Source of the DNA: a candidate division KSB1 bacterium
GTDB lineage: Bacteria; Zhuqueibacterota; Zhuqueibacteria; Residuimicrobiales; Krinioviventaceae
DNA length: 64,000 bases
NCBI GenBank assembly: GCA_034521575.1
Contig: JAXHMJ010000005.1
Coordinates: 2,480,001-2,544,000 of the forward strand
Reading direction: 5' to 3'
The position numbers and the translations under genes are program-made. Positions 1 to 64,000 of the stretch are shown here, in pieces (position 1 is the first letter of the stretch; each line of letters begins with the position of its first letter). The notes under the pieces are model-generated. The model had not been told where the DNA came from and ran no database searches. It was given only the letters and a program-made list of their open reading frames with translations.

Positions 1-2
1 AA

Positions 3-986
3 CGCCGTGAATACTGGTATGAAAATGCCACTCCCAAATTTCAGATCAGTCCGCGGCTGGGAGTTTCATTTCCCATTACCGCACGCGGCGTCATTCATTT
101 TTCCTACGGGCATTTTTTTCAGATTCCGCGGTTTGAGCTGCTGTATCAAAACCCGGATTTTGAGCTGGATTCCGGCACCGGGAATATCGGTCTGATCGGA
201 AATGCCGATCTTGAACCCGAACACACGGTGAGCGGAGAAATCGGCTTGCAGCAGCAGATCACCGACAATATATCACTGGATGTGACCGGATATTTCCGGG
301 ATGTACGAAATCTGGCCGGTACACGCGCAGCGGAGATCGAGATTTACGGCGGTTCCGCCACTTATAGCAAAATCATCAACAGTGATTTTGGATTTGTCAA
401 GGGGCTGATTTTGGCATTAAACAAACGATTTGCCAATCACTTTGGCTTTTCTGTGGATTATACCCTGCAGGTGGCCAAGGGAACCAACTCGAATCCCGAA
501 CAAGCACGAAATGCATTGCTGGGCGGATCTCTTCCTGAAGTGCAGTTGACGCCGCTGGAATGGGATCAGCGCCACACGGTGAACATGTCCGCCACCTATG
601 GGTATGACACCTGGGGTGTGAGTGTCATTGGTCAGCTGGGAAGCGGATTGCCTTATACACCGCGGGCCAGTCAGGATATTACCACATTATTGACCAACAG
701 TCAGAAAAAGCCTATGACCTATAATCTGGATCTGCGGGCGTTTAAAGATTTTTCCGTGGGTCCGGGAAATTTGAATGTATTCTTGCGGATTCTCAACCTA
801 TTGGATGTTATGAATGCTGTCTATGTGTATGATGATACCGGAAAACCCGGATTCACCCGGGACGAGGATATTGCCGCTGCCACCAATCCGCCTGAAACTG
901 TCAATTCACTGGACCGGTGGTTCACCAATTCAACGCATTTTTCAGAGCCTCGTCGTATTGAATTAGGTTTTACTTACAGTTTCTAA
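3..986 (+). CDS. TonB-dependent receptor, C-terminal part (cut by window edge)
   Basis: The reading frame is open from base 3 and has no start here, so the gene begins upstream of the window. The translated part carries the TonB-dependent receptor signature near the barrel end: FSYGHFFQIPRF, then GNADLEPEHT, alternating amphipathic strands, and a final aromatic residue (TYSF), as expected for an outer-membrane beta barrel recognised by BAM. TonB receptors of this kind import large substrates using energy from ExbBD-TonB. The next genes encode surface proteins and an amylase, so an oligosaccharide is the likely substrate (inference). The substrate cannot be read from the sequence, and the N-terminal plug and any carboxypeptidase-like domain lie outside the window. 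Confidence 0.88.
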   Translation, partial: RREYWYENATPKFQISPRLGVSFPITARGVIHFSYGHFFQIPRFELLYQNPDFELDSGTGNIGLIGNADLEPEHTVSGEIGLQQQITDNISLDVTGYFRDVRNLAGTRAAEIEIYGGSATYSKIINSDFGFVKGLILALNKRFANHFGFSVDYTLQVAKGTNSNPEQARNALLGGSLPEVQLTPLEWDQRHTVNMSATYGYDTWGVSVIGQLGSGLPYTPRASQDITTLLTNSQKKPMTYNLDLRAFKDFSVGPGNLNVFLRILNLLDVMNAVYVYDDTGKPGFTRDEDIAAATNPPETVNSLDRWFTNSTHFSEPRRIELGFTYSF

Positions 987-1026
987 TTCTCCTGAAACAG
1001 GAATAGAGAGAAACAGGAGCTTGACA

Positions 1027-4000
1027 ATGAAAAGATCAGTTTTAACATTATTTGTACTTTTATTAACCGTTAATATTGTTCGGGCACAAAGCGGCCAGGA
1101 GTTCAGACGCTCTTCCATTATGCGCGGAAATCTGGTAAAATGCGTGTTTGGAAACTGGGGTGTTCTTGGACAACCGGCGACCAAGGGGGCGCGCGGTGCC
1201 TGGATTTATGAAAATAACGGATACATCGGTGATGTCAGTCCCATGGTGGGCGCTGAAATTACCGTGGACGGTAAAACATTTCATTCCGTTGAAATCTGTC
1301 CGGCCGCCAGGCCTTCCCTGGACGCAGAAGTTTCTCCTTCCAACAAGCCCTGGGGATTTGAACCCAAGGCCGGGTATTTCAATGAATCTCAGCAGGGCGT
1401 TGCGCTTTACAGTGATCCGGCATCCTGGCCAGCGTTCTGGCCGGATAAAATGGATGATCCGGAAGATCCGGGCTGGTCCGGCTCCTGGAATGGATTCGCC
1501 GGCAAGACCACCACGGCATCCGAGGAAACCTATTTTGTGATGGATGACAATAACGACGAAGAATTTAACTTTGCCGATAATAATGTTCATAATGTGGCGT
1601 TCAAACCGGATTCCACCAATCCGAGCCGCAATGGATTGGGACTGGAAGTCCGGGTTCGGGGGATGCAGTGGTCCGATTTTCTGGCCCAGGACTGTATTTT
1701 CTGGCTGTATGAAATCACCAATACCAGTAAAACCGATTACGACAAGGCTGTTTTTGCCATGCTGGTCGGCACCTATGTGGGCGTGACCTCTACTGAAGAT
1801 TTTGGCGAATACAATGATGATTATTCTTTTTTCGATGTGGAGAGGGATTTGACGTATACGGCTGATTTTGATAATAGCGCCAAGCGCAATCCCAATTGGA
1901 CCGGTGATGTGGGTGTGGTCGGTTATGCTTTTCTGGAAAGTCCGGGCAACCCGTATGACGGCATTGATAATGACGGTGATGCGGCCGATAATCCGTTGGT
2001 CCCGGTTACAGCGCCTTTGTTTGGCCCCGAAGATTTTGAACCGAGAGTGATTGAGGCAGGCGACCCTATTGTGCTTATTGATAAAGACTATAACCGCACG
2101 GTCATCACCGTTGGCAGTGAAACACAAACCGTGATGACCCGCGGCGATACCATTGTCATTGAACCCGGGGTCACCGAGCTGGCCGAGGGCAATGAAATCC
2201 TGGTTGACGGGCGAAATGTGATCAATCCGAACGTTTATGACGGTATTGATAATGATCTGGACGGGTTGATCGATGAAAATTATTACCTGCATTATCGACA
2301 AATTCGCAAAGACGGGCAAGGTAATGTTCTTATTGACAAGCTGGCGCCGGTGCACCACGTGGATTATATCAATGGCGTGGGGCTGGACGATCTAATGATT
2401 GATGAACGCCGCGACGATGGCATTGACAATGACGGTGACTGGAATTCAGAGTTTGATGACGTCGGCGCGGACGGTATACCCAATACCGGAGACCGCGGCG
2501 AAGGAGACGGCATTCCGACGTTGGGCGAACCCAATTTCGACAAGACCGATGTTGAGGAATCCGATCAGATCGGATTGACCAGTTTTGAATATTTTACACC
2601 GGCCGGAGATATTAATCTTGCGGATGATGAAAGCCTCTGGGAACGTCTGCGTCCCGGTTATTTTGAGGTGCCTTCCTCAATCGTTAATAACAAACCGGAA
2701 CGCGGTGAGGATGGTGATTTTCTCTACTCGTCCGGCTATTTTCCGCTGCGCGCCGGCGAAACCAAATATTTTTCACTGGCCCTGGTCTACGGCGAGGGCG
2801 GTGGTCCGGAAGTCGATATTGACGATTTATTAAAAAACCGCGAAACCGTGCAGAAAATTTACAACAGCGATTACAATTTCCCGCCGCCGCCGGAAACACC
2901 GACGTTGACCGCGGTTCCGGGTGACGGCAAGGTAACCCTGTACTGGGACCGGATTGCTGAAAAGTCGTTTGACCCGGTGTTAAAGACTTTTGATTTTGAA
3001 GGCTATAAAATCTACAAAGCCACAGATCATAATTTTAATGAAGTTTTCACCATCACGGACATGACCGGTACGCCGTCATTTTACGAGCCTCTGGCGCAGT
3101 TTGATCTCAAAAACGGTATCAAAGGATTTTTTCACCCGAGTTTTGAGTTGCTGCAGAACACCAGCGGGTCGTCCTTTGATCTTGGCAATGATACCGGACT
3201 GCAGCACAGCTATACAGATTACGATGTGGAAAACGGGCAACGGTATTTTTATGCGGTTGTTGCCTATGATCACGGAGACACGGACATTGATATTTTCCCC
3301 AAGGAAAACAGCAAACGGATCGACATTGCGCCCTCGGGCGAGGTTAGAACGTTTCAAAACACCGCAGTGGTGACGCCGAATGCTCAGGCCGCCGGTTATG
3401 AAGCGCCGGATGACAATCAGCTGTTGAGCGCCGAAACCGTGGGTACGGGCAGTGTCTCTTTTGAAGTGGTCGACGATCAGGCGCTAAAAGGTCACACCTA
3501 TGAGGTCAGTTTTCTGGATACCGGAAATGACGGTCTGGACAATGATGGCGACTGGGATGTGCTAAAGCACGATGTGGGCTCTGACGGCGTGGCCGGTACA
3601 GATGACCCGGATGGCACGGAACAAAACGGCTTGCCGGACCCGGGAGAACCCAATGTCGATCAGAATGACCCGGATGAGTATTTTGTTCCCAAGACGCGTT
3701 TTTATCACGTCAAGGATAACAGCGGAGTGGAAACCACATTCCAGGCGCGTGATACGCTGTGGGTATCACTTGCGTATCAGAATATTATTCCGTCGTCCGT
3801 CGTTCTGCGTGATGAGGACGGAAAAGAGGTCTCGAAAGACTTGTGGGAGCTGAACGCAACCAGCGGACGAATCCGGGGTGTGACGTCGGGTGATTTAAAA
3901 TACGGTAAACAATACACGCTGTTTTTTCAGTATTATCCGGTTTACCGCAGTCCTTATATGCAGAACAGTCCCTGGGTGAATGAAACTAAAGATACGGATG

Positions 4001-4854
4001 TCTTTGACGGCGTTCAGTTAGAATTTAACAATCATTGGCAAATTGTACTGGATACCACACGCACCTATTGGACAAACCGGAAAAAGGCCTATAATTTCAG
4101 TATTGAGATTATCAATACGAATATCGGATCAGAACAACTCATCGGTTATCGTCATCCGAGCAATTATCAAATAGAGTTTTATGACTCGATTGTTGATTCC
4201 TCCGCAGATTTGCCCGAGTATTTCGTAACCCCGATTCCGGTCAACTTTCGCATCCGTAACACAACCGACGATCGATATATCGACTTTGTTTTCAACGATA
4301 CGGATCGCAGTGGCGGTCTGTCCCGTTTCGATGAATTGATCTTTTTAGAGGCCGGTCATAATGATTCACTTTTGTTCACCTGGGATATGTATTTCACCAG
4401 TACCAAAGACACGGTCTATACCTATGACAGTTCTGATACTCTTTTTGTCCGGTTTAAGAAACCCTTTCGGGCCTCTGATTCATTTGAATTTACAACCAAA
4501 GAACCGAAAATCGTGCAAAGCGAGGCAAAAACCGAGATGGACAATATCAAGGCTGTGCCCAATCCCTATGTGGTGGCTACCACCCAGGAACCGCCGCTTC
4601 CCCCGGCCATCACCAGCGGCAGAGGCACGCGAAAAATCGATTTTATCCATCTGCCGGTTGATGCTCAGATTCATATCTTTACCAGTCGTGGTGATCATGT
4701 GGTCACGCTGCAGCATGACGGCAGTATCTATTCCGGTACGTTGTCCTGGAATTTAAAGACCAAAGAAAATCTGGATGTGGCGCCCGGTGTGTATTTTTAT
4801 GTCGTGGAATCCAATATAGGCGTCAAACGAGGAAAATTGGCAATCATTAAATAG
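1027..4854 (+). CDS. Large secreted Asp-rich surface protein with FN3-like region and T9SS-type C-terminus
   Basis: The start is the ATG at 1027, after AGGAG; a TTG six bases upstream is in frame but less likely. A signal peptide (MKRSVLTLFVLLLTVNIVRAQ) opens a 1276-residue protein. Four DGxDNDxD-type loops occur near residues 310, 404, 463 and 834; they resemble calcium-binding type-3 thrombospondin or dockerin loops. A fibronectin-III-like segment lies about residues 620-760 (PPPETPTLTAV onward, GYKIYKA). The last 90 residues (VPNPYV to the Lys-rich end) look like a T9SS C-terminal sorting domain. It lies 40 bp after the TonB receptor, where SusD would be in Bacteroidetes, but shows no SusD likeness or lipobox. 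Role as a surface partner of the receptor is inference. Confidence 0.8.
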   Translation: MKRSVLTLFVLLLTVNIVRAQSGQEFRRSSIMRGNLVKCVFGNWGVLGQPATKGARGAWIYENNGYIGDVSPMVGAEITVDGKTFHSVEICPAARPSLDAEVSPSNKPWGFEPKAGYFNESQQGVALYSDPASWPAFWPDKMDDPEDPGWSGSWNGFAGKTTTASEETYFVMDDNNDEEFNFADNNVHNVAFKPDSTNPSRNGLGLEVRVRGMQWSDFLAQDCIFWLYEITNTSKTDYDKAVFAMLVGTYVGVTSTEDFGEYNDDYSFFDVERDLTYTADFDNSAKRNPNWTGDVGVVGYAFLESPGNPYDGIDNDGDAADNPLVPVTAPLFGPEDFEPRVIEAGDPIVLIDKDYNRTVITVGSETQTVMTRGDTIVIEPGVTELAEGNEILVDGRNVINPNVYDGIDNDLDGLIDENYYLHYRQIRKDGQGNVLIDKLAPVHHVDYINGVGLDDLMIDERRDDGIDNDGDWNSEFDDVGADGIPNTGDRGEGDGIPTLGEPNFDKTDVEESDQIGLTSFEYFTPAGDINLADDESLWERLRPGYFEVPSSIVNNKPERGEDGDFLYSSGYFPLRAGETKYFSLALVYGEGGGPEVDIDDLLKNRETVQKIYNSDYNFPPPPETPTLTAVPGDGKVTLYWDRIAEKSFDPVLKTFDFEGYKIYKATDHNFNEVFTITDMTGTPSFYEPLAQFDLKNGIKGFFHPSFELLQNTSGSSFDLGNDTGLQHSYTDYDVENGQRYFYAVVAYDHGDTDIDIFPKENSKRIDIAPSGEVRTFQNTAVVTPNAQAAGYEAPDDNQLLSAETVGTGSVSFEVVDDQALKGHTYEVSFLDTGNDGLDNDGDWDVLKHDVGSDGVAGTDDPDGTEQNGLPDPGEPNVDQNDPDEYFVPKTRFYHVKDNSGVETTFQARDTLWVSLAYQNIIPSSVVLRDEDGKEVSKDLWELNATSGRIRGVTSGDLKYGKQYTLFFQYYPVYRSPYMQNSPWVNETKDTDVFDGVQLEFNNHWQIVLDTTRTYWTNRKKAYNFSIEIINTNIGSEQLIGYRHPSNYQIEFYDSIVDSSADLPEYFVTPIPVNFRIRNTTDDRYIDFVFNDTDRSGGLSRFDELIFLEAGHNDSLLFTWDMYFTSTKDTVYTYDSSDTLFVRFKKPFRASDSFEFTTKEPKIVQSEAKTEMDNIKAVPNPYVVATTQEPPLPPAITSGRGTRKIDFIHLPVDAQIHIFTSRGDHVVTLQHDGSIYSGTLSWNLKTKENLDVAPGVYFYVVESNIGVKRGKLAIIK

Positions 4855-4873
4855 AATGGATCGGAGTATATCT

Positions 4874-5902
4874 ATGAAACGGTCGTCCTTTATAACATTA
4901 TTAGTGATATGGATTTCGACCTTGATTGCAGCCAGTCATGTGCAAGCGCAATCCAAAGTTGGAACCAGCGCTGTTCCGTTTTTGGGAATGAGTGTTTCCG
5001 CCCGGGCTACTGCCATGGGGACAGCGTTTGTGGGTGTTGCTGATGATGCCACCAGCTTGTACTATAATCCCGGCGGAATCGTGAATTCCGGTCCTGTTTC
5101 TCTGGCAGCCAGCTATACGGACTGGATACTGGACACTCAGTTTAACTGGGTCGGTTTTATCTATAATGTAGACGGAAGCAATGCTCTGGGATTGAGTGTG
5201 ACTTATCTGAATTACGGTGAAGAGCCAGTTACGACGGTTACGTCTCCCGAAGGTACAGGAGAAATGTGGAGTGCTGGCGATTTGGCGCTGAGCCTCTCTT
5301 ATGCCCGCACTCTGACTGATAAATTCTCGATTGGAGGCTCTGCAAAGTATATTCAGAGCACCATCTGGAATGAAACAGCCACATCCTTTGCATTTGATGT
5401 GGGACTGCTGTTTACCACACCGTTTGACGGCATGAAACTGGGTATGAGCATTTCCAATTTTGGAACGGAAATGCAATACAGCGGACAGGATTTGATCAAT
5501 CAGATCGATCTGGATCCTGACAAGCTGGGACATAATGAATCCATTGTTGCGAATTTAAAAACACAAACCTGGCCATTGCCTCTGTTTTTCCGGGTTGGTC
5601 TTTCAAAAACTATCTTTGAAACCTCTGAATATTCCTGGCTGCTTGCAATTGATGCCCTGCGTCCGAGTGACAATCAGGAGCAGGTCAATATCGGCAATGA
5701 AATCGGGATTTATGACCGCTTTTTTGTGCGCGCCGGCTATCAATCCCTGTTTGAAAAAGATCGTGAAGAAGGGCTGACCGCCGGTTTTGGTCTTTCCTGG
5801 CCCATGGCCAACGGCATGACCTGGAATCTTGATTATACTTATGCCACGTACGGCATTCTCGAAAAAAATATACACATGTTTGCATTGGGATTTGAACTAT
5901 GA
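4874..5902 (+). CDS. PorV/UPF0164-like outer-membrane protein
   Basis: The ATG at 4874 follows GGAG and starts a clean signal peptide ending in HVQAQ; an in-frame ATG at 4856 lacks a ribosome site. The mature N-terminus (VGTSAVPFLGMSVSARATAMGTAFVGVADD, residues about 30-60) and NPGG motif are characteristic of the PorV/PorQ/UPF0164 family of FadL-like barrels. PorV is the outer-membrane shuttle of T9SS that binds the C-terminal signals of cargo; other members may be locus-specific porins. It lies 19 bp after a protein with a T9SS-like C-terminus and before two more, which supports a cargo-handling or porin role at this locus. Ends in a typical barrel terminus (FALGFEL). Confidence 0.82.
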   Translation: MKRSSFITLLVIWISTLIAASHVQAQSKVGTSAVPFLGMSVSARATAMGTAFVGVADDATSLYYNPGGIVNSGPVSLAASYTDWILDTQFNWVGFIYNVDGSNALGLSVTYLNYGEEPVTTVTSPEGTGEMWSAGDLALSLSYARTLTDKFSIGGSAKYIQSTIWNETATSFAFDVGLLFTTPFDGMKLGMSISNFGTEMQYSGQDLINQIDLDPDKLGHNESIVANLKTQTWPLPLFFRVGLSKTIFETSEYSWLLAIDALRPSDNQEQVNIGNEIGIYDRFFVRAGYQSLFEKDREEGLTAGFGLSWPMANGMTWNLDYTYATYGILEKNIHMFALGFEL

Positions 5903-5951
5903 CGATATATAGATTAAAAATCCATTTTACTAACCAATCAAGGAGGAAAAA

Positions 5952-8033
5952 ATGAGAAACAAGCTAATGTTGACAGTTGTGGTTCTGCTGACAGTGACCG
6001 GACTGGTCGCTGCCCAGGATATGGTCACGGTGACGTTTTACGCCAATACCGCAACTGTCCCGGACACACTCAGATCCAATTCTATCGTTCAGGTTCGCGG
6101 GTCCGTGGCTCCATTAACATGGGGTGGAGACTCGCCTGTTATTCTTGAAAACGTGGAAGGCGATTACTGGATGGGAAGTTTTGAATTTCCCGCAGACACC
6201 ACCGTTAATTTCAAATTCTATACCAACTCGATGCATGATTCCATTTATGCCGGAGCCGGCTGGGAACATGAAGGCTGGGAAGCCAATATCGGCGCCGGAG
6301 ACCGTGTGCTGGAAACATCCGACTCTGATACGACCCTGCCGCTTCAGTTTGTAAACGGCCTGGAAAATGGATTGGATCAGTATTTCCGTCCTTTTGAGAG
6401 CAATGATTCCACGTTTGTGGTTTGGATTCGTGTGAATATGCAGGGATGGGAAGATTTCAATCCGGAGAACCATGTCGTGGGTATCCGCGGTTCCAATAAT
6501 GATGACTGGGGCCAGACCGGAGAACTCGGCTGGGGAACAACCTATCCGCTGGAAGTTGAAGCCAATCATGCCAACGGCGGATCAATTCAGTACAACGGCG
6601 CCAATTTCTACAGCGCCCCGGTTCATGTGCCGAATCAATACGCGGATAATGGCATTGAGTTCAAGGTTGTTGTCCATAATGCGGGAAATCCCCTGGATGA
6701 GGACTGGGGCAACCTGGTTGCTGAAGAAGCAAACAATCGTCCCATTACCTTTACCGGAAGCGGAAATGATACCACAAATCACTGGTTCTGGTTTATGGAT
6801 ATGCAGCCCATTCCCACGGATCATGAGGATCAGGTGATTGTGGAATTCCGTGCGGACATGTCGGAAGCTTTGACGACAAAAGGCTTTTCTTTGGGTGACA
6901 CCCTTGAAGTGAGAGCCGGTTATGCAGGTTCCGCCAATGAGACCGTCACCAAACAGATGCAGCGCCAGGGATTTTCCAATGTCTATGCTGCTGTGGAAAC
7001 GTTGACCACAACAATTGGTAAAGATCTCTACTACCAGTTTTACAAAGTAGAGGATAATACCGATTATCGTGAGATTTTCTATAATTTCTACTATGAAGGA
7101 GATGATGTCAATCTGGCCGAACGCCGTGCCGTAGTGGTATCCGGTGAGGAAATGACCGTTGAAGACATAGAAGAAAGCAATGTCTCAATGCGGCGTATGC
7201 CGGTCTTCCGCAACACAGATGTGCTCGCTCAGGATGTGATGGTGACCTATACCTGTGATCTGCGTCCGGCGTTTTACACCGTTCTTTCCGGCAAGGTGCT
7301 CAATGACATTCAGGGTAATCTTGATATCTCCGATCCCGACAGTGTCATGGCCAAAGGCGTGGCGATGAACGGACCGGCTACCGGCAGCTGGAGCAACGAT
7401 GTGGGCGCCGATTGGGGACCGCACCTGATGACGCTGGACAATAAACGCATGTGGGATGATGGCACACACGGCGATGCAGTGGCCGGTGACAGCATCTATA
7501 CCATTCAATTCCAGTATTTCAAAGACAGCTCCGATGTGGTCGGACAGGAATTCAAATTCGGCGTCGGCGGCGGCGACAATGAAGGCGGCGAAGGCGGCTA
7601 TGGAAACAATCATGTTGAAAACATAGATGATACCCAGTCCGAATTCACGATTGACGCGCAATTCGGCAGTATCAATCCTGCTTTTTATGATGCATGGGAT
7701 TTTGATGCTCGCGAACCGCTGATCTCCGGTGTTGAGGAAAAAGGCCAGACTCCATTGCAGTTTGCCTTGATGAACAATTATCCGAATCCGTTCAATCCGG
7801 TTACAACCATCGAATACAGCCTTTCCAACACAGAAAAGGTTGAATTGAGTGTATACAATGTGATCGGTGAAAAAGTGGCCGAACTGGTTAATCAGGAACA
7901 AAGTGCCGGTGAATATTCCATACAGTGGGATGGTACGGATCAGATGGGCAACAAGGTAAGTACCGGTGTGTATATTTATCAGATCCGCGCCGGAAGCTTT
8001 ACATCAACTCAGAAAATGGTTTTGGTTAAATAA
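5952..8033 (+). CDS. SusE/F-like tandem-domain surface protein with T9SS C-terminal domain
   Basis: The ATG at 5952 follows a strong AAGGAGG site. A signal peptide (ends LVAAQ) precedes four beta-rich units, each opening with a strand of the form VxVxFxAxM: near residues 20 (MVTVTFYAN), 155 (TFVVWIRVNM), 297 (QVIVEFRADM) and 424 (DVMVTYTCDL). This is the layout of tandem starch-binding-like modules. A Gly-rich linker (about residues 535-560) leads into the C-terminal sorting domain that starts with NNYPNPFNPVTTIEY and ends TSTQKMVLVK. It is therefore predicted to be exported and anchored on the surface, where it could bind glucan for the amylase encoded next. Binding activity is inferred from arrangement, not from a recognised carbohydrate-binding family. 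Confidence 0.75.
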   Translation: MRNKLMLTVVVLLTVTGLVAAQDMVTVTFYANTATVPDTLRSNSIVQVRGSVAPLTWGGDSPVILENVEGDYWMGSFEFPADTTVNFKFYTNSMHDSIYAGAGWEHEGWEANIGAGDRVLETSDSDTTLPLQFVNGLENGLDQYFRPFESNDSTFVVWIRVNMQGWEDFNPENHVVGIRGSNNDDWGQTGELGWGTTYPLEVEANHANGGSIQYNGANFYSAPVHVPNQYADNGIEFKVVVHNAGNPLDEDWGNLVAEEANNRPITFTGSGNDTTNHWFWFMDMQPIPTDHEDQVIVEFRADMSEALTTKGFSLGDTLEVRAGYAGSANETVTKQMQRQGFSNVYAAVETLTTTIGKDLYYQFYKVEDNTDYREIFYNFYYEGDDVNLAERRAVVVSGEEMTVEDIEESNVSMRRMPVFRNTDVLAQDVMVTYTCDLRPAFYTVLSGKVLNDIQGNLDISDPDSVMAKGVAMNGPATGSWSNDVGADWGPHLMTLDNKRMWDDGTHGDAVAGDSIYTIQFQYFKDSSDVVGQEFKFGVGGGDNEGGEGGYGNNHVENIDDTQSEFTIDAQFGSINPAFYDAWDFDAREPLISGVEEKGQTPLQFALMNNYPNPFNPVTTIEYSLSNTEKVELSVYNVIGEKVAELVNQEQSAGEYSIQWDGTDQMGNKVSTGVYIYQIRAGSFTSTQKMVLVK

Positions 8034-8053
8034 ACTATTTTCAATCTTGCTTG

Positions 8054-8083
8054 AAAAGGGGAGAGTTTCTCTCCCCTTTTTTT
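8054..8083 (+). terminator. Rho-independent terminator before the amylase gene
   Basis: A perfect 12-bp stem (AAAAGGGGAGAG with its complement) closes a TTT loop and runs into seven Ts. It sits 20 bp after the surface-protein stop and 16 bp before the amylase start, so it would make amylase expression depend on readthrough. Confidence 0.85.
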
Positions 8084-8099
8084 ACAAAAGGGATATGGA

Positions 8100-11000
8100 A
8101 TGAGGTTTTGGATTGTTTTTATAATTTGGGCTGCTGCTTCTCTCGCGTTCTCTCAGGACAGTGTCAATGTTGTCTTTCGCTATTCACCTTCATCTCAGGA
8201 TGTAAAACGGGCGTTTGCGCCGGGAACCTTTAACAACTGGGGCCCGAACAACAATGGAAGGATTCAGCCGGACGCGCCTTCACAAATGACCTTTGTTGAT
8301 TCTCTGAATTTATATATAAAGCCGATTTGGCTGGAAACCGGCGATACTCATAATTACAAATTTCATGAACAGTATGATGCAAGCGGCAGTGACTGGGCCT
8401 GGTTTACAGACCCCCTGAATCCCTTGATCAACACATCCGACAATAATAATAGTATTTTGAAGGTTGAACCGTTGATGGTTTTTCAGGTTGCGCCTCAGCC
8501 CGGAGCCATTATTCCCAAAGGTGAACGTTTTTTATCTGCCGGTATATTTGCTGCAACAGGTGATACGATTTTATTTGATCAGAGCACCGTAACGATCGAT
8601 GATTCTCTGCAATTTCCACTCGCCGATTTTTATCTGCCCGACTATTCAATGCTGCATTTCCCGCTGTCAGACCTTGAAAGCGGCATGCACACCGGGTGCA
8701 TCTCTGTCAAAACGACACAGGGCCGGACGCTGTCTAAAACAACATCTTTTACTCTCACCGGAGGCGAGGTGTTTTTTCAGACGCCGTCCCGCGACAGTGT
8801 GTTTGCCAGTCAAAAAACGGTTCGCTGGCAGGTTAATCAGGAACTGGATGAGCTTGAAAACGTGGTACTGCAAACGGTTGACGGACCGCCCTATGCATTC
8901 TCTCCGCGGGAGAATGGTGCCTATTCCTATACGGTTTCATTGAATCGGGGTATCAATCAATTTTTCATCCGGATTCACAAGCTCTCCGGTGACACGGTTC
9001 TCTCGGATACATTGACTCTTGTTCTTCCGGAAGCGCAGGCTCCGTCCGTCGATATTTCTATATCAGCTGATGAAAATAGAGTGATCCTGACAGGACATGC
9101 GTCTGATGTTCAGGATTCGACTTTGCATTATGCCTGGACTCAGCAGCCGTTGAATGCAGCGGCGCTGCCGGGCATTGACGAATATACAGGCTCTGCTTTG
9201 GAACGGGATATCCCTGAGCAGCCCGGACATTATTCCTTTAAACTGACGGTTACGGATTCTGATCAGAATCAGAACTCTCGGGTGCATTTTTTCACGGTGC
9301 TCCCCGACGGCAGCGTCGAAATTCCCATACATAAAACAGTTCCTTCCTGGGTGCATGACGCTCAGATTTACAGTTTGTTTTTACTCGGCTTTACGCAAGA
9401 GGGATCGCTGCAGGCCGCAATTTCCAGACTACAGCATATTCGGGATCTCGGCTGCACAGTTGTATGGGTTTTACCCGTCATGCAGGTGGAAGGGTCTCTG
9501 GATCAGCGCTATAACATCGGCTATAATATTGTAGATTTTTATTCTATCGATCCGGTGTACGGAAGCTCTAAAGATTTTAAAGATTTTGTCGATGCCGCGC
9601 ATGATCTCGGATTGCGGGTTATTCTGGACGTCACCCCTAATCACAGCAGCCGTTCACATCCGATCGCCCTGGATGTCCGGGAAAAGGGCGTGTACAGCCC
9701 CTATTATGATTTTTATCAGCATGAAATTATTCCGCACAATGACAATGGGCTGGGTCAATCGGTCTCACAGGATGGCATTGTCTATTACAACGGATTTTCG
9801 GATGCGCTTTTAAACTGGAACTGGTCCGATGCGGAAGCCCGCGCTTATATGCTGGAGGTCTACAAACACTGGCTGCGGGAGTATGACATCGATGGTTATC
9901 GACTGGATGTATACTGGGGACCGCACCGTCGTTACGGCCGCAATGATTTTGATATTCCCCTGCGTCAAGCATTGCGTTCCGTGAAAAGTGATATTCTGAT
10001 CCTGGGTGAAACTCACGGCACCGGCCCGGGCTCTGAAATCCAGTATGCGGATTTTCAGGGTGGAATGGATATGGGATATGACTGGTCCCTGAGCGGAAAC
10101 CTTTATAATTACCCTTCTGTTTCCACGCTGCATGCCGCTTTGCGCAACGGCGGATACCGGCCGGGCGAAAGTTCATATTTTATGCGCTTTCTGGAAAATC
10201 ATGATGAACTGCGTGTGGCGCACCGCTATAACAGTCTGGAAAAAACAAAACCGGTTTCATCCACTCTTTCTCTTTCCACCGGCATACCCATGATTTATCA
10301 GGGCCAGGAAGTGGGGATGGGATACAACATGCAGGGCAGCAAAGAATACCTGGCCCGGTCTGATGTTGCCTGGGAGTCCGAAGGCTCTTTTCTGCAGTCA
10401 CATTATCAGTTGTATACCCATGTTCGCGATCAGTTTCCGGCGTTTCAACGTCAATATACCGACACCAACAAGGACGGGGTGATCAATCATTCTGACAAAG
10501 ATGTGCAGCCCCGCCTGGATGCGTCCTCTCCTCATGTATACGCTTTTGCCAGGCCGTTTGAAAACCAAAACGGCCTGGCTTTGGTGAATTTCCGCGGCAA
10601 TCCGGTGTCTGTTGCAACGCCGTTGCAATTATCCTATTGGGCGGAATTTTCCAAGGGGTTTCATCCGGATTCCCTGTATTATTTGAATCGTCTGGATCAA
10701 AACATGTCGCAGCTTTACACTGGAAGCGATCTGGATACGCTAAAAGTCGATTTGGCAGCATACGAGACTGCTGTTTATACAATCAGCAGGCAATCGGACA
10801 GCGTTCGGATTCAAAATCCGATAACCCGGGTGCGGGAGTATGGGAAAAAGCTGCCGACATCTTTTTACTGCACAGCCGGTTATCCGAATCCTTTCAATTC
10901 GTCGGTCCGATTTGAGTATTATTTGCCAATGTCAGGAACAATCGAGATTAATATTTTTAACGTTCTGGGGCAAAAAATCCGATCGCTTTTCAAAGGACAA

Positions 11001-11135
11001 CAAGGGGCCGGCAGTTATGTGCTCCATTGGGACGGCCGTTCGAATCAGAATGAGCAGGTGCCGTCCGGAATTTACTTGATACAAACATTATATGAAGGAC
11101 AGAAAAGAACACAAAGAATTTGTCTGATACGTTAA
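8100..11135 (+). CDS. Secreted GH13 alpha-amylase-family glycoside hydrolase with T9SS C-terminal domain
   Basis: A signal peptide (ends ASLAFSQ) precedes a CBM48/AMPK-like module about residues 20-120 (APGTFNNWGP). After beta-sandwich linkers, a GH13 barrel starts near residue 415 (VHDAQIYSLF). All four GH13 regions are visible: DVTPNHSS near 510, DGYRLDVYWGPH with the nucleophile Asp603, LGETHG with acid Glu637, and ENHDE with Asp702. The protein ends with a T9SS sorting domain (GYPNPFNSSVRFEYY and an Arg-rich end). It would hydrolyse alpha-1,4-glucan outside the cell. The exact specificity (amylase, neopullulanase or maltogenic) cannot be fixed by eye. It follows a terminator hairpin and is 21 bp ahead of the symporter gene. 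Confidence 0.9.
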   Translation: MRFWIVFIIWAAASLAFSQDSVNVVFRYSPSSQDVKRAFAPGTFNNWGPNNNGRIQPDAPSQMTFVDSLNLYIKPIWLETGDTHNYKFHEQYDASGSDWAWFTDPLNPLINTSDNNNSILKVEPLMVFQVAPQPGAIIPKGERFLSAGIFAATGDTILFDQSTVTIDDSLQFPLADFYLPDYSMLHFPLSDLESGMHTGCISVKTTQGRTLSKTTSFTLTGGEVFFQTPSRDSVFASQKTVRWQVNQELDELENVVLQTVDGPPYAFSPRENGAYSYTVSLNRGINQFFIRIHKLSGDTVLSDTLTLVLPEAQAPSVDISISADENRVILTGHASDVQDSTLHYAWTQQPLNAAALPGIDEYTGSALERDIPEQPGHYSFKLTVTDSDQNQNSRVHFFTVLPDGSVEIPIHKTVPSWVHDAQIYSLFLLGFTQEGSLQAAISRLQHIRDLGCTVVWVLPVMQVEGSLDQRYNIGYNIVDFYSIDPVYGSSKDFKDFVDAAHDLGLRVILDVTPNHSSRSHPIALDVREKGVYSPYYDFYQHEIIPHNDNGLGQSVSQDGIVYYNGFSDALLNWNWSDAEARAYMLEVYKHWLREYDIDGYRLDVYWGPHRRYGRNDFDIPLRQALRSVKSDILILGETHGTGPGSEIQYADFQGGMDMGYDWSLSGNLYNYPSVSTLHAALRNGGYRPGESSYFMRFLENHDELRVAHRYNSLEKTKPVSSTLSLSTGIPMIYQGQEVGMGYNMQGSKEYLARSDVAWESEGSFLQSHYQLYTHVRDQFPAFQRQYTDTNKDGVINHSDKDVQPRLDASSPHVYAFARPFENQNGLALVNFRGNPVSVATPLQLSYWAEFSKGFHPDSLYYLNRLDQNMSQLYTGSDLDTLKVDLAAYETAVYTISRQSDSVRIQNPITRVREYGKKLPTSFYCTAGYPNPFNSSVRFEYYLPMSGTIEINIFNVLGQKIRSLFKGQQGAGSYVLHWDGRSNQNEQVPSGIYLIQTLYEGQKRTQRICLIR

Positions 11136-11156
11136 CCAAGAGTTTTGGGAGAAGAT

Positions 11157-13346
11157 ATGACAGGTCTGGATTATACGATTGTGGTTGTTTATTTAACCGC
11201 GATTGTGTTTGTCGGAATGATGGCGCAGAAACGCGCATCAGCCGGAATTGATTCTTATTTTCTCGGGAACCGCGGATTGCCGTGGTGGGCGCTGGGCGCT
11301 TCCGGAATGGCCTCCAATCTGGATGTCGCCGGGACAATGGTTAATACCGCGTGGGTGTTTGCCTTGGGCGCTGCGGGCTTGTTTCTGGAAATCCGCGGTG
11401 GCGCAACTCTGATTATGGCGTTTTTGATGATTTTTATGGGAAAATGGAACCGGCGTTCTCAAGTGATGACCATGGCCGAGTGGATGCGCTTTCGTTTCGG
11501 CAAGGGCCGGGAAGGCGATCTTGCACGCTTGATCTCTGCAATCTCTACTATTGTGATTACGATTGCCATGATCACCTATATGGCGATCGGCTCGGGAAAA
11601 TTTATCAGCACGTTTCTCGGATTTCCGGACCTTGGCACGGTCAAAGATTTTGTTGAACAGACTGAACGGGTGGAGCTGCAGGACTCCTGGGCAGGGCTTG
11701 AAAGCATGTATCTGAATCTGGATGAGGATATACGTGCCTCCCGGGCAGATATCCCGGAGATCGGCGCTGTGAAACGTATCTGGGAGGATACAGATCAGGC
11801 TTTTACACAGATGATGCAGGATCCTGCATCTATTCAAACGCTAAAGGATTTTAATGATGTATTGAACCGGATGGAAAACGGTTTGACCTCTTTGTCGCGT
11901 GCAGCCGAAGACACGGAGCAGGCAGCCGAACTTGTGCCCCGTATTCAGGCGGCATTTGAATTGACAAAATCCATTCGGCTTGATTTTTCCGGGATGACGG
12001 ATTACAGGATTCTGTTAAAAGCGGAAACCCTGGCCGCCATGGTTATGATCTTTCTGGCCATGATATATACTGTGGCGAGCGGACTGTATGGAGTCGTTTG
12101 GACAGATGTTTTCCAGGGATTGATTATCTTTTTTACCGTTATGTTTGTATGCATGACCGCTCTGTTCAAATTTGGTCTGCCGGAGGTGTTTAATATCTCA
12201 ATTCCCATGCGCGACGGTACATTTCAAATCTTTCAAATGTCAAAGTCCGCCTGGACTCATCCGCTGCCGCCCTGGAATCTGGGGTTCCCGGAAGGTTCTC
12301 TTTATTCCGTCTATAACCTGTTTGGCATTGCGATATTATTTTATCTTGTTAAAGTAACGTTTGAAGGCGCGGGCGGTGCAACCGGATATATGATTCAGCG
12401 TTATTTTGCTGCGAGAAGCGACCGGGAAGCCGGACTGTTGAGTCTGTTCTGGACGTTTTTATTAAGTTTTCGCTGGCCGTTTATCACCGCGATAGCGATT
12501 ATGGGAATTTCATACGGCACGTCACAGGGCGTTATCAGTGATCCGGAGCGGGTTCTGCCGGTTGTGGTGAATGAACTCATCCCGGTGGGGATCAAAGGAC
12601 TGTTGGTGGCCGGACTCATGGCAGCCGCAATGTCTACGTTTGATTCCACGGTCAATGCCGGTGCGGCGTACTGGGTCAAGGATATCTATCAGGCTTATAT
12701 CAACCCAAAGGCCTCGGATCGCGCTTTGATGCTTCACAGCCGGTGGGCTTCGATTGTTATTGTTATCCTTGGACTGCTGTTCAGCCTGACCATAAGCAAC
12801 ATCAATGAAATCTGGGGCTGGATTACCATGAGCATCGGCGCCGGATTGATCGTACCCAGTCTGGTGCGCTGGTATTGGTGGCGGATGAACGGCTACGGCT
12901 TTGCCGTCGGCACCGCCGTGGGAATGACTGCCGCCATTGTACAGCGACTGATATTTCCGCATGTACCCGAATATGTCTCATTCAGTTTTGCATCCGGTCT
13001 ATCATTCCTCGGAATGATTATCGCAACCTATGCAACCAAACCGACTTCTTCGAATGTGTTGCTGGATTTTTACAAAACCACGCGGTCCTTTGGATTCTGG
13101 GGACCGGTCAAGTCAAAATTGGCGAAAGGAACTCTGCAGGCTATCAAAAAGGAAAACAAACGCGATATTATTTCCATTTTTATGGCTGTGCCCTGGCAGA
13201 TGGTGCTGTTCCTGACCTGGATGATGGTTATTATGAGAGAATGGACGTCTGTCGGCTGGCTGGCACTGCTGCTGGCAGGTCTTTCTGTCGGACTGTATTT
13301 TTCCTGGTTTCGGCATTTGTCTGCTGAGGTCAAGGTTGAGGATTAG
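11157..13346 (+). CDS. Sodium:solute symporter (SSS family) with a large inserted soluble domain
   Basis: The ATG at 11157 follows GGGAGA; an earlier in-frame TTG is less likely. The protein (729 residues) has the SSS/SGLT core: FLGNRGLPWWALGASGMASNLD near the N-terminus and YGVVWTDVFQG in the fifth-sixth helix region, with about 13 membrane segments. SSS members couple sodium influx to uptake of sugars, amino acids or other small solutes. Its place between amylase and malQ suggests a malto-sugar (inference). Unusually, about 125 hydrophilic, helix-rich residues (about 156-282) are inserted between two helices where relatives have a short loop. The C-terminus has an extra hydrophobic pair after residue 670. 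Confidence 0.85.
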   Translation: MTGLDYTIVVVYLTAIVFVGMMAQKRASAGIDSYFLGNRGLPWWALGASGMASNLDVAGTMVNTAWVFALGAAGLFLEIRGGATLIMAFLMIFMGKWNRRSQVMTMAEWMRFRFGKGREGDLARLISAISTIVITIAMITYMAIGSGKFISTFLGFPDLGTVKDFVEQTERVELQDSWAGLESMYLNLDEDIRASRADIPEIGAVKRIWEDTDQAFTQMMQDPASIQTLKDFNDVLNRMENGLTSLSRAAEDTEQAAELVPRIQAAFELTKSIRLDFSGMTDYRILLKAETLAAMVMIFLAMIYTVASGLYGVVWTDVFQGLIIFFTVMFVCMTALFKFGLPEVFNISIPMRDGTFQIFQMSKSAWTHPLPPWNLGFPEGSLYSVYNLFGIAILFYLVKVTFEGAGGATGYMIQRYFAARSDREAGLLSLFWTFLLSFRWPFITAIAIMGISYGTSQGVISDPERVLPVVVNELIPVGIKGLLVAGLMAAAMSTFDSTVNAGAAYWVKDIYQAYINPKASDRALMLHSRWASIVIVILGLLFSLTISNINEIWGWITMSIGAGLIVPSLVRWYWWRMNGYGFAVGTAVGMTAAIVQRLIFPHVPEYVSFSFASGLSFLGMIIATYATKPTSSNVLLDFYKTTRSFGFWGPVKSKLAKGTLQAIKKENKRDIISIFMAVPWQMVLFLTWMMVIMREWTSVGWLALLLAGLSVGLYFSWFRHLSAEVKVED

Positions 13347-13431
13347 GCATAAACCTTTCTGATTTGAAATCCAGAGTCAGAATATAACGATGTGAAACAA
13401 CCGAGTAATTCTGAAAATAAAAATGTTTGAA

Positions 13432-13460
13432 TTGACAGGATAAACGCTTAAGTTTAATAG
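13432..13460 (+). promoter_or_regulatory. Sigma70-like promoter for malQ
   Basis: TTGACA at 13432 is separated by exactly 17 bases from TAATAG at 13455, placing a start site about 20 bases before the malQ ATG. Assigned from consensus only. Confidence 0.5.
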
Positions 13461-13485
13461 ATGAAACGATGTACAAGGATGGATA

Positions 13486-14988
13486 ATGGATAAACGAGGA
13501 AGCGGACTACTATTACATATTTCTTCTCTGCCGTCCCCTTATGGTATCGGTGACTTTGGGCCGCGTGCTTTTGAGTTTGCTGATTTTATTAAAAAATCAA
13601 AACAACGGTTTTGGCAAATCCTGCCGTTAAATCCGACCAATGCGGGTACGGACTATTCACCCTATCTCAGTCAATCCGCATTTGCGATGAATCCTTTGTT
13701 GTTGAGTCCGGATATGTTGCAACGGGACGGGCTGCTGCTGGAACGTGAATGTGCAAAACGGCCCGAGTTCCCGGAGACAAAAATAGAGTTTGATAAAATT
13801 GTCTCGTTCAAAAAATCATTGTTCCGGAAAGCATTTGATCGGTTTAAAAAAAGAACGGATTTTGAAGAATTCCGCGGCTACTGTGAGGTTAACGGCTATT
13901 GGCTGAATGATTATGCCCTTTTTGTCTCTTTGAAAACATATTTTGACGAGAAAAGCTGGGTCGAGTGGCCAGCGCCCTATCGGGATCGTGATCCGGAAAC
14001 CCTGAAAAACGCCAAGAACGATTTGTCGGATGATATTTATTTTGAAAAATTTCTGCAGTATCAGCTCTATAAACAATGGATGGGGCTGAAACATTATTGC
14101 AATGAAAGCAAAATAAAATTTGTCGGGGATCTACCCATTTATGTGGCTCATGACAGTGCTGATGTATGGGCCAATACAGACAAATTTAAGCTAAAAGAAA
14201 ACAGATACCCGCAATTTGTTGCCGGCGTACCCCCTGATTATTTCAGTGAAACGGGTCAATTATGGGGAACACCGGTGTATAATTGGGACACGATGAGTCA
14301 CGACGGGTACAGCTGGTGGCATAGCCGCATGGGACACAATCTGCATTTGTTTGATATCGTGCGAATTGATCATTTCAGAGGCTTTGTCGCCTACTGGCAG
14401 GTGGATGCATCCGAGGATACGGCTATAAACGGCGAGTGGATTCAGGCGCCGGCGCGTGATTTTTTCAGGCAGCTGCGCAACCGGTTCCCGGACCTTCCTA
14501 TTATTGCAGAGGACCTCGGGTTAATTACCCCCGATGTGATTGATGTGATGCATGAATTCGAGTTGCCGGGAATGAAGGTCATTATGTTTGCGTTTAGCAA
14601 AGATATTGAGCATAATCCCCATATCCCCTTTAATCTCAGAAAAAACAGTTTTTTTTATACGGGCACGCATGATAACAACACGCTGCAGGGCTGGTATTAT
14701 CATGAAATTGATGAGCAAGAGCGTGAACGGGTTAACCGTTACCTGGGCAAAAAGCCGAAACGCACGGAATTGCACTGGACTTTTATTCGTTGTGCCATGC
14801 AGTCAGTCGCCAATACGGTGGTGTTCCCTGTGCAGGATATTTTGGGCCTGGGCGGAGAGCATCGGATGAACAATCCGAGCAAACGCTCCGGGAACTGGCG
14901 CTGGCGCATGCCTGGCGGTCATCTTGATGATGAATTGGCTGAAACCCTGGCTGATATGGTCGAGATTTACGGGAGAACGGGTCAGTAA
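13486..14988 (+). CDS. malQ: 4-alpha-glucanotransferase (amylomaltase, GH77)
   Basis: A 500-residue cytoplasmic enzyme of usual family length, starting MDKRGSGLLLHISSLPSPYGIGDFG. GH77 landmarks are present: GVPPDYFSETGQLWGTPVYNW near 247, the nucleophile in IDHFRGF (Asp295), AEDLG with Glu342, and TGTHDNNT with Asp396, followed by the terminal RMNNPS motif. It transfers maltodextrin segments between acceptors, releasing glucose and longer chains, and so completes the extracellular amylase pathway inside the cell. It has its own predicted promoter 139 bp after the symporter gene and ends at a strong shared terminator. Confidence 0.95.
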   Translation: MDKRGSGLLLHISSLPSPYGIGDFGPRAFEFADFIKKSKQRFWQILPLNPTNAGTDYSPYLSQSAFAMNPLLLSPDMLQRDGLLLERECAKRPEFPETKIEFDKIVSFKKSLFRKAFDRFKKRTDFEEFRGYCEVNGYWLNDYALFVSLKTYFDEKSWVEWPAPYRDRDPETLKNAKNDLSDDIYFEKFLQYQLYKQWMGLKHYCNESKIKFVGDLPIYVAHDSADVWANTDKFKLKENRYPQFVAGVPPDYFSETGQLWGTPVYNWDTMSHDGYSWWHSRMGHNLHLFDIVRIDHFRGFVAYWQVDASEDTAINGEWIQAPARDFFRQLRNRFPDLPIIAEDLGLITPDVIDVMHEFELPGMKVIMFAFSKDIEHNPHIPFNLRKNSFFYTGTHDNNTLQGWYYHEIDEQERERVNRYLGKKPKRTELHWTFIRCAMQSVANTVVFPVQDILGLGGEHRMNNPSKRSGNWRWRMPGGHLDDELAETLADMVEIYGRTGQ

Positions 14989-15003
14989 GCTCATATTTTA
15001 TTG

Positions 15004-15037
15004 AAAAAAAGCCCCGATTTTTCGGGGCTTTTTTTTT
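15004..15037. terminator. Bidirectional terminator between malQ and the protease gene
   Basis: AAAAAAAGCCCCGA and TCGGGGCTTTTTTTT form a GC-rich 8-bp core stem with A and T tracts on either side, so it can stop transcription of malQ on the plus strand and of the converging protease gene on the minus strand. Confidence 0.9.
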
Positions 15038-15049
15038 ATTTTGAATCAC

Positions 15050-18000
15050 TTAGGGTCTGCTTCGGTTTTCATATTCGGGACGCTTCGGCTTGGGAGGAGC
15101 TGATTTCAATTCCTTTAACACATGTTCAACCGCACGTTTCAGTTGTGTGTCAACGCCGTTGGCCAGGGAACTTGGGTTCTCCGGCACGTGAATGTCCGGG
15201 GCCACCCCGTGCCCTTCCAGGAACCAGGTGCCGTCGGGGTTGTACATGCGGAACGTGGGTACAGTAATGAGTCCACCGTCAATCAGGCGGGGCGCGCCGG
15301 TTATTCCAATCAATCCGCCCCAGGTGCGCGTACCGACAAGCTTTCCCAATCCAGCTTTGCGGAAATAATCGGGGAATGCGTCTCCGCCCGAACCGCTCCA
15401 GCCGTTGATTAGCATGGCTTTAGGCCCGAAATGCGCCACCGGCGGCCAGGCCCAGTCTTTGCCGTCGCGTACAGCCCAGTAGGCCATCACGGGACGATCC
15501 AGTAATTCAATAAAGCGATCCGGAATTTGTCCGCCGCTGTTAAAGCGTTCGTCGATAATCAGCCCGTCCAGGTGATGCTGGGCTGCAAATTGGCGCACCA
15601 GTTCACTTTGTCCCTGTGTGCCGGTGTTCGGGACATAGATATAGCCGATTTTTCCGTCGCTTGCTTTTTCGACAAATTGGCGGTTATGCTCAATCCATTC
15701 GAGATGACGCAGACGCGTTTCCGCTTTCATCGGTTCAACGATAACCTTTCGTGCCCCCTCAAAAGTCGGACGGTCATTAACCGTTAACTCGACGGGGTGT
15801 CCCACAGCTCCCTGGAATGCGGCCCAGGGGTCCGTGTCGGTTTTGAGCGTTGAACCGTTTACCGCAAGAATATAATCGCCTTGTTCAACCTGCACACCTG
15901 ATTCGCTCAACGGTGATTTGGTACTAATATCCCAGGGCGCGCCATGGATGATGCGCTTGACGCGGTACGTATCATTGTCAATATCCCAGTCGATACCCAG
16001 ATAGCCCACAGCCGTTTGTTCCGGTTGCGGCTGATCGCCGCCCCATCGATAGGTATGCGATGCGTTCAATTCAGCAATCAACTCACCGATGACATAATTT
16101 ACGTCCCCGCGGGTGACGGCATCATCAAGGAGTTTACCGTACTTTGCCCGCATAGCCGTCCAGTCTACACCGTGCATATTGGGATCGTAGAAAAAGTCTC
16201 TGGACAACCGCCAGGCATCATCAAAGAGCTGCTGCCATTCCTGTTTCGGATCAATGCGGGTTTCCAGCTCTTTTGTCCGCAATGGTTTTTCCAGTTTTTG
16301 ATCGGCTGCTATATCAATGAGATAAAAATTTGATTCATTTTTGATCAAGAGTTTTTTTCGGTCAGCAGTGAGTTGAAAGGCATCTGCATCCTCAACGATG
16401 GTTTTTTCTTCCCGTTCCTCGAGGTCATAGTACATCAGCGGACTGTTGCTGTCATCCGGCATGCCGGTTCTGGGGGTGCGATGAAAAATAATTTTACCGG
16501 AAACCGCCTGCAATCCGGCAAAGTTTCCGTTTTTCACCGGAATGACCACAGCACGCTGTTCCAGGTTTTGCAAATCAATGTCCACGGTTATCGTAGAATC
16601 CTGTTCTTCCTTGTCTTTTTTCGAATCCGACTGAATATCGGTTTCATCATTTCTGGCTTTGAGCGGAGATTCTACATCGGTGCGCAGAGGGGCGGCGACG
16701 ATCGTTGTGGTGTTGGCGTAGAGAAACGAATTGTCGACGTCACCATATATCGGGTCAAAATTGCGATTGGAAAGATAAAAGAGATACTTGCCGTCCGGAT
16801 CAAAAACCGGAGAGTTGTCGCTGTAAAATCCGGATGTGACTTTTACTTTCTGTTTTTTTTGTGTGTCATAAATAAACACAGCGTTGTGTTCATTACCCAG
16901 ACCGCGTGCATAGGCGAACCAGCGGCTGTCCGGTGACCAGTTGACCTGAAAGGTTTCCAGTTCCCCCTGGTATTTCCAGAGTGCCTGATCGACTTTGGTT
17001 GTTTTTCCGGACTCCATGTTGTACATGCGGATGGTCATGGCCTGGTCAATAAACACGAGTTTTTTATTGTCCGGCGCCCAAAACAGATGGTAGCGGAAAC
17101 CGGGACCGTATTTTGTCAGGGTTTCGGGGGCTGATCCGTTTTGGGTATCGTATACTGTGAGCTCATATTCACCGCTTTGGTCACTCCAAAACGCCACTGT
17201 TTTGCCGTCCGGTGACCAGGCTGGAAATCGTTCGGCGCTTCCCGAGGAGCGGGTCAGGTTACGGATCACTCCGTGCTCCGCCGGTACGGAAAAGATATCT
17301 CCTCTGGCTTCAAAAAGAACCCGTTTGCCATCCGGCGCTGTCCAGAAATGCGAGATATGTTTGCTGACATTTTTTATCTTTGGTTTGAGAGTGGAGAGAT
17401 CCGTCACCACCTCAATGTCAACGGGCGAGACCTTTTCAGTTTCGAGATCTAACAGATATATCTTGCCGCCGGCCTCGAAAACAATATCCTGAGGTCCCTG
17501 TTCAGGAAAATGAATATCGTAATCCGAAAAGGTGGTTACCTGGCGGTGGTTCTCGTTTTGCACATCATATGCCCAAATGTTGAAATGTTTTTCCGGTCCG
17601 CGATCGGATAAATAATAGATGGTTTGCCCGCACCACATGGGCTGTGAATCATTGGCGGGATTATCGGTTATTTTTTTTGATTGGTTACGGGTCAGATCAA
17701 AGATCCAGATATCCGGAGCCATGCCGCCTCTGTAGCCTTTCCAGGTGCGGAAATCTCTGGATATGGGAATATAGGCAAGTTTTTTGCCGTCCGGTGAAAA
17801 ACTTGCATCCTCACCGTACGGGATAACCAGTTTATCCGGCAGACCGCCTTGCGGCATCGTTAAATAAAATTGATTATAGCGTTGTCTTTCGCTTTTCATG
17901 CTGGAAGCAAATAGTATTTTGGATCCATCGGCGGTCCAATCGAGCATCCGCTCTGTCATACCGTGATGTGTCACTCGCGTCAGATCGCCTCCTAATGCCG

Positions 18001-18283
18001 GAAGTGTGTAGATATCCGTATTTCCGTCGTAATTGGCGTTAAACGCTATGGATGAGCCGTCCGGTGAAAAGCGGGGAAACTGTTCATTGCCTTTGGGGGA
18101 ACTGAGATGCTGGGCAACCCCGCCGTTTTTGTCAACAATCCAGATGTCACCGGCATATAAAAATGTAATGTGCTGTTCGGATACATCCGGATAGCGCAGC
18201 ATCCGTCCGTCAATCTGAGCGTTAACAGGAAGAAAGTTAAAGAGAGAAAGTAAAAGCGCTGATTGCAGCATACGTCGAATCAT
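15050..18283 (-). CDS. Tricorn-like S41 protease, exported
   Basis: The 1077-residue protein has a signal peptide (ends NFLPVNAQ), two WD/TolB-like beta-propellers (about residues 30-320 and 320-600, with repeated FSPDGK and WSPDGK blades), a C1-like helical part, a PDZ domain (about 760-850, DYILAVNG) and a tail S41 protease domain. The catalytic Ser965 lies in NGWSGSGGDAF and a His743 in ASHTYRW fits the tricorn charge relay. Archaeal tricorn trims proteasome peptides in the cytosol; bacterial versions such as this one with signal peptides act in the periplasm or outside. It is monocistronic and converges on malQ, so a link to glucan use is not implied. Confidence 0.93.
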   Translation of the reverse strand: MIRRMLQSALLLSLFNFLPVNAQIDGRMLRYPDVSEQHITFLYAGDIWIVDKNGGVAQHLSSPKGNEQFPRFSPDGSSIAFNANYDGNTDIYTLPALGGDLTRVTHHGMTERMLDWTADGSKILFASSMKSERQRYNQFYLTMPQGGLPDKLVIPYGEDASFSPDGKKLAYIPISRDFRTWKGYRGGMAPDIWIFDLTRNQSKKITDNPANDSQPMWCGQTIYYLSDRGPEKHFNIWAYDVQNENHRQVTTFSDYDIHFPEQGPQDIVFEAGGKIYLLDLETEKVSPVDIEVVTDLSTLKPKIKNVSKHISHFWTAPDGKRVLFEARGDIFSVPAEHGVIRNLTRSSGSAERFPAWSPDGKTVAFWSDQSGEYELTVYDTQNGSAPETLTKYGPGFRYHLFWAPDNKKLVFIDQAMTIRMYNMESGKTTKVDQALWKYQGELETFQVNWSPDSRWFAYARGLGNEHNAVFIYDTQKKQKVKVTSGFYSDNSPVFDPDGKYLFYLSNRNFDPIYGDVDNSFLYANTTTIVAAPLRTDVESPLKARNDETDIQSDSKKDKEEQDSTITVDIDLQNLEQRAVVIPVKNGNFAGLQAVSGKIIFHRTPRTGMPDDSNSPLMYYDLEEREEKTIVEDADAFQLTADRKKLLIKNESNFYLIDIAADQKLEKPLRTKELETRIDPKQEWQQLFDDAWRLSRDFFYDPNMHGVDWTAMRAKYGKLLDDAVTRGDVNYVIGELIAELNASHTYRWGGDQPQPEQTAVGYLGIDWDIDNDTYRVKRIIHGAPWDISTKSPLSESGVQVEQGDYILAVNGSTLKTDTDPWAAFQGAVGHPVELTVNDRPTFEGARKVIVEPMKAETRLRHLEWIEHNRQFVEKASDGKIGYIYVPNTGTQGQSELVRQFAAQHHLDGLIIDERFNSGGQIPDRFIELLDRPVMAYWAVRDGKDWAWPPVAHFGPKAMLINGWSGSGGDAFPDYFRKAGLGKLVGTRTWGGLIGITGAPRLIDGGLITVPTFRMYNPDGTWFLEGHGVAPDIHVPENPSSLANGVDTQLKRAVEHVLKELKSAPPKPKRPEYENRSRP

Positions 18284-18378
18284 GATCGACCTCCCATTTA
18301 TTTGAATTTGATATCCATAAAGAGCAACAGAAAAAACGAAATATGAATTCCCGGTATATCTATAGATGATTTATGTGC

Positions 18379-19023
18379 TTACAACAGGTTTTGCAAATCG
18401 TCAAGTTTAAGCTTAAGCCGGCGCAGTTTCTGCGAATGGTGTTGTATTTCTTTTTCAAGTGCGTTCAAAGTGGACGCGTGTTCCCGAGTTTTCAGATCCT
18501 GAGACAGACGTAAGGAGGGCAGTGAAAAGAAAAAATATCCAGAGGTTCCGGCCAGCAGTGAAAGAGTGATCGGCCAAAACCAGGAGAACAAAGCAGGGGA
18601 TCGAAATTTTATAAACAGGGTTATAAGGGCAGAGAACAGCAGCACGACAAAACTCACTGTGATGAAAATGCAAAACCGGGAAAGCCGGTGTTGGTTTTTC
18701 AAAAGATTTTCCACTTTGCCCTGGCGCTGCATCAGGTTTAACAGGATTTGCTCGTGGTGCTGTATTTGTTGATCAATTGAATTGAGCGAAACATCCCGCT
18801 TCATGGAGATGATATCACGCAGCACGAGCGCTTTTTCAAAATCGGGATTTTTACGCAGAGCGATACGATTGTAGACTGCCGCCTGCTGGAGGTCTCCTTC
18901 TTTGAGTTTATCCAGAGATTTACGATGATAAATATCTTTGGGCAGCCATTCGTATCGTTCTGCCAGTTTAGATCCCACCCGGGTCGCCGCAGAGATCACG
19001 GCGGAAGAGAATAACGGAATCAT
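18379..19023 (-). CDS. TPR-like membrane protein with paired coiled coils (function unknown)
   Basis: The 214-residue product is not a family I recognise. One TPR-like helix pair (EGDLQQAAVYNRIALRKNPDFEKAL) lies at about residues 40-70. A coiled coil (IDQQIQHHEQILLNLMQRQ) follows, then two membrane helices at about 112-135 and 145-165 and a second coiled coil at the C-terminus (LEKEIQHHSQKLRRLKLKLDDLQ). The heptads IQHHEQ and IQHHSQ are near repeats, so both arms probably pack against each other on the same side of the membrane. Its ATG overlaps the preceding stop (ATGA), so it is translationally coupled and last in the four-gene minus-strand operon that begins with a STAS-HATPase protein. 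Confidence 0.7.
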   Translation of the reverse strand: MIPLFSSAVISAATRVGSKLAERYEWLPKDIYHRKSLDKLKEGDLQQAAVYNRIALRKNPDFEKALVLRDIISMKRDVSLNSIDQQIQHHEQILLNLMQRQGKVENLLKNQHRLSRFCIFITVSFVVLLFSALITLFIKFRSPALFSWFWPITLSLLAGTSGYFFFSLPSLRLSQDLKTREHASTLNALEKEIQHHSQKLRRLKLKLDDLQNLL

Positions 19024-19341
19024 TGTTTATTTAAGAGCCAGAGCGCGTTCCAGGTATTCCACAGCTTTGGATATTTAACGCGCACCTCTTCCCATTCACC
19101 CGGTGTCAAATCGACGGGTTCCTTGCCGGTTGTTTCCAGAACGCCTGCATAGGCCTGTCGAATGCAGATCCCGGTTTGCATGCGCGATCCCCAGGGTGGC
19201 GCCTGCAATCTCCAGAACACCGTCGATAAAGTCCATCCCGGTCGCGCTTTCAAGGCCCCGTTCTACTATAAAACCGGCAATGCCGCCTATCATCCCTCTG
19301 GACGCAGATCGTCGTATTCTATTCATGTTGTTCTTTATCAT
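19020..19341 (-). CDS. Glycine-zipper small protein, frame broken (probable indel)
   Basis: The first frame from ATG 19341 encodes about 52 residues with a glycine-zipper pattern (GMIGGIAGFIVERGLESATG, then GVLEIAGATLG). Homologous-looking sequence continues one base later, in the next frame, as RQAYAGVLETTGKEPVDL and ends at 19020 in the ATGA overlap that couples to the downstream gene. One extra base near 19170-19185 reconciles both into about 107 residues. The overlap at the 3 prime end and the tight start behind the upstream gene argue that one protein is intended. Glycine zippers often insert in or associate with membranes; no specific role can be given. Confidence 0.5.
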
Positions 19342-19546
19342 TTTTTTCCTCTTTCTGTATGGATTGCAATGATTTTTTGATCAATTCATCTTTTTTTTGT
19401 ACGACTTTTGTTAAACGCTTGACTTGCCGCTCAAGTTCACGCAATTTTCGATTTCCGAACAGTTTCCCCCATACTGCTTCCAGAATAATAACAATCGCGA
19501 GTGTAAAAACAACTCCAAATCCGAAACTAAACAATTCGATTTGCAT
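19319..19546 (-). CDS. Small single-pass membrane protein with cytoplasmic coiled coil
   Basis: Seventy-five residues: an N-terminal membrane helix (about residues 5-25, FGFGVVFTLAIVIILEAV), a basic stop (GNRKLRELERQVKRL) and a charged coiled coil to the end (KKDELIKKSLQSIQKEEK). It starts 6 bp after the STAS-HATPase stop and overlaps the next gene by 23 bases, so it belongs to the same operon. I recognise no family. The composition suggests a membrane anchor for a soluble partner, possibly a product of this operon, but that is inference. Confidence 0.6.
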   Translation of the reverse strand: MQIELFSFGFGVVFTLAIVIILEAVWGKLFGNRKLRELERQVKRLTKVVQKKDELIKKSLQSIQKEEKNDKEQHE

Positions 19547-19552
19547 AATAGT

Positions 19553-20434
19553 TTACTGTTTTGGTAAATATTTGATCATGACCAATTGATTACCATAGAG
19601 TGAGTTGCGAATATAATCCACTTTATCCATAGCACGGCGTATGATGTGCAGTCCCATTCCACCGCCCCGGCTCTTGGACGCCGCTTCGGTTATGTTGAAT
19701 TCCGAAGCTTGTTCAGCATCAAATCCTTTTCCGTGATCCACAATGCTGATTTTGAGCATATCCTCCGCTTCATCGACGGCTACCTGGATTTTTGAATAGG
19801 GTGCGCCGCGCCGCGCGTGCTCAATGGCATTCAGGCAGGCCTCGTAAACTGCAATGTTGATGCGGCTGAGGTCGCCTTTGTTAAACCCCATCTCTTTTGC
19901 GTGTACGGCAACGAAATCGCAAGCTTTATACAGAGCGCTGTGCTCATAGGGAATGTCAATTACGCGATGCCTTTTAATTTCAGAGCTCGGGAGATTGGGA
20001 TGTTCTTTTTGCGTGTCTTTTGTCTGTAGGGGCGATTCTGCAGGGGGGGGTACAGTTCGCGCTGCATGCGGCAGATGGGTTTCGAGCGCTTGAATCAGTT
20101 TTTCCTCATCCGGTGCAATTGACAGATAATCCGCCGGGTTAAATTCAGAAAGCGCTGACCTAAAAGTGCGCCCGGCGTTGACAATATAAAGATCGCCTCC
20201 CATTCTGCGGAGGGTTCCGGTGAGTTCGCACAGGAGAGCGGTGATTGCATCCGTCAGTGTGTCATTGAATCCGAAATCAATGATAAACGTATTGCTCTCT
20301 TTGCTATGGGTTTTTATTTTGTTGTAGAGAGATTGAATGAACTCGGTGTCCGAATCGATTCGGGTCGGGATTAGTTTTATGATTTCACCCTTTGGGCCCA
20401 TTCGTTGTATCTGGATCGTATCTTTTTTTACCAT
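19553..20434 (-). CDS. STAS domain fused to RsbW-like HATPase (anti-sigma/anti-anti-sigma type regulator)
   Basis: The N-terminal part (about residues 1-115) has the STAS layout (NTFIIDFGFNDTLTDAITALL, LRRMGGDLYIVNAG) of anti-sigma factor antagonists. A Pro-rich linker (about 118-155) joins an RsbW/SpoIIAB-type GHKL ATPase: N box EACLNAIEHA, G1 box DHGKGF and G2 box GGGMGLHIIRR. In partner-switching systems these two modules are normally separate proteins: the kinase phosphorylates the STAS protein and releases a sigma factor. Fusion suggests intramolecular control. A run of eight C in the linker codons is a possible slippage site. First gene of the minus-strand operon; no sigma factor is seen nearby. 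Confidence 0.82.
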   Translation of the reverse strand: MVKKDTIQIQRMGPKGEIIKLIPTRIDSDTEFIQSLYNKIKTHSKESNTFIIDFGFNDTLTDAITALLCELTGTLRRMGGDLYIVNAGRTFRSALSEFNPADYLSIAPDEEKLIQALETHLPHAARTVPPPAESPLQTKDTQKEHPNLPSSEIKRHRVIDIPYEHSALYKACDFVAVHAKEMGFNKGDLSRINIAVYEACLNAIEHARRGAPYSKIQVAVDEAEDMLKISIVDHGKGFDAEQASEFNITEAASKSRGGGMGLHIIRRAMDKVDYIRNSLYGNQLVMIKYLPKQ

Positions 20435-20625
20435 AAATGTACTCTGGTCGATTGTCCAATAGAATATTTTGCTGCTTAAAAAATACGGTTATATCTTCTG
20501 GTTGTCAAGTTTTTTATTATGTATATGCCCGATATGACAAAAGTTAACAATATCACAGCAAAAAGTGATTGCACATTTATATAAAATTCATTATTATCTT
20601 ATAGTTAAATGAATATGAGAGAATC

Positions 20626-21471
20626 ATGGCAAAAGGCGAGCAGACGCGTCTGATTTTTGAGAACACCAACTCGACCCATCAATTGCTTGATGGTTTGGAA
20701 TTAACCCGGCCACTTGTCGTGTTCGATTTGGAAACCACCGGGCTTGATATTGAACTGGATCGCATTATACAGTTTGCGTTTTTGCGGGTCAATCCAGACC
20801 GCTCTATTGAAGAATGGCAGGAATTGGTCAATCCAGCCATTCCTATCCCCCCGGAGGCTTCGAGAGTTCATGGTATTACGGATGATCAGGTAGCCGGTCA
20901 ACCTGACTTTTCGCACTTTGCACCTGTTGTGCTACATTATATAAACAACAGTGATCTTTGTGGCTTTAACATTGCGCAATTTGATGTGCCGTTTCTGCAG
21001 GCCGAAATGCAGAGAAACGGATATCCTCTGGATACGGATCAAATTAGAATCATTGATGCAAAAACGATTTATCATATGAAGGAACCGCGCGATCTGGCTT
21101 CCGCCTATCGTTTTTATTGTCAGGCTGAACATAACGATGCTCATGATGCCATGGGTGATGTGCGAGTCACATTGGATGTGTTGGATGCTCAACTTAAAAC
21201 ATATTCTGATCTGCCCAGGACCATGAACGCGTTGGTGGCGTACTGTTCTCCCAGGGATGACCGTTTTGTCACCTCTGACCGCAAGTTTTACTGGAGACAC
21301 GGCAAAGCATTGATTAATTTTGGTAAATATCGCGGCAAATCTCTGGAATTTCTTTCCTCCCATGATCCCGGCTATCTCAAGTGGATCATTGACGGAAATT
21401 TTGCCAAAGACACCAAAGACGTTTGCCGGGATGCATTGAACGGACAATTTCCCTCCCGTGAGGATATTTGA
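20626..21471 (+). CDS. DnaQ-like 3-5 exonuclease with C-terminal DUF3820-type domain
   Basis: The exonuclease core spans about residues 25-190. Exo I is VVFDLETTGLD, Exo II is LCGFNIAQFDVPFL and Exo III is HDAMGDVRVTLDVLD, giving the DEDDh acidic set and histidine. A separate C-terminal region (about 220-275) has FGKYRGKSLEFLSSHDPGYLKWI, typical of DUF3820-like domains attached to exonucleases. It may proofread or degrade DNA or RNA; this family includes epsilon-like and RNase T-like members. It is divergent from the STAS-HATPase operon across a 191-bp AT-rich gap and is followed 49 bp later by glycosyltransferase genes. Confidence 0.85.
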   Translation: MAKGEQTRLIFENTNSTHQLLDGLELTRPLVVFDLETTGLDIELDRIIQFAFLRVNPDRSIEEWQELVNPAIPIPPEASRVHGITDDQVAGQPDFSHFAPVVLHYINNSDLCGFNIAQFDVPFLQAEMQRNGYPLDTDQIRIIDAKTIYHMKEPRDLASAYRFYCQAEHNDAHDAMGDVRVTLDVLDAQLKTYSDLPRTMNALVAYCSPRDDRFVTSDRKFYWRHGKALINFGKYRGKSLEFLSSHDPGYLKWIIDGNFAKDTKDVCRDALNGQFPSREDI

Positions 21472-21520
21472 CTGAATACAGGAGCAAAATCGGCAACCAA
21501 AACAGGACAAGCAACGAATT

Positions 21521-22360
21521 ATGAAAACCAGTGTTATACTACCGCTACGGGGAAATCAGGAGCATTTGCGTAAAGCTATATTTAGTTTACAAAATCAATC
21601 ATTCCAGCCGGATGAGGTGATTATCTCGGACGGGAATGCCGATGAAGAGGTGGTTGAATTCCTGAACCATGAAAAAGATAACTTTTCATTTGCGGTCCGC
21701 TATATTCGCCAATTGGAAAGCCGTGAAAACGGCGCACAGTGCCGAAACAATGCCATTCGGGCTTGCCGGGGGAGTATCCTGATTTTACTTGAAGAGTCGC
21801 TTGTTTTCAGCCGGGATTTGTTAAAGACGTTTATAGACAATGTACAGGAGAATAGCTTTGTCGTTGCTCATCCGGTCCTGCTGTCACAGGAACAAAGCGT
21901 CGGGATTACGCAGGAGGTCATCAAGGCTAATGATCTATTATCTGTGCTGAATGATAAACAGGCCAAACAACTGGACAAGGTCCTCAAAGACAAACAGTTT
22001 AAACGCTTTTTATTCCAATCCGGCTCTAGTGATATTGCTGCGGAATTGACAGAGGCTGCCTATTGCATCTGGAAACATGATTTGAAAAAGGTGAATGGTT
22101 TCGATGAAAAAATCACCGGCTGGGGAGGCGAATACATCGATTTGGGACGACGTTTATATAATGCCGGATTTCAGCGCAAGAATCCCGGGAAGAATGATTT
22201 TGCCTTGCGATTGTTTCGTGAATCACGCTCTGATAATAATCGAAATCACAACTATGAAAAACAACGTTTTGTTCAGATCAATAAAGGCGATTACGACTGT
22301 CTGTTCGGTCTGAGTAATCCCGTTAATGATAATATTACACTTTTCCTTGATATAAAGTAA
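21521..22360 (+). CDS. Family 2 glycosyltransferase
   Basis: The N-terminus MKTSVILPLRGNQEHLRKAI and QSFQPDEVIISDGN match a GT-A fold nucleotide-sugar binding segment. The usual DxD is not obvious (LLEESLVF sits at that place), and the C-terminal half has GFDEKITGWGGEYIDLGRRL, the acceptor-side motif of GT2/GT27-like enzymes. It is the first of three glycosyltransferases with short spacing and likely acts in LPS or capsule assembly on the cytoplasmic face. Donor and acceptor are unknown. Confidence 0.82.
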   Translation: MKTSVILPLRGNQEHLRKAIFSLQNQSFQPDEVIISDGNADEEVVEFLNHEKDNFSFAVRYIRQLESRENGAQCRNNAIRACRGSILILLEESLVFSRDLLKTFIDNVQENSFVVAHPVLLSQEQSVGITQEVIKANDLLSVLNDKQAKQLDKVLKDKQFKRFLFQSGSSDIAAELTEAAYCIWKHDLKKVNGFDEKITGWGGEYIDLGRRLYNAGFQRKNPGKNDFALRLFRESRSDNNRNHNYEKQRFVQINKGDYDCLFGLSNPVNDNITLFLDIK

Positions 22361-22366
22361 AATACC

Positions 22367-23113
22367 ATGAACGGGGCGGTTACTGCTACAATTATCACAC
22401 TAAATGAAGAGGTCAATATCGGCCGCTGCCTGGAGTCTCTGAACTGGGCGGATGATATTGTGGTTGTGGATTCCGGATCCGGCGATGCAACGCTGGATAT
22501 CTGCAGGGGCTTTAACTGCCGGATTTACAATATTGACTGGCGCGGATTTGGCGCCACCAAGCAATTTGCACTTGAACAGGCCGGGACCGAATGGGTGTTG
22601 TCCATTGATGCAGACGAAGAGGTCAGTGATGCACTGCGTCAGCAAATCAAAGATGTGATCAATGATCCGGCCTCTTTGAACGGATACAAAATTCAGCGCT
22701 GTTCCCGTTATCTGGGATCATTTATCCGTCACAGCGGCTGGGAACATGATCGTCCGCTTCGTCTGTTAAGGAAATCCTGCGGCAGATTCGACCTAAAGTC
22801 CGTTCACGAATCGATTCATCTGCAGGGGCCTGCTGGATTATTAAAAGCTCCGCTATATCATTACCCTTATCCGGATATTTCTACTCATATTGATAAAATG
22901 AACCGTTACTCTGAGCTGGGCGCCCAGGAACTGGCAAAAAAAGGGCGAAACAGTTCACCTGCTGCAGCTGTTCTGCATGGAACAGGCAAGTTTCTGAAAA
23001 TGTATTTACTAAAGGCAGGTTTTTTGGACGGTGCGGCGGGCTTTGTTTTGGCAAAAAATTCTGCGTTCGGAGTTTATTTAAAATATATTAAATTATGGAA
23101 AATGAACCGCTGA
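22367..23113 (+). CDS. WaaE/KdtX-type family 2 glycosyltransferase
   Basis: This 248-residue GT2 enzyme opens with ATIITLNEEVNIGRCLESL, then WADDIVVVDSGSGDATLDIC and the DxD-like DADEEVS. This pattern is characteristic of LPS core glucosyl/heptosyltransferases of the WaaE class. A basic C-terminus with an amphipathic segment (KFLKMYLLKAGFLDG) fits membrane association. It starts 6 bp after the previous gene and overlaps the next by 19 bases, so the three are co-transcribed. Likely role: core oligosaccharide extension; exact linkage unknown. Confidence 0.87.
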   Translation: MNGAVTATIITLNEEVNIGRCLESLNWADDIVVVDSGSGDATLDICRGFNCRIYNIDWRGFGATKQFALEQAGTEWVLSIDADEEVSDALRQQIKDVINDPASLNGYKIQRCSRYLGSFIRHSGWEHDRPLRLLRKSCGRFDLKSVHESIHLQGPAGLLKAPLYHYPYPDISTHIDKMNRYSELGAQELAKKGRNSSPAAAVLHGTGKFLKMYLLKAGFLDGAAGFVLAKNSAFGVYLKYIKLWKMNR

Positions 23114-24204
23114 AACTACTACATGTTGACGCCGGACGTGAGTGGCGGGGCGGCCAACAACAGATTGCCTATCTTTTAAAAGGTCTCTCTGAACGCGGAT
23201 ATTTACAGTATATGCTTTGTCCGGTCCAGTCCGGGCTCAACGATATTTGCCGTGAATACAGTATCCCCTGCTATAACGCATTGTTGCGCGGGGAATTTGA
23301 TGTCCGTTCTATGCGAACCATTGCGTTGCTTTCACGCTTTTACGGTATCAATGTTCTGCATGCCCATTGCGCGCATTCCCTGGCTTTATGCCAGGGGTCG
23401 CGTTTTTTCTACCACAAACCGCGTTTGATTGCCGCCCGGCGTGTTGATTTTTCCGTGCGCAAAAAGGTCATCGGGGCATGGAAATACAAAAATCCCAGAG
23501 TCGATCGAATTATCTGTGTTTCAAAAGCCATTGAACGAATTTTGATACGTGACGGTGTGCCGCCCGATCGCCTCACCACCGTGTACAGTGGTGTGGACCT
23601 GCAAAAGTTTGCCGATTCTGTCCCGGTCAGGCGCGCTGAACTGGATATACCGCAACATCATTTCGTGATCGGGACCATTGCAGCGCTGGCCGATCATAAA
23701 GATTATCCCAATCTAATGCACGCAGCCAGACTTGTGCTGGATCAGCGTCGGGATATTACCTTTCTGGCCCTGGGAGACGGGCCGGAAAAAACCAAACTGG
23801 AACTCCTTGCCCGGGATCTTGATTTGGGAACACAGTTTAAATTTATGGGACATCAAACCGATGTCGGCTCGTTTCTAAAGGCTTTTGATCTGTTTGTGCT
23901 CGCCTCCAAAACAGAAGGTCTGGGAACCTCAATACTGGATGCCCAGGCCGCCGGTCTTCCGGTTGTGGCAACGCGAGCAGGCGGTATCCCGGAACTCATT
24001 CAGCATCACAGGTCCGGTCTTCTTGTCAGACCGCGTCAGCCGTTTGAATTGGCGGAAGCTCTGTTGAAACTGCTAAACAACAAGCCGCTGTGTGAAAAAA
24101 TTGCCCGGCAGGGGAAAAAGCATGCCTCCCGTTTTGATTGGCGCCATATGGCCGGGAAGACGGCGGAAGTTTATCGAGAGGTACTTGACTCTGGCGATTA
24201 TTAA
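23095..24204 (+). CDS. Family 4 glycosyltransferase
   Basis: A GT-B fold enzyme of 369 residues. The N-terminal domain begins with HVDAGREWRGGQQQIAYLLKGL. The C-terminal domain has the family 4 motif DLFVLASKTEGLGTSILDAQAAGLPVVATRAGGIPE (residues about 265-300) with the donor-binding EGLG glutamate. It uses a retaining mechanism and probably an NDP-sugar. It overlaps the WaaE-like gene, so the pair likely add successive LPS or capsule sugars. No transmembrane helices are visible. Confidence 0.88.
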   Translation: MENEPLKLLHVDAGREWRGGQQQIAYLLKGLSERGYLQYMLCPVQSGLNDICREYSIPCYNALLRGEFDVRSMRTIALLSRFYGINVLHAHCAHSLALCQGSRFFYHKPRLIAARRVDFSVRKKVIGAWKYKNPRVDRIICVSKAIERILIRDGVPPDRLTTVYSGVDLQKFADSVPVRRAELDIPQHHFVIGTIAALADHKDYPNLMHAARLVLDQRRDITFLALGDGPEKTKLELLARDLDLGTQFKFMGHQTDVGSFLKAFDLFVLASKTEGLGTSILDAQAAGLPVVATRAGGIPELIQHHRSGLLVRPRQPFELAEALLKLLNNKPLCEKIARQGKKHASRFDWRHMAGKTAEVYREVLDSGDY

Positions 24205-24368
24205 AGATTCTATACAAATCATTCTTGTTCCGAGGTGTAGGGACTATCGAATCATTGATTTTAATATTGCTCTCAAAGACTGCGATATCAGCTGATTCTG
24301 CATGAAACAGAGTTTGATTCAGCGCAACTGGTACAGTTTTATGAAACGTACAGTCAGAGGAAAGCGTT

Positions 24369-25478
24369 TTAACTGGCCGCTTTTCCGATCATACCGAGAA
24401 ATGTATTGTAAATGTCATCGGTAATTTTACTCTCGTTCTCGTCCAGCCCCAGCCGAACAATTACCATGTTCCAGCTGGGAATGACAAACAGATCATTGTT
24501 ATTAAAACCTGAAGCGGCATAGGTATCCAAAGGCGCGTCCGGCCATTTTTTATTGCCATCCGGGCCGGTTCCGTTGATCCACCAATTGTAACCATAGGTG
24601 CCGGGACCTTTTTCCATGTACCCTGACAACGGCATATCGGCGGGAACCTGTACCTGAGTGGCCTGTGAAACCCAGGATTCATCAACGAGCTGCTCACCGC
24701 TCCAGTTTCCGTTGTTTAAAAACAACAGACCGAACCGGGCAAGGTCCAGGCTGGAAATTTTTAGCTGTTCATGATTGCCGGCACCGCAGACCACATCCCC
24801 GTCGTCTGCCGGCAGTTTTCCCCATTTCCAGTTCTCATCTGCAATACCAATGGGTTGTGCAATTCGATCGGCGAAAAGCTGATCCAGAGAGGTGTCGGAA
24901 ATATGTTTTAATACATTGGCAAATTGATTCATTGCTGAATCCCAGTATGCAAAATGAGTGCCGGGATCAAACAGAGGATAGGGGTCCGGAGAAAAGGGCA
25001 TCATGCTGGGTCCGTGTTTGTAACCGCCCTGAGGGTCGTCTCCAATGGCACGGTAGCCGGATGTCATGTTGGCAAAATGCTCCAGCGTGACTTGGGCATA
25101 GTAGGCATCGAGGGATGTGACGTATTCGCTTGCGTGTGTTTCCAGGGTGCATTTGCCGTCCTGAATCAGTAATCCCAGTATCGTGCTGGTAAACGTTTTG
25201 GCCACCGACCAGACACTATGAACATGATCTGCGTTCTCACCTTTCCAGAGTAGATAACCGTTTTTAACGATGACCAGTTCTTTACTGCTGTCACTGCCTG
25301 CATGTTCCGCAAGATACGATATGGCATTTTGCAGCTTGGCTGCGTCCAGCCCCAATTCGGCAGGGTCTTTAGTCTCCCAATCATTGCCTGGAAACACCTG
25401 GGCGTGAATGGATGTGGAATATATTAGAACGAGCAGGAAGAGAGTAAGTGTTTTGAAAAAGACTGAAAGTGGTTGCAT
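24369..25478 (-). CDS. Exported beta-lactamase-family serine hydrolase
   Basis: A signal peptide (MQPLSVFFKTLTLFLLVLIYSTSIHAQ) precedes a class C beta-lactamase or DD-peptidase fold. The SxxK nucleophile motif is SVWSVAKTFTS, near residue 93. The Tyr motif is represented by YWDSAMNQF. The fold continues with GNHEQLKISSLDLARFGLLFLNNG and ends NNNDLFVIPSWNMVIVRLGL. Family members include esterases, D-amino peptidases and 6-aminohexanoate hydrolases, so antibiotic resistance should not be assumed. It is monocistronic and divergent from the Tat-exported oxidoreductase gene across 418 bp. Confidence 0.85.
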   Translation of the reverse strand: MQPLSVFFKTLTLFLLVLIYSTSIHAQVFPGNDWETKDPAELGLDAAKLQNAISYLAEHAGSDSSKELVIVKNGYLLWKGENADHVHSVWSVAKTFTSTILGLLIQDGKCTLETHASEYVTSLDAYYAQVTLEHFANMTSGYRAIGDDPQGGYKHGPSMMPFSPDPYPLFDPGTHFAYWDSAMNQFANVLKHISDTSLDQLFADRIAQPIGIADENWKWGKLPADDGDVVCGAGNHEQLKISSLDLARFGLLFLNNGNWSGEQLVDESWVSQATQVQVPADMPLSGYMEKGPGTYGYNWWINGTGPDGNKKWPDAPLDTYAASGFNNNDLFVIPSWNMVIVRLGLDENESKITDDIYNTFLGMIGKAAS

Positions 25479-25896
25479 GACATGTTCTCCATATTACCAA
25501 GTGTACCGGTATCAACACGGAGTAATAAATGAATCCCCGGTACAGTGCTGCGGGTCGATCAGTTGAAAGGACGCTGTAGAGTAGAAAAAATTACAAGCGG
25601 AATATAACAGGATTTTTAAACAATTGCAAAATATTCTACAAATATTTTGCATTAAAGTCAGTCCTTCGCTCTGCAATGATTATAATAGGGCTATTAAGTT
25701 GTTGAAAATAAATAGATAAAGTGCGCTTTTGGTTTTCCTGGGTGTGACAATTTTTTACACCTTGTGAAACAGGCTTGTCCACGATATGGCTAAATTCCTA
25801 AAGAAAAAAATCATTTGTTCTTTAAAATAAAACTGTTATTTTTACAATAGCTTAAAGCGGTTCAAAATTATGTATCAAGGAAAAGAGGAGAGCAAA
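25479..25896. other. Intergenic region between divergent genes
   Basis: This 418-bp AT-rich stretch separates two divergent, exported-protein genes and holds their promoters. It contains the palindrome at 25625-25651, an in-frame upstream ATG at 25870 of the following gene with no ribosome site of its own, and no other supported gene or repeat. Confidence 0.6.
25625..25651. promoter_or_regulatory. Perfect inverted repeat, possible operator
   Basis: TGCAAAATATT and AATATTTTGCA are perfect 11-base arms around the 5-base spacer CTACA. It has no T tract, so it is not a usual terminator. Its place 147 bp upstream of the serine hydrolase ATG and 246 bp upstream of the oxidoreductase ATG fits a binding site for a dimeric regulator, which is inference. 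Confidence 0.5.
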
Positions 25897-27288
25897 ATGA
25901 AAACATTTTCAAGGCGCGATTTTTTAACCACAGCCGGGGCTGCTGCGGGGAGCGTAATGCTATCATCTCCGGTGCATGGTTCGTCGCGTAAAAAACGTAT
26001 AGTGCTGGTAGGCACCGGGGTGCGGGGAACAGGCTTTTGGGGCAGAAATATTGTGCAGCAATACTCTGACCTGGTCGAGTTTGTCGGATTATGTGATATC
26101 AATCCGGGGCGTTTAAAGTTTGCCCGGTCTTTTATGGGAATTGACTGTTCGGTTTACACGGATTTTGACACGATGATCCGGGAAACCAATCCGGATATGG
26201 TTATTGTGACCACAGTTGATGCAACACACCATCAATATATTGTCAAAAGTCTGGACCTGGGTCTGGATGTCCTGACGGAAAAACCCATGACCACAGACGA
26301 ACGGAAATGTCAAGAGATACTGGATGCCGAAAGACGCAGCGGGAAAGAGCTTATTGTCGGATTTAATTACCGCTGGGCTCCGTATATGACAAAAATCAAA
26401 GATTTACTGCACAAACAGTCGATCGGTAATGTCCGGACCGTTGATTTTCACTGGTATCTGAATACGTATCACGGCGCTTCATATTTCAGACGCTGGCACG
26501 GACAGCGGGAATACAGCGGTACATTGTGGGTGCACAAGGCTACACATCATTTTGACCTGTTGAACTGGTGGATTGATTCCGAGCCTGTGGAGGTTTTTGC
26601 TTACGGCGACCTGGAGCATTACGGCAGCAACCATTCCTTCCGGGGTGATAAATGCCGGACTTGTCCTCACAAAGAAAAATGTAAATTTTTCTGGGATATT
26701 ACTGAAAATGAGCATTATATGAATCTTTATGTCGCCAATGAAAAATATGACGGATATATCCGCGACAACTGTCTGTTCAGACATGAGATCAATATCTATG
26801 ATAAAATGAGCGCGCAGATAAAGTATGCAAACGGCGTTATTGTCAATTATTCGTTGACAACCTACTCACCTTTTGAAGGGTGGAGGACGGCCTTTAACGG
26901 ATTTGATGGCAGACTCGAAGCATGGCTGGATATTCCCTGGATCAGCGGAGCTTCGGTGGATCAAGCTGAAATGCATGCTGCAGAAATGGATCAGGGAGCC
27001 TCGGCCGCAGAACAATATGAACCGATTATTGTTCATAACAACTGGCAAAAGCATAATGTCATCAAAGTTCCGCATTCGCGCGGCGGACACGGAGGCGGCG
27101 ATAAGCGAATGCAGGACCGAATCTTTTTAGACCCCAATGCTCCGGATCCGCTGGGTCACGCCGCTGGAAGTCGGGATGGGGCCATGTCTATTCTTATCGG
27201 TATTGCGGCAAGAAAAAGTATTGAATCCGGGGAAGCGGTGCGAATCGCTGAATTGACTGACCTGCAGCCGCGTGAGAAACGCTTGTAA
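25897..27288 (+). CDS. Gfo/Idh/MocA-family oxidoreductase with Tat signal
   Basis: Start chosen at ATG 25897, placed just after GGAGAGCAAA; ATG 25870 is in frame but unsupported. A twin-arginine signal (SRRDFLTTAGAAAG) leads into a Rossmann fold with RIVLVGTGVRGTGFWGRNI, the EKPMTT motif (about residue 130) and the second domain with HATHHFDLLNWW. The protein is therefore folded in the cytoplasm with its NAD(P) cofactor and moved by Tat. Four Cys in CRTCPHKEKCKFF suggest a metal or Fe-S site in the C-terminal half, uncommon for this family. Exported Gfo/Idh/MocA proteins often act on sugars or glycosides. It ends at a hairpin terminator. Confidence 0.86.
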   Translation: MKTFSRRDFLTTAGAAAGSVMLSSPVHGSSRKKRIVLVGTGVRGTGFWGRNIVQQYSDLVEFVGLCDINPGRLKFARSFMGIDCSVYTDFDTMIRETNPDMVIVTTVDATHHQYIVKSLDLGLDVLTEKPMTTDERKCQEILDAERRSGKELIVGFNYRWAPYMTKIKDLLHKQSIGNVRTVDFHWYLNTYHGASYFRRWHGQREYSGTLWVHKATHHFDLLNWWIDSEPVEVFAYGDLEHYGSNHSFRGDKCRTCPHKEKCKFFWDITENEHYMNLYVANEKYDGYIRDNCLFRHEINIYDKMSAQIKYANGVIVNYSLTTYSPFEGWRTAFNGFDGRLEAWLDIPWISGASVDQAEMHAAEMDQGASAAEQYEPIIVHNNWQKHNVIKVPHSRGGHGGGDKRMQDRIFLDPNAPDPLGHAAGSRDGAMSILIGIAARKSIESGEAVRIAELTDLQPREKRL

Positions 27289-27295
27289 TTTATTC

Positions 27296-27340
27296 AACAG
27301 TGCAGCGGCTTTTGTCGCTGCACTGTTAACTTGATTTTTC
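27296..27340 (+). terminator. Hairpin terminator after the oxidoreductase gene
   Basis: AACAGTGCAGCG pairs with CGCTGCACTGTT over 12 bp around an 8-base loop (27308-27315). The following T tract is short and interrupted, so it may be an incomplete terminator. Confidence 0.65.
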
Positions 27341-27455
27341 CTGCTTTTTTGAATATATTAAAAACTCGTGTCGTTCCAAAGGGTTGATTGCCCCATTTGC
27401 GAGTGGTATTGCTTCGATTTGATTAAATCACTGTATAACCTTCAGGGTGCCATAA

Positions 27456-28232
27456 ATGCTTACAACGGTAAAACGGCTATTTGTGCCTGCTGTCAATTAT
27501 TGGGGTGCACGAAAAGAAACCAGACATTTTGACTATCCCCCTTTGCTGATCGGTGGATGCGGCAGATCCGGAACCACGATTCTGCTCTCGATTGTTTCCG
27601 CTCATCCCGCTCTGTTTACCATTCCTGAAGAGCTGGGGATGTTTAATCGCGCTGTAGAATCCGATGACGGCCATATTGTTCCCGGACGAATTGACAGGTT
27701 GTATCGGTACATTTTATTCAACCGAATCCCGTCTTCGTGCAGATTTTGGTGTGAAAAGACACCCAGGAATGTGCTCTACCTTGACAAGATCGACCGGTAT
27801 TTTGGCGGACGGTTTAAATTTATTCATATCATTCGCGATGCCAGGGATGTCGTCCTGTCGCAACATCCCAGTGAGCCGGAGCGATACTGGGTGAGTCCCG
27901 AACGATGGGTTCGGGATGTTTCCGCCGGATTGGAGTATGATGAACATCCAAGTGTATTAACCCTTTATTATGAAAATTTGATTCTCGAATTCGAATCGAC
28001 AGTCAATAAAATTTGTCAATTTTTAAATATTCCTGTAACCGAGGAGATTTTAAATTGGTATAAACATACGCAGGTCAAACAATCCCGCGCCTATTATGAA
28101 AAGGTTGAACAGCTTTTTCAAAAATCAATCGGGAAATGGAAACAGGAAAAACATCGCGAGCGGGTAAAGGATGTGCTGGGATACGTGCCGGCCAAAGAAT
28201 TGCTGGAACGGCTCGGCTATTTGCAATCCTGA
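27456..28232 (+). CDS. Sulfotransferase-family protein
   Basis: The 258-residue protein has the PAPS 5-phosphosulfate loop at its start (LLIGGCGRSGTTILLSIVSAHP) and a 3-phosphate element (FKFIHIIRDARDVVLSQHP, residues about 122-140). These enzymes move a sulfuryl group from PAPS to a carbohydrate or other hydroxyl acceptor. It has no signal peptide or membrane helix. It lies beside a second sulfotransferase and a glycosyltransferase, so a sulfated surface glycan is plausible (inference). Starts at ATG 27456 with a weak ribosome site. Confidence 0.82.
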   Translation: MLTTVKRLFVPAVNYWGARKETRHFDYPPLLIGGCGRSGTTILLSIVSAHPALFTIPEELGMFNRAVESDDGHIVPGRIDRLYRYILFNRIPSSCRFWCEKTPRNVLYLDKIDRYFGGRFKFIHIIRDARDVVLSQHPSEPERYWVSPERWVRDVSAGLEYDEHPSVLTLYYENLILEFESTVNKICQFLNIPVTEEILNWYKHTQVKQSRAYYEKVEQLFQKSIGKWKQEKHRERVKDVLGYVPAKELLERLGYLQS

Positions 28233-28253
28233 TTTTTAACGGGTAGAGTAGAT

Positions 28254-28934
28254 ATGAAAAATAAAAAAGTGATCATTGGCCTGGGCACAGGACGATGCGG
28301 AACACAATCTCTGGTGGGACTTTTAAATCAGGTTCCTGATACGCATATTGATCATGAACGTTTTCCCATTCAGGCCACCTGGCTTGCCAATACGAAATAT
28401 TTTGAAAGAATTTGCGCCTATCTGGAGCAGAGAGAGGAGAATATAGTCGGTGATGTCTCCTTTTACAATCTTCCCTATGTTTATCTGTTCATGGAACGCT
28501 ACAAAAATATAAAATTTATCGGTCTCCGTCGGGATAAAGAAGCGACGTTGCAAAGCTATGACAGAAAAACCACGGGACGAAACCATTTTTCCTATCCAAA
28601 TACAGATCATGAACACCGCTTGTGGGATGAAAAATATCCAAAATTTCTTGATCGGGATAAATACACTGCAATGTCGGATTATTATGATTTGTATTACGGA
28701 CAAACCGCTTATCTTGAAAAACTCTTTCCCCACAAGGTGCGTGTGTTTGATATGGAGGATTTAAATTTCAGACAGGGCGTACAATCCATTTTCGACTTTT
28801 TGAAAATTAAATTCCCGCACATTGATGAGCATTTTATCAATATTCACCGGAATGTGACCGGTGAAACAAAAACCGGTTTTACTCCAGATCAGAGTTCGGT
28901 GTTCAAAAGGATGATTCAAAAATGGACCCGATAA
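28254..28934 (+). CDS. Second sulfotransferase-family protein
   Basis: The P-loop GLGTGRCGTQSLVGLL near residue 8-23 and NIKFIGLRRDKEATLQSYDRK (about 84-104) match the PAPS-binding elements of the sulfotransferase 1/3 superfamily. It follows the first sulfotransferase by 21 bp and overlaps the next gene by 13 bases, so all three are co-transcribed. The sequence differs strongly from its neighbour, so the pair are probably not a tandem duplication but act on different positions of the same glycan (inference). Confidence 0.8.
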   Translation: MKNKKVIIGLGTGRCGTQSLVGLLNQVPDTHIDHERFPIQATWLANTKYFERICAYLEQREENIVGDVSFYNLPYVYLFMERYKNIKFIGLRRDKEATLQSYDRKTTGRNHFSYPNTDHEHRLWDEKYPKFLDRDKYTAMSDYYDLYYGQTAYLEKLFPHKVRVFDMEDLNFRQGVQSIFDFLKIKFPHIDEHFINIHRNVTGETKTGFTPDQSSVFKRMIQKWTR

Positions 28935-29503
28935 AGGCGACCAACCATGAAGCTTTAAAAGCGTTTCAAAAGGCTCAGGAAGAGTTTCGTGCCGCAAATT
29001 TTGAAAAAGCGGAACAGTTATTGGCATTCTATCAAAAGAATATCGATGTCGATGCCTTTTCCAGAACGGATAACCGTCAACCGTGTACTGTTCTGGTTTC
29101 CGTGGTTATAGTGGCCTATGCCACAAATGAACTGCTGATTGAGTGTCTCGACTCTCTGTCCCGTCAAAGCGATCCACGTTTTGAGATTATTGTGGTCAAT
29201 AACGGACAAAACGATAGAGTGAGGGAAGAACTGGACCGGAGGCCGCTGCTTCATATCCAGTGTCCCATGAACATGATTCTCTCCGAAGGCCGAAATATCG
29301 GTGTTTGTTACGCCCGGGGAACCTATGTTGCTTTTCTGGATGACGACGCGAGGGCCGGTTCAGGTTATATCGCTTCCATTATCTGTGCATTTAGCCGATA
29401 CCGGATTGCCGCTTTGCGGGAAAGGTGCTGCCCAAGCAGCTTAAAGGGCATCACCGGCGTATTCGGCACTATGATCCGGGAGATGTCGCCATACCGTTTA
29501 TGA
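28922..29503 (+). CDS. Family 2 glycosyltransferase domain, 5 prime part of a frame-split GT2-GT4 gene
   Basis: After an N-terminal helical part, the GT-A domain begins with LVSVVIVAYATNELLIECLDSL and has the DxD-like FLDDDARAGS near 141. The GT2 homology then breaks and the downstream frame resumes one base earlier with GKVLPKQLKG. A missing G in the GGG run near 29418-29420 would join both frames into one polypeptide of about 690 residues with a GT2 domain and a GT4 domain. The frame runs on to 29503 but that end is unlikely to be real. Confidence 0.6.
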   Translation: MDPIKATNHEALKAFQKAQEEFRAANFEKAEQLLAFYQKNIDVDAFSRTDNRQPCTVLVSVVIVAYATNELLIECLDSLSRQSDPRFEIIVVNNGQNDRVREELDRRPLLHIQCPMNMILSEGRNIGVCYARGTYVAFLDDDARAGSGYIASIICAFSRYRIAALRERCCPSSLKGITGVFGTMIREMSPYRL

Positions 29504-30990
29504 TCAACACTGAGGGCAACTCTGCTTTTCGCCGTCACTTGTACATCAAGATGGGAGGGATGAATCCGCTCCTTTTTGGTCACGAAGGTCAGGAATTATC
29601 TTTTAAATTAGCACAGGCTTTTGGCGTGGAAGCTGTAATATACTGGCCCGAGACGGTAATTTATCATGATTATTTTGATTCCAACACCGCGTCTGATATC
29701 AAACGCGCGCGTCATCGATTGATGAACGAATACATTGAACGAATCTGCCCGGGAATTAAAACATACCGAAAAAAGATCAAGAAACAACTTGGTAAACACC
29801 CGGATCAGCCGAATCCTGCTGCCGCGCTCAGGAAGCGCGCCGCGCATGCTGCCGCTTATGTGCACTCTGGAAGCTGGCCATCCCCTTCTCCCAGCTCGAC
29901 ATTCGTTATCTATAATGCCGCGGCACTGGCTCGTGTTCTGGATTCATGTTATTTATTTGTCCAGGCAGGAAGTCGCGAGCCGGTTGACCGGATTTGCCAA
30001 CAGGATTTTAATATGCAGGTCCCGGACGGATTGCATATTATATCGATTCGTACGGTCTTGTCATCGCTCACAAAAAAGTTGCTCTACCAAAATTACAAAC
30101 GCCATATCTGTGAGCTGGCAAACCAGGGGCTTGTCAGTGCGATGATCACTCGCCGCGAGACGCTTCTGCCGGTCCTGTTTCCAATTCAGGAAAAATATAA
30201 AATTCCTCTTTTATATGAAACGCATGATTTCTATGCTGATCTTTCCGTGCGCGATGATATCGATCCAGGCAAGTCCCGCCAGCAGACGCTGGAGCGGGAG
30301 TATATACCGCGTATTTCCGGTGTGATCGGACTACAGTCCCCGCAACTCGACTGGTATAGACGATATTTTCCACAACAGCGGTTTTTTCTGGCTCGAACCG
30401 GACTGATTCACCGGTATGAACCGGTTGATTCAGGAAAGTATGTGACCTACCTGGGATCCTGGGAACCGCATAAAGGCGTTGAAATCTTTTTGAACGCCCT
30501 GGCGCAATTAAAGCCGTGTCCGCCCGTGTTGTTCGTGGGAGGTAAAACGGAGAAAGAGGTCCAACAATTCAGGGAACGCGTCAGTCGATATATACCACTG
30601 AGCGGTGTCAAGATAACGGGTTGGGTGGGGAAGCAGCAGTTGGGCGCCTGGATGAGACAAACGGCTATCGGTGTGTTGCCGCTTATGCCGACATTTTTCA
30701 ATCGCTATCTTACCTCCCCCTTGAAGCTTTTTGATTATTACAGCTATTCCATTCCGGTTGTCGCCTCGGATTTGCCGACCACACGGGATTTAATTGTTGA
30801 AAACGAAACGGGTGTGTTTTTCGATCCCGGAAATTCAGAGCAGCTTGCTGAACGTATCCGTGCTCTGTTGGAGGACAGAGAACATTTGGAGAGCATGCGG
30901 CGGCATGTGTACGAGTATGCGAAACAATTCATGTGGGCAAAACGAGCTGAAATTCTGTCAGATATAATCCACAAAGTTCAGATCCTCTGA
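29425..30990 (+). CDS. Glycosyltransferase, 3 prime part: rest of GT2 domain plus GT4 domain
   Basis: The first 80 codons finish a GT2 acceptor domain (GHEGQELSFKLAQAFG, YWPETVIYHDYF). Then a GT4 domain follows: LLYETHDFYADLS and, at the end, the donor site PSLK-type sequence FDYYSYSIPVVASDLPTTRDLI with LPLMPTFFNRYLTSPLKLFDY. Such fused enzymes add two successive sugars in capsule or O-antigen assembly. The GTG at 29425 is only where the frame opens; see the upstream part for the frame break. It converges on and overlaps the last 13 bases of the minus-strand heptosyltransferase gene. Confidence 0.65.
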   Translation: MLPKQLKGHHRRIRHYDPGDVAIPFMINTEGNSAFRRHLYIKMGGMNPLLFGHEGQELSFKLAQAFGVEAVIYWPETVIYHDYFDSNTASDIKRARHRLMNEYIERICPGIKTYRKKIKKQLGKHPDQPNPAAALRKRAAHAAAYVHSGSWPSPSPSSTFVIYNAAALARVLDSCYLFVQAGSREPVDRICQQDFNMQVPDGLHIISIRTVLSSLTKKLLYQNYKRHICELANQGLVSAMITRRETLLPVLFPIQEKYKIPLLYETHDFYADLSVRDDIDPGKSRQQTLEREYIPRISGVIGLQSPQLDWYRRYFPQQRFFLARTGLIHRYEPVDSGKYVTYLGSWEPHKGVEIFLNALAQLKPCPPVLFVGGKTEKEVQQFRERVSRYIPLSGVKITGWVGKQQLGAWMRQTAIGVLPLMPTFFNRYLTSPLKLFDYYSYSIPVVASDLPTTRDLIVENETGVFFDPGNSEQLAERIRALLEDREHLESMRRHVYEYAKQFMWAKRAEILSDIIHKVQIL

Positions 30991-32015
30991 GTCTGCGCCG
31001 GTCTGATCCTTTTGATAATTTCAGTTCCAACCGGCTCAGGATAAAGAGTTTTCATACATTTAAAATGTCCGAGGGGGCAGCGTTGGGATCCGTGTCGACT
31101 GCAGGGACGGCAGACCAGGTCTGTTTCGAATACTTTATCTTTGGAACGGAACGGATAAAATCCCAGAGACCGGTGCGTAGGGCCGAAAAATGCGATCACA
31201 TCGGTTTGCACGGCATTGGCGATGTGCAGAGATCCACTGTCATTTCCCACAAACAGATTGCAGAGCTGTATGAGCGCCGCAGCCTGCAGCAGCGAGGTGG
31301 ACCCGGCTGTGTTGATGGCGTTTTTGCAGTTTGATGTGTCAATGACCCGTTGACACAGGTCTTTTTCGTTCGCACTGCCGATCATGACGAATGTGACCGG
31401 CTCGCCGGCGAGCCCGGAGAGCAGGCTGACAAAATGTTCTTCAGGCCAGCGCTTGGTCGGCCATACCGATCCCGGAGCCACGGCAATGCGGTAATGCTGA
31501 TCTGGAACTGCAGCCAGTCGGTCTTTAGCTGCCGTTCGTGATTGAGGATCAATTAAGATTTCGGTTTGGATGTCAAACCAATGTTGATGCAATGGAGTGA
31601 GCAGAGATAGATTGCGTTTGATTTCTGATATATCCTGTCGGTATCGGACACGGTCGGTCAGCAGAAGGCTCGGCAGTCCGGCACGAAAACCGATACGGCG
31701 GGGAATAGCGCTTTTTAAAAGTATTCGCATGCTGGTCAAAGACCGATGCGGAGAAATCGCCAGATCATACTTTACCTTTTTGAGCTTACTCACAGTCTCG
31801 GTAAACGCCTGTTTTTTGTTTTCGCGTTTGTCAAAAGTGTAAATATTCGATAAATGCGGATTGTGCCTGACAATATCACGGGTTTGCGGAATGACCAGCG
31901 CGTCTATGCGGCTGTTCGGGAACAGCTGTCGCACGGCCCGGATCAACGGGGTGGTTAAAACCAGGTCGCCCAGAAAGGCAGTCTGGACAATGAGAATGCG
32001 TTTATAGGTTGTCAT
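30978..32015 (-). CDS. Heptosyltransferase, family 9 glycosyltransferase
   Basis: The GT9 start ILIVQTAFLGDLVLTTPLIRAVR and its C-terminal FVGNDSGSLHIANAVQTDVIAFFGPT are diagnostic of ADP-heptose:LPS heptosyltransferases (WaaC/WaaF/WaaQ). Length 345 is normal. Four Cys at the C-terminus (DLVCRPCSRHGSQRCP) are frequently seen in WaaF-like members. It would add heptose to the LPS inner core at the inner membrane. Its ATG overlaps the upstream GT4 stop by 4 bases, so the two are coupled. Confidence 0.9.
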   Translation of the reverse strand: MTTYKRILIVQTAFLGDLVLTTPLIRAVRQLFPNSRIDALVIPQTRDIVRHNPHLSNIYTFDKRENKKQAFTETVSKLKKVKYDLAISPHRSLTSMRILLKSAIPRRIGFRAGLPSLLLTDRVRYRQDISEIKRNLSLLTPLHQHWFDIQTEILIDPQSRTAAKDRLAAVPDQHYRIAVAPGSVWPTKRWPEEHFVSLLSGLAGEPVTFVMIGSANEKDLCQRVIDTSNCKNAINTAGSTSLLQAAALIQLCNLFVGNDSGSLHIANAVQTDVIAFFGPTHRSLGFYPFRSKDKVFETDLVCRPCSRHGSQRCPLGHFKCMKTLYPEPVGTEIIKRIRPAQTQRI

Positions 32016-33100
32016 GGGGTTTTTATCAGGTTTTCAAAAAATTGTTCGTATTTACGGATTGTTTCCTGAATGGAAAAGGTCTCAGTGGCCGTGTAACAAC
32101 CGTTTCGGCTCAATTTTTTATACAATTTCTTGTCGTGCAAAAGTTTCTCAATAGTGCGCGCCAACCCTTCGCAGTCACCCGCTTCAAAAAAAAGACCGTT
32201 GACGCCATCCTGAATGATATCGATATTTCCCGCAGCACGGGTCGCAATAACCGGCACATTTAATGCCATGGCCTCCAGGATCGCCTGGGAAACCCCTTCT
32301 GTCACAGACGGAAGAATTTTTATGTCAAACAATTTATAGTAATACAGTGCATCTTTTTGTTCAATATGACCCAAATAATGAATCGTATGTGGTAGCGTGT
32401 ATTGATTTGTGATTTGTTTATATTCCGGCCGTTCCGTGACTCCGATCAGGAATAAGGTTACCGGACGGTTCAAGTGTTTCAGCGCCTGCAGCAGCTGCTC
32501 CTGCTGCTTTTTTCGGGAAACACACCCCAGTATGGTGGTGTCGGGTTGAATATTAAAAACCGTTTTTAATTCGTTAATTCGTTCGCAATGTTCAAGTTTG
32601 TATTTTTCCGGCGGTGTCCCGTTATGGATTACGGTTATGTGGGATGGAGGAATGCCAAGCTCTACCAGCGCATCCCGGACACCGTAGCTTACGGCTACAA
32701 TTTGCCGGGTGCCATGCGTGTAAAACCAGTTTTGTAGAAAAATACCCGAACTGGCAGGTATCTGGCGTCTGGTGTGAACAACCGGACAATGTAGGGCATA
32801 AAGCCAGTTGGCGAGTATTGAGGTGTAGCGGTCCTTGCCGGACTGGGCGTTGATCAATTGAATGTGTCTGGATTTGACGATATTGCGGATATGTCGAATA
32901 TTGCTTCTGTCCGTTTTGCTGCGGAACCTCATACCAATGGCCGTGGCCCGGGACTGACTGACGAGTCGATATAAAAGAGATTCTTTGGGACAGCCTACAT
33001 AGACCTTGTGACCGCGCTCCGCAAGGCCGGAAGCCAGATAATGGATGGAATAAGTGGAACCCGCCCCACCGCCTTGATATGTCAAAAATAATAAATTCAT
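32012..33100 (-). CDS. Family 4 glycosyltransferase
   Basis: The N-terminus MNLLFLTYQGGGAGSTYSIHYLASGLAERG and the C-terminal EGVSQAILEAMALNVPVIATRAAGNIDII (residues about 270-300) are GT4 landmarks, with the donor-site glutamates in ITE-like spacing. It overlaps the GT9 heptosyltransferase gene (ATGA), so the two likely act in sequence in LPS core assembly. It is divergent from the MsbA-like exporter gene across 113 bp. Confidence 0.87.
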   Translation of the reverse strand: MNLLFLTYQGGGAGSTYSIHYLASGLAERGHKVYVGCPKESLLYRLVSQSRATAIGMRFRSKTDRSNIRHIRNIVKSRHIQLINAQSGKDRYTSILANWLYALHCPVVHTRRQIPASSGIFLQNWFYTHGTRQIVAVSYGVRDALVELGIPPSHITVIHNGTPPEKYKLEHCERINELKTVFNIQPDTTILGCVSRKKQQEQLLQALKHLNRPVTLFLIGVTERPEYKQITNQYTLPHTIHYLGHIEQKDALYYYKLFDIKILPSVTEGVSQAILEAMALNVPVIATRAAGNIDIIQDGVNGLFFEAGDCEGLARTIEKLLHDKKLYKKLSRNGCYTATETFSIQETIRKYEQFFENLIKTP

Positions 33101-33111
33101 AAAGAATTATT

Positions 33112-33140
33112 TTGCCTTTAATCCATTTTTATGCTTAAAT
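33112..33140 (+). promoter_or_regulatory. Possible promoter of the ABC exporter gene
   Basis: TTGCCT at 33112 is followed after 17 bases by TTAAAT (or after 18 by TAAATT). It resembles the malQ and gap promoters in spacing. Consensus match only. Confidence 0.35.
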
Positions 33141-33213
33141 TTACGACTAAATTAAAAACTTTTGCAATGAACACAAAGGTTTTTTCTCACTAAAAGACCT
33201 GATTGAGCATGAA

Positions 33214-35091
33214 ATGAACCTTTATAAAAGAGTATTCTCTTATCTTTTCCCTTATTGGAAGCACATGCTGCTTGCCCTGCTGCTGACCCTGGTTTATGTG
33301 ACATCCAATTACGCTTCCTACTGGATATCCGCATCCTTTATAAAAGAGCTCTTTAATCCGACAAAGGTTGAATCCGTCGAACCCAAAAGCAGCGATGAAA
33401 CCGGTTTAACAGAAAATGTCACTGATAATGTTTTCAAATCCGAGAAAGGTGATCTGGAAAAGCGAATAAACGATTGGATAAAATCCGTGCTGGTGGCGCC
33501 GGACCGGGAACGAACGCTGATCAATATCTGTTTTGTGATATTTATGGCGTTTTTTGTCAAAAATTTATCTGCTTATCTCAGACGGATAACTATTTTTTAT
33601 ATTCAGCTGAACATTGTGATTAGGTTGCGGCAGCAAATTCATGAAACCCTGATGCGATTGCCGTTGCTTTTTCTGGGAACGCGGCATACCGGAAAATACA
33701 CCTCGGTTGCCTTTAATGACGTGAATGCACTGCAGCAGGTGCTGAAAGACAGTTTTATCAAACTGATCAATCATCCCATTCAGCTGATTGTAAATATCGT
33801 TCTGCTGTTTATGATCAGTTGGCGCCTTACGCTTATCTCGATCCTGATTGTTCCGGTCAGTGCCTTTATTATTGTAAAAATCGGTCAGAGCCTGAGACGA
33901 AAGAGCCGCAGAGTGTTTCGGCAGATTTCCGTGGTCATGTCCGCTTTTCAGGAATCCGTATCGGCGGTTCGAATCGTCAAGGCATTCACTTCTGAATCAA
34001 AAGAGCAGGGACGCTTTGAATCCGCGAATCATAAATATTTTAAAAAAGAATTTCGGGCCAAGCGATTAAATTTTCTGACCAGTCCTCTTAATGAGACGCT
34101 GGGTGTCGGAATTTTTGTTGTGCTGCTGTGGTATGGCGGTAATCAGGTTTATGCGGGCACCGGATTGTCTGCGGAAAGCTTTCTGCGCTATCTTGTCATG
34201 ATGTTTGCGCTCTTTCAGCCGCTACGTGAATTTTCCGGATTGAATAATAAACTGCAGACAGGCATGGCAGCCGCGGAACGGATTTTCGAACTCATTGACT
34301 CGCCAAAAGAAGTTTACGATAAACCCAAAGCCAAACGCCTGAATCGGTTTAAGCAGTCCATCGAATTGAAACATGTGACATTTGCCTATGAACCGGGACA
34401 CACTGTGCTCCGGGATATTCATTTAACAATCAACAAAGGTGAAATGGTGGCGTTTGTTGGACACAGCGGCGCCGGAAAATCTACTCTGGTTGATTTGATC
34501 CCGCGTTTTTACGAAATCGAATTCGGCGAGATACTTGTGGACGGGATTAATGTTAAAGAATATACACTCAACTCTTTGCGCGACAAGATTGGTATGGTAT
34601 CGCAAGAGACTGTTTTGTTCAATGATACCGTACGCATGAATATCGGTTATGGGGTCAATTCCTATACTGATAAAGATATTATCGCCGCCGCCAAGCATGC
34701 CAACGCGTGGGAATTTATCAAGGACCTTGAACATCGACTGGATACCGTGATCGGCGAGCGGGGATCGAATCTTTCCGGAGGCCAGCGGCAAAGACTTTCT
34801 ATCGCGCGCGCCATTATGAAGAACACGCCTATTATGATTTTGGACGAAGCCACCTCGGCTTTGGACACCCAGTCTGAAAAACTGGTTCAATCGGCTATTG
34901 ATAATCTAATGAAAAACAGAACGGTTCTGGCGATTGCGCATCGGTTGTCAACGGTAATACATGCAGACAAGATTGTGGTCATGGATCAGGGGCGAATTGT
35001 CGCGATGGGCAAGCACGAGGAACTGCTCAAACAAAGTCCTGTTTATCAAAATCTCTATGAAATGCAATTCAATAATGAACCCGGCTCATAA
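33214..35091 (+). CDS. MsbA-like ABC exporter, fused permease and ATPase
   Basis: A 625-residue half transporter: six membrane helices in the first 330 residues, with a long hydrophilic insertion between helices 1 and 2 (about residues 48-98). The ATPase domain has Walker A GHSGAGKST, Q-loop VSQETVLF, signature LSGGQRQRL and Walker B IMILDEATSALD with the His switch AIAHRL. MsbA-like exporters flip lipid A core or other lipids across the inner membrane. Its position between LPS glycosyltransferases and a short gap to tsaC-like sua5 suits lipid export. The long periplasmic-side insertion differs from E. coli MsbA. Confidence 0.92.
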   Translation: MNLYKRVFSYLFPYWKHMLLALLLTLVYVTSNYASYWISASFIKELFNPTKVESVEPKSSDETGLTENVTDNVFKSEKGDLEKRINDWIKSVLVAPDRERTLINICFVIFMAFFVKNLSAYLRRITIFYIQLNIVIRLRQQIHETLMRLPLLFLGTRHTGKYTSVAFNDVNALQQVLKDSFIKLINHPIQLIVNIVLLFMISWRLTLISILIVPVSAFIIVKIGQSLRRKSRRVFRQISVVMSAFQESVSAVRIVKAFTSESKEQGRFESANHKYFKKEFRAKRLNFLTSPLNETLGVGIFVVLLWYGGNQVYAGTGLSAESFLRYLVMMFALFQPLREFSGLNNKLQTGMAAAERIFELIDSPKEVYDKPKAKRLNRFKQSIELKHVTFAYEPGHTVLRDIHLTINKGEMVAFVGHSGAGKSTLVDLIPRFYEIEFGEILVDGINVKEYTLNSLRDKIGMVSQETVLFNDTVRMNIGYGVNSYTDKDIIAAAKHANAWEFIKDLEHRLDTVIGERGSNLSGGQRQRLSIARAIMKNTPIMILDEATSALDTQSEKLVQSAIDNLMKNRTVLAIAHRLSTVIHADKIVVMDQGRIVAMGKHEELLKQSPVYQNLYEMQFNNEPGS

Positions 35092-35150
35092 ATTGTTTGC
35101 AAATTTTCATTCTATGTTCTATATTATTGTATAACTATGGTTTAAACGAG

Positions 35151-35792
35151 ATGGGTTGTCCAATCATAAAAATAAATCAAAAAACTCCCGAACATGGTAA
35201 AATTGAGCGCGCCGCCCAGGTATTAATTAATGGTGGTGTGATTGGTTATCCTACTGAAACGGTTTATGGCCTGGGGTGTAATGCCTATAACAGCCATGCG
35301 GTGGAGCGCATCTATAAACTGAAGCAAAGAGACCGTCGAAAAGCGTTGATTCTGATAGCCGGGGACATTATGCAGATCAGTGATATGGTGGAAACCATCC
35401 CTGAATCTGCAGAGCGTCTGATCAATAATTTTTGGCCGGGTCCTTTGACCCTGATTTTCGAATCTTCCTCCCGTATTCGTGAATTTGCGTTTGGGCGTTC
35501 AAAGACGGTTGCCATTCGCATTCCTGATTCACTGATCTGCCAGGAGTTAATCAAAGAAACAGGCTTTCCCCTGGTATCCACCAGCGCCAATCGAAGCGGT
35601 GAACCGGCGGCAACTACGGCGCAGCAGGTTAAAAAAGTGTTTCAATCAGAAATCGATTTGATCATCGACGGCGGAAAGACTTTTGAAACCACTCCTTCAA
35701 CACTGGTTGATATTACCAAAACACCGGCCCGAATTGTGAGGGAAGGCGCCATTTCGAGTCTTGAAATCAATACCGTACTAGAAACCGTTTAA
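35151..35792 (+). CDS. Threonylcarbamoyl-AMP synthase (Sua5/YrdC)
   Basis: ATG 35151 follows ACGAG; an earlier TTG is in frame but lacks support. The core has GGVIGYPTETVYGLGCNA, KQRDRRKALILI and STSANRSGEPAATT, all YrdC motifs. It makes threonylcarbamoyl-AMP from Thr, bicarbonate and ATP for t6A at position 37 of ANN-decoding tRNAs. The 213-residue length is like TsaC (YrdC) alone rather than long Sua5. Six bases separate it from the next gene, so the two are an operon, a common neighbour pair. Confidence 0.92.
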   Translation: MGCPIIKINQKTPEHGKIERAAQVLINGGVIGYPTETVYGLGCNAYNSHAVERIYKLKQRDRRKALILIAGDIMQISDMVETIPESAERLINNFWPGPLTLIFESSSRIREFAFGRSKTVAIRIPDSLICQELIKETGFPLVSTSANRSGEPAATTAQQVKKVFQSEIDLIIDGGKTFETTPSTLVDITKTPARIVREGAISSLEINTVLETV

Positions 35793-35798
35793 ATTATT

Positions 35799-36272
35799 TT
35801 GAATATTTTATTTATTTGTTCCGGAAATATCTGCCGCAGCCCGGCGGCAAAAGCCCTTTTACAAAATCATTTGCCCCGGAGTGCAGGTGATAAGGTTAAA
35901 GTAGATTCAGCCGGTACGCTCGGGATTGAAGGACAGCCTGCCCCTGATGCCTTGATTACCCTGTTTGCAGAAAAGGAAATCGGACTTTTTCAGCACCGTT
36001 CAAAGGGGGTCACGGATGAACTGGTTGAAGCGGCCGATCTTGTTCTCGGTATGGCGCCGGAGCATTTAAAATACCTGATGAATCAATTTCCGGGAATTGA
36101 AAAGAAACTGGACCTGCTGGGGCACTATGGCAGACCGGAACCCTATGCCCGCAAGCATATCATTCAAGATCCTTACGGGGGATCAATCCAGGAATATAAA
36201 CAAGCCGTGGATCGGATTGAACAGGAGGTTGCCCGAATCACGCCAATTCTCCTAAAACAACGATCTGATTAA
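35799..36272 (+). CDS. Low-molecular-weight protein tyrosine/arginine phosphatase
   Basis: TTG is used as start (35799). The active-site loop CSGNICRSP (C-x5-R-S) is at residues 7-15, and the general acid Asp lies in DPYGGS near residue 123. The 157-residue length and order match the YwlE/LMW-PTP family. It removes phosphate from Tyr or Arg residues of proteins. It overlaps no gene but follows sua5 by 6 bp and likely shares its transcript. Confidence 0.9.
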   Translation: MNILFICSGNICRSPAAKALLQNHLPRSAGDKVKVDSAGTLGIEGQPAPDALITLFAEKEIGLFQHRSKGVTDELVEAADLVLGMAPEHLKYLMNQFPGIEKKLDLLGHYGRPEPYARKHIIQDPYGGSIQEYKQAVDRIEQEVARITPILLKQRSD

Positions 36273-36310
36273 AAAAAAGCTTGTTTCTTTTTAAAAAAAT
36301 TTTAGTTTAT

Positions 36311-36326
36311 AAGAGTCGCGACTCTT
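36311..36326. promoter_or_regulatory. Perfect 16-bp palindrome upstream of ssb
   Basis: AAGAGTCGCGACTCTT reads the same on both strands with no spacer and lies 40 bp before the ssb ATG in an AT-rich stretch. It is a good candidate operator for a dimeric regulator. No match to a LexA box (CTG-N10-CAG) is seen. Confidence 0.55.
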
Positions 36327-36366
36327 TAAATCATTTAACTATTCACCATATCTTATGGGGGCTATT

Positions 36367-36837
36367 ATGGCTTTCGACAGCAAGGGAACAGTAAACAAGG
36401 TTATTCTGATCGGAAGATTGGGACAGGATCCGGAACTCAAGTATACCGCAAGTGGAGCTGCTGTTTTAAATTTATCCATCGCCACCAACACGTCCTACAA
36501 AGACAGAGACGGGAATTATGTTGACAACACCGAATGGAACCGGGTTGTGGTTTGGCGTAAAATAGCAGAAGCAATCGCCAATATGGCCAAGAAAGGCAGC
36601 CGCGTTTATGTGGAAGGTCGTCTTCAGACTCGTTCATGGGATGATCAAAACGGTAATAAACGTTATACGACAGAAGTACAGGCGGATCAGATTCAAATGC
36701 TGGAAAGCTCCGGAGGAAGTGGCGGCAACTATTCATCCAATAATTCAAATTCCGTCCAGGACTCCCAGCAGGCACCGCCTCCGGAACCTGATGTTCCGGA
36801 AGCACAGGAAAAGATGGAAGATGATCTCCCGTTTTAG
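36367..36837 (+). CDS. ssb: Single-stranded DNA-binding protein
   Basis: The ATG at 36367 is six bases after GGGGG, so it is preferred to ATG 36355. The OB fold spans residues 1-110 (NKVILIGRLGQDPELKYTASG, NTEWNRVVVW, GSRVYVEGRLQTRSW). A Ser/Gly/Asn-rich linker leads to the acidic tip DDLPF, the docking site for repair and replication proteins. It is a typical homotetrameric SSB. It ends at a hairpin terminator before the salvage genes. Confidence 0.97.
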   Translation: MAFDSKGTVNKVILIGRLGQDPELKYTASGAAVLNLSIATNTSYKDRDGNYVDNTEWNRVVVWRKIAEAIANMAKKGSRVYVEGRLQTRSWDDQNGNKRYTTEVQADQIQMLESSGGSGGNYSSNNSNSVQDSQQAPPPEPDVPEAQEKMEDDLPF

Positions 36838-36866
36838 CGGTTAGAGATTCTCCCGTTAAATGCTTT

Positions 36867-36907
36867 AATCCAAAACCTGGACTTTTGTTCAGGTTTTGGA
36901 TTTTTTC
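36867..36907 (+). terminator. Terminator after ssb
   Basis: AATCCAAAACCTG pairs perfectly with CAGGTTTTGGATT over 13 bases around a 10-base loop, followed by a T run at 36901-36906. It ends 11 bases before the cytidine deaminase start. Confidence 0.9.
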
Positions 36908-36917
36908 AAGGCTGACT

Positions 36918-37316
36918 ATGGATACTCATCGATTGATAGAGCTGGCCATTCAGGCCAGAAAGCCGGAATTGGCGCCTTACTCCGGGTTTTCGGTTGGAGC
37001 TGCTTTGTTGACGCAAACCGGTCATGTATATACCGGTTGTAATATTGAATCCAGCTCCTATGGATTAACGATTTGTGCAGAGCGTGTGGCCTTGTTCAAG
37101 GCGCTGTCAGAGGGGGAGACAAAATTTTCAGCCATCGCTATAGTCGCGCCCGGCAGCAACGGCGCACCGCCCTGCGGCGCCTGCAGACAGCTTTTAAATG
37201 ATTATGCCCCCAACCTTTTTGTGCATATCGCATCGCTCAATGGTGAGGTTAATACAGAAACCATCAAAGACCTGCTGCCGCTTGCGTTCGACGGAGGGTT
37301 TTTGTCCGATGAATAA
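36918..37316 (+). CDS. cdd: Cytidine deaminase
   Basis: A 132-residue enzyme. The zinc site is complete: NIESSSYGLTICAERVAL with the proton-shuttle Glu in CAE, and PCGACRQ with two Cys. PYSGFSVGAAL is the substrate-binding start. It deaminates cytidine and deoxycytidine to uridine products. It overlaps udk by 8 bases (the ATG of udk lies within GATGAATAA), so they are translationally coupled. Confidence 0.96.
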   Translation: MDTHRLIELAIQARKPELAPYSGFSVGAALLTQTGHVYTGCNIESSSYGLTICAERVALFKALSEGETKFSAIAIVAPGSNGAPPCGACRQLLNDYAPNLFVHIASLNGEVNTETIKDLLPLAFDGGFLSDE

Positions 37317-37947
37317 TGAGCAATCTATAAAGATTATCGGGATCGCCGGGAGCTCTGGTTCGGGAAAAAGCTTTTTTGCACGTGTTTTAAGTTCCGCCTT
37401 TCCTGAGCATAATGTGATCATACTATCCCAGGATCATTATTATAAAGATTTGTCCGAGGTGCCGGAGCAGGAGCGTCAGGCTTTGAATTTTGATCAACCC
37501 GAGGCCGTAGATTTTGAATTGCTTGGAACTCATCTCTATGCGCTGAAAAATGGCGAGCCTGTCTATCAACCTCTCTATGATTTTGCGCACCATAACCGAT
37601 TATCCGAAACCCGCTATGTCGAACCCAAAGACATTATAATACTGGATGGTATATTGGTTCTTTCCGTTTCATCCATTCGCGATTTGTGTGATATAAAAGT
37701 GTATGTCGATACTCCTCTTGATTTGTGTTTTATACGACGGTTGCAGCGGGACATTGTTGAGCGGGGCCGGACTGTCGATTCGGTCATTCAGCAGTATTGT
37801 AAAAGTGTACGTCCGATGTTTTTAGAATATGTACAGCCCTGCCGGGATCATGCTGATGTGGTTGTAAAGGGACAGGGGGATATGCTGGCCGATCGTGAGC
37901 GTATTTTGGAATTGATGAACCCGGTATGTATGGATAACAAGGCATAG
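37309..37947 (+). CDS. udk: Uridine kinase
   Basis: The ATG at 37309 is chosen because the reading frame further upstream is only a shadow of cdd. The P-loop GIAGSSGSGKSFF and the motif DVNFDQPEAVDFELL-like FDQPEAVDFELL match the uridine kinase family, with HxYxxDLSE-like SQDHYYKDLSEV. It phosphorylates uridine (and cytidine) to the 5-monophosphate. Length 212 is normal. It is part of the nucleoside salvage run. Confidence 0.96.
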   Translation: MNNEQSIKIIGIAGSSGSGKSFFARVLSSAFPEHNVIILSQDHYYKDLSEVPEQERQALNFDQPEAVDFELLGTHLYALKNGEPVYQPLYDFAHHNRLSETRYVEPKDIIILDGILVLSVSSIRDLCDIKVYVDTPLDLCFIRRLQRDIVERGRTVDSVIQQYCKSVRPMFLEYVQPCRDHADVVVKGQGDMLADRERILELMNPVCMDNKA

Positions 37948-37990
37948 AATGCTGATATCAGCTGCGAAAGGAAGGCGTTCGAGGAACTGA

Positions 37991-38200
37991 ATGAATATCG
38001 GAAAATGGTTAATCCTGTCCGGGGTCGCGTTGATTGGGATCGGCATTCTGGTGGTATTGCTGCAGAAACTTGGAATTCAGCCGGGCAGGCTGCCCGGTGA
38101 TATTGTGTGGCGCGGAAAACATACCACTGTTTATTTCCCAATTGTAACAGGTCTTTTGCTTTCAATTCTGTTAACCCTTTTATTCAAATTGTTTAAATAA
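37991..38200 (+). CDS. DUF2905 small membrane protein
   Basis: Sixty-nine residues with two membrane helices (residues about 5-25 and 47-67) joined by QPGRLPGDIVWRGKHTTVYFPI, which is the signature of the DUF2905 family. Function unknown. It lies 43 bp after udk and 9 bp before tdk, so it is part of the salvage run; a cofunction has not been shown. Confidence 0.85.
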   Translation: MNIGKWLILSGVALIGIGILVVLLQKLGIQPGRLPGDIVWRGKHTTVYFPIVTGLLLSILLTLLFKLFK

Positions 38201-38209
38201 AGGTTTTTT

Positions 38210-38770
38210 ATGATAAGTGTCGTACCTAATGATATGGGCTGGATCGAGATGATTTGCGGTCCCATGTTCAGCGGTAAATCCGAAGAGTTGATTCGTCGAT
38301 TACGGCGGGCAGAGATTGCGAAACTCAATACCGCTATTTTTAAACCCGAGATTGATAATCGATATTCCAATAATCATATTGTATCTCACAGTGAGCAACG
38401 AATTGAATCTATTTCCGTCACCGGCGCTCAGGATATTCGGGAGAATGTCGGGAATGCTCAGGTTATCGGAATCGATGAAGCGCAGTTTTTTGATATGGAC
38501 CTTGTGGATGTGTGTCAGGAACTGGCCAATAAGGGCAAACGAGTCATCGTGGCGGGACTGGATCAGGATTACACCGGAAAACCCTTTGATCCGGTTCCTC
38601 AACTGCTGGCAGTGGCAGAGTTTATTACGAAAACTCTGGCCATTTGTATGAAATGCGGCAATCCGGCGGATCGGACCCAGCGATTGACTCATGATTCTCA
38701 GCGTGTTATTGTCGGGGCCTCGAATATTTACGAGGCCCGCTGTCGTTTTTGCCATATCGTGGAAAAATAA
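38210..38770 (+). CDS. tdk: Thymidine kinase (type II)
   Basis: The P-loop [17 protein letters not shown], the Walker B DEAQFF and the lasso [11 protein letters not shown] are diagnostic of TK1-like thymidine kinases. The zinc knuckle is present: CMKCGNPA and CRFC. ATG 38210 is used because an in-frame ATG at 38234 lacks a ribosome site. It phosphorylates thymidine to dTMP. Length 186 is usual. Confidence 0.96.
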
Positions 38771-38794
38771 CTATCCCTGTTTCGGAGGACCGGT

Positions 38795-39862
38795 ATGCGG
38801 TTTATTGGTATTTTAGGCTTGTTGGCTTTTGTATTGATCGCTTATGCGTTTTCCACAAACCGCAAGGCGGTCAAGTTACGGATTATCCTGTGGGGTATGG
38901 GGCTGCAGATTCTGTTTGCATTCATTATTCTCAGTGAAACATTTTTGTCCTGGGCGGGGATGGGTGTGTTTGGCATCCTGCTTCTGTTTTATTTATTCTC
39001 GGACAAACTTTTGGCAAAACCCAAATGGACGGACAGTCTGATACCCGGCCTAACTGCTGCGCTGATCGCCGTGGCGGTCGCCGGACTTTCTTATTGGCTC
39101 TATCCTGTAGGCATCACCTCTGTTGTCTTTTATCTCAGCCTGTTTGCCTGGGTTGTGGCCATACTGATGAAAAAACCGGGATGGGTTCGTTATCTGTTTG
39201 CTGTATTGATGTTCACCGGTCTTGGTTTGCTTATGAGCCGCGGTGTATACGGCTATATGATTTTTGACAAACTTGCCGACGGTGTGGATCGCTTTTTAAA
39301 ACTGGCGGATCTGGGGAGTACGTTTTTGTTTGGGAATCTGGCAAAACAGGAACATTTTTCCGGGACCGATACCTGGCCCGGATTTGGATATCAGTTTGCA
39401 TTCTCTGTTCTTCCGGTTATCATCTTTTTTTCCGCCTGCATGTCCATTTTGTATTATTTGGGAATCATTCAGCGAGTGATCAATGTGATGGCGCATTTTA
39501 TGCGCTGGACCCTGGGAACCTCAGGTGCGGAAACCCTGTCCTGTACGTCTAATATATTTGTCGGACAAACCGAAGCCCCTCTGCTGATCAAACCTTTTCT
39601 GGAAAACATGACAAAATCCGAGCTGCATGCTATTATGACCGGTGGATTTGCAACCATTGCGGGGAGCGTCTTGGGCGGCTATATTCGTATGGGGATTGAT
39701 CCTCAACATCTCATTGCCGCCAGTGTATTGTCCGCTCCTGCAGCCTTGGTAATGGCCAAAATCTGGATGCCCGAGACCGAGCAATCCGAGACCGCCGGAG
39801 ATGTGCAAGTGCCGGATGTCGGACGTGCCGATAATTTATTGGATGCCGCCTCCCAGGGGTGA
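38795..39862 (+). CDS. nupC: Concentrative nucleoside transporter, 5 prime part (frame-split)
   Basis: ATG 38795 follows CGGAGG. The N-terminal helices and the core with GTSGAETLSCTSNIFVGQTEAPLLIKPFL (residues about 236-265) are CNT/NupC family motifs that bind sodium and nucleoside. The frame stops at 39862 in a shared GGGGTGA context; the family homology goes on one base shifted. One extra G in the GGGG run at about 39856-39859 restores NLLDAASQGVTDGLKLALNVG. It imports nucleosides with sodium or proton for the neighbouring salvage enzymes. Confidence 0.75.
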   Translation: MRFIGILGLLAFVLIAYAFSTNRKAVKLRIILWGMGLQILFAFIILSETFLSWAGMGVFGILLLFYLFSDKLLAKPKWTDSLIPGLTAALIAVAVAGLSYWLYPVGITSVVFYLSLFAWVVAILMKKPGWVRYLFAVLMFTGLGLLMSRGVYGYMIFDKLADGVDRFLKLADLGSTFLFGNLAKQEHFSGTDTWPGFGYQFAFSVLPVIIFFSACMSILYYLGIIQRVINVMAHFMRWTLGTSGAETLSCTSNIFVGQTEAPLLIKPFLENMTKSELHAIMTGGFATIAGSVLGGYIRMGIDPQHLIAASVLSAPAALVMAKIWMPETEQSETAGDVQVPDVGRADNLLDAASQG

Positions 39863-40395
39863 CTGACGGCCTGAAACTTGCCTTGAACGTCGGGGCCATG
39901 CTGCTGGCATTTATTGCATTGATCGGTCTGGTGGATATCGCTATGGGATGGATGGACAAGCTGGTGGATCACCGGCTGCTGGGCGGCGCTTTGAATCCCG
40001 CAAAGCAGGAATACAATGGTGTTTTCCCGGGAAGTCTCAAAACGTTGTTTGGTACACTGTTCTCTCCCCTTGCTTTTTTAATGGGTGTGCCGTGGAAAGA
40101 TGCCATGGACGTGGGGAATTTGCTCGGGATTAAAATTGCTGTGAATGAATTTGTGGGATACGCCGAGCTGGCCAAACATGTGGCCGCACAGGACCTGTCT
40201 CCGCGCTCGCTGACCATAGCTACGTATGCCTTGTGCGGATTCGCCAATTTTTCCTCGATCGGCATTCAGATCGGTGGTATCAGCGCGTTAGCTCCCGGAA
40301 GACGTTCTGATCTTTCCCGGCTGGCGATGCGCGCCATGTTTGCAGGCGCGTTTGCATCATGGATGACCGCCACCATTGCCGGTATTGTACTTTGA
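39859..40395 (+). CDS. nupC: Concentrative nucleoside transporter, 3 prime part
   Basis: The 178-codon frame completes NupC: GVDI-like LVDIAMGWM, then FSPLAFLMGVPWKDAMDVGNLLGIKIAVNEFVGY and CGFANFSSIGIQIGGISALAPGRR, the family C-terminal gate motifs. It overlaps the upstream stop by 4 bases, and its GTG start is not independently supported. It is most likely the same protein as the previous entry, separated by a one-base error. Confidence 0.75.
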   Translation: MTDGLKLALNVGAMLLAFIALIGLVDIAMGWMDKLVDHRLLGGALNPAKQEYNGVFPGSLKTLFGTLFSPLAFLMGVPWKDAMDVGNLLGIKIAVNEFVGYAELAKHVAAQDLSPRSLTIATYALCGFANFSSIGIQIGGISALAPGRRSDLSRLAMRAMFAGAFASWMTATIAGIVL

Positions 40396-40481
40396 TTTCA
40401 TCGATACTGAAAGTCCAGGCCAGTTGATGGTTTGGTGATTTGTAATAAACAAAGCATTTGTCCGCTTTCTGGAGGAGTCAC

Positions 40482-41303
40482 ATGAAGTTAAAAGATAAAG
40501 TTTCGGACGCCCTTGAAATAATCCGTAAACAGATTCCAGAGCCGCCGGAAACAGCGGTTGTTCTCGGCTCCGGTATGGGAGGATTTGCCCATCTGCTGGA
40601 TGATGCTGTAATCCTGAACGCCTCCGATATCCCTCATTATCCGGTATCGACCGTTCCCGGGCATCAGGGACGATGGGTGTGCGGATCTCTGAATAAACGG
40701 CCTGTCCTCTGTGTACAGGGTCGCGTGCATCATTACGAAGGATATTCCCTGGCCCAGGTGACTTTTTATGTTCATCTGCTCGCCAGTATGGGAATCAAAA
40801 ACTTGATTTTGACAACCGCCAGCGGTGGATTAAATCCTGATTACAAGCCCGGCGACATTATGCTGATCAAAGATCATATTAATTTTGCCTTTCGAAATCC
40901 TTTGATCGGACCATCCGATGATCAGCTCGGCCCGCGTTTTCCGGATATGAGCGAACCCTATGATGCCGGTTTGCGCCGGATTGCGGAACAGGCGGCAGGG
41001 CGTATAAATCTGCAGTTGCGGCAGGGCGTGTTTGTCTGGGTGATCGGTCCCAGCTATGAAACCGCGGCCGAGGTCAAGGCTCTGCACATGCTGGGCGGTG
41101 ATTCGGTATCCATGTCCACGGTTCCGGAGGTTATTGTCGCGCGACAGCGTTCGCTGCGGCTGCTGGGATTGTCTCTGATCACCAATTTGGGCACCGGGTT
41201 GTCCGGAAAACCGCTTTCGCATGAAGAGGTTAAATTGACGGCGGAAGCGTCAGCCGCTACGCTGCAGACCCTGATCACGGAAACCCTGAATCTGATGCCC
41301 TGA
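40482..41303 (+). CDS. Purine nucleoside phosphorylase
   Basis: ATG 40482 follows GGAGGAG. The fold of the trimeric PNP family (inosine/guanosine) is recognised by VVLGSGMGGFAHLL, the HYEG motif in RVHHYEGYS, LTTASGGLNP and MSTVPEVIVAR. It splits purine nucleosides with phosphate to base and ribose-1-phosphate. It is downstream of the transporter and before adenine deaminase, so hypoxanthine/guanine release follows uptake. Length 273 is standard. Confidence 0.95.
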   Translation: MKLKDKVSDALEIIRKQIPEPPETAVVLGSGMGGFAHLLDDAVILNASDIPHYPVSTVPGHQGRWVCGSLNKRPVLCVQGRVHHYEGYSLAQVTFYVHLLASMGIKNLILTTASGGLNPDYKPGDIMLIKDHINFAFRNPLIGPSDDQLGPRFPDMSEPYDAGLRRIAEQAAGRINLQLRQGVFVWVIGPSYETAAEVKALHMLGGDSVSMSTVPEVIVARQRSLRLLGLSLITNLGTGLSGKPLSHEEVKLTAEASAATLQTLITETLNLMP

Positions 41304-41409
41304 ACAGCCAGTGCCGGTGAACAGGGATTTTTTGGAGCTTTTGGAAAACCATCGAATAAAATCGACATAAATTCTGTTATCTGATAAAAACTGACCTTGA
41401 GGGAATATC

Positions 41410-43119
41410 ATGCTGACGGAACGAATCAAAGTTGCCCGGGGAGAAACGAAAGCTGATCTCTTGTTCACCAACGGACGTGTTATCGATGTTTACGGCAACA
41501 GTATTGTCCAACAGGATGTTGCTGTCTGGCAGGACCGTATCATTGGCATCGGACCCGGATATCGGGCCAAACAGACGGTTGATCTTCAGGGCGCTTGTAT
41601 CTCGCCGGGTTTTATCGACGCTCACGTCCACATCGAAAGCTCCATGGTGGAAATCCCTCAATTTACACGCGCTGTTCTTCCTATCGGCACCACAACCGTG
41701 GTCACCGACCCGCACGAAATCGCCAATGTACTCGGCTATGAAGGTATCCGCTATATGATGGATTCCGCCAAACACAATCCCCTGAATGTGTATTTTATGC
41801 TGTCCTCCTGTGTTCCGTCTACGCATCTGGAAACATCCGGTTCTCAGCTTCGGGCGTTTGATATTTTGCCGTTGCTGGAGAGCAAATGGATTCTGGGGCT
41901 GGCTGAAATGATGAATTATCCGGGTGTGTTGAATCGGGACCAGGATGTGATGGACAAGCTGGGTATCGTGGGTTCGAAGCGGGTTGACGGGCATGCTCCC
42001 GGATTGAGCGGCAAGGATCTGAATGCTTATATCGCAGCCGGAGTCGAATCGGATCACGAATGTACCACCGCTGAGGAAGCTGAAGAAAAGCTAAGGTGCG
42101 GCATGTATATTATGATTCGAGAAGGTTCCGGAGCCAAAAATTTGCAGGCTTTGCTTCCGCTTGTGAATCAAAACAACGAACGTCGATTTATGTTCTGCAC
42201 CGATGATCGACATCCTCATGACATTCTAAAGGAAGGGCATATCAACTATATTATCAGACAGTCGGTGCGCCTCGGACTGCCGCCGATCACGGCTATCCGT
42301 ATGGCGACGCTGAATCCGGCTGAATATTTTAATTTACGTCTTTTGGGCGCTATTGCACCCGGCAAGATGGCAGACCTGGTGATCTTTGAGGATTTCGAGT
42401 CCATGGCGATACAGCAGGTGTATAAAAACGGCAAATTGGTGGCCTCGAAAGGAAAGCCGGTGTACAAGGTTCCGGATTACAAGGTAAATCCGGTTCGAAG
42501 TTCTGTTAATATTAAATGGCTCGAGGGTGGAGAATTCCAAATTCCCGCAACCGGGAAAAAAGCCAGGGTGATCGAAATTATACCCGATCAGATCGTGACA
42601 AAAGAGCTGATCACGCCTGTTTCCTCTTGCAACGGATTAGTAGAATCCGATACCGAGCATGATATTCTGCACTTTTATGTGCTGGAGCGGCATCGGGCGA
42701 CGGGTAATATCGGCAAAGGTTTGGTCAAGGGATTTGGACTCAAACAGGGGGCAGTGGCCACCACGATCAATCACGACAGCCATAACCTTGCGGTGCTGGG
42801 TGTGGATGAACATGATATTGAAAAAGCAGTGATTACGCTGAACAAGATAGGTGGCGGAATCGCTGTTGTTTGTAATCGCGAGGTGGTTGATGTTCTGGAA
42901 CTGCCGATTGCCGGACTCATGTCGCATCAACCTCTTGAAACGATCAGCAAACGCATGCACAAGATTACAGAATCCATCAAAGCGCTGGGGTGCGAACTGG
43001 ACGACCCGGTCATGTTATTGTCCTTTCTTGCACTGCCGGTTATTCCCCAACTCAAACTTACTGACAAGGGATTGGTTGATGTATCATTGTTTAAACATGT
43101 TGATCTGTTTGTTAAATAA
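41410..43119 (+). CDS. ade: Adenine deaminase
   Basis: An amidohydrolase of 569 residues with the metal-binding HVHIESSM near residue 75 and SDHECTTAEEAEEKLR. The length and C-terminal domain (NHDSHNLAVLGV, IGGGIAVV) match bacterial adenine deaminase Ade, which converts adenine to hypoxanthine. It ends the salvage run: transporter, PNP and Ade would turn imported adenosine into hypoxanthine. Start at 41410 follows AGGGAATATC. No terminator hairpin is visible before the next promoter. Confidence 0.95.
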   Translation: MLTERIKVARGETKADLLFTNGRVIDVYGNSIVQQDVAVWQDRIIGIGPGYRAKQTVDLQGACISPGFIDAHVHIESSMVEIPQFTRAVLPIGTTTVVTDPHEIANVLGYEGIRYMMDSAKHNPLNVYFMLSSCVPSTHLETSGSQLRAFDILPLLESKWILGLAEMMNYPGVLNRDQDVMDKLGIVGSKRVDGHAPGLSGKDLNAYIAAGVESDHECTTAEEAEEKLRCGMYIMIREGSGAKNLQALLPLVNQNNERRFMFCTDDRHPHDILKEGHINYIIRQSVRLGLPPITAIRMATLNPAEYFNLRLLGAIAPGKMADLVIFEDFESMAIQQVYKNGKLVASKGKPVYKVPDYKVNPVRSSVNIKWLEGGEFQIPATGKKARVIEIIPDQIVTKELITPVSSCNGLVESDTEHDILHFYVLERHRATGNIGKGLVKGFGLKQGAVATTINHDSHNLAVLGVDEHDIEKAVITLNKIGGGIAVVCNREVVDVLELPIAGLMSHQPLETISKRMHKITESIKALGCELDDPVMLLSFLALPVIPQLKLTDKGLVDVSLFKHVDLFVK

Positions 43120-43150
43120 TGTTAAAATGGCCGCATCCTTCTGATATCTC

Positions 43151-43179
43151 TTGACTTTTTTCAAAAAAATGCTTAAACT
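43151..43179 (+). promoter_or_regulatory. Sigma70-like promoter of gap
   Basis: TTGACT at 43151 and TAAACT at 43174 are 17 bases apart in AT-rich sequence, 112 bp before the gap ATG. It resembles the malQ and trp leader promoters. Assigned by consensus only. Confidence 0.5.
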
Positions 43180-43290
43180 TAACATCCTTATTGTAAGGAA
43201 AAAGATAGTGCTGGTTCGGCATTAACCTTTGTAATTAAAAGATTTCTGCCGATTTTTTTATGTATCAAAGATAATATGGAGGCTGGTAAA

Positions 43291-44300
<1,010 letters not shown>

Positions 44301-44310
44301 ATATTTGACA

Positions 44311-44334
44311 TCTGGGCCGGTTTGCCGGCCCAGA
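44311..44334 (+). promoter_or_regulatory. Strong hairpin between gap and tpiA
   Basis: TCTGGGCCGG pairs perfectly with CCGGCCCAGA around TTTG. No T run follows, so it is more likely a processing or stability element, or a weak attenuator, within a gap-tpiA transcript than a terminator. Confidence 0.5.
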
Positions 44335-44361
44335 TTATATGAAGGAAGAAAGGATTTATTC

Positions 44362-45108
44362 ATGAGACGTCGTATCATTGCTGGAAATTGGAAAATGAAC
44401 AAAACGGTGGAAGAGTCCGTTGAATTGGCAGAGGGCATTAAAAACGCTCTGAACCATTCGGATGTCGATGTTGTGCTGTGTCCTCCGTTTACAAACTTGT
44501 ATGCTGTCCATCAGGTGATAAAAAATGAACCGATCGGATTGGGCGCGCAGAATATCTTCTGGGAAGACAAAGGCGCGTTCACCGGTGAAATATCCGCTGA
44601 TATGCTGAAATCGGTCGGCTGCCACTATGTCATTATCGGTCACTCGGAACGGCGGCAGTATTTTAGTGAAACTGATGAAACGGTGAACAAGCGAATAAAA
44701 CAGGCTCTTGCCAATGATTTGACGCCTATCGTGTGTGTAGGTGAACTGCTTGAAGAACGTGAATCCGGTGATACGGAAAAGGTTGTGGAAACTCAAATCA
44801 AAGGCGCGTTCAAAGATATTGAAAAATCCGATGCGGCAAAGATGGTTGTCGCTTATGAGCCGGTATGGGCAATTGGTACCGGAAAAGTGGCAACTCCCGA
44901 ACAGGCTCAGGATGTTCATAAAATGATTCGTCGGTTGTTGTCTGATCTGTACGGCGCTGAGGTCGCGGATGCGATTCGAATTCAGTATGGTGGGAGTATG
45001 AAACCCAAAAATGCGAAAGAGTTATTGGAACAACCGGACATTGACGGTGGTTTAATAGGCGGTGCCGCTCTGGAAGCGGAATCGTTTTTGGGCATTATAA
45101 ACGCATAA
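44362..45108 (+). CDS. tpiA: Triosephosphate isomerase
   Basis: Start at ATG 44362 gives MRRRIIAGNWKMNKTVEES, the expected N-terminus; the open frame further upstream is a gap shadow. The catalytic His (IIGHSERRQYF), Glu (YEPVWAIGTGKVATP) and phosphate loop GGSMKPKNAKELL are all intact. It interconverts DHAP and G3P, next to GAPDH in glycolysis. Length 248 is normal. It is followed 19 bp later by secG. Confidence 0.97.
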   Translation: MRRRIIAGNWKMNKTVEESVELAEGIKNALNHSDVDVVLCPPFTNLYAVHQVIKNEPIGLGAQNIFWEDKGAFTGEISADMLKSVGCHYVIIGHSERRQYFSETDETVNKRIKQALANDLTPIVCVGELLEERESGDTEKVVETQIKGAFKDIEKSDAAKMVVAYEPVWAIGTGKVATPEQAQDVHKMIRRLLSDLYGAEVADAIRIQYGGSMKPKNAKELLEQPDIDGGLIGGAALEAESFLGIINA

Positions 45109-45127
45109 CGAAGGTTGGTGAACTAAT

Positions 45128-45475
45128 ATGTATAGCATCTTGATTGCTCTTTTTATACTTGTTGCACTTTTGATGATTCTTGTCATTTTAGTCCAGTCCG
45201 GTAAAGGCGGTGGATTGGCAGGTATTGCCGGAGGTGGTGATATGGGAGGCGTGTTCGGAGGAAAAGGCTCCGCTCCCTTTTTGGTAAAAGCGACAACGAT
45301 ATTGGCTACTTTGTTTATGCTTATAGCGTTGGTTGTGGGCATAATGACCCGCGGTTCTGCTGATCAAAGTTCTATCATGCAGAGAGAGCGCGAACAACGA
45401 ATGTCTTCTCCGGCGCGCACCTTGCCGGAAGTGCCGTCTGAACAACCGGCGCCGGGCCAGATGCCGCAAAATTAA
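45128..45475 (+). CDS. secG: Preprotein translocase subunit SecG
   Basis: One hundred and fifteen residues: two membrane helices (about residues 4-25 and 57-77) flank the conserved ILVQSGKGGGLAG and GGVFGGKGSAPFLVKAT loop, as in SecG. The Pro/Gln-rich tail is typical. It stabilises SecYE during export. It follows tpiA closely and precedes a tRNA-Leu gene by 7 bp, an arrangement seen in many bacteria. Confidence 0.94.
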   Translation: MYSILIALFILVALLMILVILVQSGKGGGLAGIAGGGDMGGVFGGKGSAPFLVKATTILATLFMLIALVVGIMTRGSADQSSIMQREREQRMSSPARTLPEVPSEQPAPGQMPQN

Positions 45476-45482
45476 TAGAGTT

Positions 45483-45566
45483 GCCGAAGTGGTGGAACTG
45501 GCAGACACGCTATCTTGAGGGGGTAGTGCCCTACCGGGCGTGCGGGTTCAAATCCCGCCTTCGGCA
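45483..45566 (+). tRNA. tRNA-Leu, anticodon GAG
   Basis: Acceptor arms GCCGAAG and CTTCGGC pair; anticodon stem CTATC/GGTAG encloses loop TTGAGGG with anticodon GAG. A long variable arm (TGCCCTACCGGGCG) marks a class II tRNA, and GCGGG-TTCAAAT-CCCGC is the T arm. Discriminator A is followed by CAA, so the 3 prime CCA is not encoded. It starts 7 bp after secG. Confidence 0.95.
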
Positions 45567-45606
45567 CAAAACATCTTATTTGTGAACAATGTTTGGGAGA
45601 ACATTT

Positions 45607-46638
45607 ATGAACACGAAAAAAACAAAATATTTTGTATTGCCTCTTGTTTTGTTATTCATGGCAAGTTTTGTCTTTGCACAATCAAGTCAGGAGCTGCAGC
45701 AAGAGTATAATGAAAAACTCCAACAGCTGAAGCAGATTAACGCTGATATGAGTGCGCCTGATATTACCAAGGAAAAATATGATCAGCTTAAACAGCGATA
45801 CGATGAGTTGCAGAAGGAAATTGCTCAGCTCAAAGAAAAGCTGAATCAGGATAAAGCCTATCAAGACCGTATGAATCGTGCAAAGTTGGCTTATAACAAT
45901 GGAAATACGTTTTACAAACAAGGCCAATACGACAAGGCTTTGGAAGCCTATGATAAATCGATCTCGATTGATTCCAGCAACGCCAGAGCCTATTACGGCA
46001 AAGGTTTATCCTTTTACAGGCAGCGCAAGTATTCGGAAGCGATTGAGGCGTTTCAGAATGCAGTGGACGTGGATCCGACCTATTACAGCGCCTATTCTAC
46101 GTTGGGATCCGTTTATCGCTCCCGACGGATGTATGATAAAGCCATTGAAGCTTATCAAAAAGCGATTGATTTAAACCCCGATCGTCATACTTATGTTTAT
46201 AATCTGGGTACCACTTATCTCAGTGCAAAACAGCTGGATAATGCGGTCAATGCGTTTCGCAAGGCCATCCAGATTAAATCGGATTATGAAAAGGCCTACA
46301 ATAGCCTTGGTGTTGCGCTCCTACAGAGAGGCGATACTCAGGACGCGATTAACGCCTTTCAGAATGCGATCAGTATCGATGATGAATATGATGAAGCGTA
46401 CTGGCGTTTATCCTCTGCCTTGAACCAGGTCGGTCGTCATCAGGAAGCGTTGGAAGCTGCGCAAAATTGTCTTGAAAACACACGCCGTTTTAACGGCGCC
46501 GCCAATTATGAAGCGGGGTTGGCGTGCAAAAACCTGGGTAGAACGCAACAGGCTATCGGGTATTTTGAATCCGCGGCTCAAGACCGCAACTGGAGAAAGA
46601 ATGCAGAATATGAGTTAAAACAGCTTCGCGGCGAATGA
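45607..46638 (+). CDS. Exported TPR-repeat protein with N-terminal coiled coil
   Basis: ATG 45607 follows GGGAGAACA; the ATG at 45589 is in frame but precedes the ribosome site. A signal peptide (ends MASFVFAQ) is followed by a coiled coil about residues 22-85 (QELQQEYNEKLQQLKQ) and five or six TPR units (NGNTFYKQGQYDKALEAYDKS, GKGLSFYRQRKYSEAIEAF, NLGTTYLSAKQLDNAVNAF, SLGVALLQRGDTQDAINAF and one more). It is predicted periplasmic. Such proteins scaffold envelope complexes; partners cannot be inferred. Ends at a strong terminator. Confidence 0.82.
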   Translation: MNTKKTKYFVLPLVLLFMASFVFAQSSQELQQEYNEKLQQLKQINADMSAPDITKEKYDQLKQRYDELQKEIAQLKEKLNQDKAYQDRMNRAKLAYNNGNTFYKQGQYDKALEAYDKSISIDSSNARAYYGKGLSFYRQRKYSEAIEAFQNAVDVDPTYYSAYSTLGSVYRSRRMYDKAIEAYQKAIDLNPDRHTYVYNLGTTYLSAKQLDNAVNAFRKAIQIKSDYEKAYNSLGVALLQRGDTQDAINAFQNAISIDDEYDEAYWRLSSALNQVGRHQEALEAAQNCLENTRRFNGAANYEAGLACKNLGRTQQAIGYFESAAQDRNWRKNAEYELKQLRGE

Positions 46639-46654
46639 TTTAGGATAAAAATGT

Positions 46655-46685
46655 AAAGCCCACCCAAGGGGTGGGCTTTTTTTTT
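46655..46685 (+). terminator. Rho-independent terminator after the TPR gene
   Basis: GCCCACCC pairs with GGGTGGGC around a 3-base loop, extended by an AAA/TTT end, and runs into nine Ts. Confidence 0.9.
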
Positions 46686-46714
46686 ATCTGAATAAATAAA
46701 GCAAGAGGTGTACT

Positions 46715-47623
46715 ATGAAACATGTGAACAGACGTCATTTCCTGAAAGAGACTGCGGCGGCAGGGGCTGCACTTTCTCTGCTCTCGGCATCACCTGCCGT
46801 TTTTGCCCAATCCCGGTCTGATATAGTGGTTGTCAAGAATGCTTCGCCTGTAGAACTGGTCAGAACCGCTGTCGAAAAGTTAGGTGGCATGCAGAGGTTT
46901 GTGAAAAAAGGCGATCAGGTTTTGCTTAAACCCAATATCGCCTGGGACCGAAGTCCGGAGCAAGCCGCTACAACCAATCCGGAGGCTGTGGCAGAAGTTG
47001 TGAAAATGTGCCGGGAGGCCGGTGCAAAAAATGTACTGGTTTTGGATCGAACCTGTAATCAGGCGCGACGTTGCTACCGAAACAGTCAGATTGAAAAAGC
47101 GGCCAAAGAAGCGGGCGCCACAGTGCGTCACGTCATTGATGCGCGTTTCGAAAAAATGGACATTCCGCAGGGTGAATATGTGAATTCCTGGGATGTGTAT
47201 CGGGATGTAATGGATTCCGATGTGATGATCAATATGCCGATTGCCAAAACGCACGGTATTTCTACGCTGACCCTGGGAATGAAAAACCTTATGGGTGTTT
47301 TGGGCGGCAATCGCGGAGGACTACACCGTAATTTTCATGAAAAAATTGTGGATATCAATACGGCTATCGTTCCTGATTTGACCATTATAGATGCTTATCG
47401 AATTTTAACAGCGAACGGACCTTCCGGTGGGAATCTGGAAGATGTAAAATTGACAAAAACTGTCATTGCCGGTACCAATACCGTGTCTGTTGACGCCTGT
47501 GCCACAGGACTGTTTGGTCTCAAACCAACAGATATCGGATTCCTGGTCACTGCTCATGAGCGCGGTATGGGGGAAATCGATTTGAATAAACTGGCAATCG
47601 AAACTGTTGATCTTTCTGCTTAA
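46715..47623 (+). CDS. DUF362 protein with Tat signal
   Basis: A twin-arginine signal (NRRHFLKETAAAG, ends SPAVFAQ) precedes a DUF362 domain: KNASPVELVRTAVEKLGGM, KPNIAWDRSPEQAATTNPEAVAEVVKMC, PIAKTHGISTLTLGMKNLMGVLG and VDACATGLFGL. Family members often carry Fe-S clusters or are beside ferredoxins; few Cys (CREAG, RTCNQARRCYRN) are present here. The 302-residue length is normal. It is exported folded. It is followed 67 bp later by a polyferredoxin, so a redox partnership is likely (inference). Confidence 0.84.
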   Translation: MKHVNRRHFLKETAAAGAALSLLSASPAVFAQSRSDIVVVKNASPVELVRTAVEKLGGMQRFVKKGDQVLLKPNIAWDRSPEQAATTNPEAVAEVVKMCREAGAKNVLVLDRTCNQARRCYRNSQIEKAAKEAGATVRHVIDARFEKMDIPQGEYVNSWDVYRDVMDSDVMINMPIAKTHGISTLTLGMKNLMGVLGGNRGGLHRNFHEKIVDINTAIVPDLTIIDAYRILTANGPSGGNLEDVKLTKTVIAGTNTVSVDACATGLFGLKPTDIGFLVTAHERGMGEIDLNKLAIETVDLSA

Positions 47624-47628
47624 ACAGA

Positions 47629-47658
47629 CAGCCGGCGTTACAGCCGGCTGCATTTTTT
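47629..47658 (+). terminator. Terminator between DUF362 and polyferredoxin genes
   Basis: CAGCCGGC pairs with GCCGGCTG around GTTACA, followed by CATTTTTTA. Five bases after the DUF362 stop. Confidence 0.75.
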
Positions 47659-47689
47659 ATCTGCCATCTAAGCTGGGAGTGTTTTATCC

Positions 47690-49210
47690 ATGAGAACGGC
47701 CCGTAGAATTTCACAAGTTTTCTTTTTATTGTTTTTTCTCTTTTTGTTTTTTCAAGCGCGTTATCCCTATGAGACAGCTCTTTCTTCTGATTTGTTTTTA
47801 CGCGCCAGCCCTCTTGTAGCTTTTTCCACCTTTTTGGCCTCCCGATCGCTGGCTTCCAGCATGTTCATTGCATTGGGTTTGCTTTTGCTTACCATTCCTT
47901 TGGGACGTTTTTTTTGCGGATGGATCTGTCCGCTCGGTACCACCATTGATGCAACGGACAAGATGTTTAAACGGAAACATAAAAAGCCTGCCACACGTTT
48001 TCGTTCCTGGAAATTCTTTATTCTTGCATTTGTTCTGGCGGCATCCGTGTTTTCAGTTCAGCTCATCTGGTTTTTTGATCCCATTGCATTGTTTACGCGA
48101 ACGATGACAACCGTGATCTATCCGGCATTTTCTTTTGTGTTGTTTGGTCTATTCAACACCTTGTTCAGCTGGGGTGTGCTGGAAAACGCGGTTTATACAA
48201 CGTTTGATTTTGCTCAACGTACGGTTTTGCCCTTTGAACAACCCTTGTTCTACCAATCTCTGGGCGTGTTTGCGGTATTCGTGGTGATTATTGGTCTTGG
48301 TGTTGTGAGCCGCCGGTTTTGGTGCCGCAATCTGTGCCCTTTGGGCGCATTGCTGGGACTTTTTTCCAAGTGGAGACTGACGCAGCGTTATGTTTCCCAA
48401 GCCTGTACGCATTGCAGTCAGTGCCAAAAAAGCTGCCGCATGAATGCCATTGAAGATGATTACACAATCAACAATACGGTAGAGTGTATTGAATGTGCGG
48501 ATTGTGTCGCGGTTTGTCCGCCCAATGCGGTTTCTTATCGATTCGGTAAAAATCCCGGACTCAATGAGATAGATTTCAGCAAACGGCATTTTCTTCAGGC
48601 CGGCGCAGCCGGTCTTGCCGGGGTTGCGGTGGTTAAAACCGCTCAGGCTGATGTCTATAATAAAGGCAAGGCAATCCGTCCTCCCGGAGCGATTGAAGAA
48701 AACAGGTTTCTCGACAAATGTATACGCTGCGAAGAATGCGTAAAAATCTGTGCATCCACCGGCGGCTGCCTGCAGCCTGCTTTGCTGGAAACCGGCTGGG
48801 AAGGCATGTGGACACCCGTTTCTGTTCCCCGGAAGGGATACTGTGAATTTAATTGTAATATGTGTGGTCAGGTTTGTCCGACCGGAGCGATCCAGGAACT
48901 GGCCCTGGAAAAAAAGAAAACAATCAAACTGGGTCAGGCCTATTTCGACAAAAGCCGGTGTATCCCCTGGTACAGCCAGGAAGACTGTCTGGTATGCGAA
49001 GAACACTGTCCGGTTTCGGATAAGGCGATCAAGTTTGATGAACGGGATACGGTCGGCCCGGACGGAAGCCCGAGAACTGTGAAATTTCCATACCTTGAGG
49101 AAAATTTATGTATTGGCTGCGGCATCTGCGAAAACAAATGTCCGGTTGTCGGCAAACCGGGAATTTTTGTAACCGCCTCGGGCAATCAGCGAGTTCAATT
49201 TAAAGGATAA
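47690..49210 (+). CDS. Fused NapH-type/NapG-type polyferredoxin membrane protein
   Basis: The N-terminal half (about residues 1-220) has four or five membrane helices and the NapH CxxxCP motifs FFCGWICPLGTTID and WCRNLCPLGALL. Two 4Fe-4S cassettes follow (CTHCSQCQKSCRMNAI and CIECADCVAVCPPNAV). Then an internal Tat-like sequence (SKRHFLQAGAAGLAGVAVVKT, about residues 294-315) leads to a NapG/MauM-like ferredoxin half with CIRCEECVKIC, CNMCGQVCPTGAI, CLVCEEHCP and CIGCGICENKCP. Electrons would pass from quinol via the membrane part to an outside cluster domain. Fusion of the two normally separate subunits is unusual. Likely partner: DUF362 protein upstream. Confidence 0.86.
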   Translation: MRTARRISQVFFLLFFLFLFFQARYPYETALSSDLFLRASPLVAFSTFLASRSLASSMFIALGLLLLTIPLGRFFCGWICPLGTTIDATDKMFKRKHKKPATRFRSWKFFILAFVLAASVFSVQLIWFFDPIALFTRTMTTVIYPAFSFVLFGLFNTLFSWGVLENAVYTTFDFAQRTVLPFEQPLFYQSLGVFAVFVVIIGLGVVSRRFWCRNLCPLGALLGLFSKWRLTQRYVSQACTHCSQCQKSCRMNAIEDDYTINNTVECIECADCVAVCPPNAVSYRFGKNPGLNEIDFSKRHFLQAGAAGLAGVAVVKTAQADVYNKGKAIRPPGAIEENRFLDKCIRCEECVKICASTGGCLQPALLETGWEGMWTPVSVPRKGYCEFNCNMCGQVCPTGAIQELALEKKKTIKLGQAYFDKSRCIPWYSQEDCLVCEEHCPVSDKAIKFDERDTVGPDGSPRTVKFPYLEENLCIGCGICENKCPVVGKPGIFVTASGNQRVQFKG

Positions 49211-49214
49211 TCAC

Positions 49215-50948
49215 GTGTTCCCTTTCCTGTACAGGCAAATAGAAAATCTTGTTTCATTTGTCTCGCCCAAAAAGCAGGAAGAAAAGGATCAGTGTGCATT
49301 TCCGTACGCACAAAAGCCCTGGTTTTCCCAATACGCGGCCGGAGTCCCAAAGTCTATCGAGATACCGAATCTCACATTGACTGATATATTTGATCAGGCC
49401 GTCCGGTCGAATCCGCAAAACGATGCGGTTGTCTACTTTGGGCGCAGATTGACCTTTGAGCAGCTTCAGGACTATGTTCTTCGGGCGGCGTTTAGTTTTG
49501 ATGACTGGGGTGTTGTAAAACGCGATCGAATTGCCTTGATTATGCCCAACATTCCGCAATTTTTAATTTGCTACTGGGCCTTGCTCAGGCTGGGTGCGGT
49601 TGCGGTGCCTATTAATCCGTTTTTGGCGCCAGACGAGATCCGGCAGCAGCTTAAGATCAGCGGTTCCCGTATCGTGATTGTGTTCGACCGGGTGTCTTAC
49701 AAACTACAGGCTTCCTCGCTGCAAAGAGTGATCAAGGTATGTGCCGGATCCTATATGCCGTTTTTCCCCAAGACAGTATACAAGGTTCGCAAGAAATTCA
49801 TGCCCGGCGCGGCAACCGCCCGGCTGCGGGTTCCCATCAACGCCTTTCGTCGATTTCTGAAACAGCGTCGATTGGAGTATTCTACACCCGTTAATCCTGA
49901 TGATGCCGCGGTTATGCTGTTTACAGGGGGTGTAACCGGTATCCCCAAAGGGGTCATGTTGACTCATAAAAACCTGGTGGCCAATACGCTTCAATGTCAG
50001 GCCTGGGTGGCGGATATTCAAACAGCCCGGGAAAAAGTGCTGGGGGTGCTTCCGTTTTTTCACAGTTACGGATTATCCGCTTGTCTGCATCTTTCGATAT
50101 TTATCCGGAGCACCTTGCTGCTGGTTCCGAAATTCAGTACCGGTAAAATCATCGATTTGATCAACAAATATGAAATATCGATTTTCCCCGGTGTTCCTAC
50201 CATGTATTCCAATATTGTCAGACGCTTATCCCTGTCCCATGTTTCGATACATCCGGTGCGGATCAGCATCAGCGGCGGTGCTCCCCTGTCTTATGAAATC
50301 CAGAACGAATTCGAAACCCTGACGGGCGGGCGTCTTGTGGAAGGCTACGGATTGACCGAAGCGTCGCCGATCACCCATTGCAATCCCCTGGACGGTACGG
50401 CACGGCCTCAAAGTATCGGCCTGCCCTATCCCAATACAGAGGCCAGAATTACCCGGCCTGAGAGCAATACCTGTGTTCCAGTGGGTGAGGTCGGTGAACT
50501 GCAGGTTCGGGGGCCGCAAGTCATGCCGGGATACTGGAATGCCGCAAAGGAAACCGAGCATATCATGACCGCGGATGGATGGATGCGCACCGGAGATCTG
50601 GCGAAAATGGATCAGGATGGGTTTTTTTATATTGTTGATCGTCTCAAGGATGTCATCTTGTTTGGCGGTTTTAATGTATATCCGTCCGAAGTGGAGCGGG
50701 TATTAAACCAACACCCCCATATACAAGAAAGTGCAGTTGTTGGTGAACCCGACCCGGTGTATGGTGAAATCGTCAGTGCTTTTGTGATCCCGGTCCAGGG
50801 CAAAGTCACTTTGAGTCAAGTCAAACTTTTTCTTAACGATAAACTGGCGCGATATAAAATGCCGCGCAAGCTGACCTGTGTGGATCAACTCCCGAGAAAT
50901 TTTATCGGTAAAATCCTGCGTCGTCATTTAATACAGAATGAAACCTGA
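49215..50948 (+). CDS. Fatty-acyl-CoA ligase (AMP-binding)
   Basis: GTG 49215 is the start, after AAAGGATAATCAC. The ANL superfamily motifs are LFTGGVTGIPKGVMLTH (P-loop-like, residues about 235-250), GYGLTEASPITHCNP, WMRTGDLAKMDQDGFFYIVDRLKDVI and PRNFIGKILRR with the catalytic Lys. It ligates a fatty or aromatic acid to CoA via an acyl-AMP. A basic-to-neutral N-terminus and 577 residues match long-chain ligases. It follows the polyferredoxin by 4 bp and is followed by an MFS permease that begins 28 bp later. Confidence 0.92.
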   Translation: MFPFLYRQIENLVSFVSPKKQEEKDQCAFPYAQKPWFSQYAAGVPKSIEIPNLTLTDIFDQAVRSNPQNDAVVYFGRRLTFEQLQDYVLRAAFSFDDWGVVKRDRIALIMPNIPQFLICYWALLRLGAVAVPINPFLAPDEIRQQLKISGSRIVIVFDRVSYKLQASSLQRVIKVCAGSYMPFFPKTVYKVRKKFMPGAATARLRVPINAFRRFLKQRRLEYSTPVNPDDAAVMLFTGGVTGIPKGVMLTHKNLVANTLQCQAWVADIQTAREKVLGVLPFFHSYGLSACLHLSIFIRSTLLLVPKFSTGKIIDLINKYEISIFPGVPTMYSNIVRRLSLSHVSIHPVRISISGGAPLSYEIQNEFETLTGGRLVEGYGLTEASPITHCNPLDGTARPQSIGLPYPNTEARITRPESNTCVPVGEVGELQVRGPQVMPGYWNAAKETEHIMTADGWMRTGDLAKMDQDGFFYIVDRLKDVILFGGFNVYPSEVERVLNQHPHIQESAVVGEPDPVYGEIVSAFVIPVQGKVTLSQVKLFLNDKLARYKMPRKLTCVDQLPRNFIGKILRRHLIQNET

Positions 50949-50976
50949 ATCCGGATTAATAGTCAAAGGAGGTGAA

Positions 50977-51831
50977 ATGAGCAAAGATTTTAATAAAGTA
51001 CTCAAAGATGCCTTTAAGGAGCTAAGAGAAACCCTTCTGGCTTTTATCAAAGCACCAAGAGCCTTATGGGGAATCAATCTGCCCTATGTCCTGGAGGGTC
51101 TGACTTATTTTGGAATTCTCACAATTTTGGGGAAATTCTGTTCTGAAAATGTCAGCCTGAATGATCTGCACGCCGGCTGGGTGTACGGCGGTGTAACCGG
51201 AGGCATTACCTTTGCCATGCTGCTGTTCGGAGGCGTATCCGACCGTATCGGCATTCGTAAATCCCTGGCGCTTGCATTTGGCGGCATGGTTGTCGGGCGT
51301 TTATTGGTCTCACTGGCCGGAACTCTGCCGCTTGGCTCCGGAATGGGATCGCCCATGTTTCTGCTCATGTCGCTTGGACTTTTAATCATGGTTATCTCTT
51401 ACGGAACCTATCAACCGGCTGCTTATGCCGGCGTTAAACGCTACACCACCCCCAAGACCGCAGCCATGGGATACGCAGTGGTATACGCTTTAATGAATCT
51501 GGGCGCCTTTCTTTCCGGCCCGATTGCCACATTTACACGACAGGCATCGGAAACCACTTTTCCACCGAATGGATTAACGGCGATTTTCTGGGTGTTCACC
51601 GGAATCACCTTGCTTTCTCTGCTGGCTACAGCCACTATTATCACAAAGCGGGTTGATCAGAGAGCGGTTGAGCGCGTGGCCCGGGAAACCCGGGAAATCG
51701 CTAAAGATCGGGAACCGCTAAAAGACAAAGACACCAAACCGGCACAATTAAAGAAGAATCCGTCAATAACGGACCGTTCTTTCTTTATCTTACCGGGACA
51801 TTGGCCGTGCTGGTGGTTCTGCTGCGGTTGA
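50977..51831 (+). CDS. MFS-type permease, 5 prime part (frame-split)
   Basis: ATG 50977 follows AAAGGAGGTGA, a near-perfect ribosome site. Six helices are visible in the first 220 residues (VLEGLTYFGILTILGKF, GGVSDRIGIRKSLAL). After the hydrophilic loop DREPLKDKDTKPAQLKK the frame ends in a nonsense tail at 51831; the homology resumes in the next frame from about 51765 as NNGPFFLYLTGTLAVLVVLL. The missing base near 51755-51765 implies one protein of about 520 residues of the MFS/POT-like class. Substrate unknown. Confidence 0.7.
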   Translation: MSKDFNKVLKDAFKELRETLLAFIKAPRALWGINLPYVLEGLTYFGILTILGKFCSENVSLNDLHAGWVYGGVTGGITFAMLLFGGVSDRIGIRKSLALAFGGMVVGRLLVSLAGTLPLGSGMGSPMFLLMSLGLLIMVISYGTYQPAAYAGVKRYTTPKTAAMGYAVVYALMNLGAFLSGPIATFTRQASETTFPPNGLTAIFWVFTGITLLSLLATATIITKRVDQRAVERVARETREIAKDREPLKDKDTKPAQLKKNPSITDRSFFILPGHWPCWWFCCG

Positions 51832-52541
51832 ATAACGCAGCATCAAGTCTGAAAATAGCGATGATTGCTCTGTTGACAGGCGGAGTCTTGCTCTCCGGGT
51901 GGGAATTTCTGCGCAAGCGTCCCGATCATCCTTTTCGGGATGTCCGGTTTGTGTTTTTTATTTTTATTCTTATTCCGGTTCAGACGCTGTTTGCACATAA
52001 TTGGCTGACTATTCCCTATTATCTGGATCGGGCGTTTTACGGCGGCTGGGTGAGTGATTATTTTGAGGTACTGGCGAATCTCAATCCGATTATCATTTTT
52101 ATTATTACACCGATTATCGCTGGTCTGACAGCACGCGCCAATGTATACCGCATGATGATTATCGGAACCTTTGTTATGGCCGCTCCGACCTTTTTGCTCG
52201 CTATAGGTCCAAGCGCTATATTGTTTATTATTTATATTTTGATCATGTCCGTTGGCGAGGCCATGTGGCAGCCCCGGTTTCTGCAATGGGTGGCGGAAAT
52301 TGCACCGGAAGGAAAAACCGGAGCTTATATGGGGATCGGGCAGTTTCCCTGGTTTTTAACCAAACTCGTCACGTCGTTTTATTCCGGATGGTTTGTTGCA
52401 AATTATATCCCCAAACCCGGTTCCGGTCTGCCGGTGCGTTCCGGTGAAATGTGGCTGTATTATTCTCTCATTGCCATGATAACACCCTTTGCCCTGGTCC
52501 TGGCGCGAAAGTGGATGTTAAAAGCAAAGAATATGAACTGA
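51801..52541 (+). CDS. MFS-type permease, 3 prime part
   Basis: The remaining membrane helices of the transporter, including FFIFILIPVQTLFAHNWLTIPYYLD, ANLNPIIIFIITPIIAGLTAR and SVGEAMWQPRFLQWVAEIAPEGKTGAYMG, which is characteristic of POT/MFS peptide and nucleobase transporters. The homologous frame is already open about 40 bases before TTG 51801. It is most likely the second half of the previous entry. Confidence 0.7.
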   Translation: MAVLVVLLRLNNAASSLKIAMIALLTGGVLLSGWEFLRKRPDHPFRDVRFVFFIFILIPVQTLFAHNWLTIPYYLDRAFYGGWVSDYFEVLANLNPIIIFIITPIIAGLTARANVYRMMIIGTFVMAAPTFLLAIGPSAILFIIYILIMSVGEAMWQPRFLQWVAEIAPEGKTGAYMGIGQFPWFLTKLVTSFYSGWFVANYIPKPGSGLPVRSGEMWLYYSLIAMITPFALVLARKWMLKAKNMN

Positions 52542-52546
52542 ACACA

Positions 52547-52577
52547 GGGATACGCTATTGAGCGTATCCCTTTTTTC
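52547..52577 (+). terminator. Terminator between permease and CPBP gene
   Basis: GGGATACGCT pairs with AGCGTATCCC around ATTG and runs into six Ts. The hairpin overlaps the last codons of the minus-strand CPBP gene. Confidence 0.88.
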
Positions 52578-53103
52578 TTAACAGCGTGCGTGTCAGACGC
52601 ATACTTGTATACAACAAAAGAATACAAACCAGTAAAATCCCCGCATAGATATAGTTGTTTCCCACGAGTTCCTGAGTGCTTTTTAATTCATCAGGATAAA
52701 AATACCCGACCGCAAAACTGAATCCATTGGCAACAGCGTGTACCAGAACAGTTGATAATAATGATCCTGTAATATAATATAGCCATCCCATATAAAGCCC
52801 GAGACCGAAAGCGCTGATAAATTGCCAGGGGTTCAGGTGCATGACTCCGAACAGGACAGCTGACCAGATGATTGCTTTTTGAGGGGTGTATCGTTTTAAA
52901 AAACCGTCAAGAATGATTCCCCGGCACAGCATTTCTTCAAGCACAGGGGCGGCAACGACAAGCAGGAGAAAGGTGGGAACATTGTGTTTGCTCAATAGCT
53001 CTAAAAACATGTTTTCAAGAAATTCCGGCATGGGTAATAATTCAATGAGGGGATCGAGGATAAAGTAAATGCTCAGGGTTGACAAAATGATCAGCCCCGC
53101 CAC
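52555..53103 (-). CDS. CPBP intramembrane protease, 3 prime part (frame-split)
   Basis: The core carries the CPBP (CAAX/Abi) signature: PVLEEMLCRGIILDGFL with the Glu-Glu pair, GVMHLNPWQFISAFGLGLYMGWLYYITGS with His and Asn later in HAVANG. It is a membrane protease family; in bacteria it processes peptides or gives protection. The frame opens in the middle of its N-terminal helices; those lie upstream in another frame (53091-53375). Together they give about 270 residues. Confidence 0.7.
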   Translation of the reverse strand: MAGLIILSTLSIYFILDPLIELLPMPEFLENMFLELLSKHNVPTFLLLVVAAPVLEEMLCRGIILDGFLKRYTPQKAIIWSAVLFGVMHLNPWQFISAFGLGLYMGWLYYITGSLLSTVLVHAVANGFSFAVGYFYPDELKSTQELVGNNYIYAGILLVCILLLYTSMRLTRTLLRKKGYAQ

Positions 53104-53375
53104 TGCCGGAGAAAAAGAATTGAATGAGTATCTGTATCCAGGCTCTTTTCTTTTTTATGCGTCATGCCCCACCAGAGTGTGAGAAGAAACGGTAAAGTGT
53201 AAAGAATCAGGGTGGTCCATGAATGGGTCAAAAACGCAGTTCCCGCAGCTGGATTTCTCGATGAGAGCACCAGACTTGTGGCCATGGCTCCGATTGAAAT
53301 CAGAATGGTGAACAAGATGATGAATCCCAGTAGACCAAACGATTGTTTTATAGATGGATAACTTTGTGCCTGCAT
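53091..53375 (-). CDS. CPBP protease, N-terminal part
   Basis: Starts at ATG 53375 with two membrane helices (FGLLGFIILFTILISIGAMATSL and TTLILYTLPFLLTLWWG). The frame ends at 53091 in RQWRG, whereas the next frame continues SPAVAGLIILSTLS into the CPBP catalytic domain. One missing or extra base near 53095-53120 would join them. A separate small protein is less likely because it overlaps the downstream frame by 13 bases in the same operon. Confidence 0.6.
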   Translation of the reverse strand: MQAQSYPSIKQSFGLLGFIILFTILISIGAMATSLVLSSRNPAAGTAFLTHSWTTLILYTLPFLLTLWWGMTHKKEKSLDTDTHSILFLRQWRG

Positions 53376-53390
53376 GCTTTATTCCTGTGG

Positions 53391-53786
53391 TTAATGTTGT
53401 GTTCTTTCCATGAATTCTTGCGGTATTTTAGCAATTTTATGATTTTTTAGGTGGAAAAAAGCACCCTGCTGTTCGCCATGGCAGTGAACCGTTTCCCCGG
53501 TTTTAATATCAATAGTTATACTCCAGCGGATACGTGTCAAACGGGTTAAGGTTAAAATACCTTTCGGTTGATCATGAATGGTAAGGGGTTTATAATACTT
53601 GATGCACGTTTTAACCAAAACAGGGGAATACCCTTTTGCAATCATTTCTGAAAACGGCATCATGTTATCAAGAAACGCCATGCGCAGGTCTTCGAACCAC
53701 CTCAGATAGACGACATTGTTGACGATCCCCATGACATCGATATCGTATCCCTGAACCTTGAGGGGCTGCTCAATTTTTAAATCCAT
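53391..53786 (-). CDS. Acyl-CoA thioesterase, hot-dog fold (4HBT/YbgC-like)
   Basis: One hundred and thirty-one residues of the 4-hydroxybenzoyl-CoA thioesterase family: VQGYDIDVMGIVNNVVYLRWFEDLRMAFLD carries the catalytic Asp region, and the strand ILTLTRLTRIRWSITIDI completes the core. It hydrolyses acyl-CoA, substrate not known. It is 3 bp from selB and 15 bp from the CPBP gene on the same transcript. Confidence 0.87.
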   Translation of the reverse strand: MDLKIEQPLKVQGYDIDVMGIVNNVVYLRWFEDLRMAFLDNMMPFSEMIAKGYSPVLVKTCIKYYKPLTIHDQPKGILTLTRLTRIRWSITIDIKTGETVHCHGEQQGAFFHLKNHKIAKIPQEFMERTQH

Positions 53787-53789
53787 TGT

Positions 53790-55673
53790 TTACTTTTTTA
53801 GAATCCTGACATCTCCGGATCGCTCCGTAACGTCGGTTTGATCGAAATGTAATAATAACGCCAGCGCATATTTTCGGCTGCTGCCGATCATATCCCGAAA
53901 TTCACTGACCGATAAAGTGTTTTGTTTATCCAGCTTTTCCATGATATTTTTTCGCGCCGCATCGACTGCTTCACGGTGCATATAAATGCCTTGTTCGAGC
54001 TTTATAATGTGTCCGGATGTCCGGAGACTGTTCAACAGTTTACTGACGTGTTGAATGGAAAGGTTTAGCTCTTTGGCGATTATTTTTTCCGGGGGGGTGC
54101 GGTACGGATGTTGTTTAAGCAATTTGATGATCTGATCGGCCTGTTTCTGCTCTGTATCACTCAGATGAGCGCTATGACGGCTTTGTTTGAGAACCTGACC
54201 AGCGCTGATGATTTTGCCCCGGTTTTTGAGGGTCTGGATGACCGTGTTGAACAGATCAGACTGATCAGGAAAAATATTTGCCTGAATATCTGCACGTTTG
54301 ACACCCGAAAGATGCGGGTATGTCCGATGAAACGTCTTTATCCTGTCCAGGACCCGCTTTAACAATATGTCAAACGTGCTCTGATGAATGTATTGATTGT
54401 CCTTCACTTTAATAACCTTGTTTTGTTGAATCAGGCCGGACAGAGTTTGCTCAATGATGTCCGGTAAAAGTCCGGATAGACGCACCAGCGTATCAAACGT
54501 TACCGGGACTTTGTACGCGTGGATCAACAAAGAGGAAAGCATGGTTTCCGGCGCACCCGAATCCAGGCATTTGAGGTGGTCAATCAGGTTGGTTTTTTTC
54601 ATCCAAAGTCCGGCGGCAGGGTCGAGAATTTTGCCGCCGCCCAGCGTGTTCAAGGGAGAATATCGTCTTAGAATAAATCGGTCTCCCATTCGGACAGCGG
54701 TTTCTTTTTCCAACCGCAGACGCCCATAACAGGATTCTCCGCCTGTACAGCGCTGCATATTCAGGATACGGATACGTCCTATGATTTCTGCCGTACCCAG
54801 ATGAATGCGCAGGCGCTGGTTTTGCTCAAGAGCCGGTGCCCCCGGCAAAAGTGTGAGGCGGGCGTACATGTTGCTGGCCGGAACAGCCTCCCCCGGCGCT
54901 GAAGCGATATCACCCCGCCGGATGTCTTTATAGTCAATTTGAGCCAGATTCAGAGCTGTCCGATCGCCTGCTTGTGATTTTAATGGTGATTGACCATGCA
55001 CCTGTATTCCCCGAACCCGCACGCGCTGTTGCTGAGGCAACAGCTCCAGAGTGTCACCGTTGTTCACAGACCCGGAGACAACAGAGCCCGTGACCACAGT
55101 ACCATGTCCTTTGATGCTAAAGGAACGGTCCACCGGCATCCAGAAGGGACGCGGGTCGTGAGACCGGGACAGGCAACGGACGCTGTCATGAATCAGTTCA
55201 GACAGAGCTTTGATTCCCTGGCCGGTGAGCGCAGATACCGGCTGTATGGGGGATGATTCGAGAAACGAGTCCTTGATCATTTCACGAATATCATGCTCCA
55301 CAATTTTCAGACGCTTTTCATCCACAAGATCACATTTGGTCATGACAACGATCCCGGATTTGATGTCCAGCAGTCGGAGAATATCAAAATGCTCTTTGGT
55401 CTGCGGCATAATGGAATCATCGGCGGCCACGACCAGTAGCGCCATATCCACGGTTTGCGTCCCGGCTACCATGTTTTTGATAAAGCGTTCGTGCCCCGGT
55501 ACATCAATCATGGCAATTTCATCGGATAGAAAAGCAAATCCCAAATCGATAGTCAATCCTCGTTCTTTTTCCTCTGTCAAACGATCCGGATCCGTGCCGG
55601 TCAACTTTTGCACAAGCAAGGATTTGCCGTGATCAATATGGCCGGCTGTGCCGATTATGATGTGCCGCTGCAT
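53790..55673 (-). CDS. selB: Selenocysteine-specific elongation factor SelB
   Basis: The N-terminal GTPase has GTAGHIDHGKSLLVQKLTG, KERGLTIDLGFAFL, DVPGHERFIKNMVAG and TKCDL. These differ from EF-Tu and match SelB. Domains II-III follow, and the C-terminal half has winged-helix repeats typical of the SelB mRNA-binding part (LSIQHVSKLLNSLRTSGHIIKLEQG near 570). Length 627 is normal. SelB brings Sec-tRNA to UGA codons with a SECIS element. It starts 1 bp after the trehalase-like stop. SelA, SelD and tRNA-Sec are not in this window. Confidence 0.93.
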   Translation of the reverse strand: MQRHIIIGTAGHIDHGKSLLVQKLTGTDPDRLTEEKERGLTIDLGFAFLSDEIAMIDVPGHERFIKNMVAGTQTVDMALLVVAADDSIMPQTKEHFDILRLLDIKSGIVVMTKCDLVDEKRLKIVEHDIREMIKDSFLESSPIQPVSALTGQGIKALSELIHDSVRCLSRSHDPRPFWMPVDRSFSIKGHGTVVTGSVVSGSVNNGDTLELLPQQQRVRVRGIQVHGQSPLKSQAGDRTALNLAQIDYKDIRRGDIASAPGEAVPASNMYARLTLLPGAPALEQNQRLRIHLGTAEIIGRIRILNMQRCTGGESCYGRLRLEKETAVRMGDRFILRRYSPLNTLGGGKILDPAAGLWMKKTNLIDHLKCLDSGAPETMLSSLLIHAYKVPVTFDTLVRLSGLLPDIIEQTLSGLIQQNKVIKVKDNQYIHQSTFDILLKRVLDRIKTFHRTYPHLSGVKRADIQANIFPDQSDLFNTVIQTLKNRGKIISAGQVLKQSRHSAHLSDTEQKQADQIIKLLKQHPYRTPPEKIIAKELNLSIQHVSKLLNSLRTSGHIIKLEQGIYMHREAVDAARKNIMEKLDKQNTLSVSEFRDMIGSSRKYALALLLHFDQTDVTERSGDVRILKK

Positions 55674-55674
55674 A

Positions 55675-56814
55675 TTACTCGATGCCCAGTGTATCCAATA
55701 GAGTGATAAACGTACCGGCGGTCCAGCCCATTACGGGTGTGTTTTCAACATCTTTTGTGTATTGGTGACGCTTGTTCTTGACATCATACCATTCCCACAT
55801 TTCTCCCGTATTTTTATAAATATCATATACCATATTCAGCCAGTTTGTGCCAATGTCCGCTGCATCTTCCATAAACTCGTAATCCGACAATCCCTTGACA
55901 ACAAAGTAAATATACGGTGCGCAGGTCAGCGGATAATTCCAGGGCGAAACCGACTCGGAATAGGGTTGATCGGTAATGGTTAATCCGCCCGGCGCCCAAA
56001 AGTGTTTCAGATTGGTGAACAACGCCTTGGCACGATCCTGGTCAATCATTTTGGTGAACAGCGGCATGAATCCTGACAAGGCCTTGACCGGACTCTGAGT
56101 TTTGGCTTCAAAGTTATTATCAAAATAGAATTGTTCCTGATGGTTCCAGCAGAGTATTATTAATTCTTTGATTTTATTTCCTATCTTGAGTATGGCGGCA
56201 CTGCCATCGCGGTTGGCTTCTTTTTCCAGATCAAAAATGAGCCTGGCATTTCGATAAAGCAGTGCATTCAAGTCAACAGGATTGTAATGACTGACATTCT
56301 GAAAGCGTGCGGACTGCAGCCAGCATGACTCGGATTCAGCATGCTGCTCTGTTTCTTCCGCTGCGGGCGCGGCGAACCGATAAAGACCGGACGGCGAGGT
56401 ATGAGGCTTTGTGGTCCAGTATTTAAATTCGTTGATCACGTCCGGCAGCATGCGGTTCAGCCATTCTTTGTCTCCGGTCGCCCGATAAATATCTCGGATG
56501 ATCCAGGGGAGCAGAGGGATTTGAGAATAACCCAGAGAGGATTGATGCGTTGACGCGGGAATAAAACCGAAACGTTTCTGAAGTGAAATCAGGTTTTCAG
56601 CATTGTGACGCGCCTGTTCAAGCTTTTTGAGGCGAAGCAGACCGAGATTGATAAAATATGTGTCCCAATAGTAAAGAGCATCGTTTTTATCCGGGCCTGG
56701 TGTTGTATAGGGGTAGGGACACCCGATCAGATTGTTGGTGTCTTCTGACTGTTCACGTACCAGATCTTGAAGTTTTTTTTCCAGTTCAGGTATGATAGAA
56801 CGATAGTTTGACAT
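55675..56814 (-). CDS. Trehalase-like glycoside hydrolase, (alpha/alpha)6 barrel
   Basis: Three hundred and seventy-nine residues with no signal peptide. NDALYYWDTYFINLGLL (near residue 44) is the trehalase-family signature, and SLGYSQIPLLPWIIRDIYRATGDKEWL resembles the QPP region. Other aligned motifs are SESCWLQSARF and ENTPVMGWTAGTF. It matches the MGH1-like/GH37-GH63 group, so it may hydrolyse an alpha-glucoside in the cytoplasm. The acid Asp is not confidently identified. It ends one base before the selB start and lies 40 bp after the isomerase-like gene. Confidence 0.72.
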   Translation of the reverse strand: MSNYRSIIPELEKKLQDLVREQSEDTNNLIGCPYPYTTPGPDKNDALYYWDTYFINLGLLRLKKLEQARHNAENLISLQKRFGFIPASTHQSSLGYSQIPLLPWIIRDIYRATGDKEWLNRMLPDVINEFKYWTTKPHTSPSGLYRFAAPAAEETEQHAESESCWLQSARFQNVSHYNPVDLNALLYRNARLIFDLEKEANRDGSAAILKIGNKIKELIILCWNHQEQFYFDNNFEAKTQSPVKALSGFMPLFTKMIDQDRAKALFTNLKHFWAPGGLTITDQPYSESVSPWNYPLTCAPYIYFVVKGLSDYEFMEDAADIGTNWLNMVYDIYKNTGEMWEWYDVKNKRHQYTKDVENTPVMGWTAGTFITLLDTLGIE

Positions 56815-56854
56815 AAGACTTTCCTCTCGTATACAAGTTCTGATTGTATTTCTT

Positions 56855-57706
56855 TTATTTTTTCATATGATGTTTCTGATAATAATGCCACAGGGGCCGC
56901 ATCAGCTGATATCGCAGGGTTGAGCACAAGTATTTCTGATAATGCAATGATCTTAGCGTGGTGAGATAGCTTTTGAAAAAAGCCGGAACATCCTGCAGCG
57001 TGACCGGCTGGATTTCCAGAGTCAGATAACCCTTAAAGCCGGATGACTTTATTGACTTTAGTAGTTCCTTGTACGGCATCACCCCGCCTCTGTCAAAGGG
57101 CAAATGCACATCTTCTTCCGGGTAACAGTCGGAGATGTGAATAGCTCCGATTTTGTCCTGATATTGTTGAAACTGTTCAACCGGATTTTGGCCGGAAATG
57201 AGAAAATGAGGACCATCATAGCACATACCGGCCAGCTGATCTCCCAGTTTGTCTTTGGCTCTGTTATAGATATGGTCATATTCATCCTGTTTGATGCCGG
57301 GAACATTTTCCAGGTAGACCGGCACGTTCAGCTGGCTCAAGGTGCAGAATAAATAGTCTTCCGAGGATTCCAGATTTCTATCCAACAAGTGCGGTTCCGG
57401 CGGATGTGCAATGCAATGTTGGATATGCAGTTTACAGCGGTATGCATTGATGGTTTTGATAATTTCGCGGATATCCTGTTCATAGGCCGGACATGAAAAA
57501 TCCCAGCCGTTTTCACTCATAATGGGCAAATGAATGGCTGTATGTGCCCGTTTTATGACCAAGTGAATGCTTTTGATATCTTTCAAGGTCGATATGTTGA
57601 GTTCAAAAAAGTTTACCCCCATTAACCGCAATCGTGATATCAGAGTTGCAGCAGATAATGACTTGAATGCTGCAATTGTAACTCCCACTCTGGGAACCGA
57701 ATTCAC
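56855..57706 (-). CDS. Sugar-phosphate isomerase/epimerase-like TIM-barrel protein
   Basis: The GTG at 57706 is preferred because GGAGG lies five bases before it; an ATG at 57742 is in frame but overlaps DUF2752 and lacks a site. The AP-endonuclease-2/xylose-isomerase-like fold is recognised by AYRCKLHIQHCIAHPPEP, VYLENVPG, AGMCYDGPHFL, GAIHISDCYPEEDVHLPFDRG and YLTLEIQP, the latter holding metal-binding Glu and His. Family members are isomerases, epimerases or endonucleases. Its neighbour encodes a trehalase-like hydrolase, so a sugar substrate is likely (inference). Confidence 0.78.
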   Translation of the reverse strand: MNSVPRVGVTIAAFKSLSAATLISRLRLMGVNFFELNISTLKDIKSIHLVIKRAHTAIHLPIMSENGWDFSCPAYEQDIREIIKTINAYRCKLHIQHCIAHPPEPHLLDRNLESSEDYLFCTLSQLNVPVYLENVPGIKQDEYDHIYNRAKDKLGDQLAGMCYDGPHFLISGQNPVEQFQQYQDKIGAIHISDCYPEEDVHLPFDRGGVMPYKELLKSIKSSGFKGYLTLEIQPVTLQDVPAFFKSYLTTLRSLHYQKYLCSTLRYQLMRPLWHYYQKHHMKK

Positions 57707-57728
57707 TGGAACCTCCATTTTGCCGTAT

Positions 57729-58146
57729 TCAGTGTAATGCATTTTTCAGGATCAGGTATAGCCAATTTAACGGTATACTGATTAATCCTGCTATAAAAAT
57801 CACTTTACGTTCTCTGTCCGATATTAGGATTTGTATGTTTTGTTTGAACCACCATCCTGCTGCTGAATTGAGAGCCCATAAAAGTAAAAGAACGTATAAT
57901 AAAAAGAACAATGGATTGGTGGTAAAAGCTTCCCAAATGTGTAAATGACTTGATATATACACCGGTTCTCGTGGCGCCGCATGACGGACACGGCAGACCA
58001 CTCCATTCCTTAAAAAGGCAGGGAGGAATAGAATTAAGCAGGTTGGGTACAAATAAGGACAAACAGAGTCCGAACAGACCGATGAATCCGTAAAAAATAC
58101 CGGTTTGCACGTCTTTGAAGGTTCGTTTTTTCAGCCGGATTTCCAT
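57729..58146 (-). CDS. DUF2752 membrane protein, frame-broken
   Basis: From ATG 58146, the frame gives a first helix (GIFYGFIGLFGLCLSLFVPN) and the DUF2752 hallmark GLPCPSCGATRTG. It then runs out in the wrong frame; the next frame continues VYISSHLHIWEAFTTNPLFFLLYVLLLLWALN and a last helix to the stop at 57729. One extra base near 57955-57962 explains this. The restored protein of about 138 residues has three helices and the Cys-x-x-Cys motif of this family. Function unknown. It is first in the six-gene minus-strand operon. Confidence 0.65.
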
Positions 58147-58287
58147 TTCAGGATTTAGAATGATTCCATCGGAGATTGAGACTCGGTTGATATTTTATTG
58201 AAAGGAAAAAATGTTTTGTCTGCCTGGCAACGCTGTTGAGATGATTTGTACATGTTTAAATGATTTTAATATCCCGGCAATTTTTCT

Positions 58288-58316
58288 AAAATAACGTATC
58301 ATAAACTTAAATGCAA
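58288..58316 (-). promoter_or_regulatory. Possible promoter of the minus-strand operon
   Basis: On the minus strand TTGCAT (plus 58311-58316) and TATTTT (plus 58288-58293) are 17 bases apart, about 140 bp upstream of the DUF2752 ATG. Consensus match only. Confidence 0.4.
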
Positions 58317-58351
58317 GAAAAAGGTTAAATCATAAAAAAAATATCTATTTC

Positions 58352-58380
58352 TTGACATCTAATATATAATTTTGTAACTT
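58352..58380 (+). promoter_or_regulatory. Promoter of the trp leader
   Basis: TTGACA at 58352 and TAACTT at 58375 have 17-base spacing, and the leader starts 21 bases later with AGGAG at 58391. An alternative Bacteroides-like TAnnTTTG (58367-58374) has no matching -33 element at the right distance. Confidence 0.5.
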
Positions 58381-58400
58381 TCAATAGAACAGGAGAAATG

Positions 58401-58490
58401 ATGAATCTTGTGAACACACAAAATATTTTGATCAATTGGACCATGTGGTGGGGCTGGTGGTGGGAAACGTGTGTTCACAGTGGGATATAA
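58401..58490 (+). CDS. trpL: trp leader peptide
   Basis: A 29-codon frame starts at ATG 58401, five bases after AGGAG. It has six Trp codons in nine residues (WTMWWGWWW, codons 13-21), a density that is not expected by chance. It ends at TAA 58488, immediately before the attenuator hairpins. Ribosome stalling at these codons would sense Trp-tRNA supply and control the following TrpB2 gene. It is not an enzyme. An ATG three bases upstream is in frame but too close to the ribosome site. Confidence 0.92.
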   Translation: MNLVNTQNILINWTMWWGWWWETCVHSGI

Positions 58491-58550
58491 ACGAACAGGT
58501 ATACGAACTTTGAGCCCGCTGCGATGATAGTTACAGCGGGCTTTTTTTTT
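58409..58550 (+). promoter_or_regulatory. trp attenuator RNA (segments 1-4)
   Basis: Segment 1 (58409-58419, TGTGAACACAC) pairs perfectly with segment 2 (58469-58479, GTGTGTTCACA) over 11 bp, with the Trp codons in the loop. An antiterminator can form between CAGTGGG (58478-58484) and CCCGCTG (58515-58521), 7 bp with one G-U. The terminator itself is GCCCGCTG/CAGCGGGC, 58514-58521 and 58534-58541. This is the classical mutually exclusive set. Pairings are read from sequence; stalling behaviour is inference. Confidence 0.85.
58513..58550 (+). terminator. Attenuator terminator before trpB2
   Basis: A 9-bp GC-rich stem (AGCCCGCTG with its complement) and 12-base loop (58522-58533) run into nine Ts. 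It ends 43 bp before the trpB start codon. Confidence 0.92.
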
Positions 58551-58593
58551 GCTGGAATGATTAAATCACTAAAATACACCAAGGAGGATATTT

Positions 58594-59967
58594 ATGGAAC
58601 AAACCAAGTTTGTGTTGTCTGAAAAGGATATGCCGAGGCAATGGTATAATCTGGCAGCTGATCTCCCGCATCCGCCCCTTCCGCCGCTGGGTCCGGATGG
58701 AAATCCGGTTAATCCGGAACAATTGCGACCGGTCTTCCCGGATAATCTGATTGAACAGGAAATGAGCGCCGAGCGCTGGATTGATATCCCGGAAGAAATT
58801 CTGGAGATTTATTCCCTGTGGCGTCCTTCGCCTTTATACCGGGCCCGCCGTCTTGAAAAGGCTTTGGGAACACCGGCAAGAATTTATTTCAAGAACGAAG
58901 GCGTCAGTCCCGCCGGAAGTCATAAACCGAATACGGCTGTCGCTCAGGCGTATTATAACAAAGAGTTTGGTATCAAACGCCTGACGACCGAAACCGGCGC
59001 AGGCCAGTGGGGCAGCGCATTGTCGTTTGCATGTTCGCTGCTTGGCCTGGAGTGCAAGGTGTTTATGGTGCGAATCAGTTTTGAACAAAAACCATTCCGC
59101 CGGTTGATGATGCAGACCTGGGGCGGGAATTGTGTTCCCAGTCCCAGTAATGAAACACAATCTGGCCGTGATATTCTTGCAAAAATGCCGGACACGCCGG
59201 GAAGTCTGGGAATTGCAATCAGCGAAGCTGTTGAACAGGCCGTCACCGATAAATCCGGGCAAACCCGTTACTCTCTGGGATCCGTACTCAATCATGTGAT
59301 GCTGCATCAGACCATCATCGGGCAGGAAGCCAAAAAGCAGCTGGAACTGGCCGGCGAAAAAAAGGTGGATGCGGTTATCGGCTGTGCAGGCGGTGGAAGT
59401 AATTTTGCCGGATTGTCTTTTCCGTTTATAGCTGACAAAATCAACGGAGCAGAGATCGATATCATTCCTGTGGAGCCCACATCCTGCCCCACGCTGACCA
59501 AAGGCCCCTATGCCTATGATTTCGGCGATGTCGCCGGGATGACGCCGCTGCTTGCTATGCATACATTGGGGCATGAGTTCGTACCCCCTCCCATCCATGC
59601 CGGAGGTCTTCGCTATCACGGAATGGCGCCGCTGGTCAGCCAGGCTGTAAAACATGGTCTCATGACTCCGCTGGCGCTGGATCAGCTGGAATGTTACGAA
59701 TCAGCTGTGAAATTTGCCCGCACAGAAGGCTTTATTTCGGCTCCGGAAACCAGTCATGCCGTGGCTGCGACCATCCGGGAAGCGCTCAAGGCAAAAGAGG
59801 AAGGCAAGGAAAAAGTCATTTTGTTCAACTGGAGCGGTCACGGATTGATGGACCTCAAAGGTTATGAACTCTTTTTCGAAGGGCATTTGGATAACTATCC
59901 GCTGCCGGATGAAGAAATTGCAAAAAGTACGGCATGTCTGAAAGATTTTCCGACACCCGAACTGTAA
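58594..59967 (+). CDS. trpB: Tryptophan synthase beta-like protein, TrpB2 type
   Basis: ATG 58594 follows AAGGAGG. The 457-residue length and N-terminal extension with [21 protein letters not shown] are typical of TrpB2 rather than TrpB1. The PLP Lys111 lies in [13 protein letters not shown], the substrate GAGQWGSAL motif is intact, and [10 protein letters not shown] holds phosphate. TrpB2 makes Trp from indole or O-phosphoserine-related substrates, often without TrpA. No other trp genes flank it. It is controlled by a Trp leader, which supports a role in tryptophan formation. Confidence 0.95.
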
Positions 59968-59974
59968 CTTTAAA

Positions 59975-60005
59975 AACGCTGTCTCCCGGAACGGGAGACA
60001 GCGTT
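59975..60005. terminator. Long perfect hairpin after trpB
   Basis: AACGCTGTCTCCCG pairs with CGGGAGACAGCGTT over 14 bp around GAA. On the plus strand no T run follows, but on the minus strand TTTTT follows (plus 59972-59976). It may thus end minus-strand transcription of the deacetylase gene, or protect the trpB mRNA. Confidence 0.6.
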
Positions 60006-60018
60006 ATAGGAGCTATAC

Positions 60019-60282
60019 ATGATAACGCAGTACGATGAACTCGAGGCAAGATGTCCGCGCCTCGGACATTTGGTAAAATTTCATTATTGCCGAAATGAGC
60101 AGGAATCAATGCCCTGCCACCGAATTTACAACTGCTGGTTTCAGCGTATTCCCATACAATCTTTTGTGCAGGCGCATTATGATCACTCTACTGTCGAGGC
60201 GCTTACCGCACCTTTGCCGGACAAAGTCGCATCGCTCATTGACTTGATTGAACAGGCTCAGCGGCGCAGTGATAAAGACTGA
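60019..60282 (+). CDS. Small Cys-containing protein of unknown function
   Basis: Eighty-seven residues starting at ATG 60019, after TAGGAGC. It has four Cys in CPRLGHLVKFHYC (positions 12 and 24), PCHRIYNCW (33 and 39), a pattern fitting a metal site. Small hypothetical proteins with CPRLGH-like starts are seen in other bacteria, but no function is known to me. It is separated from trpB by a long hairpin, so it may be co-transcribed. The last 47 bases overlap the convergent deacetylase gene. Confidence 0.7.
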   Translation: MITQYDELEARCPRLGHLVKFHYCRNEQESMPCHRIYNCWFQRIPIQSFVQAHYDHSTVEALTAPLPDKVASLIDLIEQAQRRSDKD

Positions 60283-61618
60283 TCGGAAAGCATTTTTGAA
60301 ACCGTTGTAAGGTATAGCCCCGTGTTTTCATGCTGTCTATAAAGGCGGGCAATATCCGGTGTACCGGGTCCTGTTTTCGTTGTGTATCCAGGTGCATGAG
60401 AATAATTCCGCCGTTGGCACCGTACCTGGACTCGTCAAACGCCAAAAGTCGTTCAAGAACCTGTTCTGATGTGTAATAGATCGACGCGGTGGTATCCGAG
60501 ACCCAGTCCAGAGCGTCCATGGTTTTCCCCTCGGTAATTGTCCATCCGATCTGGGTATAGCCCAGTTCAGCCGCCCATCTCCGGATTTCAGGATTATGTT
60601 CACCAAAAGGCGCGCGCCAGTATTTCAGCATGTTATTATCTGTGATTTGTTTGAATTTTTCGGCGGTACGTAAAAGTTCAGTTTGGAGGGTCTTACGGGT
60701 TATGGATTCAGCGGTTTTATGAGCGCCATTTTCGGCAAAGGTGGTCAGATGTGGATGGCTCCAGGTGTGATTGCCCACTTTATGCCCGTGCTCTAAAATT
60801 TTTCTGACCTGGTCCGGATAGCGTTTGAGAAAGCGGCCGGTGAGAAACATGGTGCATTTTATATTCTTGTCGCTCAGAATGGCTAATATGTCCTGCACAG
60901 CGCCATCGCCGGCTCCGCCGTCAAATGTGAGTGCGAGTTGTTTTTGGTTCACCGGGCCGCGGGTTACGTTGCGTGACAAATAGTCCAGTGACGGCGCGCC
61001 GTATTCCAGAGTGAGCTTTTCGAGCAGCTTGGTATGCCCGTAGGTGTCCAGCGCCAGCACTGAAATGGTGTTGCTTCCGTAATCGAGAGCGATGTCGTTG
61101 AATTGGAATTTACCGTCTTGCGGCAGCGTAACCCGGTCGATGCGGTCGTTGATCCGCAAGGTGATGATGACGCTGTCGGCTGCCGTTCCGCGGATGTCGA
61201 TTGTGTTCTGCTCCACCATGGATTCCGCCATATGCTCGAGTTCTGCATTGATCCATCCTGGTGTGTCTTTATGTTGAACAAGAGGACGGCGTGCAGACTG
61301 TCGGAGGCGGCTCATCCCGGCCTCGCGATTCAGCCTGATGATAGATACAGTAATAATACTGATACTGAACAGAATAAAAACGATAGAGGCTAAAAGTTTT
61401 GTGTGCTGGAATACTTGGCGGGAAAATTTTTTTTCACTACCTTTAAAGCCTGCTGCAATTGATTGTATCAGTTCCGATGAAAGACAGGAGGCGGAACAAA
61501 AACTGCGACTCAAAAATTTAATTTCACAATCCGGGCAGATATATTTGCCGCAGTGAAAACATTTTGAGCGGGTTTTTACGTCCGGATGGTTATAACAGCT
61601 GTGATAAGGTCTCGACAT
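60236..61618 (-). CDS. Membrane-anchored NodB polysaccharide deacetylase with N-terminal B-box-like zinc finger
   Basis: The first 45 residues hold a Cys/His cluster (CYNHPDVKTRSKCFHCGKYIC, then CSASC) resembling a B-box zinc finger. One membrane helix (about 72-95) and an Ig-like domain with GSNTISVLALDTYGHT follow. The NodB domain (about 225-440) has LTFDGGAGDG at the first motif (Asp-Gly-Gly rather than the usual Asp-Asp), HTWSHPHL at the second, and RAPFGEHN. These give the His pair and Asp for metal. Such enzymes deacetylate peptidoglycan or polysaccharide. Zinc finger plus NodB is unusual. Confidence 0.83.
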   Translation of the reverse strand: MSRPYHSCYNHPDVKTRSKCFHCGKYICPDCEIKFLSRSFCSASCLSSELIQSIAAGFKGSEKKFSRQVFQHTKLLASIVFILFSISIITVSIIRLNREAGMSRLRQSARRPLVQHKDTPGWINAELEHMAESMVEQNTIDIRGTAADSVIITLRINDRIDRVTLPQDGKFQFNDIALDYGSNTISVLALDTYGHTKLLEKLTLEYGAPSLDYLSRNVTRGPVNQKQLALTFDGGAGDGAVQDILAILSDKNIKCTMFLTGRFLKRYPDQVRKILEHGHKVGNHTWSHPHLTTFAENGAHKTAESITRKTLQTELLRTAEKFKQITDNNMLKYWRAPFGEHNPEIRRWAAELGYTQIGWTITEGKTMDALDWVSDTTASIYYTSEQVLERLLAFDESRYGANGGIILMHLDTQRKQDPVHRILPAFIDSMKTRGYTLQRFQKCFPISLYHCAAEPVQSSQ

Positions 61619-61729
61619 GTTGGCGTTTTGGTACCTGTTACATGAATAAAGGTTTTAATTTTTTTAAAAAAATGCTATTTTAAGATAGAAATTAAATGTT
61701 GAAAATCAAGAAAAAAGGGGAGAAGAATT

Positions 61730-62569
61730 ATGAATATTCGCCCGGCATACTGTGCGGGGACATTTTACCCCGCAGATCCTGATGACCTGAAAGGAATGGT
61801 GCATACATTTCTGGAGCAGGTCAGTATTAAATCGTCATCGGAACCCGTTGCAGGTCTGATATCACCGCACGCCGGTTATCCATATTCCGGACCGACCGCT
61901 GCTGTCGCTTACAGTCAGCTTCAAGGGCGTGAGATTAAAAATGTGCTGGTCTGTTCACCGAGCCATATGACACCGATTACCGGTGTTTCCATATTTGACG
62001 GTGATTATTATGAAACCCCGCTGGGGCGTGTACCGGTCAATCAGGAAAAAGCAAAAGAACTTGCAGCTTTTGCTGATGAATTGACCTGCTCTTCGGTCGG
62101 CCATTTGGCGGATGCCACGGGCGGAGCTGAACACGCGCTGGAAGTGCAATTGCCCTTTTTGCAGCAGGTCCTGCAAGACTGGACCCTGATTCCTCTGGTC
62201 TTTAATGAATACAAATGGAGCAATTGCCGGGTTTTGGGCGAGGCGATTGCATCAGTTTTTGATCCGGATGATACACTCATTGTTGCCAGTTCCGATTTAT
62301 ATCACGGCCATGATTACGATCAGGCCCTGAAAACCGATGAACGTACATTGAATTCGATTGAGGCGTTTGACGCAAAAATGTTTTGCGAACAGTCCGAACA
62401 AGAAACAATTATGGCTTGCGGTGCGGGTCCCATTACGGCGCTCATATTTGCCGCAAAGAAATGGAATGCACGGGCGCCGCGCGTGCTGTCTCATACCACA
62501 TCTGCTGATGCCATAAATCGCACGGGCGGTTATGTCGTCGGCTATGCAGCGGTTGTAATAGAAAAGTAG
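61730..62569 (+). CDS. AmmeMemoRadiSam system protein B (MEMO family)
   Basis: ATG 61730 follows GGGGAGAAG. The MEMO1 fold is recognised by RPAYCAGTFYPADPDDL, GLISPHAGYPYSGPTAAVAY, CSPSHMTPITG, EHALEVQLPFLQ and SSDLYHGHDYDQA. In bacteria it is found with a radical SAM protein and AMMECR1-like protein, neither in the window. Function is not known; a redox or nonheme-iron role has been proposed for some members. Length 279 matches the family. It is followed 6 bp later by the PHP gene. Confidence 0.93.
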   Translation: MNIRPAYCAGTFYPADPDDLKGMVHTFLEQVSIKSSSEPVAGLISPHAGYPYSGPTAAVAYSQLQGREIKNVLVCSPSHMTPITGVSIFDGDYYETPLGRVPVNQEKAKELAAFADELTCSSVGHLADATGGAEHALEVQLPFLQQVLQDWTLIPLVFNEYKWSNCRVLGEAIASVFDPDDTLIVASSDLYHGHDYDQALKTDERTLNSIEAFDAKMFCEQSEQETIMACGAGPITALIFAAKKWNARAPRVLSHTTSADAINRTGGYVVGYAAVVIEK

Positions 62570-62575
62570 GCGGTT

Positions 62576-63389
62576 ATGCAGGATTACCATATTCATACAA
62601 AACTATGCCGGCATGCCACCGGCGATATCGTAGACTATGCAGAAGCAGCGGTGGCAAAAGGATTCGCGGAAATTGGATTTTCCGAACATATACCGATTCC
62701 GAACCTGAAATGATCCCACCGGACGGATGAAAATACAGGATTTTGATACGTATCTTGCAGATATCGAGACGGCGCGCAAACAGTTTCCTCAACTCAATAT
62801 CAAATTCGGGCTGGAAGCGGATTATATCCCGCAATACATGCCGTTTATACGCTCTTTTGTAGACTCTTATCCGTTTGATTATGTGATCGGTTCGGTGCAT
62901 TTTGTTGACGAGTGGGATTTTTCCAATACATCACTCATCGACACTATGAAAACCTATGGAGTGAAGCGTCTGTTTACAACGTATTATACGCGGGTTCAGG
63001 AGGCAGCGGAAACCGGACTTTATGATATTTTCGGCCACCTTGATCTTCCCAAATTAATTGCCGAACCGCCGTTTGATATCACGGCGCTCATCAAGAGCTC
63101 GCTGCAGGCGATACGCGGCCGGGATATGGCCCTGGATATCAATACCTCCGGATGGCGCAAAGGCCTGGACTCCCTGTATCCGGAGCCGGAGATCATTGAA
63201 TCCGCCTTTGATCTGGGAATTCCTGTTGTTCTGGGCAGCGACGCGCATCGCCCCTCTGACATTGGCTATGATTTTTCCAGAGCGGTCAAGCTTCTGCAGT
63301 CCATCGGATACACCGGCAGCTGTTCCTATTCCGGTCGAATTCGTTCACTTGTCCCCTTTCATCAGGATAATGCTAATGACTGTTCGTAA
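62576..63389 (+). CDS. PHP-family phosphatase (histidinol-phosphatase-like), frame-broken
   Basis: From ATG 62576 the PHP start [14 protein letters not shown] gives the first HxH metal motif, then [11 protein letters not shown]. The frame stops at 62711 (TGA), but removing one A from AAA at 62708-62710 continues as [16 protein letters not shown], as in HisJ-like proteins. Further motifs are [24 protein letters not shown] and [11 protein letters not shown]. Restored length is about 270 residues. It would hydrolyse a phosphate monoester, possibly histidinol phosphate. The deoxy-NTPase gene starts within its last codons. Confidence 0.83.
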
Positions 63390-64000
63390 ACGCAAAACGC
63401 TGGAATCTCAGGAAAACCGCACCCTGATTCCGCTCGCGGCGCGAAGCAGCAAATGGGAGCAGACCCGTTTTCATGCAGAAGAACCGCATCTCTACCGCAC
63501 AGCCTTCCAGCGCGACCGGGACCGCATCATTCACTCGCGCGCATTCCGCCGGCTGAAGCACAAGCGTCAGGTGTTTTTGGTGACCTATGGAGATCATTAT
63601 CGAACCCGTCTGACCCATACGCTCGAAGTCTCTCAGCTTTCCCGTACCCTTGCCCGGGCCCTGGGACTGAATGAAGACCTCTGCGAGGCGGTTGCTCTGG
63701 GACACGATCTGGGACATACGCCTTTTGGCCATATCGGCGAAGTGGTGCTGCATCGAATTATGAACGGACAAGATAAGCTGAACGGTATCATCTGTTTTGA
63801 GAATGCCGGGGGATTCAAGCACAATTACCAGAGCGTACGTATTGTGGACGTGAACGAATCCAAATATGCGTTCAACGGGCTGAACCTGACAGCGCCGGTC
63901 CGGGAAGGGATTTTAAAGCACACCCGGCTGAAACGCGACGAATTAAACTATCCTGACTTTATCAGGGACGGCCTGTATTATGATCAGGATGTCTCGATTA
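63376..64000 (+). CDS. dGTPase-family dNTP triphosphohydrolase (cut by window end)
   Basis: ATG 63376 is used, with AGGAT eight bases before it; ATG 63370 is also in frame. The frame is open to the window end. The family motifs [39 protein letters not shown] and the HD pair [14 protein letters not shown] are intact, followed by [17 protein letters not shown]. It would split dGTP and other dNTPs to nucleoside and triphosphate. It overlaps the PHP gene by 14 bases. Confidence 0.9.

Follow-up and report, generated by a model that had tools for sequence, protein, structure and literature searches.

HATP, a STAS-GHKL kinase gene co-inherited with three small-protein genes in candidate division KSB1: a probable membrane stress switch

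CapK and VapK are STAS-GHKL kinases (PMC13373217). According to the excerpted account of these proteins, the substrate of CapK is a separate STAS protein, VapK has been proposed to work likewise, and the ligand that activates CapK is predicted to bind between its STAS and GHKL domains (PMC13373217). Rv1364c, in the excerpts of its description, is a sensor-PP2C-kinase-STAS fusion that autophosphorylates its own STAS domain (PMC7693655). Here, we describe a locus that encodes a STAS-GHKL protein, termed HATP, together with three small proteins, termed cc2, gz3, and cc4 (jointly, the trio). A literature search, judged mostly from result entries, found no published description of this four-gene operon.

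The window, i.e., the whole stretch of DNA that was analyzed, comprises 64 kb of a 5.26-Mb, five-contig candidate division KSB1 genome. All four genes lie on its minus strand. HATP (20434-19553) encodes 293 amino acids (aa) with a STAS domain (residues about 1 to 125) and an RsbW/SpoIIAB-type GHKL ATPase/kinase domain (about 165 to 290). It is followed by cc2 (19546-19319; 75 aa), with one transmembrane (TM) segment and a cytoplasmic basic coiled-coil tail; gz3 (19341-19027; ~105 aa), which is glycine rich and helical, has a near-invariant C terminus, and is interrupted by two frame changes in this assembly; and cc4 (19023-18379; 214 aa), with a TPR-like head, a coiled coil, and a TM hairpin. 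A preceding sequence-only reading had placed four genes at 18379-20434 in this order, and both coordinates and order proved correct. The start of cc2 lies 6 nt past the end of HATP, and that of gz3 (19341) lies inside cc2, giving a 23-nt overlap. At all eight loci measured, neighboring genes overlapped or were separated by at most 26 nt, some of the overlaps being a product of choosing the longest start. The four genes are closely packed and are inherited together as one set. A promoter/terminator scan returned 8 and 8 sites compared to 4.7 and 3.2 expected and was given no weight. A Tricorn-like S41 protease gene (15050-18283) is found on the same strand 95 nt past cc4; other genes occupy that spot in the mapped relatives.

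Among 82 genomes of the phylum, gz3 and cc2 were each found in 13 and cc4 was found in 16; the three extra cc4 matches (E values of 6e-5 to 5e-4, covering part of the profile) look like coil similarity. The 13 genomes are common to all three genes, the order HATP-cc2-gz3-cc4 was observed in 13/13 (with the set split across two contig ends in genome G017), and neither cc2 nor gz3 occurred on its own in any of the 82 genomes. Conservation of the set and its order in related genomes, which the sequence-only reading had named as a check, was thus borne out, the genes being conserved together in all 13. These genomes fall in four families (f1, f3, f4, and f9), so the trio also occurs outside the order to which the window belongs. 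Pairwise identity over eight genome pairs, a range that leaves out the near pair G055/G035, was 59 to 79% for gz3, 35 to 68% for cc2, 33 to 54% for HATP, and 24 to 36% for cc4. Because the same gene order recurs across 13 genomes from four families, among which cc4 identity falls to as little as 24%, the four-gene set is real and more than chance. The most conserved of the four is gz3, about level with the zinc peptidase described below (60 to 79% in pairs in which both genomes have one); judging by sequence, this is a conservation as would be expected for a core contact protein. The last ~35 residues of gz3 are nearly invariant in relatives (L057 to L064), like a docking motif. A search of genome contigs for gz3 with two peptide patterns yielded 8 loci, which fit contigs already known from the phylum search; as it relies on two patterns, a search of this kind could miss distant gz3 relatives outside KSB1, and the two f9 genomes are absent from these 8. 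One contig, JAACEJ010000199.1 (L060), is labeled Actinomycetota, yet corresponds to the contig that carries the operon in a genome from the same family as the window and is probably mislabeled.

The gz3 reading frame of the window changes from 0 to 1 and back to 0, near positions 19164 and 19067, and the 81-aa open reading frame (ORF) read there is therefore truncated; the full product has ~105 aa and measures 100 to 103 aa in relatives, where the gene is intact. The GAPDH gene of the window (43291-44276) matches its relatives in three successive frames, and similar frame breaks were found in the GrpE, DnaJ, and HtrA genes of the same genome, about 48 kb from the operon. As such breaks also affect conserved housekeeping genes of this assembly and gz3 is intact in relatives, the frame changes are likely an assembly error (indels). 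Programmed frameshifting was rejected as the principal explanation on the strength of the similar changes in these four genes. At 38795-40395, adjoining same-strand ORFs of 355 and 178 aa resemble one transporter split in two, perhaps by another assembly indel.

The C-terminal domain of HATP matched HATPase_c_2 in Pfam at 8.6e-26. A profile search of the PDB returned RsbW at 1.2e-21 as well as SpoIIAB, and these two are the closest relatives of the HATPase domain. PF01740 (STAS) was matched by 12/13 members of the HATP family at E values of ≤0.1 (best, 5e-6); the HATP of the window on its own remained below the Pfam cutoff, and a PDB profile search with the STAS region alone returned no STAS structure. 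The STAS-HATPase fusion proposed from the sequence therefore stands for its HATPase domain, whereas its STAS part holds at the level of the family only. Residue conservation was assessed in 24 fused, distinct HATP proteins of at least 230 aa (E values of ≤1e-20) among script-called ORFs from 52 fetched loci plus the window; the set includes two near-identical members (L017 and L018) and leaves out truncated or uncalled proteins (e.g., those of G009, G016, G018, G027, G030, and G044). The ATP-site residues E, N, D, G, and GGxG (E/N box, D-x-G, GGxG) were kept in 24/24 proteins. In the STAS loop ([DSN]-S-[STA]-G), the Gly was present in 0/24 and the phosphoserine Ser in 3/24, while both loop residues were kept in 8/8 of the remaining STAS domains in the window's genome. 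HATP is not a self-contained partner switch, because its ATP site is intact but its STAS loop lacks the Gly and mostly lacks the phosphoserine; given the loss of this loop, the fused STAS domain is unlikely to be the substrate of its own kinase. The kinase domain could instead act as an ATPase or as a plain anti-sigma clamp. STAS residues R76, R77, F98, and L104 (window numbering) are invariant in a 22-row family alignment (A4, with one duplicate and a trimmed L057 row that has hand-derived coordinates and represents the same gene as L015) despite the lost phospho-loop. They possibly form a ligand or docking surface.

By its architecture, HATP resembles CapK and VapK, which act (or, for VapK, are proposed to act) in trans; here, too, STAS is N-terminal to GHKL in one chain. 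Set against the excerpted account of those kinases, several differences are apparent. CapK has an N-terminal HTH, whereas HATP gave neither an HTH nor a PP2C match in Pfam at E values of ≤1. A STAS substrate gene with a conserved Ser/Thr adjoins CapK and VapK, whereas none of the eight STAS matches of the genome lies in the window. The neighbors of CapK are immune genes and that of VapK is a PIN-domain toxin, whereas HATP is accompanied by three unnamed small proteins and, in relatives, by envelope proteases. A further trait of the CapK/VapK type is activation by single-stranded DNA. With RsbV/RsbW and SpoIIAA/SpoIIAB, HATP shares the kinase fold family and the ATP-site residues; however, its STAS domain is fused and has no phosphoserine loop, and its operon has no sigma or PP2C gene. 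Rv1364c, as far as its excerpted description goes, likewise carries kinase and STAS on one polypeptide, but HATP has no sensor or PP2C domain, its STAS is N-terminal, and the phosphorylation site is absent (PMC7693655).

The three small proteins had been judged to lie outside recognized families, and this assessment was upheld: none of them matched at a curated Pfam cutoff, and representatives yielded only weak matches when searched against NCBIfam, PADLOC, and PDB sequences. Their description as membrane-type clearly applies to two of them. The Kyte-Doolittle maximum was 2.4 to 3.0 in 9/9 members of cc2, in which basic residues follow the TM segment, and 1.9 to 3.0 in 9/9 members of cc4, which has a hydrophobic N terminus and a TM hairpin. 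The weakly hydrophobic gz3 was borderline (1.1 to 1.4 in 7/7 members) and, on this sequence property, may be soluble. An AlphaFold model of cc4 (mean pLDDT, 87) displays an N-terminal hydrophobic helix, a TPR-like head, and a long antiparallel coiled coil with the TM hairpin at its tip. Against a consensus TPR, Foldseek aligned about 50 columns of this model with a probability of 0.99 and an rmsd of 0.6, but with an E value of 1.3; no Pfam TPR passed the cutoff in cc4, and a Foldseek search with the fold gave 0 matches at E values of ≤0.001. VIA-align Z scores reached 11.1, mostly for long helix hairpins (e.g., the p85 coil), a level that helical models reach by chance. The gz3 model (pLDDT, 57) was too poor for a structure search. 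An anti-phage system was rejected, as PADLOC gave one chance-level match (gz3 to Cas12a at an E value of 0.035). A phage or plasmid origin was likewise rejected: nothing was returned by a blastn search of phages with the operon, a tblastn search of plasmids with gz3, or a cc2 scan of viral contigs.

A link that the sequence-only reading did not contain emerged from the neighborhood of HATP in relatives. The fullest array comprises DUF362, polyferredoxin, an AMP-binding enzyme, HATP, cc2, gz3, cc4, DUF2914 and/or a small membrane protein that we take to be PGPGW-like, Zn_peptidase_2 (a membrane zinc peptidase), GrpE, DnaJ, HtrA, a presumably FmdB-like protein, and DnaK; GrpE, DnaJ, and DnaK are often part of the array. 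Downstream of HATP and on the same strand, Zn_peptidase_2 was found at 18, HtrA at 19, and DnaJ at 13 of 23 mapped loci. These loci were chosen by us; 10 have the trio, some are short, one runs under a script label standing for G029, and G000, G001, and G017 were left out. Three of the four loci that lack HtrA (G006, G021, and G024) have only 1.5 to 2.0 kb of downstream sequence. HATP without the trio is widespread in the phylum, and the trio is absent from most KSB1 genomes, some of which have HATP beside the same proteases. The array thus does not need the trio, and HATP is older than its association with it. In the window's genome, the array is split. The DUF362, polyferredoxin, and AMP-binding genes (46715..50948, plus strand; 40 to 61% identity by tblastn), which lie directly upstream of HATP in relatives, are about 26 kb from HATP, and the stretch from Zn_peptidase_2 to a gene that we assume to be ClpB-like is about 48 kb off on the opposite side; the four genes stay together in between. 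A DUF2914 search in this genome gave no match, and the control had no match anywhere either.

Candidate partners of HATP were sought in the same genome, which is 96% complete. No SigB/F/G-type sigma factor passed the NCBIfam cutoff, which was passed in 1/14 control genomes; the best match scored 112 bits compared to a cutoff of 234, and the others were partial. No sigma gene was recognized beside HATP in the loci read, for which part of the neighbors was searched. The designation of HATP as a partner-switch regulator therefore finds no support in its literal sense: its STAS domain has no phosphoacceptor loop, no sigma-B/F/G passes the cutoff in the genome, and the operon showed no gene for a sigma factor, a PP2C, or a free STAS protein. 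Elsewhere in the genome, there are 8 STAS and 12 SpoIIE-type matches (some of the latter fragments), none of them within the window, and these could close the signaling loop. At L102 (G000, C5:380000-397000), a cluster of PP2C, RsbW-like, and STAS genes looks like an ordinary partner switch. Direct binding of a sigma factor by HATP, as a clamp without a phosphorelay, would agree with the kinship of its HATPase domain to RsbW and SpoIIAB and with a STAS loop that is not a phosphoacceptor. The trio would then pull HATP off under stress, and STAS would be a built-in dimer or lock domain. We regard this as unlikely, however, given the results of the two sigma searches.

The neighborhood lends itself to another explanation, in which the trio would be a proteostasis machine that acts as a scaffold and passes membrane substrates on to the zinc peptidase or HtrA, with HATP only coregulated or providing ATP-driven remodeling. 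The array with Zn_peptidase_2, HtrA, DnaJ, and DnaK and the TPR-like head of cc4 speak for it. In excerpts from a study of Bacillus subtilis, a yugP htrC double mutant showed slower spore germination, a remote precedent for joint action by proteases of these two kinds (PMC13393411). However, the trio always lies directly behind HATP, not behind the proteases, and stays with HATP where the array is split; we therefore consider a proteostasis machine rather doubtful. The same TPR-like head enters into a comparison with LapA and LapB. These proteins are regulators of a membrane protease and control lipid or envelope synthesis, and cc2 could be a LapA relative with cc4 as its LapB-like TPR partner in such control. 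Like LapA (PF06305), cc2 is a small membrane protein with a cytoplasmic coil, and that of the window matched LapA_dom at an E value of 0.0043. This match reached 17.4 bits, however, against a PF06305 cutoff of 28; 3/9 cc2 members matched at E values of ≤1, unrelated coil families score similarly, and cc2 has one TM segment, which makes this relationship very improbable. Least credible of all is that the four genes hitchhike in gene order with no shared function: the data are all genomic and the genomes are related, but cc2 and gz3 never occur alone in the 82 genomes and the block remains whole where the array is split.

We tentatively favor, at less than even confidence, the reading that HATP and the trio form a GHKL kinase module, tethered to the membrane, that deals with protein-quality stress in the envelope. 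For it, we count that the four genes are together in the window's genome although the old array is split; against it, that the operon contains no substrate STAS or sigma gene, that no SigB/F/G-type factor passes the cutoff in the genome, and that the four genes of the window lie away from the chaperone array. The protease and chaperone neighbors suggest that either the signal or the output is folding stress in the envelope. In such a module, cc2 (as the anchor, with its cytoplasmic coil) and cc4 (with its TM hairpin and TPR-like head) would make up a membrane scaffold joined by gz3. This scaffold would dock the STAS domain of HATP, which by analogy with CapK/VapK would be the input site, so that the kinase would be switched on or off by the state of the envelope. 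HATP might then target, in trans, another of the STAS proteins encoded by the genome, and this protein could in turn affect genes such as those of HtrA and chaperones; in lineages without the trio, HATP would be used without this membrane input.

Since the three small-protein genes always co-occur and mostly adjoin protein-quality-control genes, the trio and HATP are probably a membrane stress switch that has so far not been described. It is possible, if somewhat doubtful, that they are a new envelope-stress complex in which the STAS domain of a STAS-GHKL kinase is a docking or sensor module plugged into cc2-gz3-cc4, reporting membrane or envelope protein folding to protease and chaperone expression. 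We regard the four-gene set as a putative new form of STAS-GHKL signaling with three unnamed partner families. The degenerate STAS domain beside an intact kinase leads to a sharp claim, i.e., that STAS would be the input and not the substrate. If true, a partner-switch kinase would be wired to the membrane via dedicated small proteins, which would add three unnamed protein families and offer an initial entry point into how KSB1 bacteria control envelope stress.

Follow-up and report, generated by a model that had tools for sequence, protein, structure and literature searches.

A very probable Trp-codon attenuator ahead of a stand-alone trpB2 gene in candidate division KSB1

Is a stand-alone trpB2 gene of candidate division KSB1 controlled by a tryptophan (Trp) attenuator of its own? 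The question is raised by a stretch of 64,000 nucleotides (the window, in what follows), in which a preliminary description had placed a Trp-codon leader between a promoter and trpB2, in a lineage outside the proteobacteria. The lineage was correctly described: the host belongs to candidate division KSB1, a group for which the name Zhuqueibacterota was later proposed and which is placed in the Fibrobacterota-Chlorobiota-Bacteroidota superphylum (PMC11683472). The results described below make it highly likely that the leader is a classical ribosome-mediated transcriptional attenuator, which would sense charged tRNA-Trp and control trpB2. The elements concerned are the following:

58352-58380, plus strand: trpB2 promoter (-35 TTGACA 58352-58357, 17-nt spacer, -10 TAACTT 58375-58380)
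58391-58395, plus strand: AGGAG, by its sequence the Shine-Dalgarno element of the leader ORF, 5 nt from the second ATG
58401-58490, plus strand: leader peptide ORF, 29 codons and TAA (alternative ATG at 58398)
58437, 58446, 58449, 58455, 58458 and 58461, plus strand: leader Trp codons (codons 13, 16, 17, 19, 20 and 21)
58409-58419, plus strand: segment 1, the 5' arm of the 1:2 stem
58469-58484, plus strand: segment 2, of which 58469-58479 pairs with segment 1 and 58478-58484 (CAGTGGG, inside the leader ORF) is the antiterminator strand
58514-58521, plus strand: segment 3, the terminator 5' arm, of which 58515-58521 is also the partner of the antiterminator strand
58534-58550, plus strand: segment 4, the terminator 3' arm (58534-58541) and nine Ts (58542-58550)
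58594-59967, plus strand: trpB2 (TrpB-like, 457 aa; Shine-Dalgarno AGGAGG at 58582-58587)
59975-60005, plus strand: 14-bp hairpin just 3' of trpB2, without a T-run

The TrpB2 protein scored 731.7 bits with NF009057 (cut-off 366) and 642.1 bits with TIGR01415 (cut-off 518.9), and did not reach the TrpB1 model TIGR00263 trpB (155 bits, cut-off 392). Its best solved chains were 6hul_B, 4qys_B and 6hte_B, the last two of which are named TrpB2. From what is known of the family, and from the presence of the gene in relatives without trpE and trpC, the most likely role of TrpB2 is salvage, in which free indole would be joined with serine (or phosphoserine) to give Trp. The hairpin behind the gene is a possible 3' end of the trpB2 transcript, and the 87-aa ORF that follows it (60019-60282) had no NCBIfam or Pfam match. 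Upstream, the leader region lies between trpB2 and a divergent DUF2752 gene (57805-58146, minus strand).

Translation of the leader ORF gave the 29 codons and the six Trp codons, at the positions that had been claimed. Read from the second ATG the peptide is MNLVNTQNILINWTMWWGWWWETCVHSGI, and its last codons, CAC AGT GGG ATA TAA, contain the CAGTGGG sequence. The Shine-Dalgarno element and a conserved reading frame indicate that this ORF is probably translated. Stretches with at least five Trp within nine codons did not occur in 60 simulated windows (order-2 Markov) of a composition similar to that of the real one, which has one. The order promoter, leader, trpB2 is likewise as described, although the -10 sequence (TAACTT) is weak next to a perfect -35, and a simple promoter scan of the window did not call the pair. 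A promoter of the type TTGAC[A/T]-N16/17-TATATT precedes the leader in 20 of the 21 loci compared below.

Two of the three pairings proposed in the preliminary description, the 11-bp 1:2 stem (58409-58419 with 58469-58479) and the 7-bp antiterminator (58478-58484 with 58515-58521, CAGTGGG with CCCGCTG), were found as such, with one G-U pair in the latter. The third, given as a 9-bp terminator with nine Ts, does have the nine Ts, but 9 bp is an approximation: 8 bp (58514-58521 with 58534-58541) are followed by 3 bp beyond a mismatch. This intrinsic terminator lies 43 nt upstream of trpB2. All three pairings had been considered mutually exclusive. In the window sequence this is true for 2:3 and 3:4, whereas 1:2 and 2:3 have no more than 2 nt in common (3 if a terminal G-U is counted) and can coexist. 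The minimum free energy of the leader RNA was -53.3, compared with -44.1 ± 3.8 for shuffled sequences (z -2.45).

For this arrangement we infer the following course of stalling, termination and response to Trp. If Trp-tRNA is scarce, the ribosome would stall in the run of six Trp codons, segment 2, a few codons downstream, would be free to pair with segment 3 of the terminator, and with this pairing in place RNA polymerase would continue into trpB2. If Trp is plentiful, the ribosome would cover segment 2 on its way to the stop codon, so that the terminator could form and transcription would stop at the nine Ts. In a leader that is not being translated, the 1:2 stem would promote termination, but because of its short overlap with the antiterminator this step may be weak in the window genome.

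Folding was modelled for transcripts ending before the terminator 3' arm, with the position of the ribosome imposed; under these conditions a ribosome placed midway along the Trp run gave an antiterminator probability of at least 0.96 in 20 of 21 leaders and of 0.67 in the remaining one. In the window leader the value was 0.96 with the mid-run stall and 0.01 with a stall on the first Trp codon, so that stalling would need to take place further into the run. The modelled outcome for a ribosome at the stop codon was partly built in, as segment 2 was masked or excluded. Folded free of ribosomes, the window transcript keeps the antiterminator (probability 1.00; it was below 0.3 in 13 of the 21 leaders), which suggests that its translation-off state may not terminate well.

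Comparison with related trpB2 leaders, the check by which the preliminary description was to stand or fall, supported it. A short ORF with 3-6 clustered Trp codons, followed by an intrinsic terminator and by trpB2, was found at 21 KSB1 loci including the window, and at the 20 others the Trp-rich leader, the antiterminator strand and the terminator are kept in the same order. About 5-7 codons separate the Trp run from the antiterminator strand, a short distance that is similar across all loci and fits a stalled ribosome that leaves this strand free. More distant trpB2 genes of the KSB1 phylum are without the leader attenuator. At one trpB2 locus (L018, genome G046) a leader-like ORF, NHVHHNIHAHGWRMVSGIE, in which a single Trp codon is accompanied by several His codons, precedes a terminator of the conserved type; by its sequence it appears to be a decayed or changed attenuator.

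All three pairings covary among the loci. The mean energy of the antiterminator duplex was -19.1 kcal/mol for strands of the same locus and -15.3 ± 0.56 kcal/mol when partners were exchanged between loci (0 of 20,000 permutations; the same result with 18 less redundant loci), and in an ungapped 19-row alignment 32 cells were double-changed against 12.7 ± 3.0 after shuffling (score 0.370 against 0.200). Shared ancestry, for which shuffles and permutations do not correct, may contribute to such an excess. Sliding the strands by 1-3 columns, a control that keeps ancestry, reduced the paired cells of the 12-bp antiterminator in the same alignment from 84.6% to 33-55%; the true register is thus far above these controls. 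Compensatory changes can be seen in the pairs CCAATAGTGGG with CCCACTATTGG (L025), ATACGTAGTGGG with CCCGCTACGTAT (L013) and GATTGTGGTGG with CCGCTGCAATC (L011). In the terminator, the core of which is GCCCGCT...AGCGGGC, three loci have A-U in place of G-C on both sides (CCCACT...AGTGGG); with the same reservation about ancestry, 11 cells were double-changed against 4.0, and the 1:2 stem scored -14.3 with its own and -10.5 ± 0.6 with swapped arms (19 loci, 0 of 20,000 permutations). The conservation of every part in relatives makes a classical Trp-sensing switch very probable, and the covariation of all three pairings points almost certainly to ribosome-mediated attenuation of the classical kind.

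These observations also bear on other ways of reading the locus. The terminator could be real and answer another cue, such as general translation, a protein, or free Trp through a TnaC-like arrest, with the Trp codons serving peptide-specific arrest only. Behind the Trp run the peptide often has a conserved xSG, which peptide arrest could explain too, but the codons for SG form the antiterminator strand and track the RNA pairing, and the peptide is otherwise free to vary while its Trp codons remain clustered. In TnaC-type arrest excess Trp switches genes on, which fits Trp breakdown; such a response would not suit a gene of synthesis, and we regard this explanation as improbable. Still less probable is a reading of the ORF as an ordinary small gene, or as one that lies upstream of trpB2 and aids its translation by re-initiation, with an unrelated terminator in between. 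Gene-proximal leader ORFs may help re-initiation, and gaps of 10-16 bp have been described (PMC4833913), but here the gap is far larger (103 nt), and in 21 of 21 loci ORF and gene are separated by a terminator, the 5' arm of which covaries with the ORF end. Chance association of a Trp-rich ORF with a terminator, for which one could cite the 97 occurrences of TGGTGGTGG in the genome, has hardly any probability left, as its other sites, the trp operon leader excepted, are not leader-like ahead of a fitting terminator, and conservation of the attenuator in 20 relatives refutes this reading. At the trpB2 leader neither a T-box (a tRNA-binding leader) nor any other Rfam element reached its threshold, and these readings were rejected.

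Trp attenuation is apparently wider in this genome than the preliminary description, which had it govern a lone TrpB2, would imply; the claim holds for trpB2 but not for trpB2 as the exclusive target. In the trp cluster of the window genome trpE, trpC, trpF, trpB1 and trpA were seen, and its leader, MNLVLNINNANFWWWWTFITRCATGK, is followed by two tandem terminator-like hairpins (L137, minus strand, about 505-325). Two pairing partners are available to the first hairpin, namely the end of the leader ORF (-22.8 kcal/mol) and the second hairpin, and the tandem pair recurs in relatives. We count this leader as a further Trp attenuator, that of the trp operon, so that attenuation would cover both the pathway and trpB2. 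When the TGGTGGTGG sites of the genome were inspected singly, in a scan that sees leaders with three adjacent Trp codons, only the trp operon and trpB2 qualified. No match to TGGTGGNNNTGGTGG elsewhere fell within a short leader ORF, and trpS of the window genome has no Trp leader.

The trpE attenuators of KSB1 resemble the trpB2 leader in having a Trp-rich leader and a terminator, and in distant class members the likeness extends to an AGTGGG strand and a CCCACT/AGTGGG terminator; the trpE attenuators differ from it in controlling the full pathway and in that several mix Trp and Tyr codons. Leaders of the mixed type were seen in L139, L140, L145, L149, L150, L160, L165 and L167 (KSB1 families f9-f11), with WRNWYWYYYTSSG and WFWYWYYYASSG as examples, and their codon content suggests attenuators that may sense Tyr besides Trp.

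Neither trpE nor trpC was found in 10 (G007, G010, G014-G018, G020, G054 and G077) of the 21 genomes that have a trpB2 attenuator; these are drafts of 80-96% completeness, but five from one family agree. A convincing TrpB1 match was absent from nine of the ten, G017 having one. The trpB2 gene often remains when other genes of the Trp pathway are gone, and in these genomes the attenuated gene probably serves, under Trp control, to convert scavenged indole to Trp. In a quick TrpB2 tree of 101 rows the leader was present in 16 of 16 members of one KSB1 clade, in the KSB1 rows L017 and L025 and in several Bacteroidota groups, with at least five changes of state. The 16 include G077, a member of another class, whose TrpB2 (L115) nests inside the clade of the window's order and has the same kind of attenuator; this position suggests transfer of trpB2 together with its switch. 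We lean towards the view that a Trp-codon attenuator governs indole salvage and not biosynthesis, was kept with trpB2 after loss of trpE and trpC, and moved together with the gene between lineages (e.g. into G077). The Bacteroidota leaders are of a WRWRWWH type with an antiterminator/terminator pair of their own (own against swapped partners, p = 0.007, ten loci), and a Desulfatibacillum MAG (L105) has MPPIMGNLKTNTGFWWWRSLLSP (GFWWWRSLLSP) about 235-307 nt upstream of trpB2, a likely further case of a Trp leader. No such leader was seen ahead of stand-alone trpB2 in Planctomycetota and Spirochaetota loci.

A Trp switch on a stand-alone trpB2 is evidence that TrpB2 supplies Trp to the cell, and retention of the gene without trpE and trpC suggests that the indole is scavenged, which would be a testable example of dependence on neighbours. 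The mechanism itself is textbook knowledge. We met with no precedent for its setting on a stand-alone TrpB2 in KSB1: the open-licence full texts searched yielded no Trp attenuator for KSB1 or for stand-alone TrpB2. According to a 2010 survey, amino-acid leader peptides had been known only in Proteobacteria and Actinobacteria, to which it added Firmicutes (PMC2965389).

The trpL leader of E. coli (RF00513) shares with the window leader the order of the parts, the Trp codons, the antiterminator/terminator alternative and a GCCCGC...GCGGGC terminator core. The RF00513 Trp_leader model scored 22.5 bits with the window leader (E 0.027 in a 401-base search), below its gathering threshold of 41 bits. 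E. coli trpL has two Trp codons, compared with six here, and it controls trpEDCBA in Proteobacteria, whereas the window leader would control a lone trpB2 in KSB1. Bacteroid-trp RNA (RF01692) is a candidate Trp-linked leader RNA in Bacteroidetes (PMC2864571), a group of the same superphylum as KSB1; its gathering threshold is 49 bits, and G000, G019, G025 and the Bacteroidota genomes with trpB2 leaders gave no match to it, while genome G089 gave one below the threshold (E 0.37). The trp attenuators of Corynebacterium and Streptomyces have, like the window leader, a leader peptide with repeated Trp codons and a poly-U terminator, and in C. diphtheriae trpB2A one precedes an operon starting with a gene called trpB2 (PMC1262725). 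That gene sits in a trpBA operon, whereas the window gene, TrpB-like by NF009057 and TIGR01415, stands alone and belongs to a different phylum.
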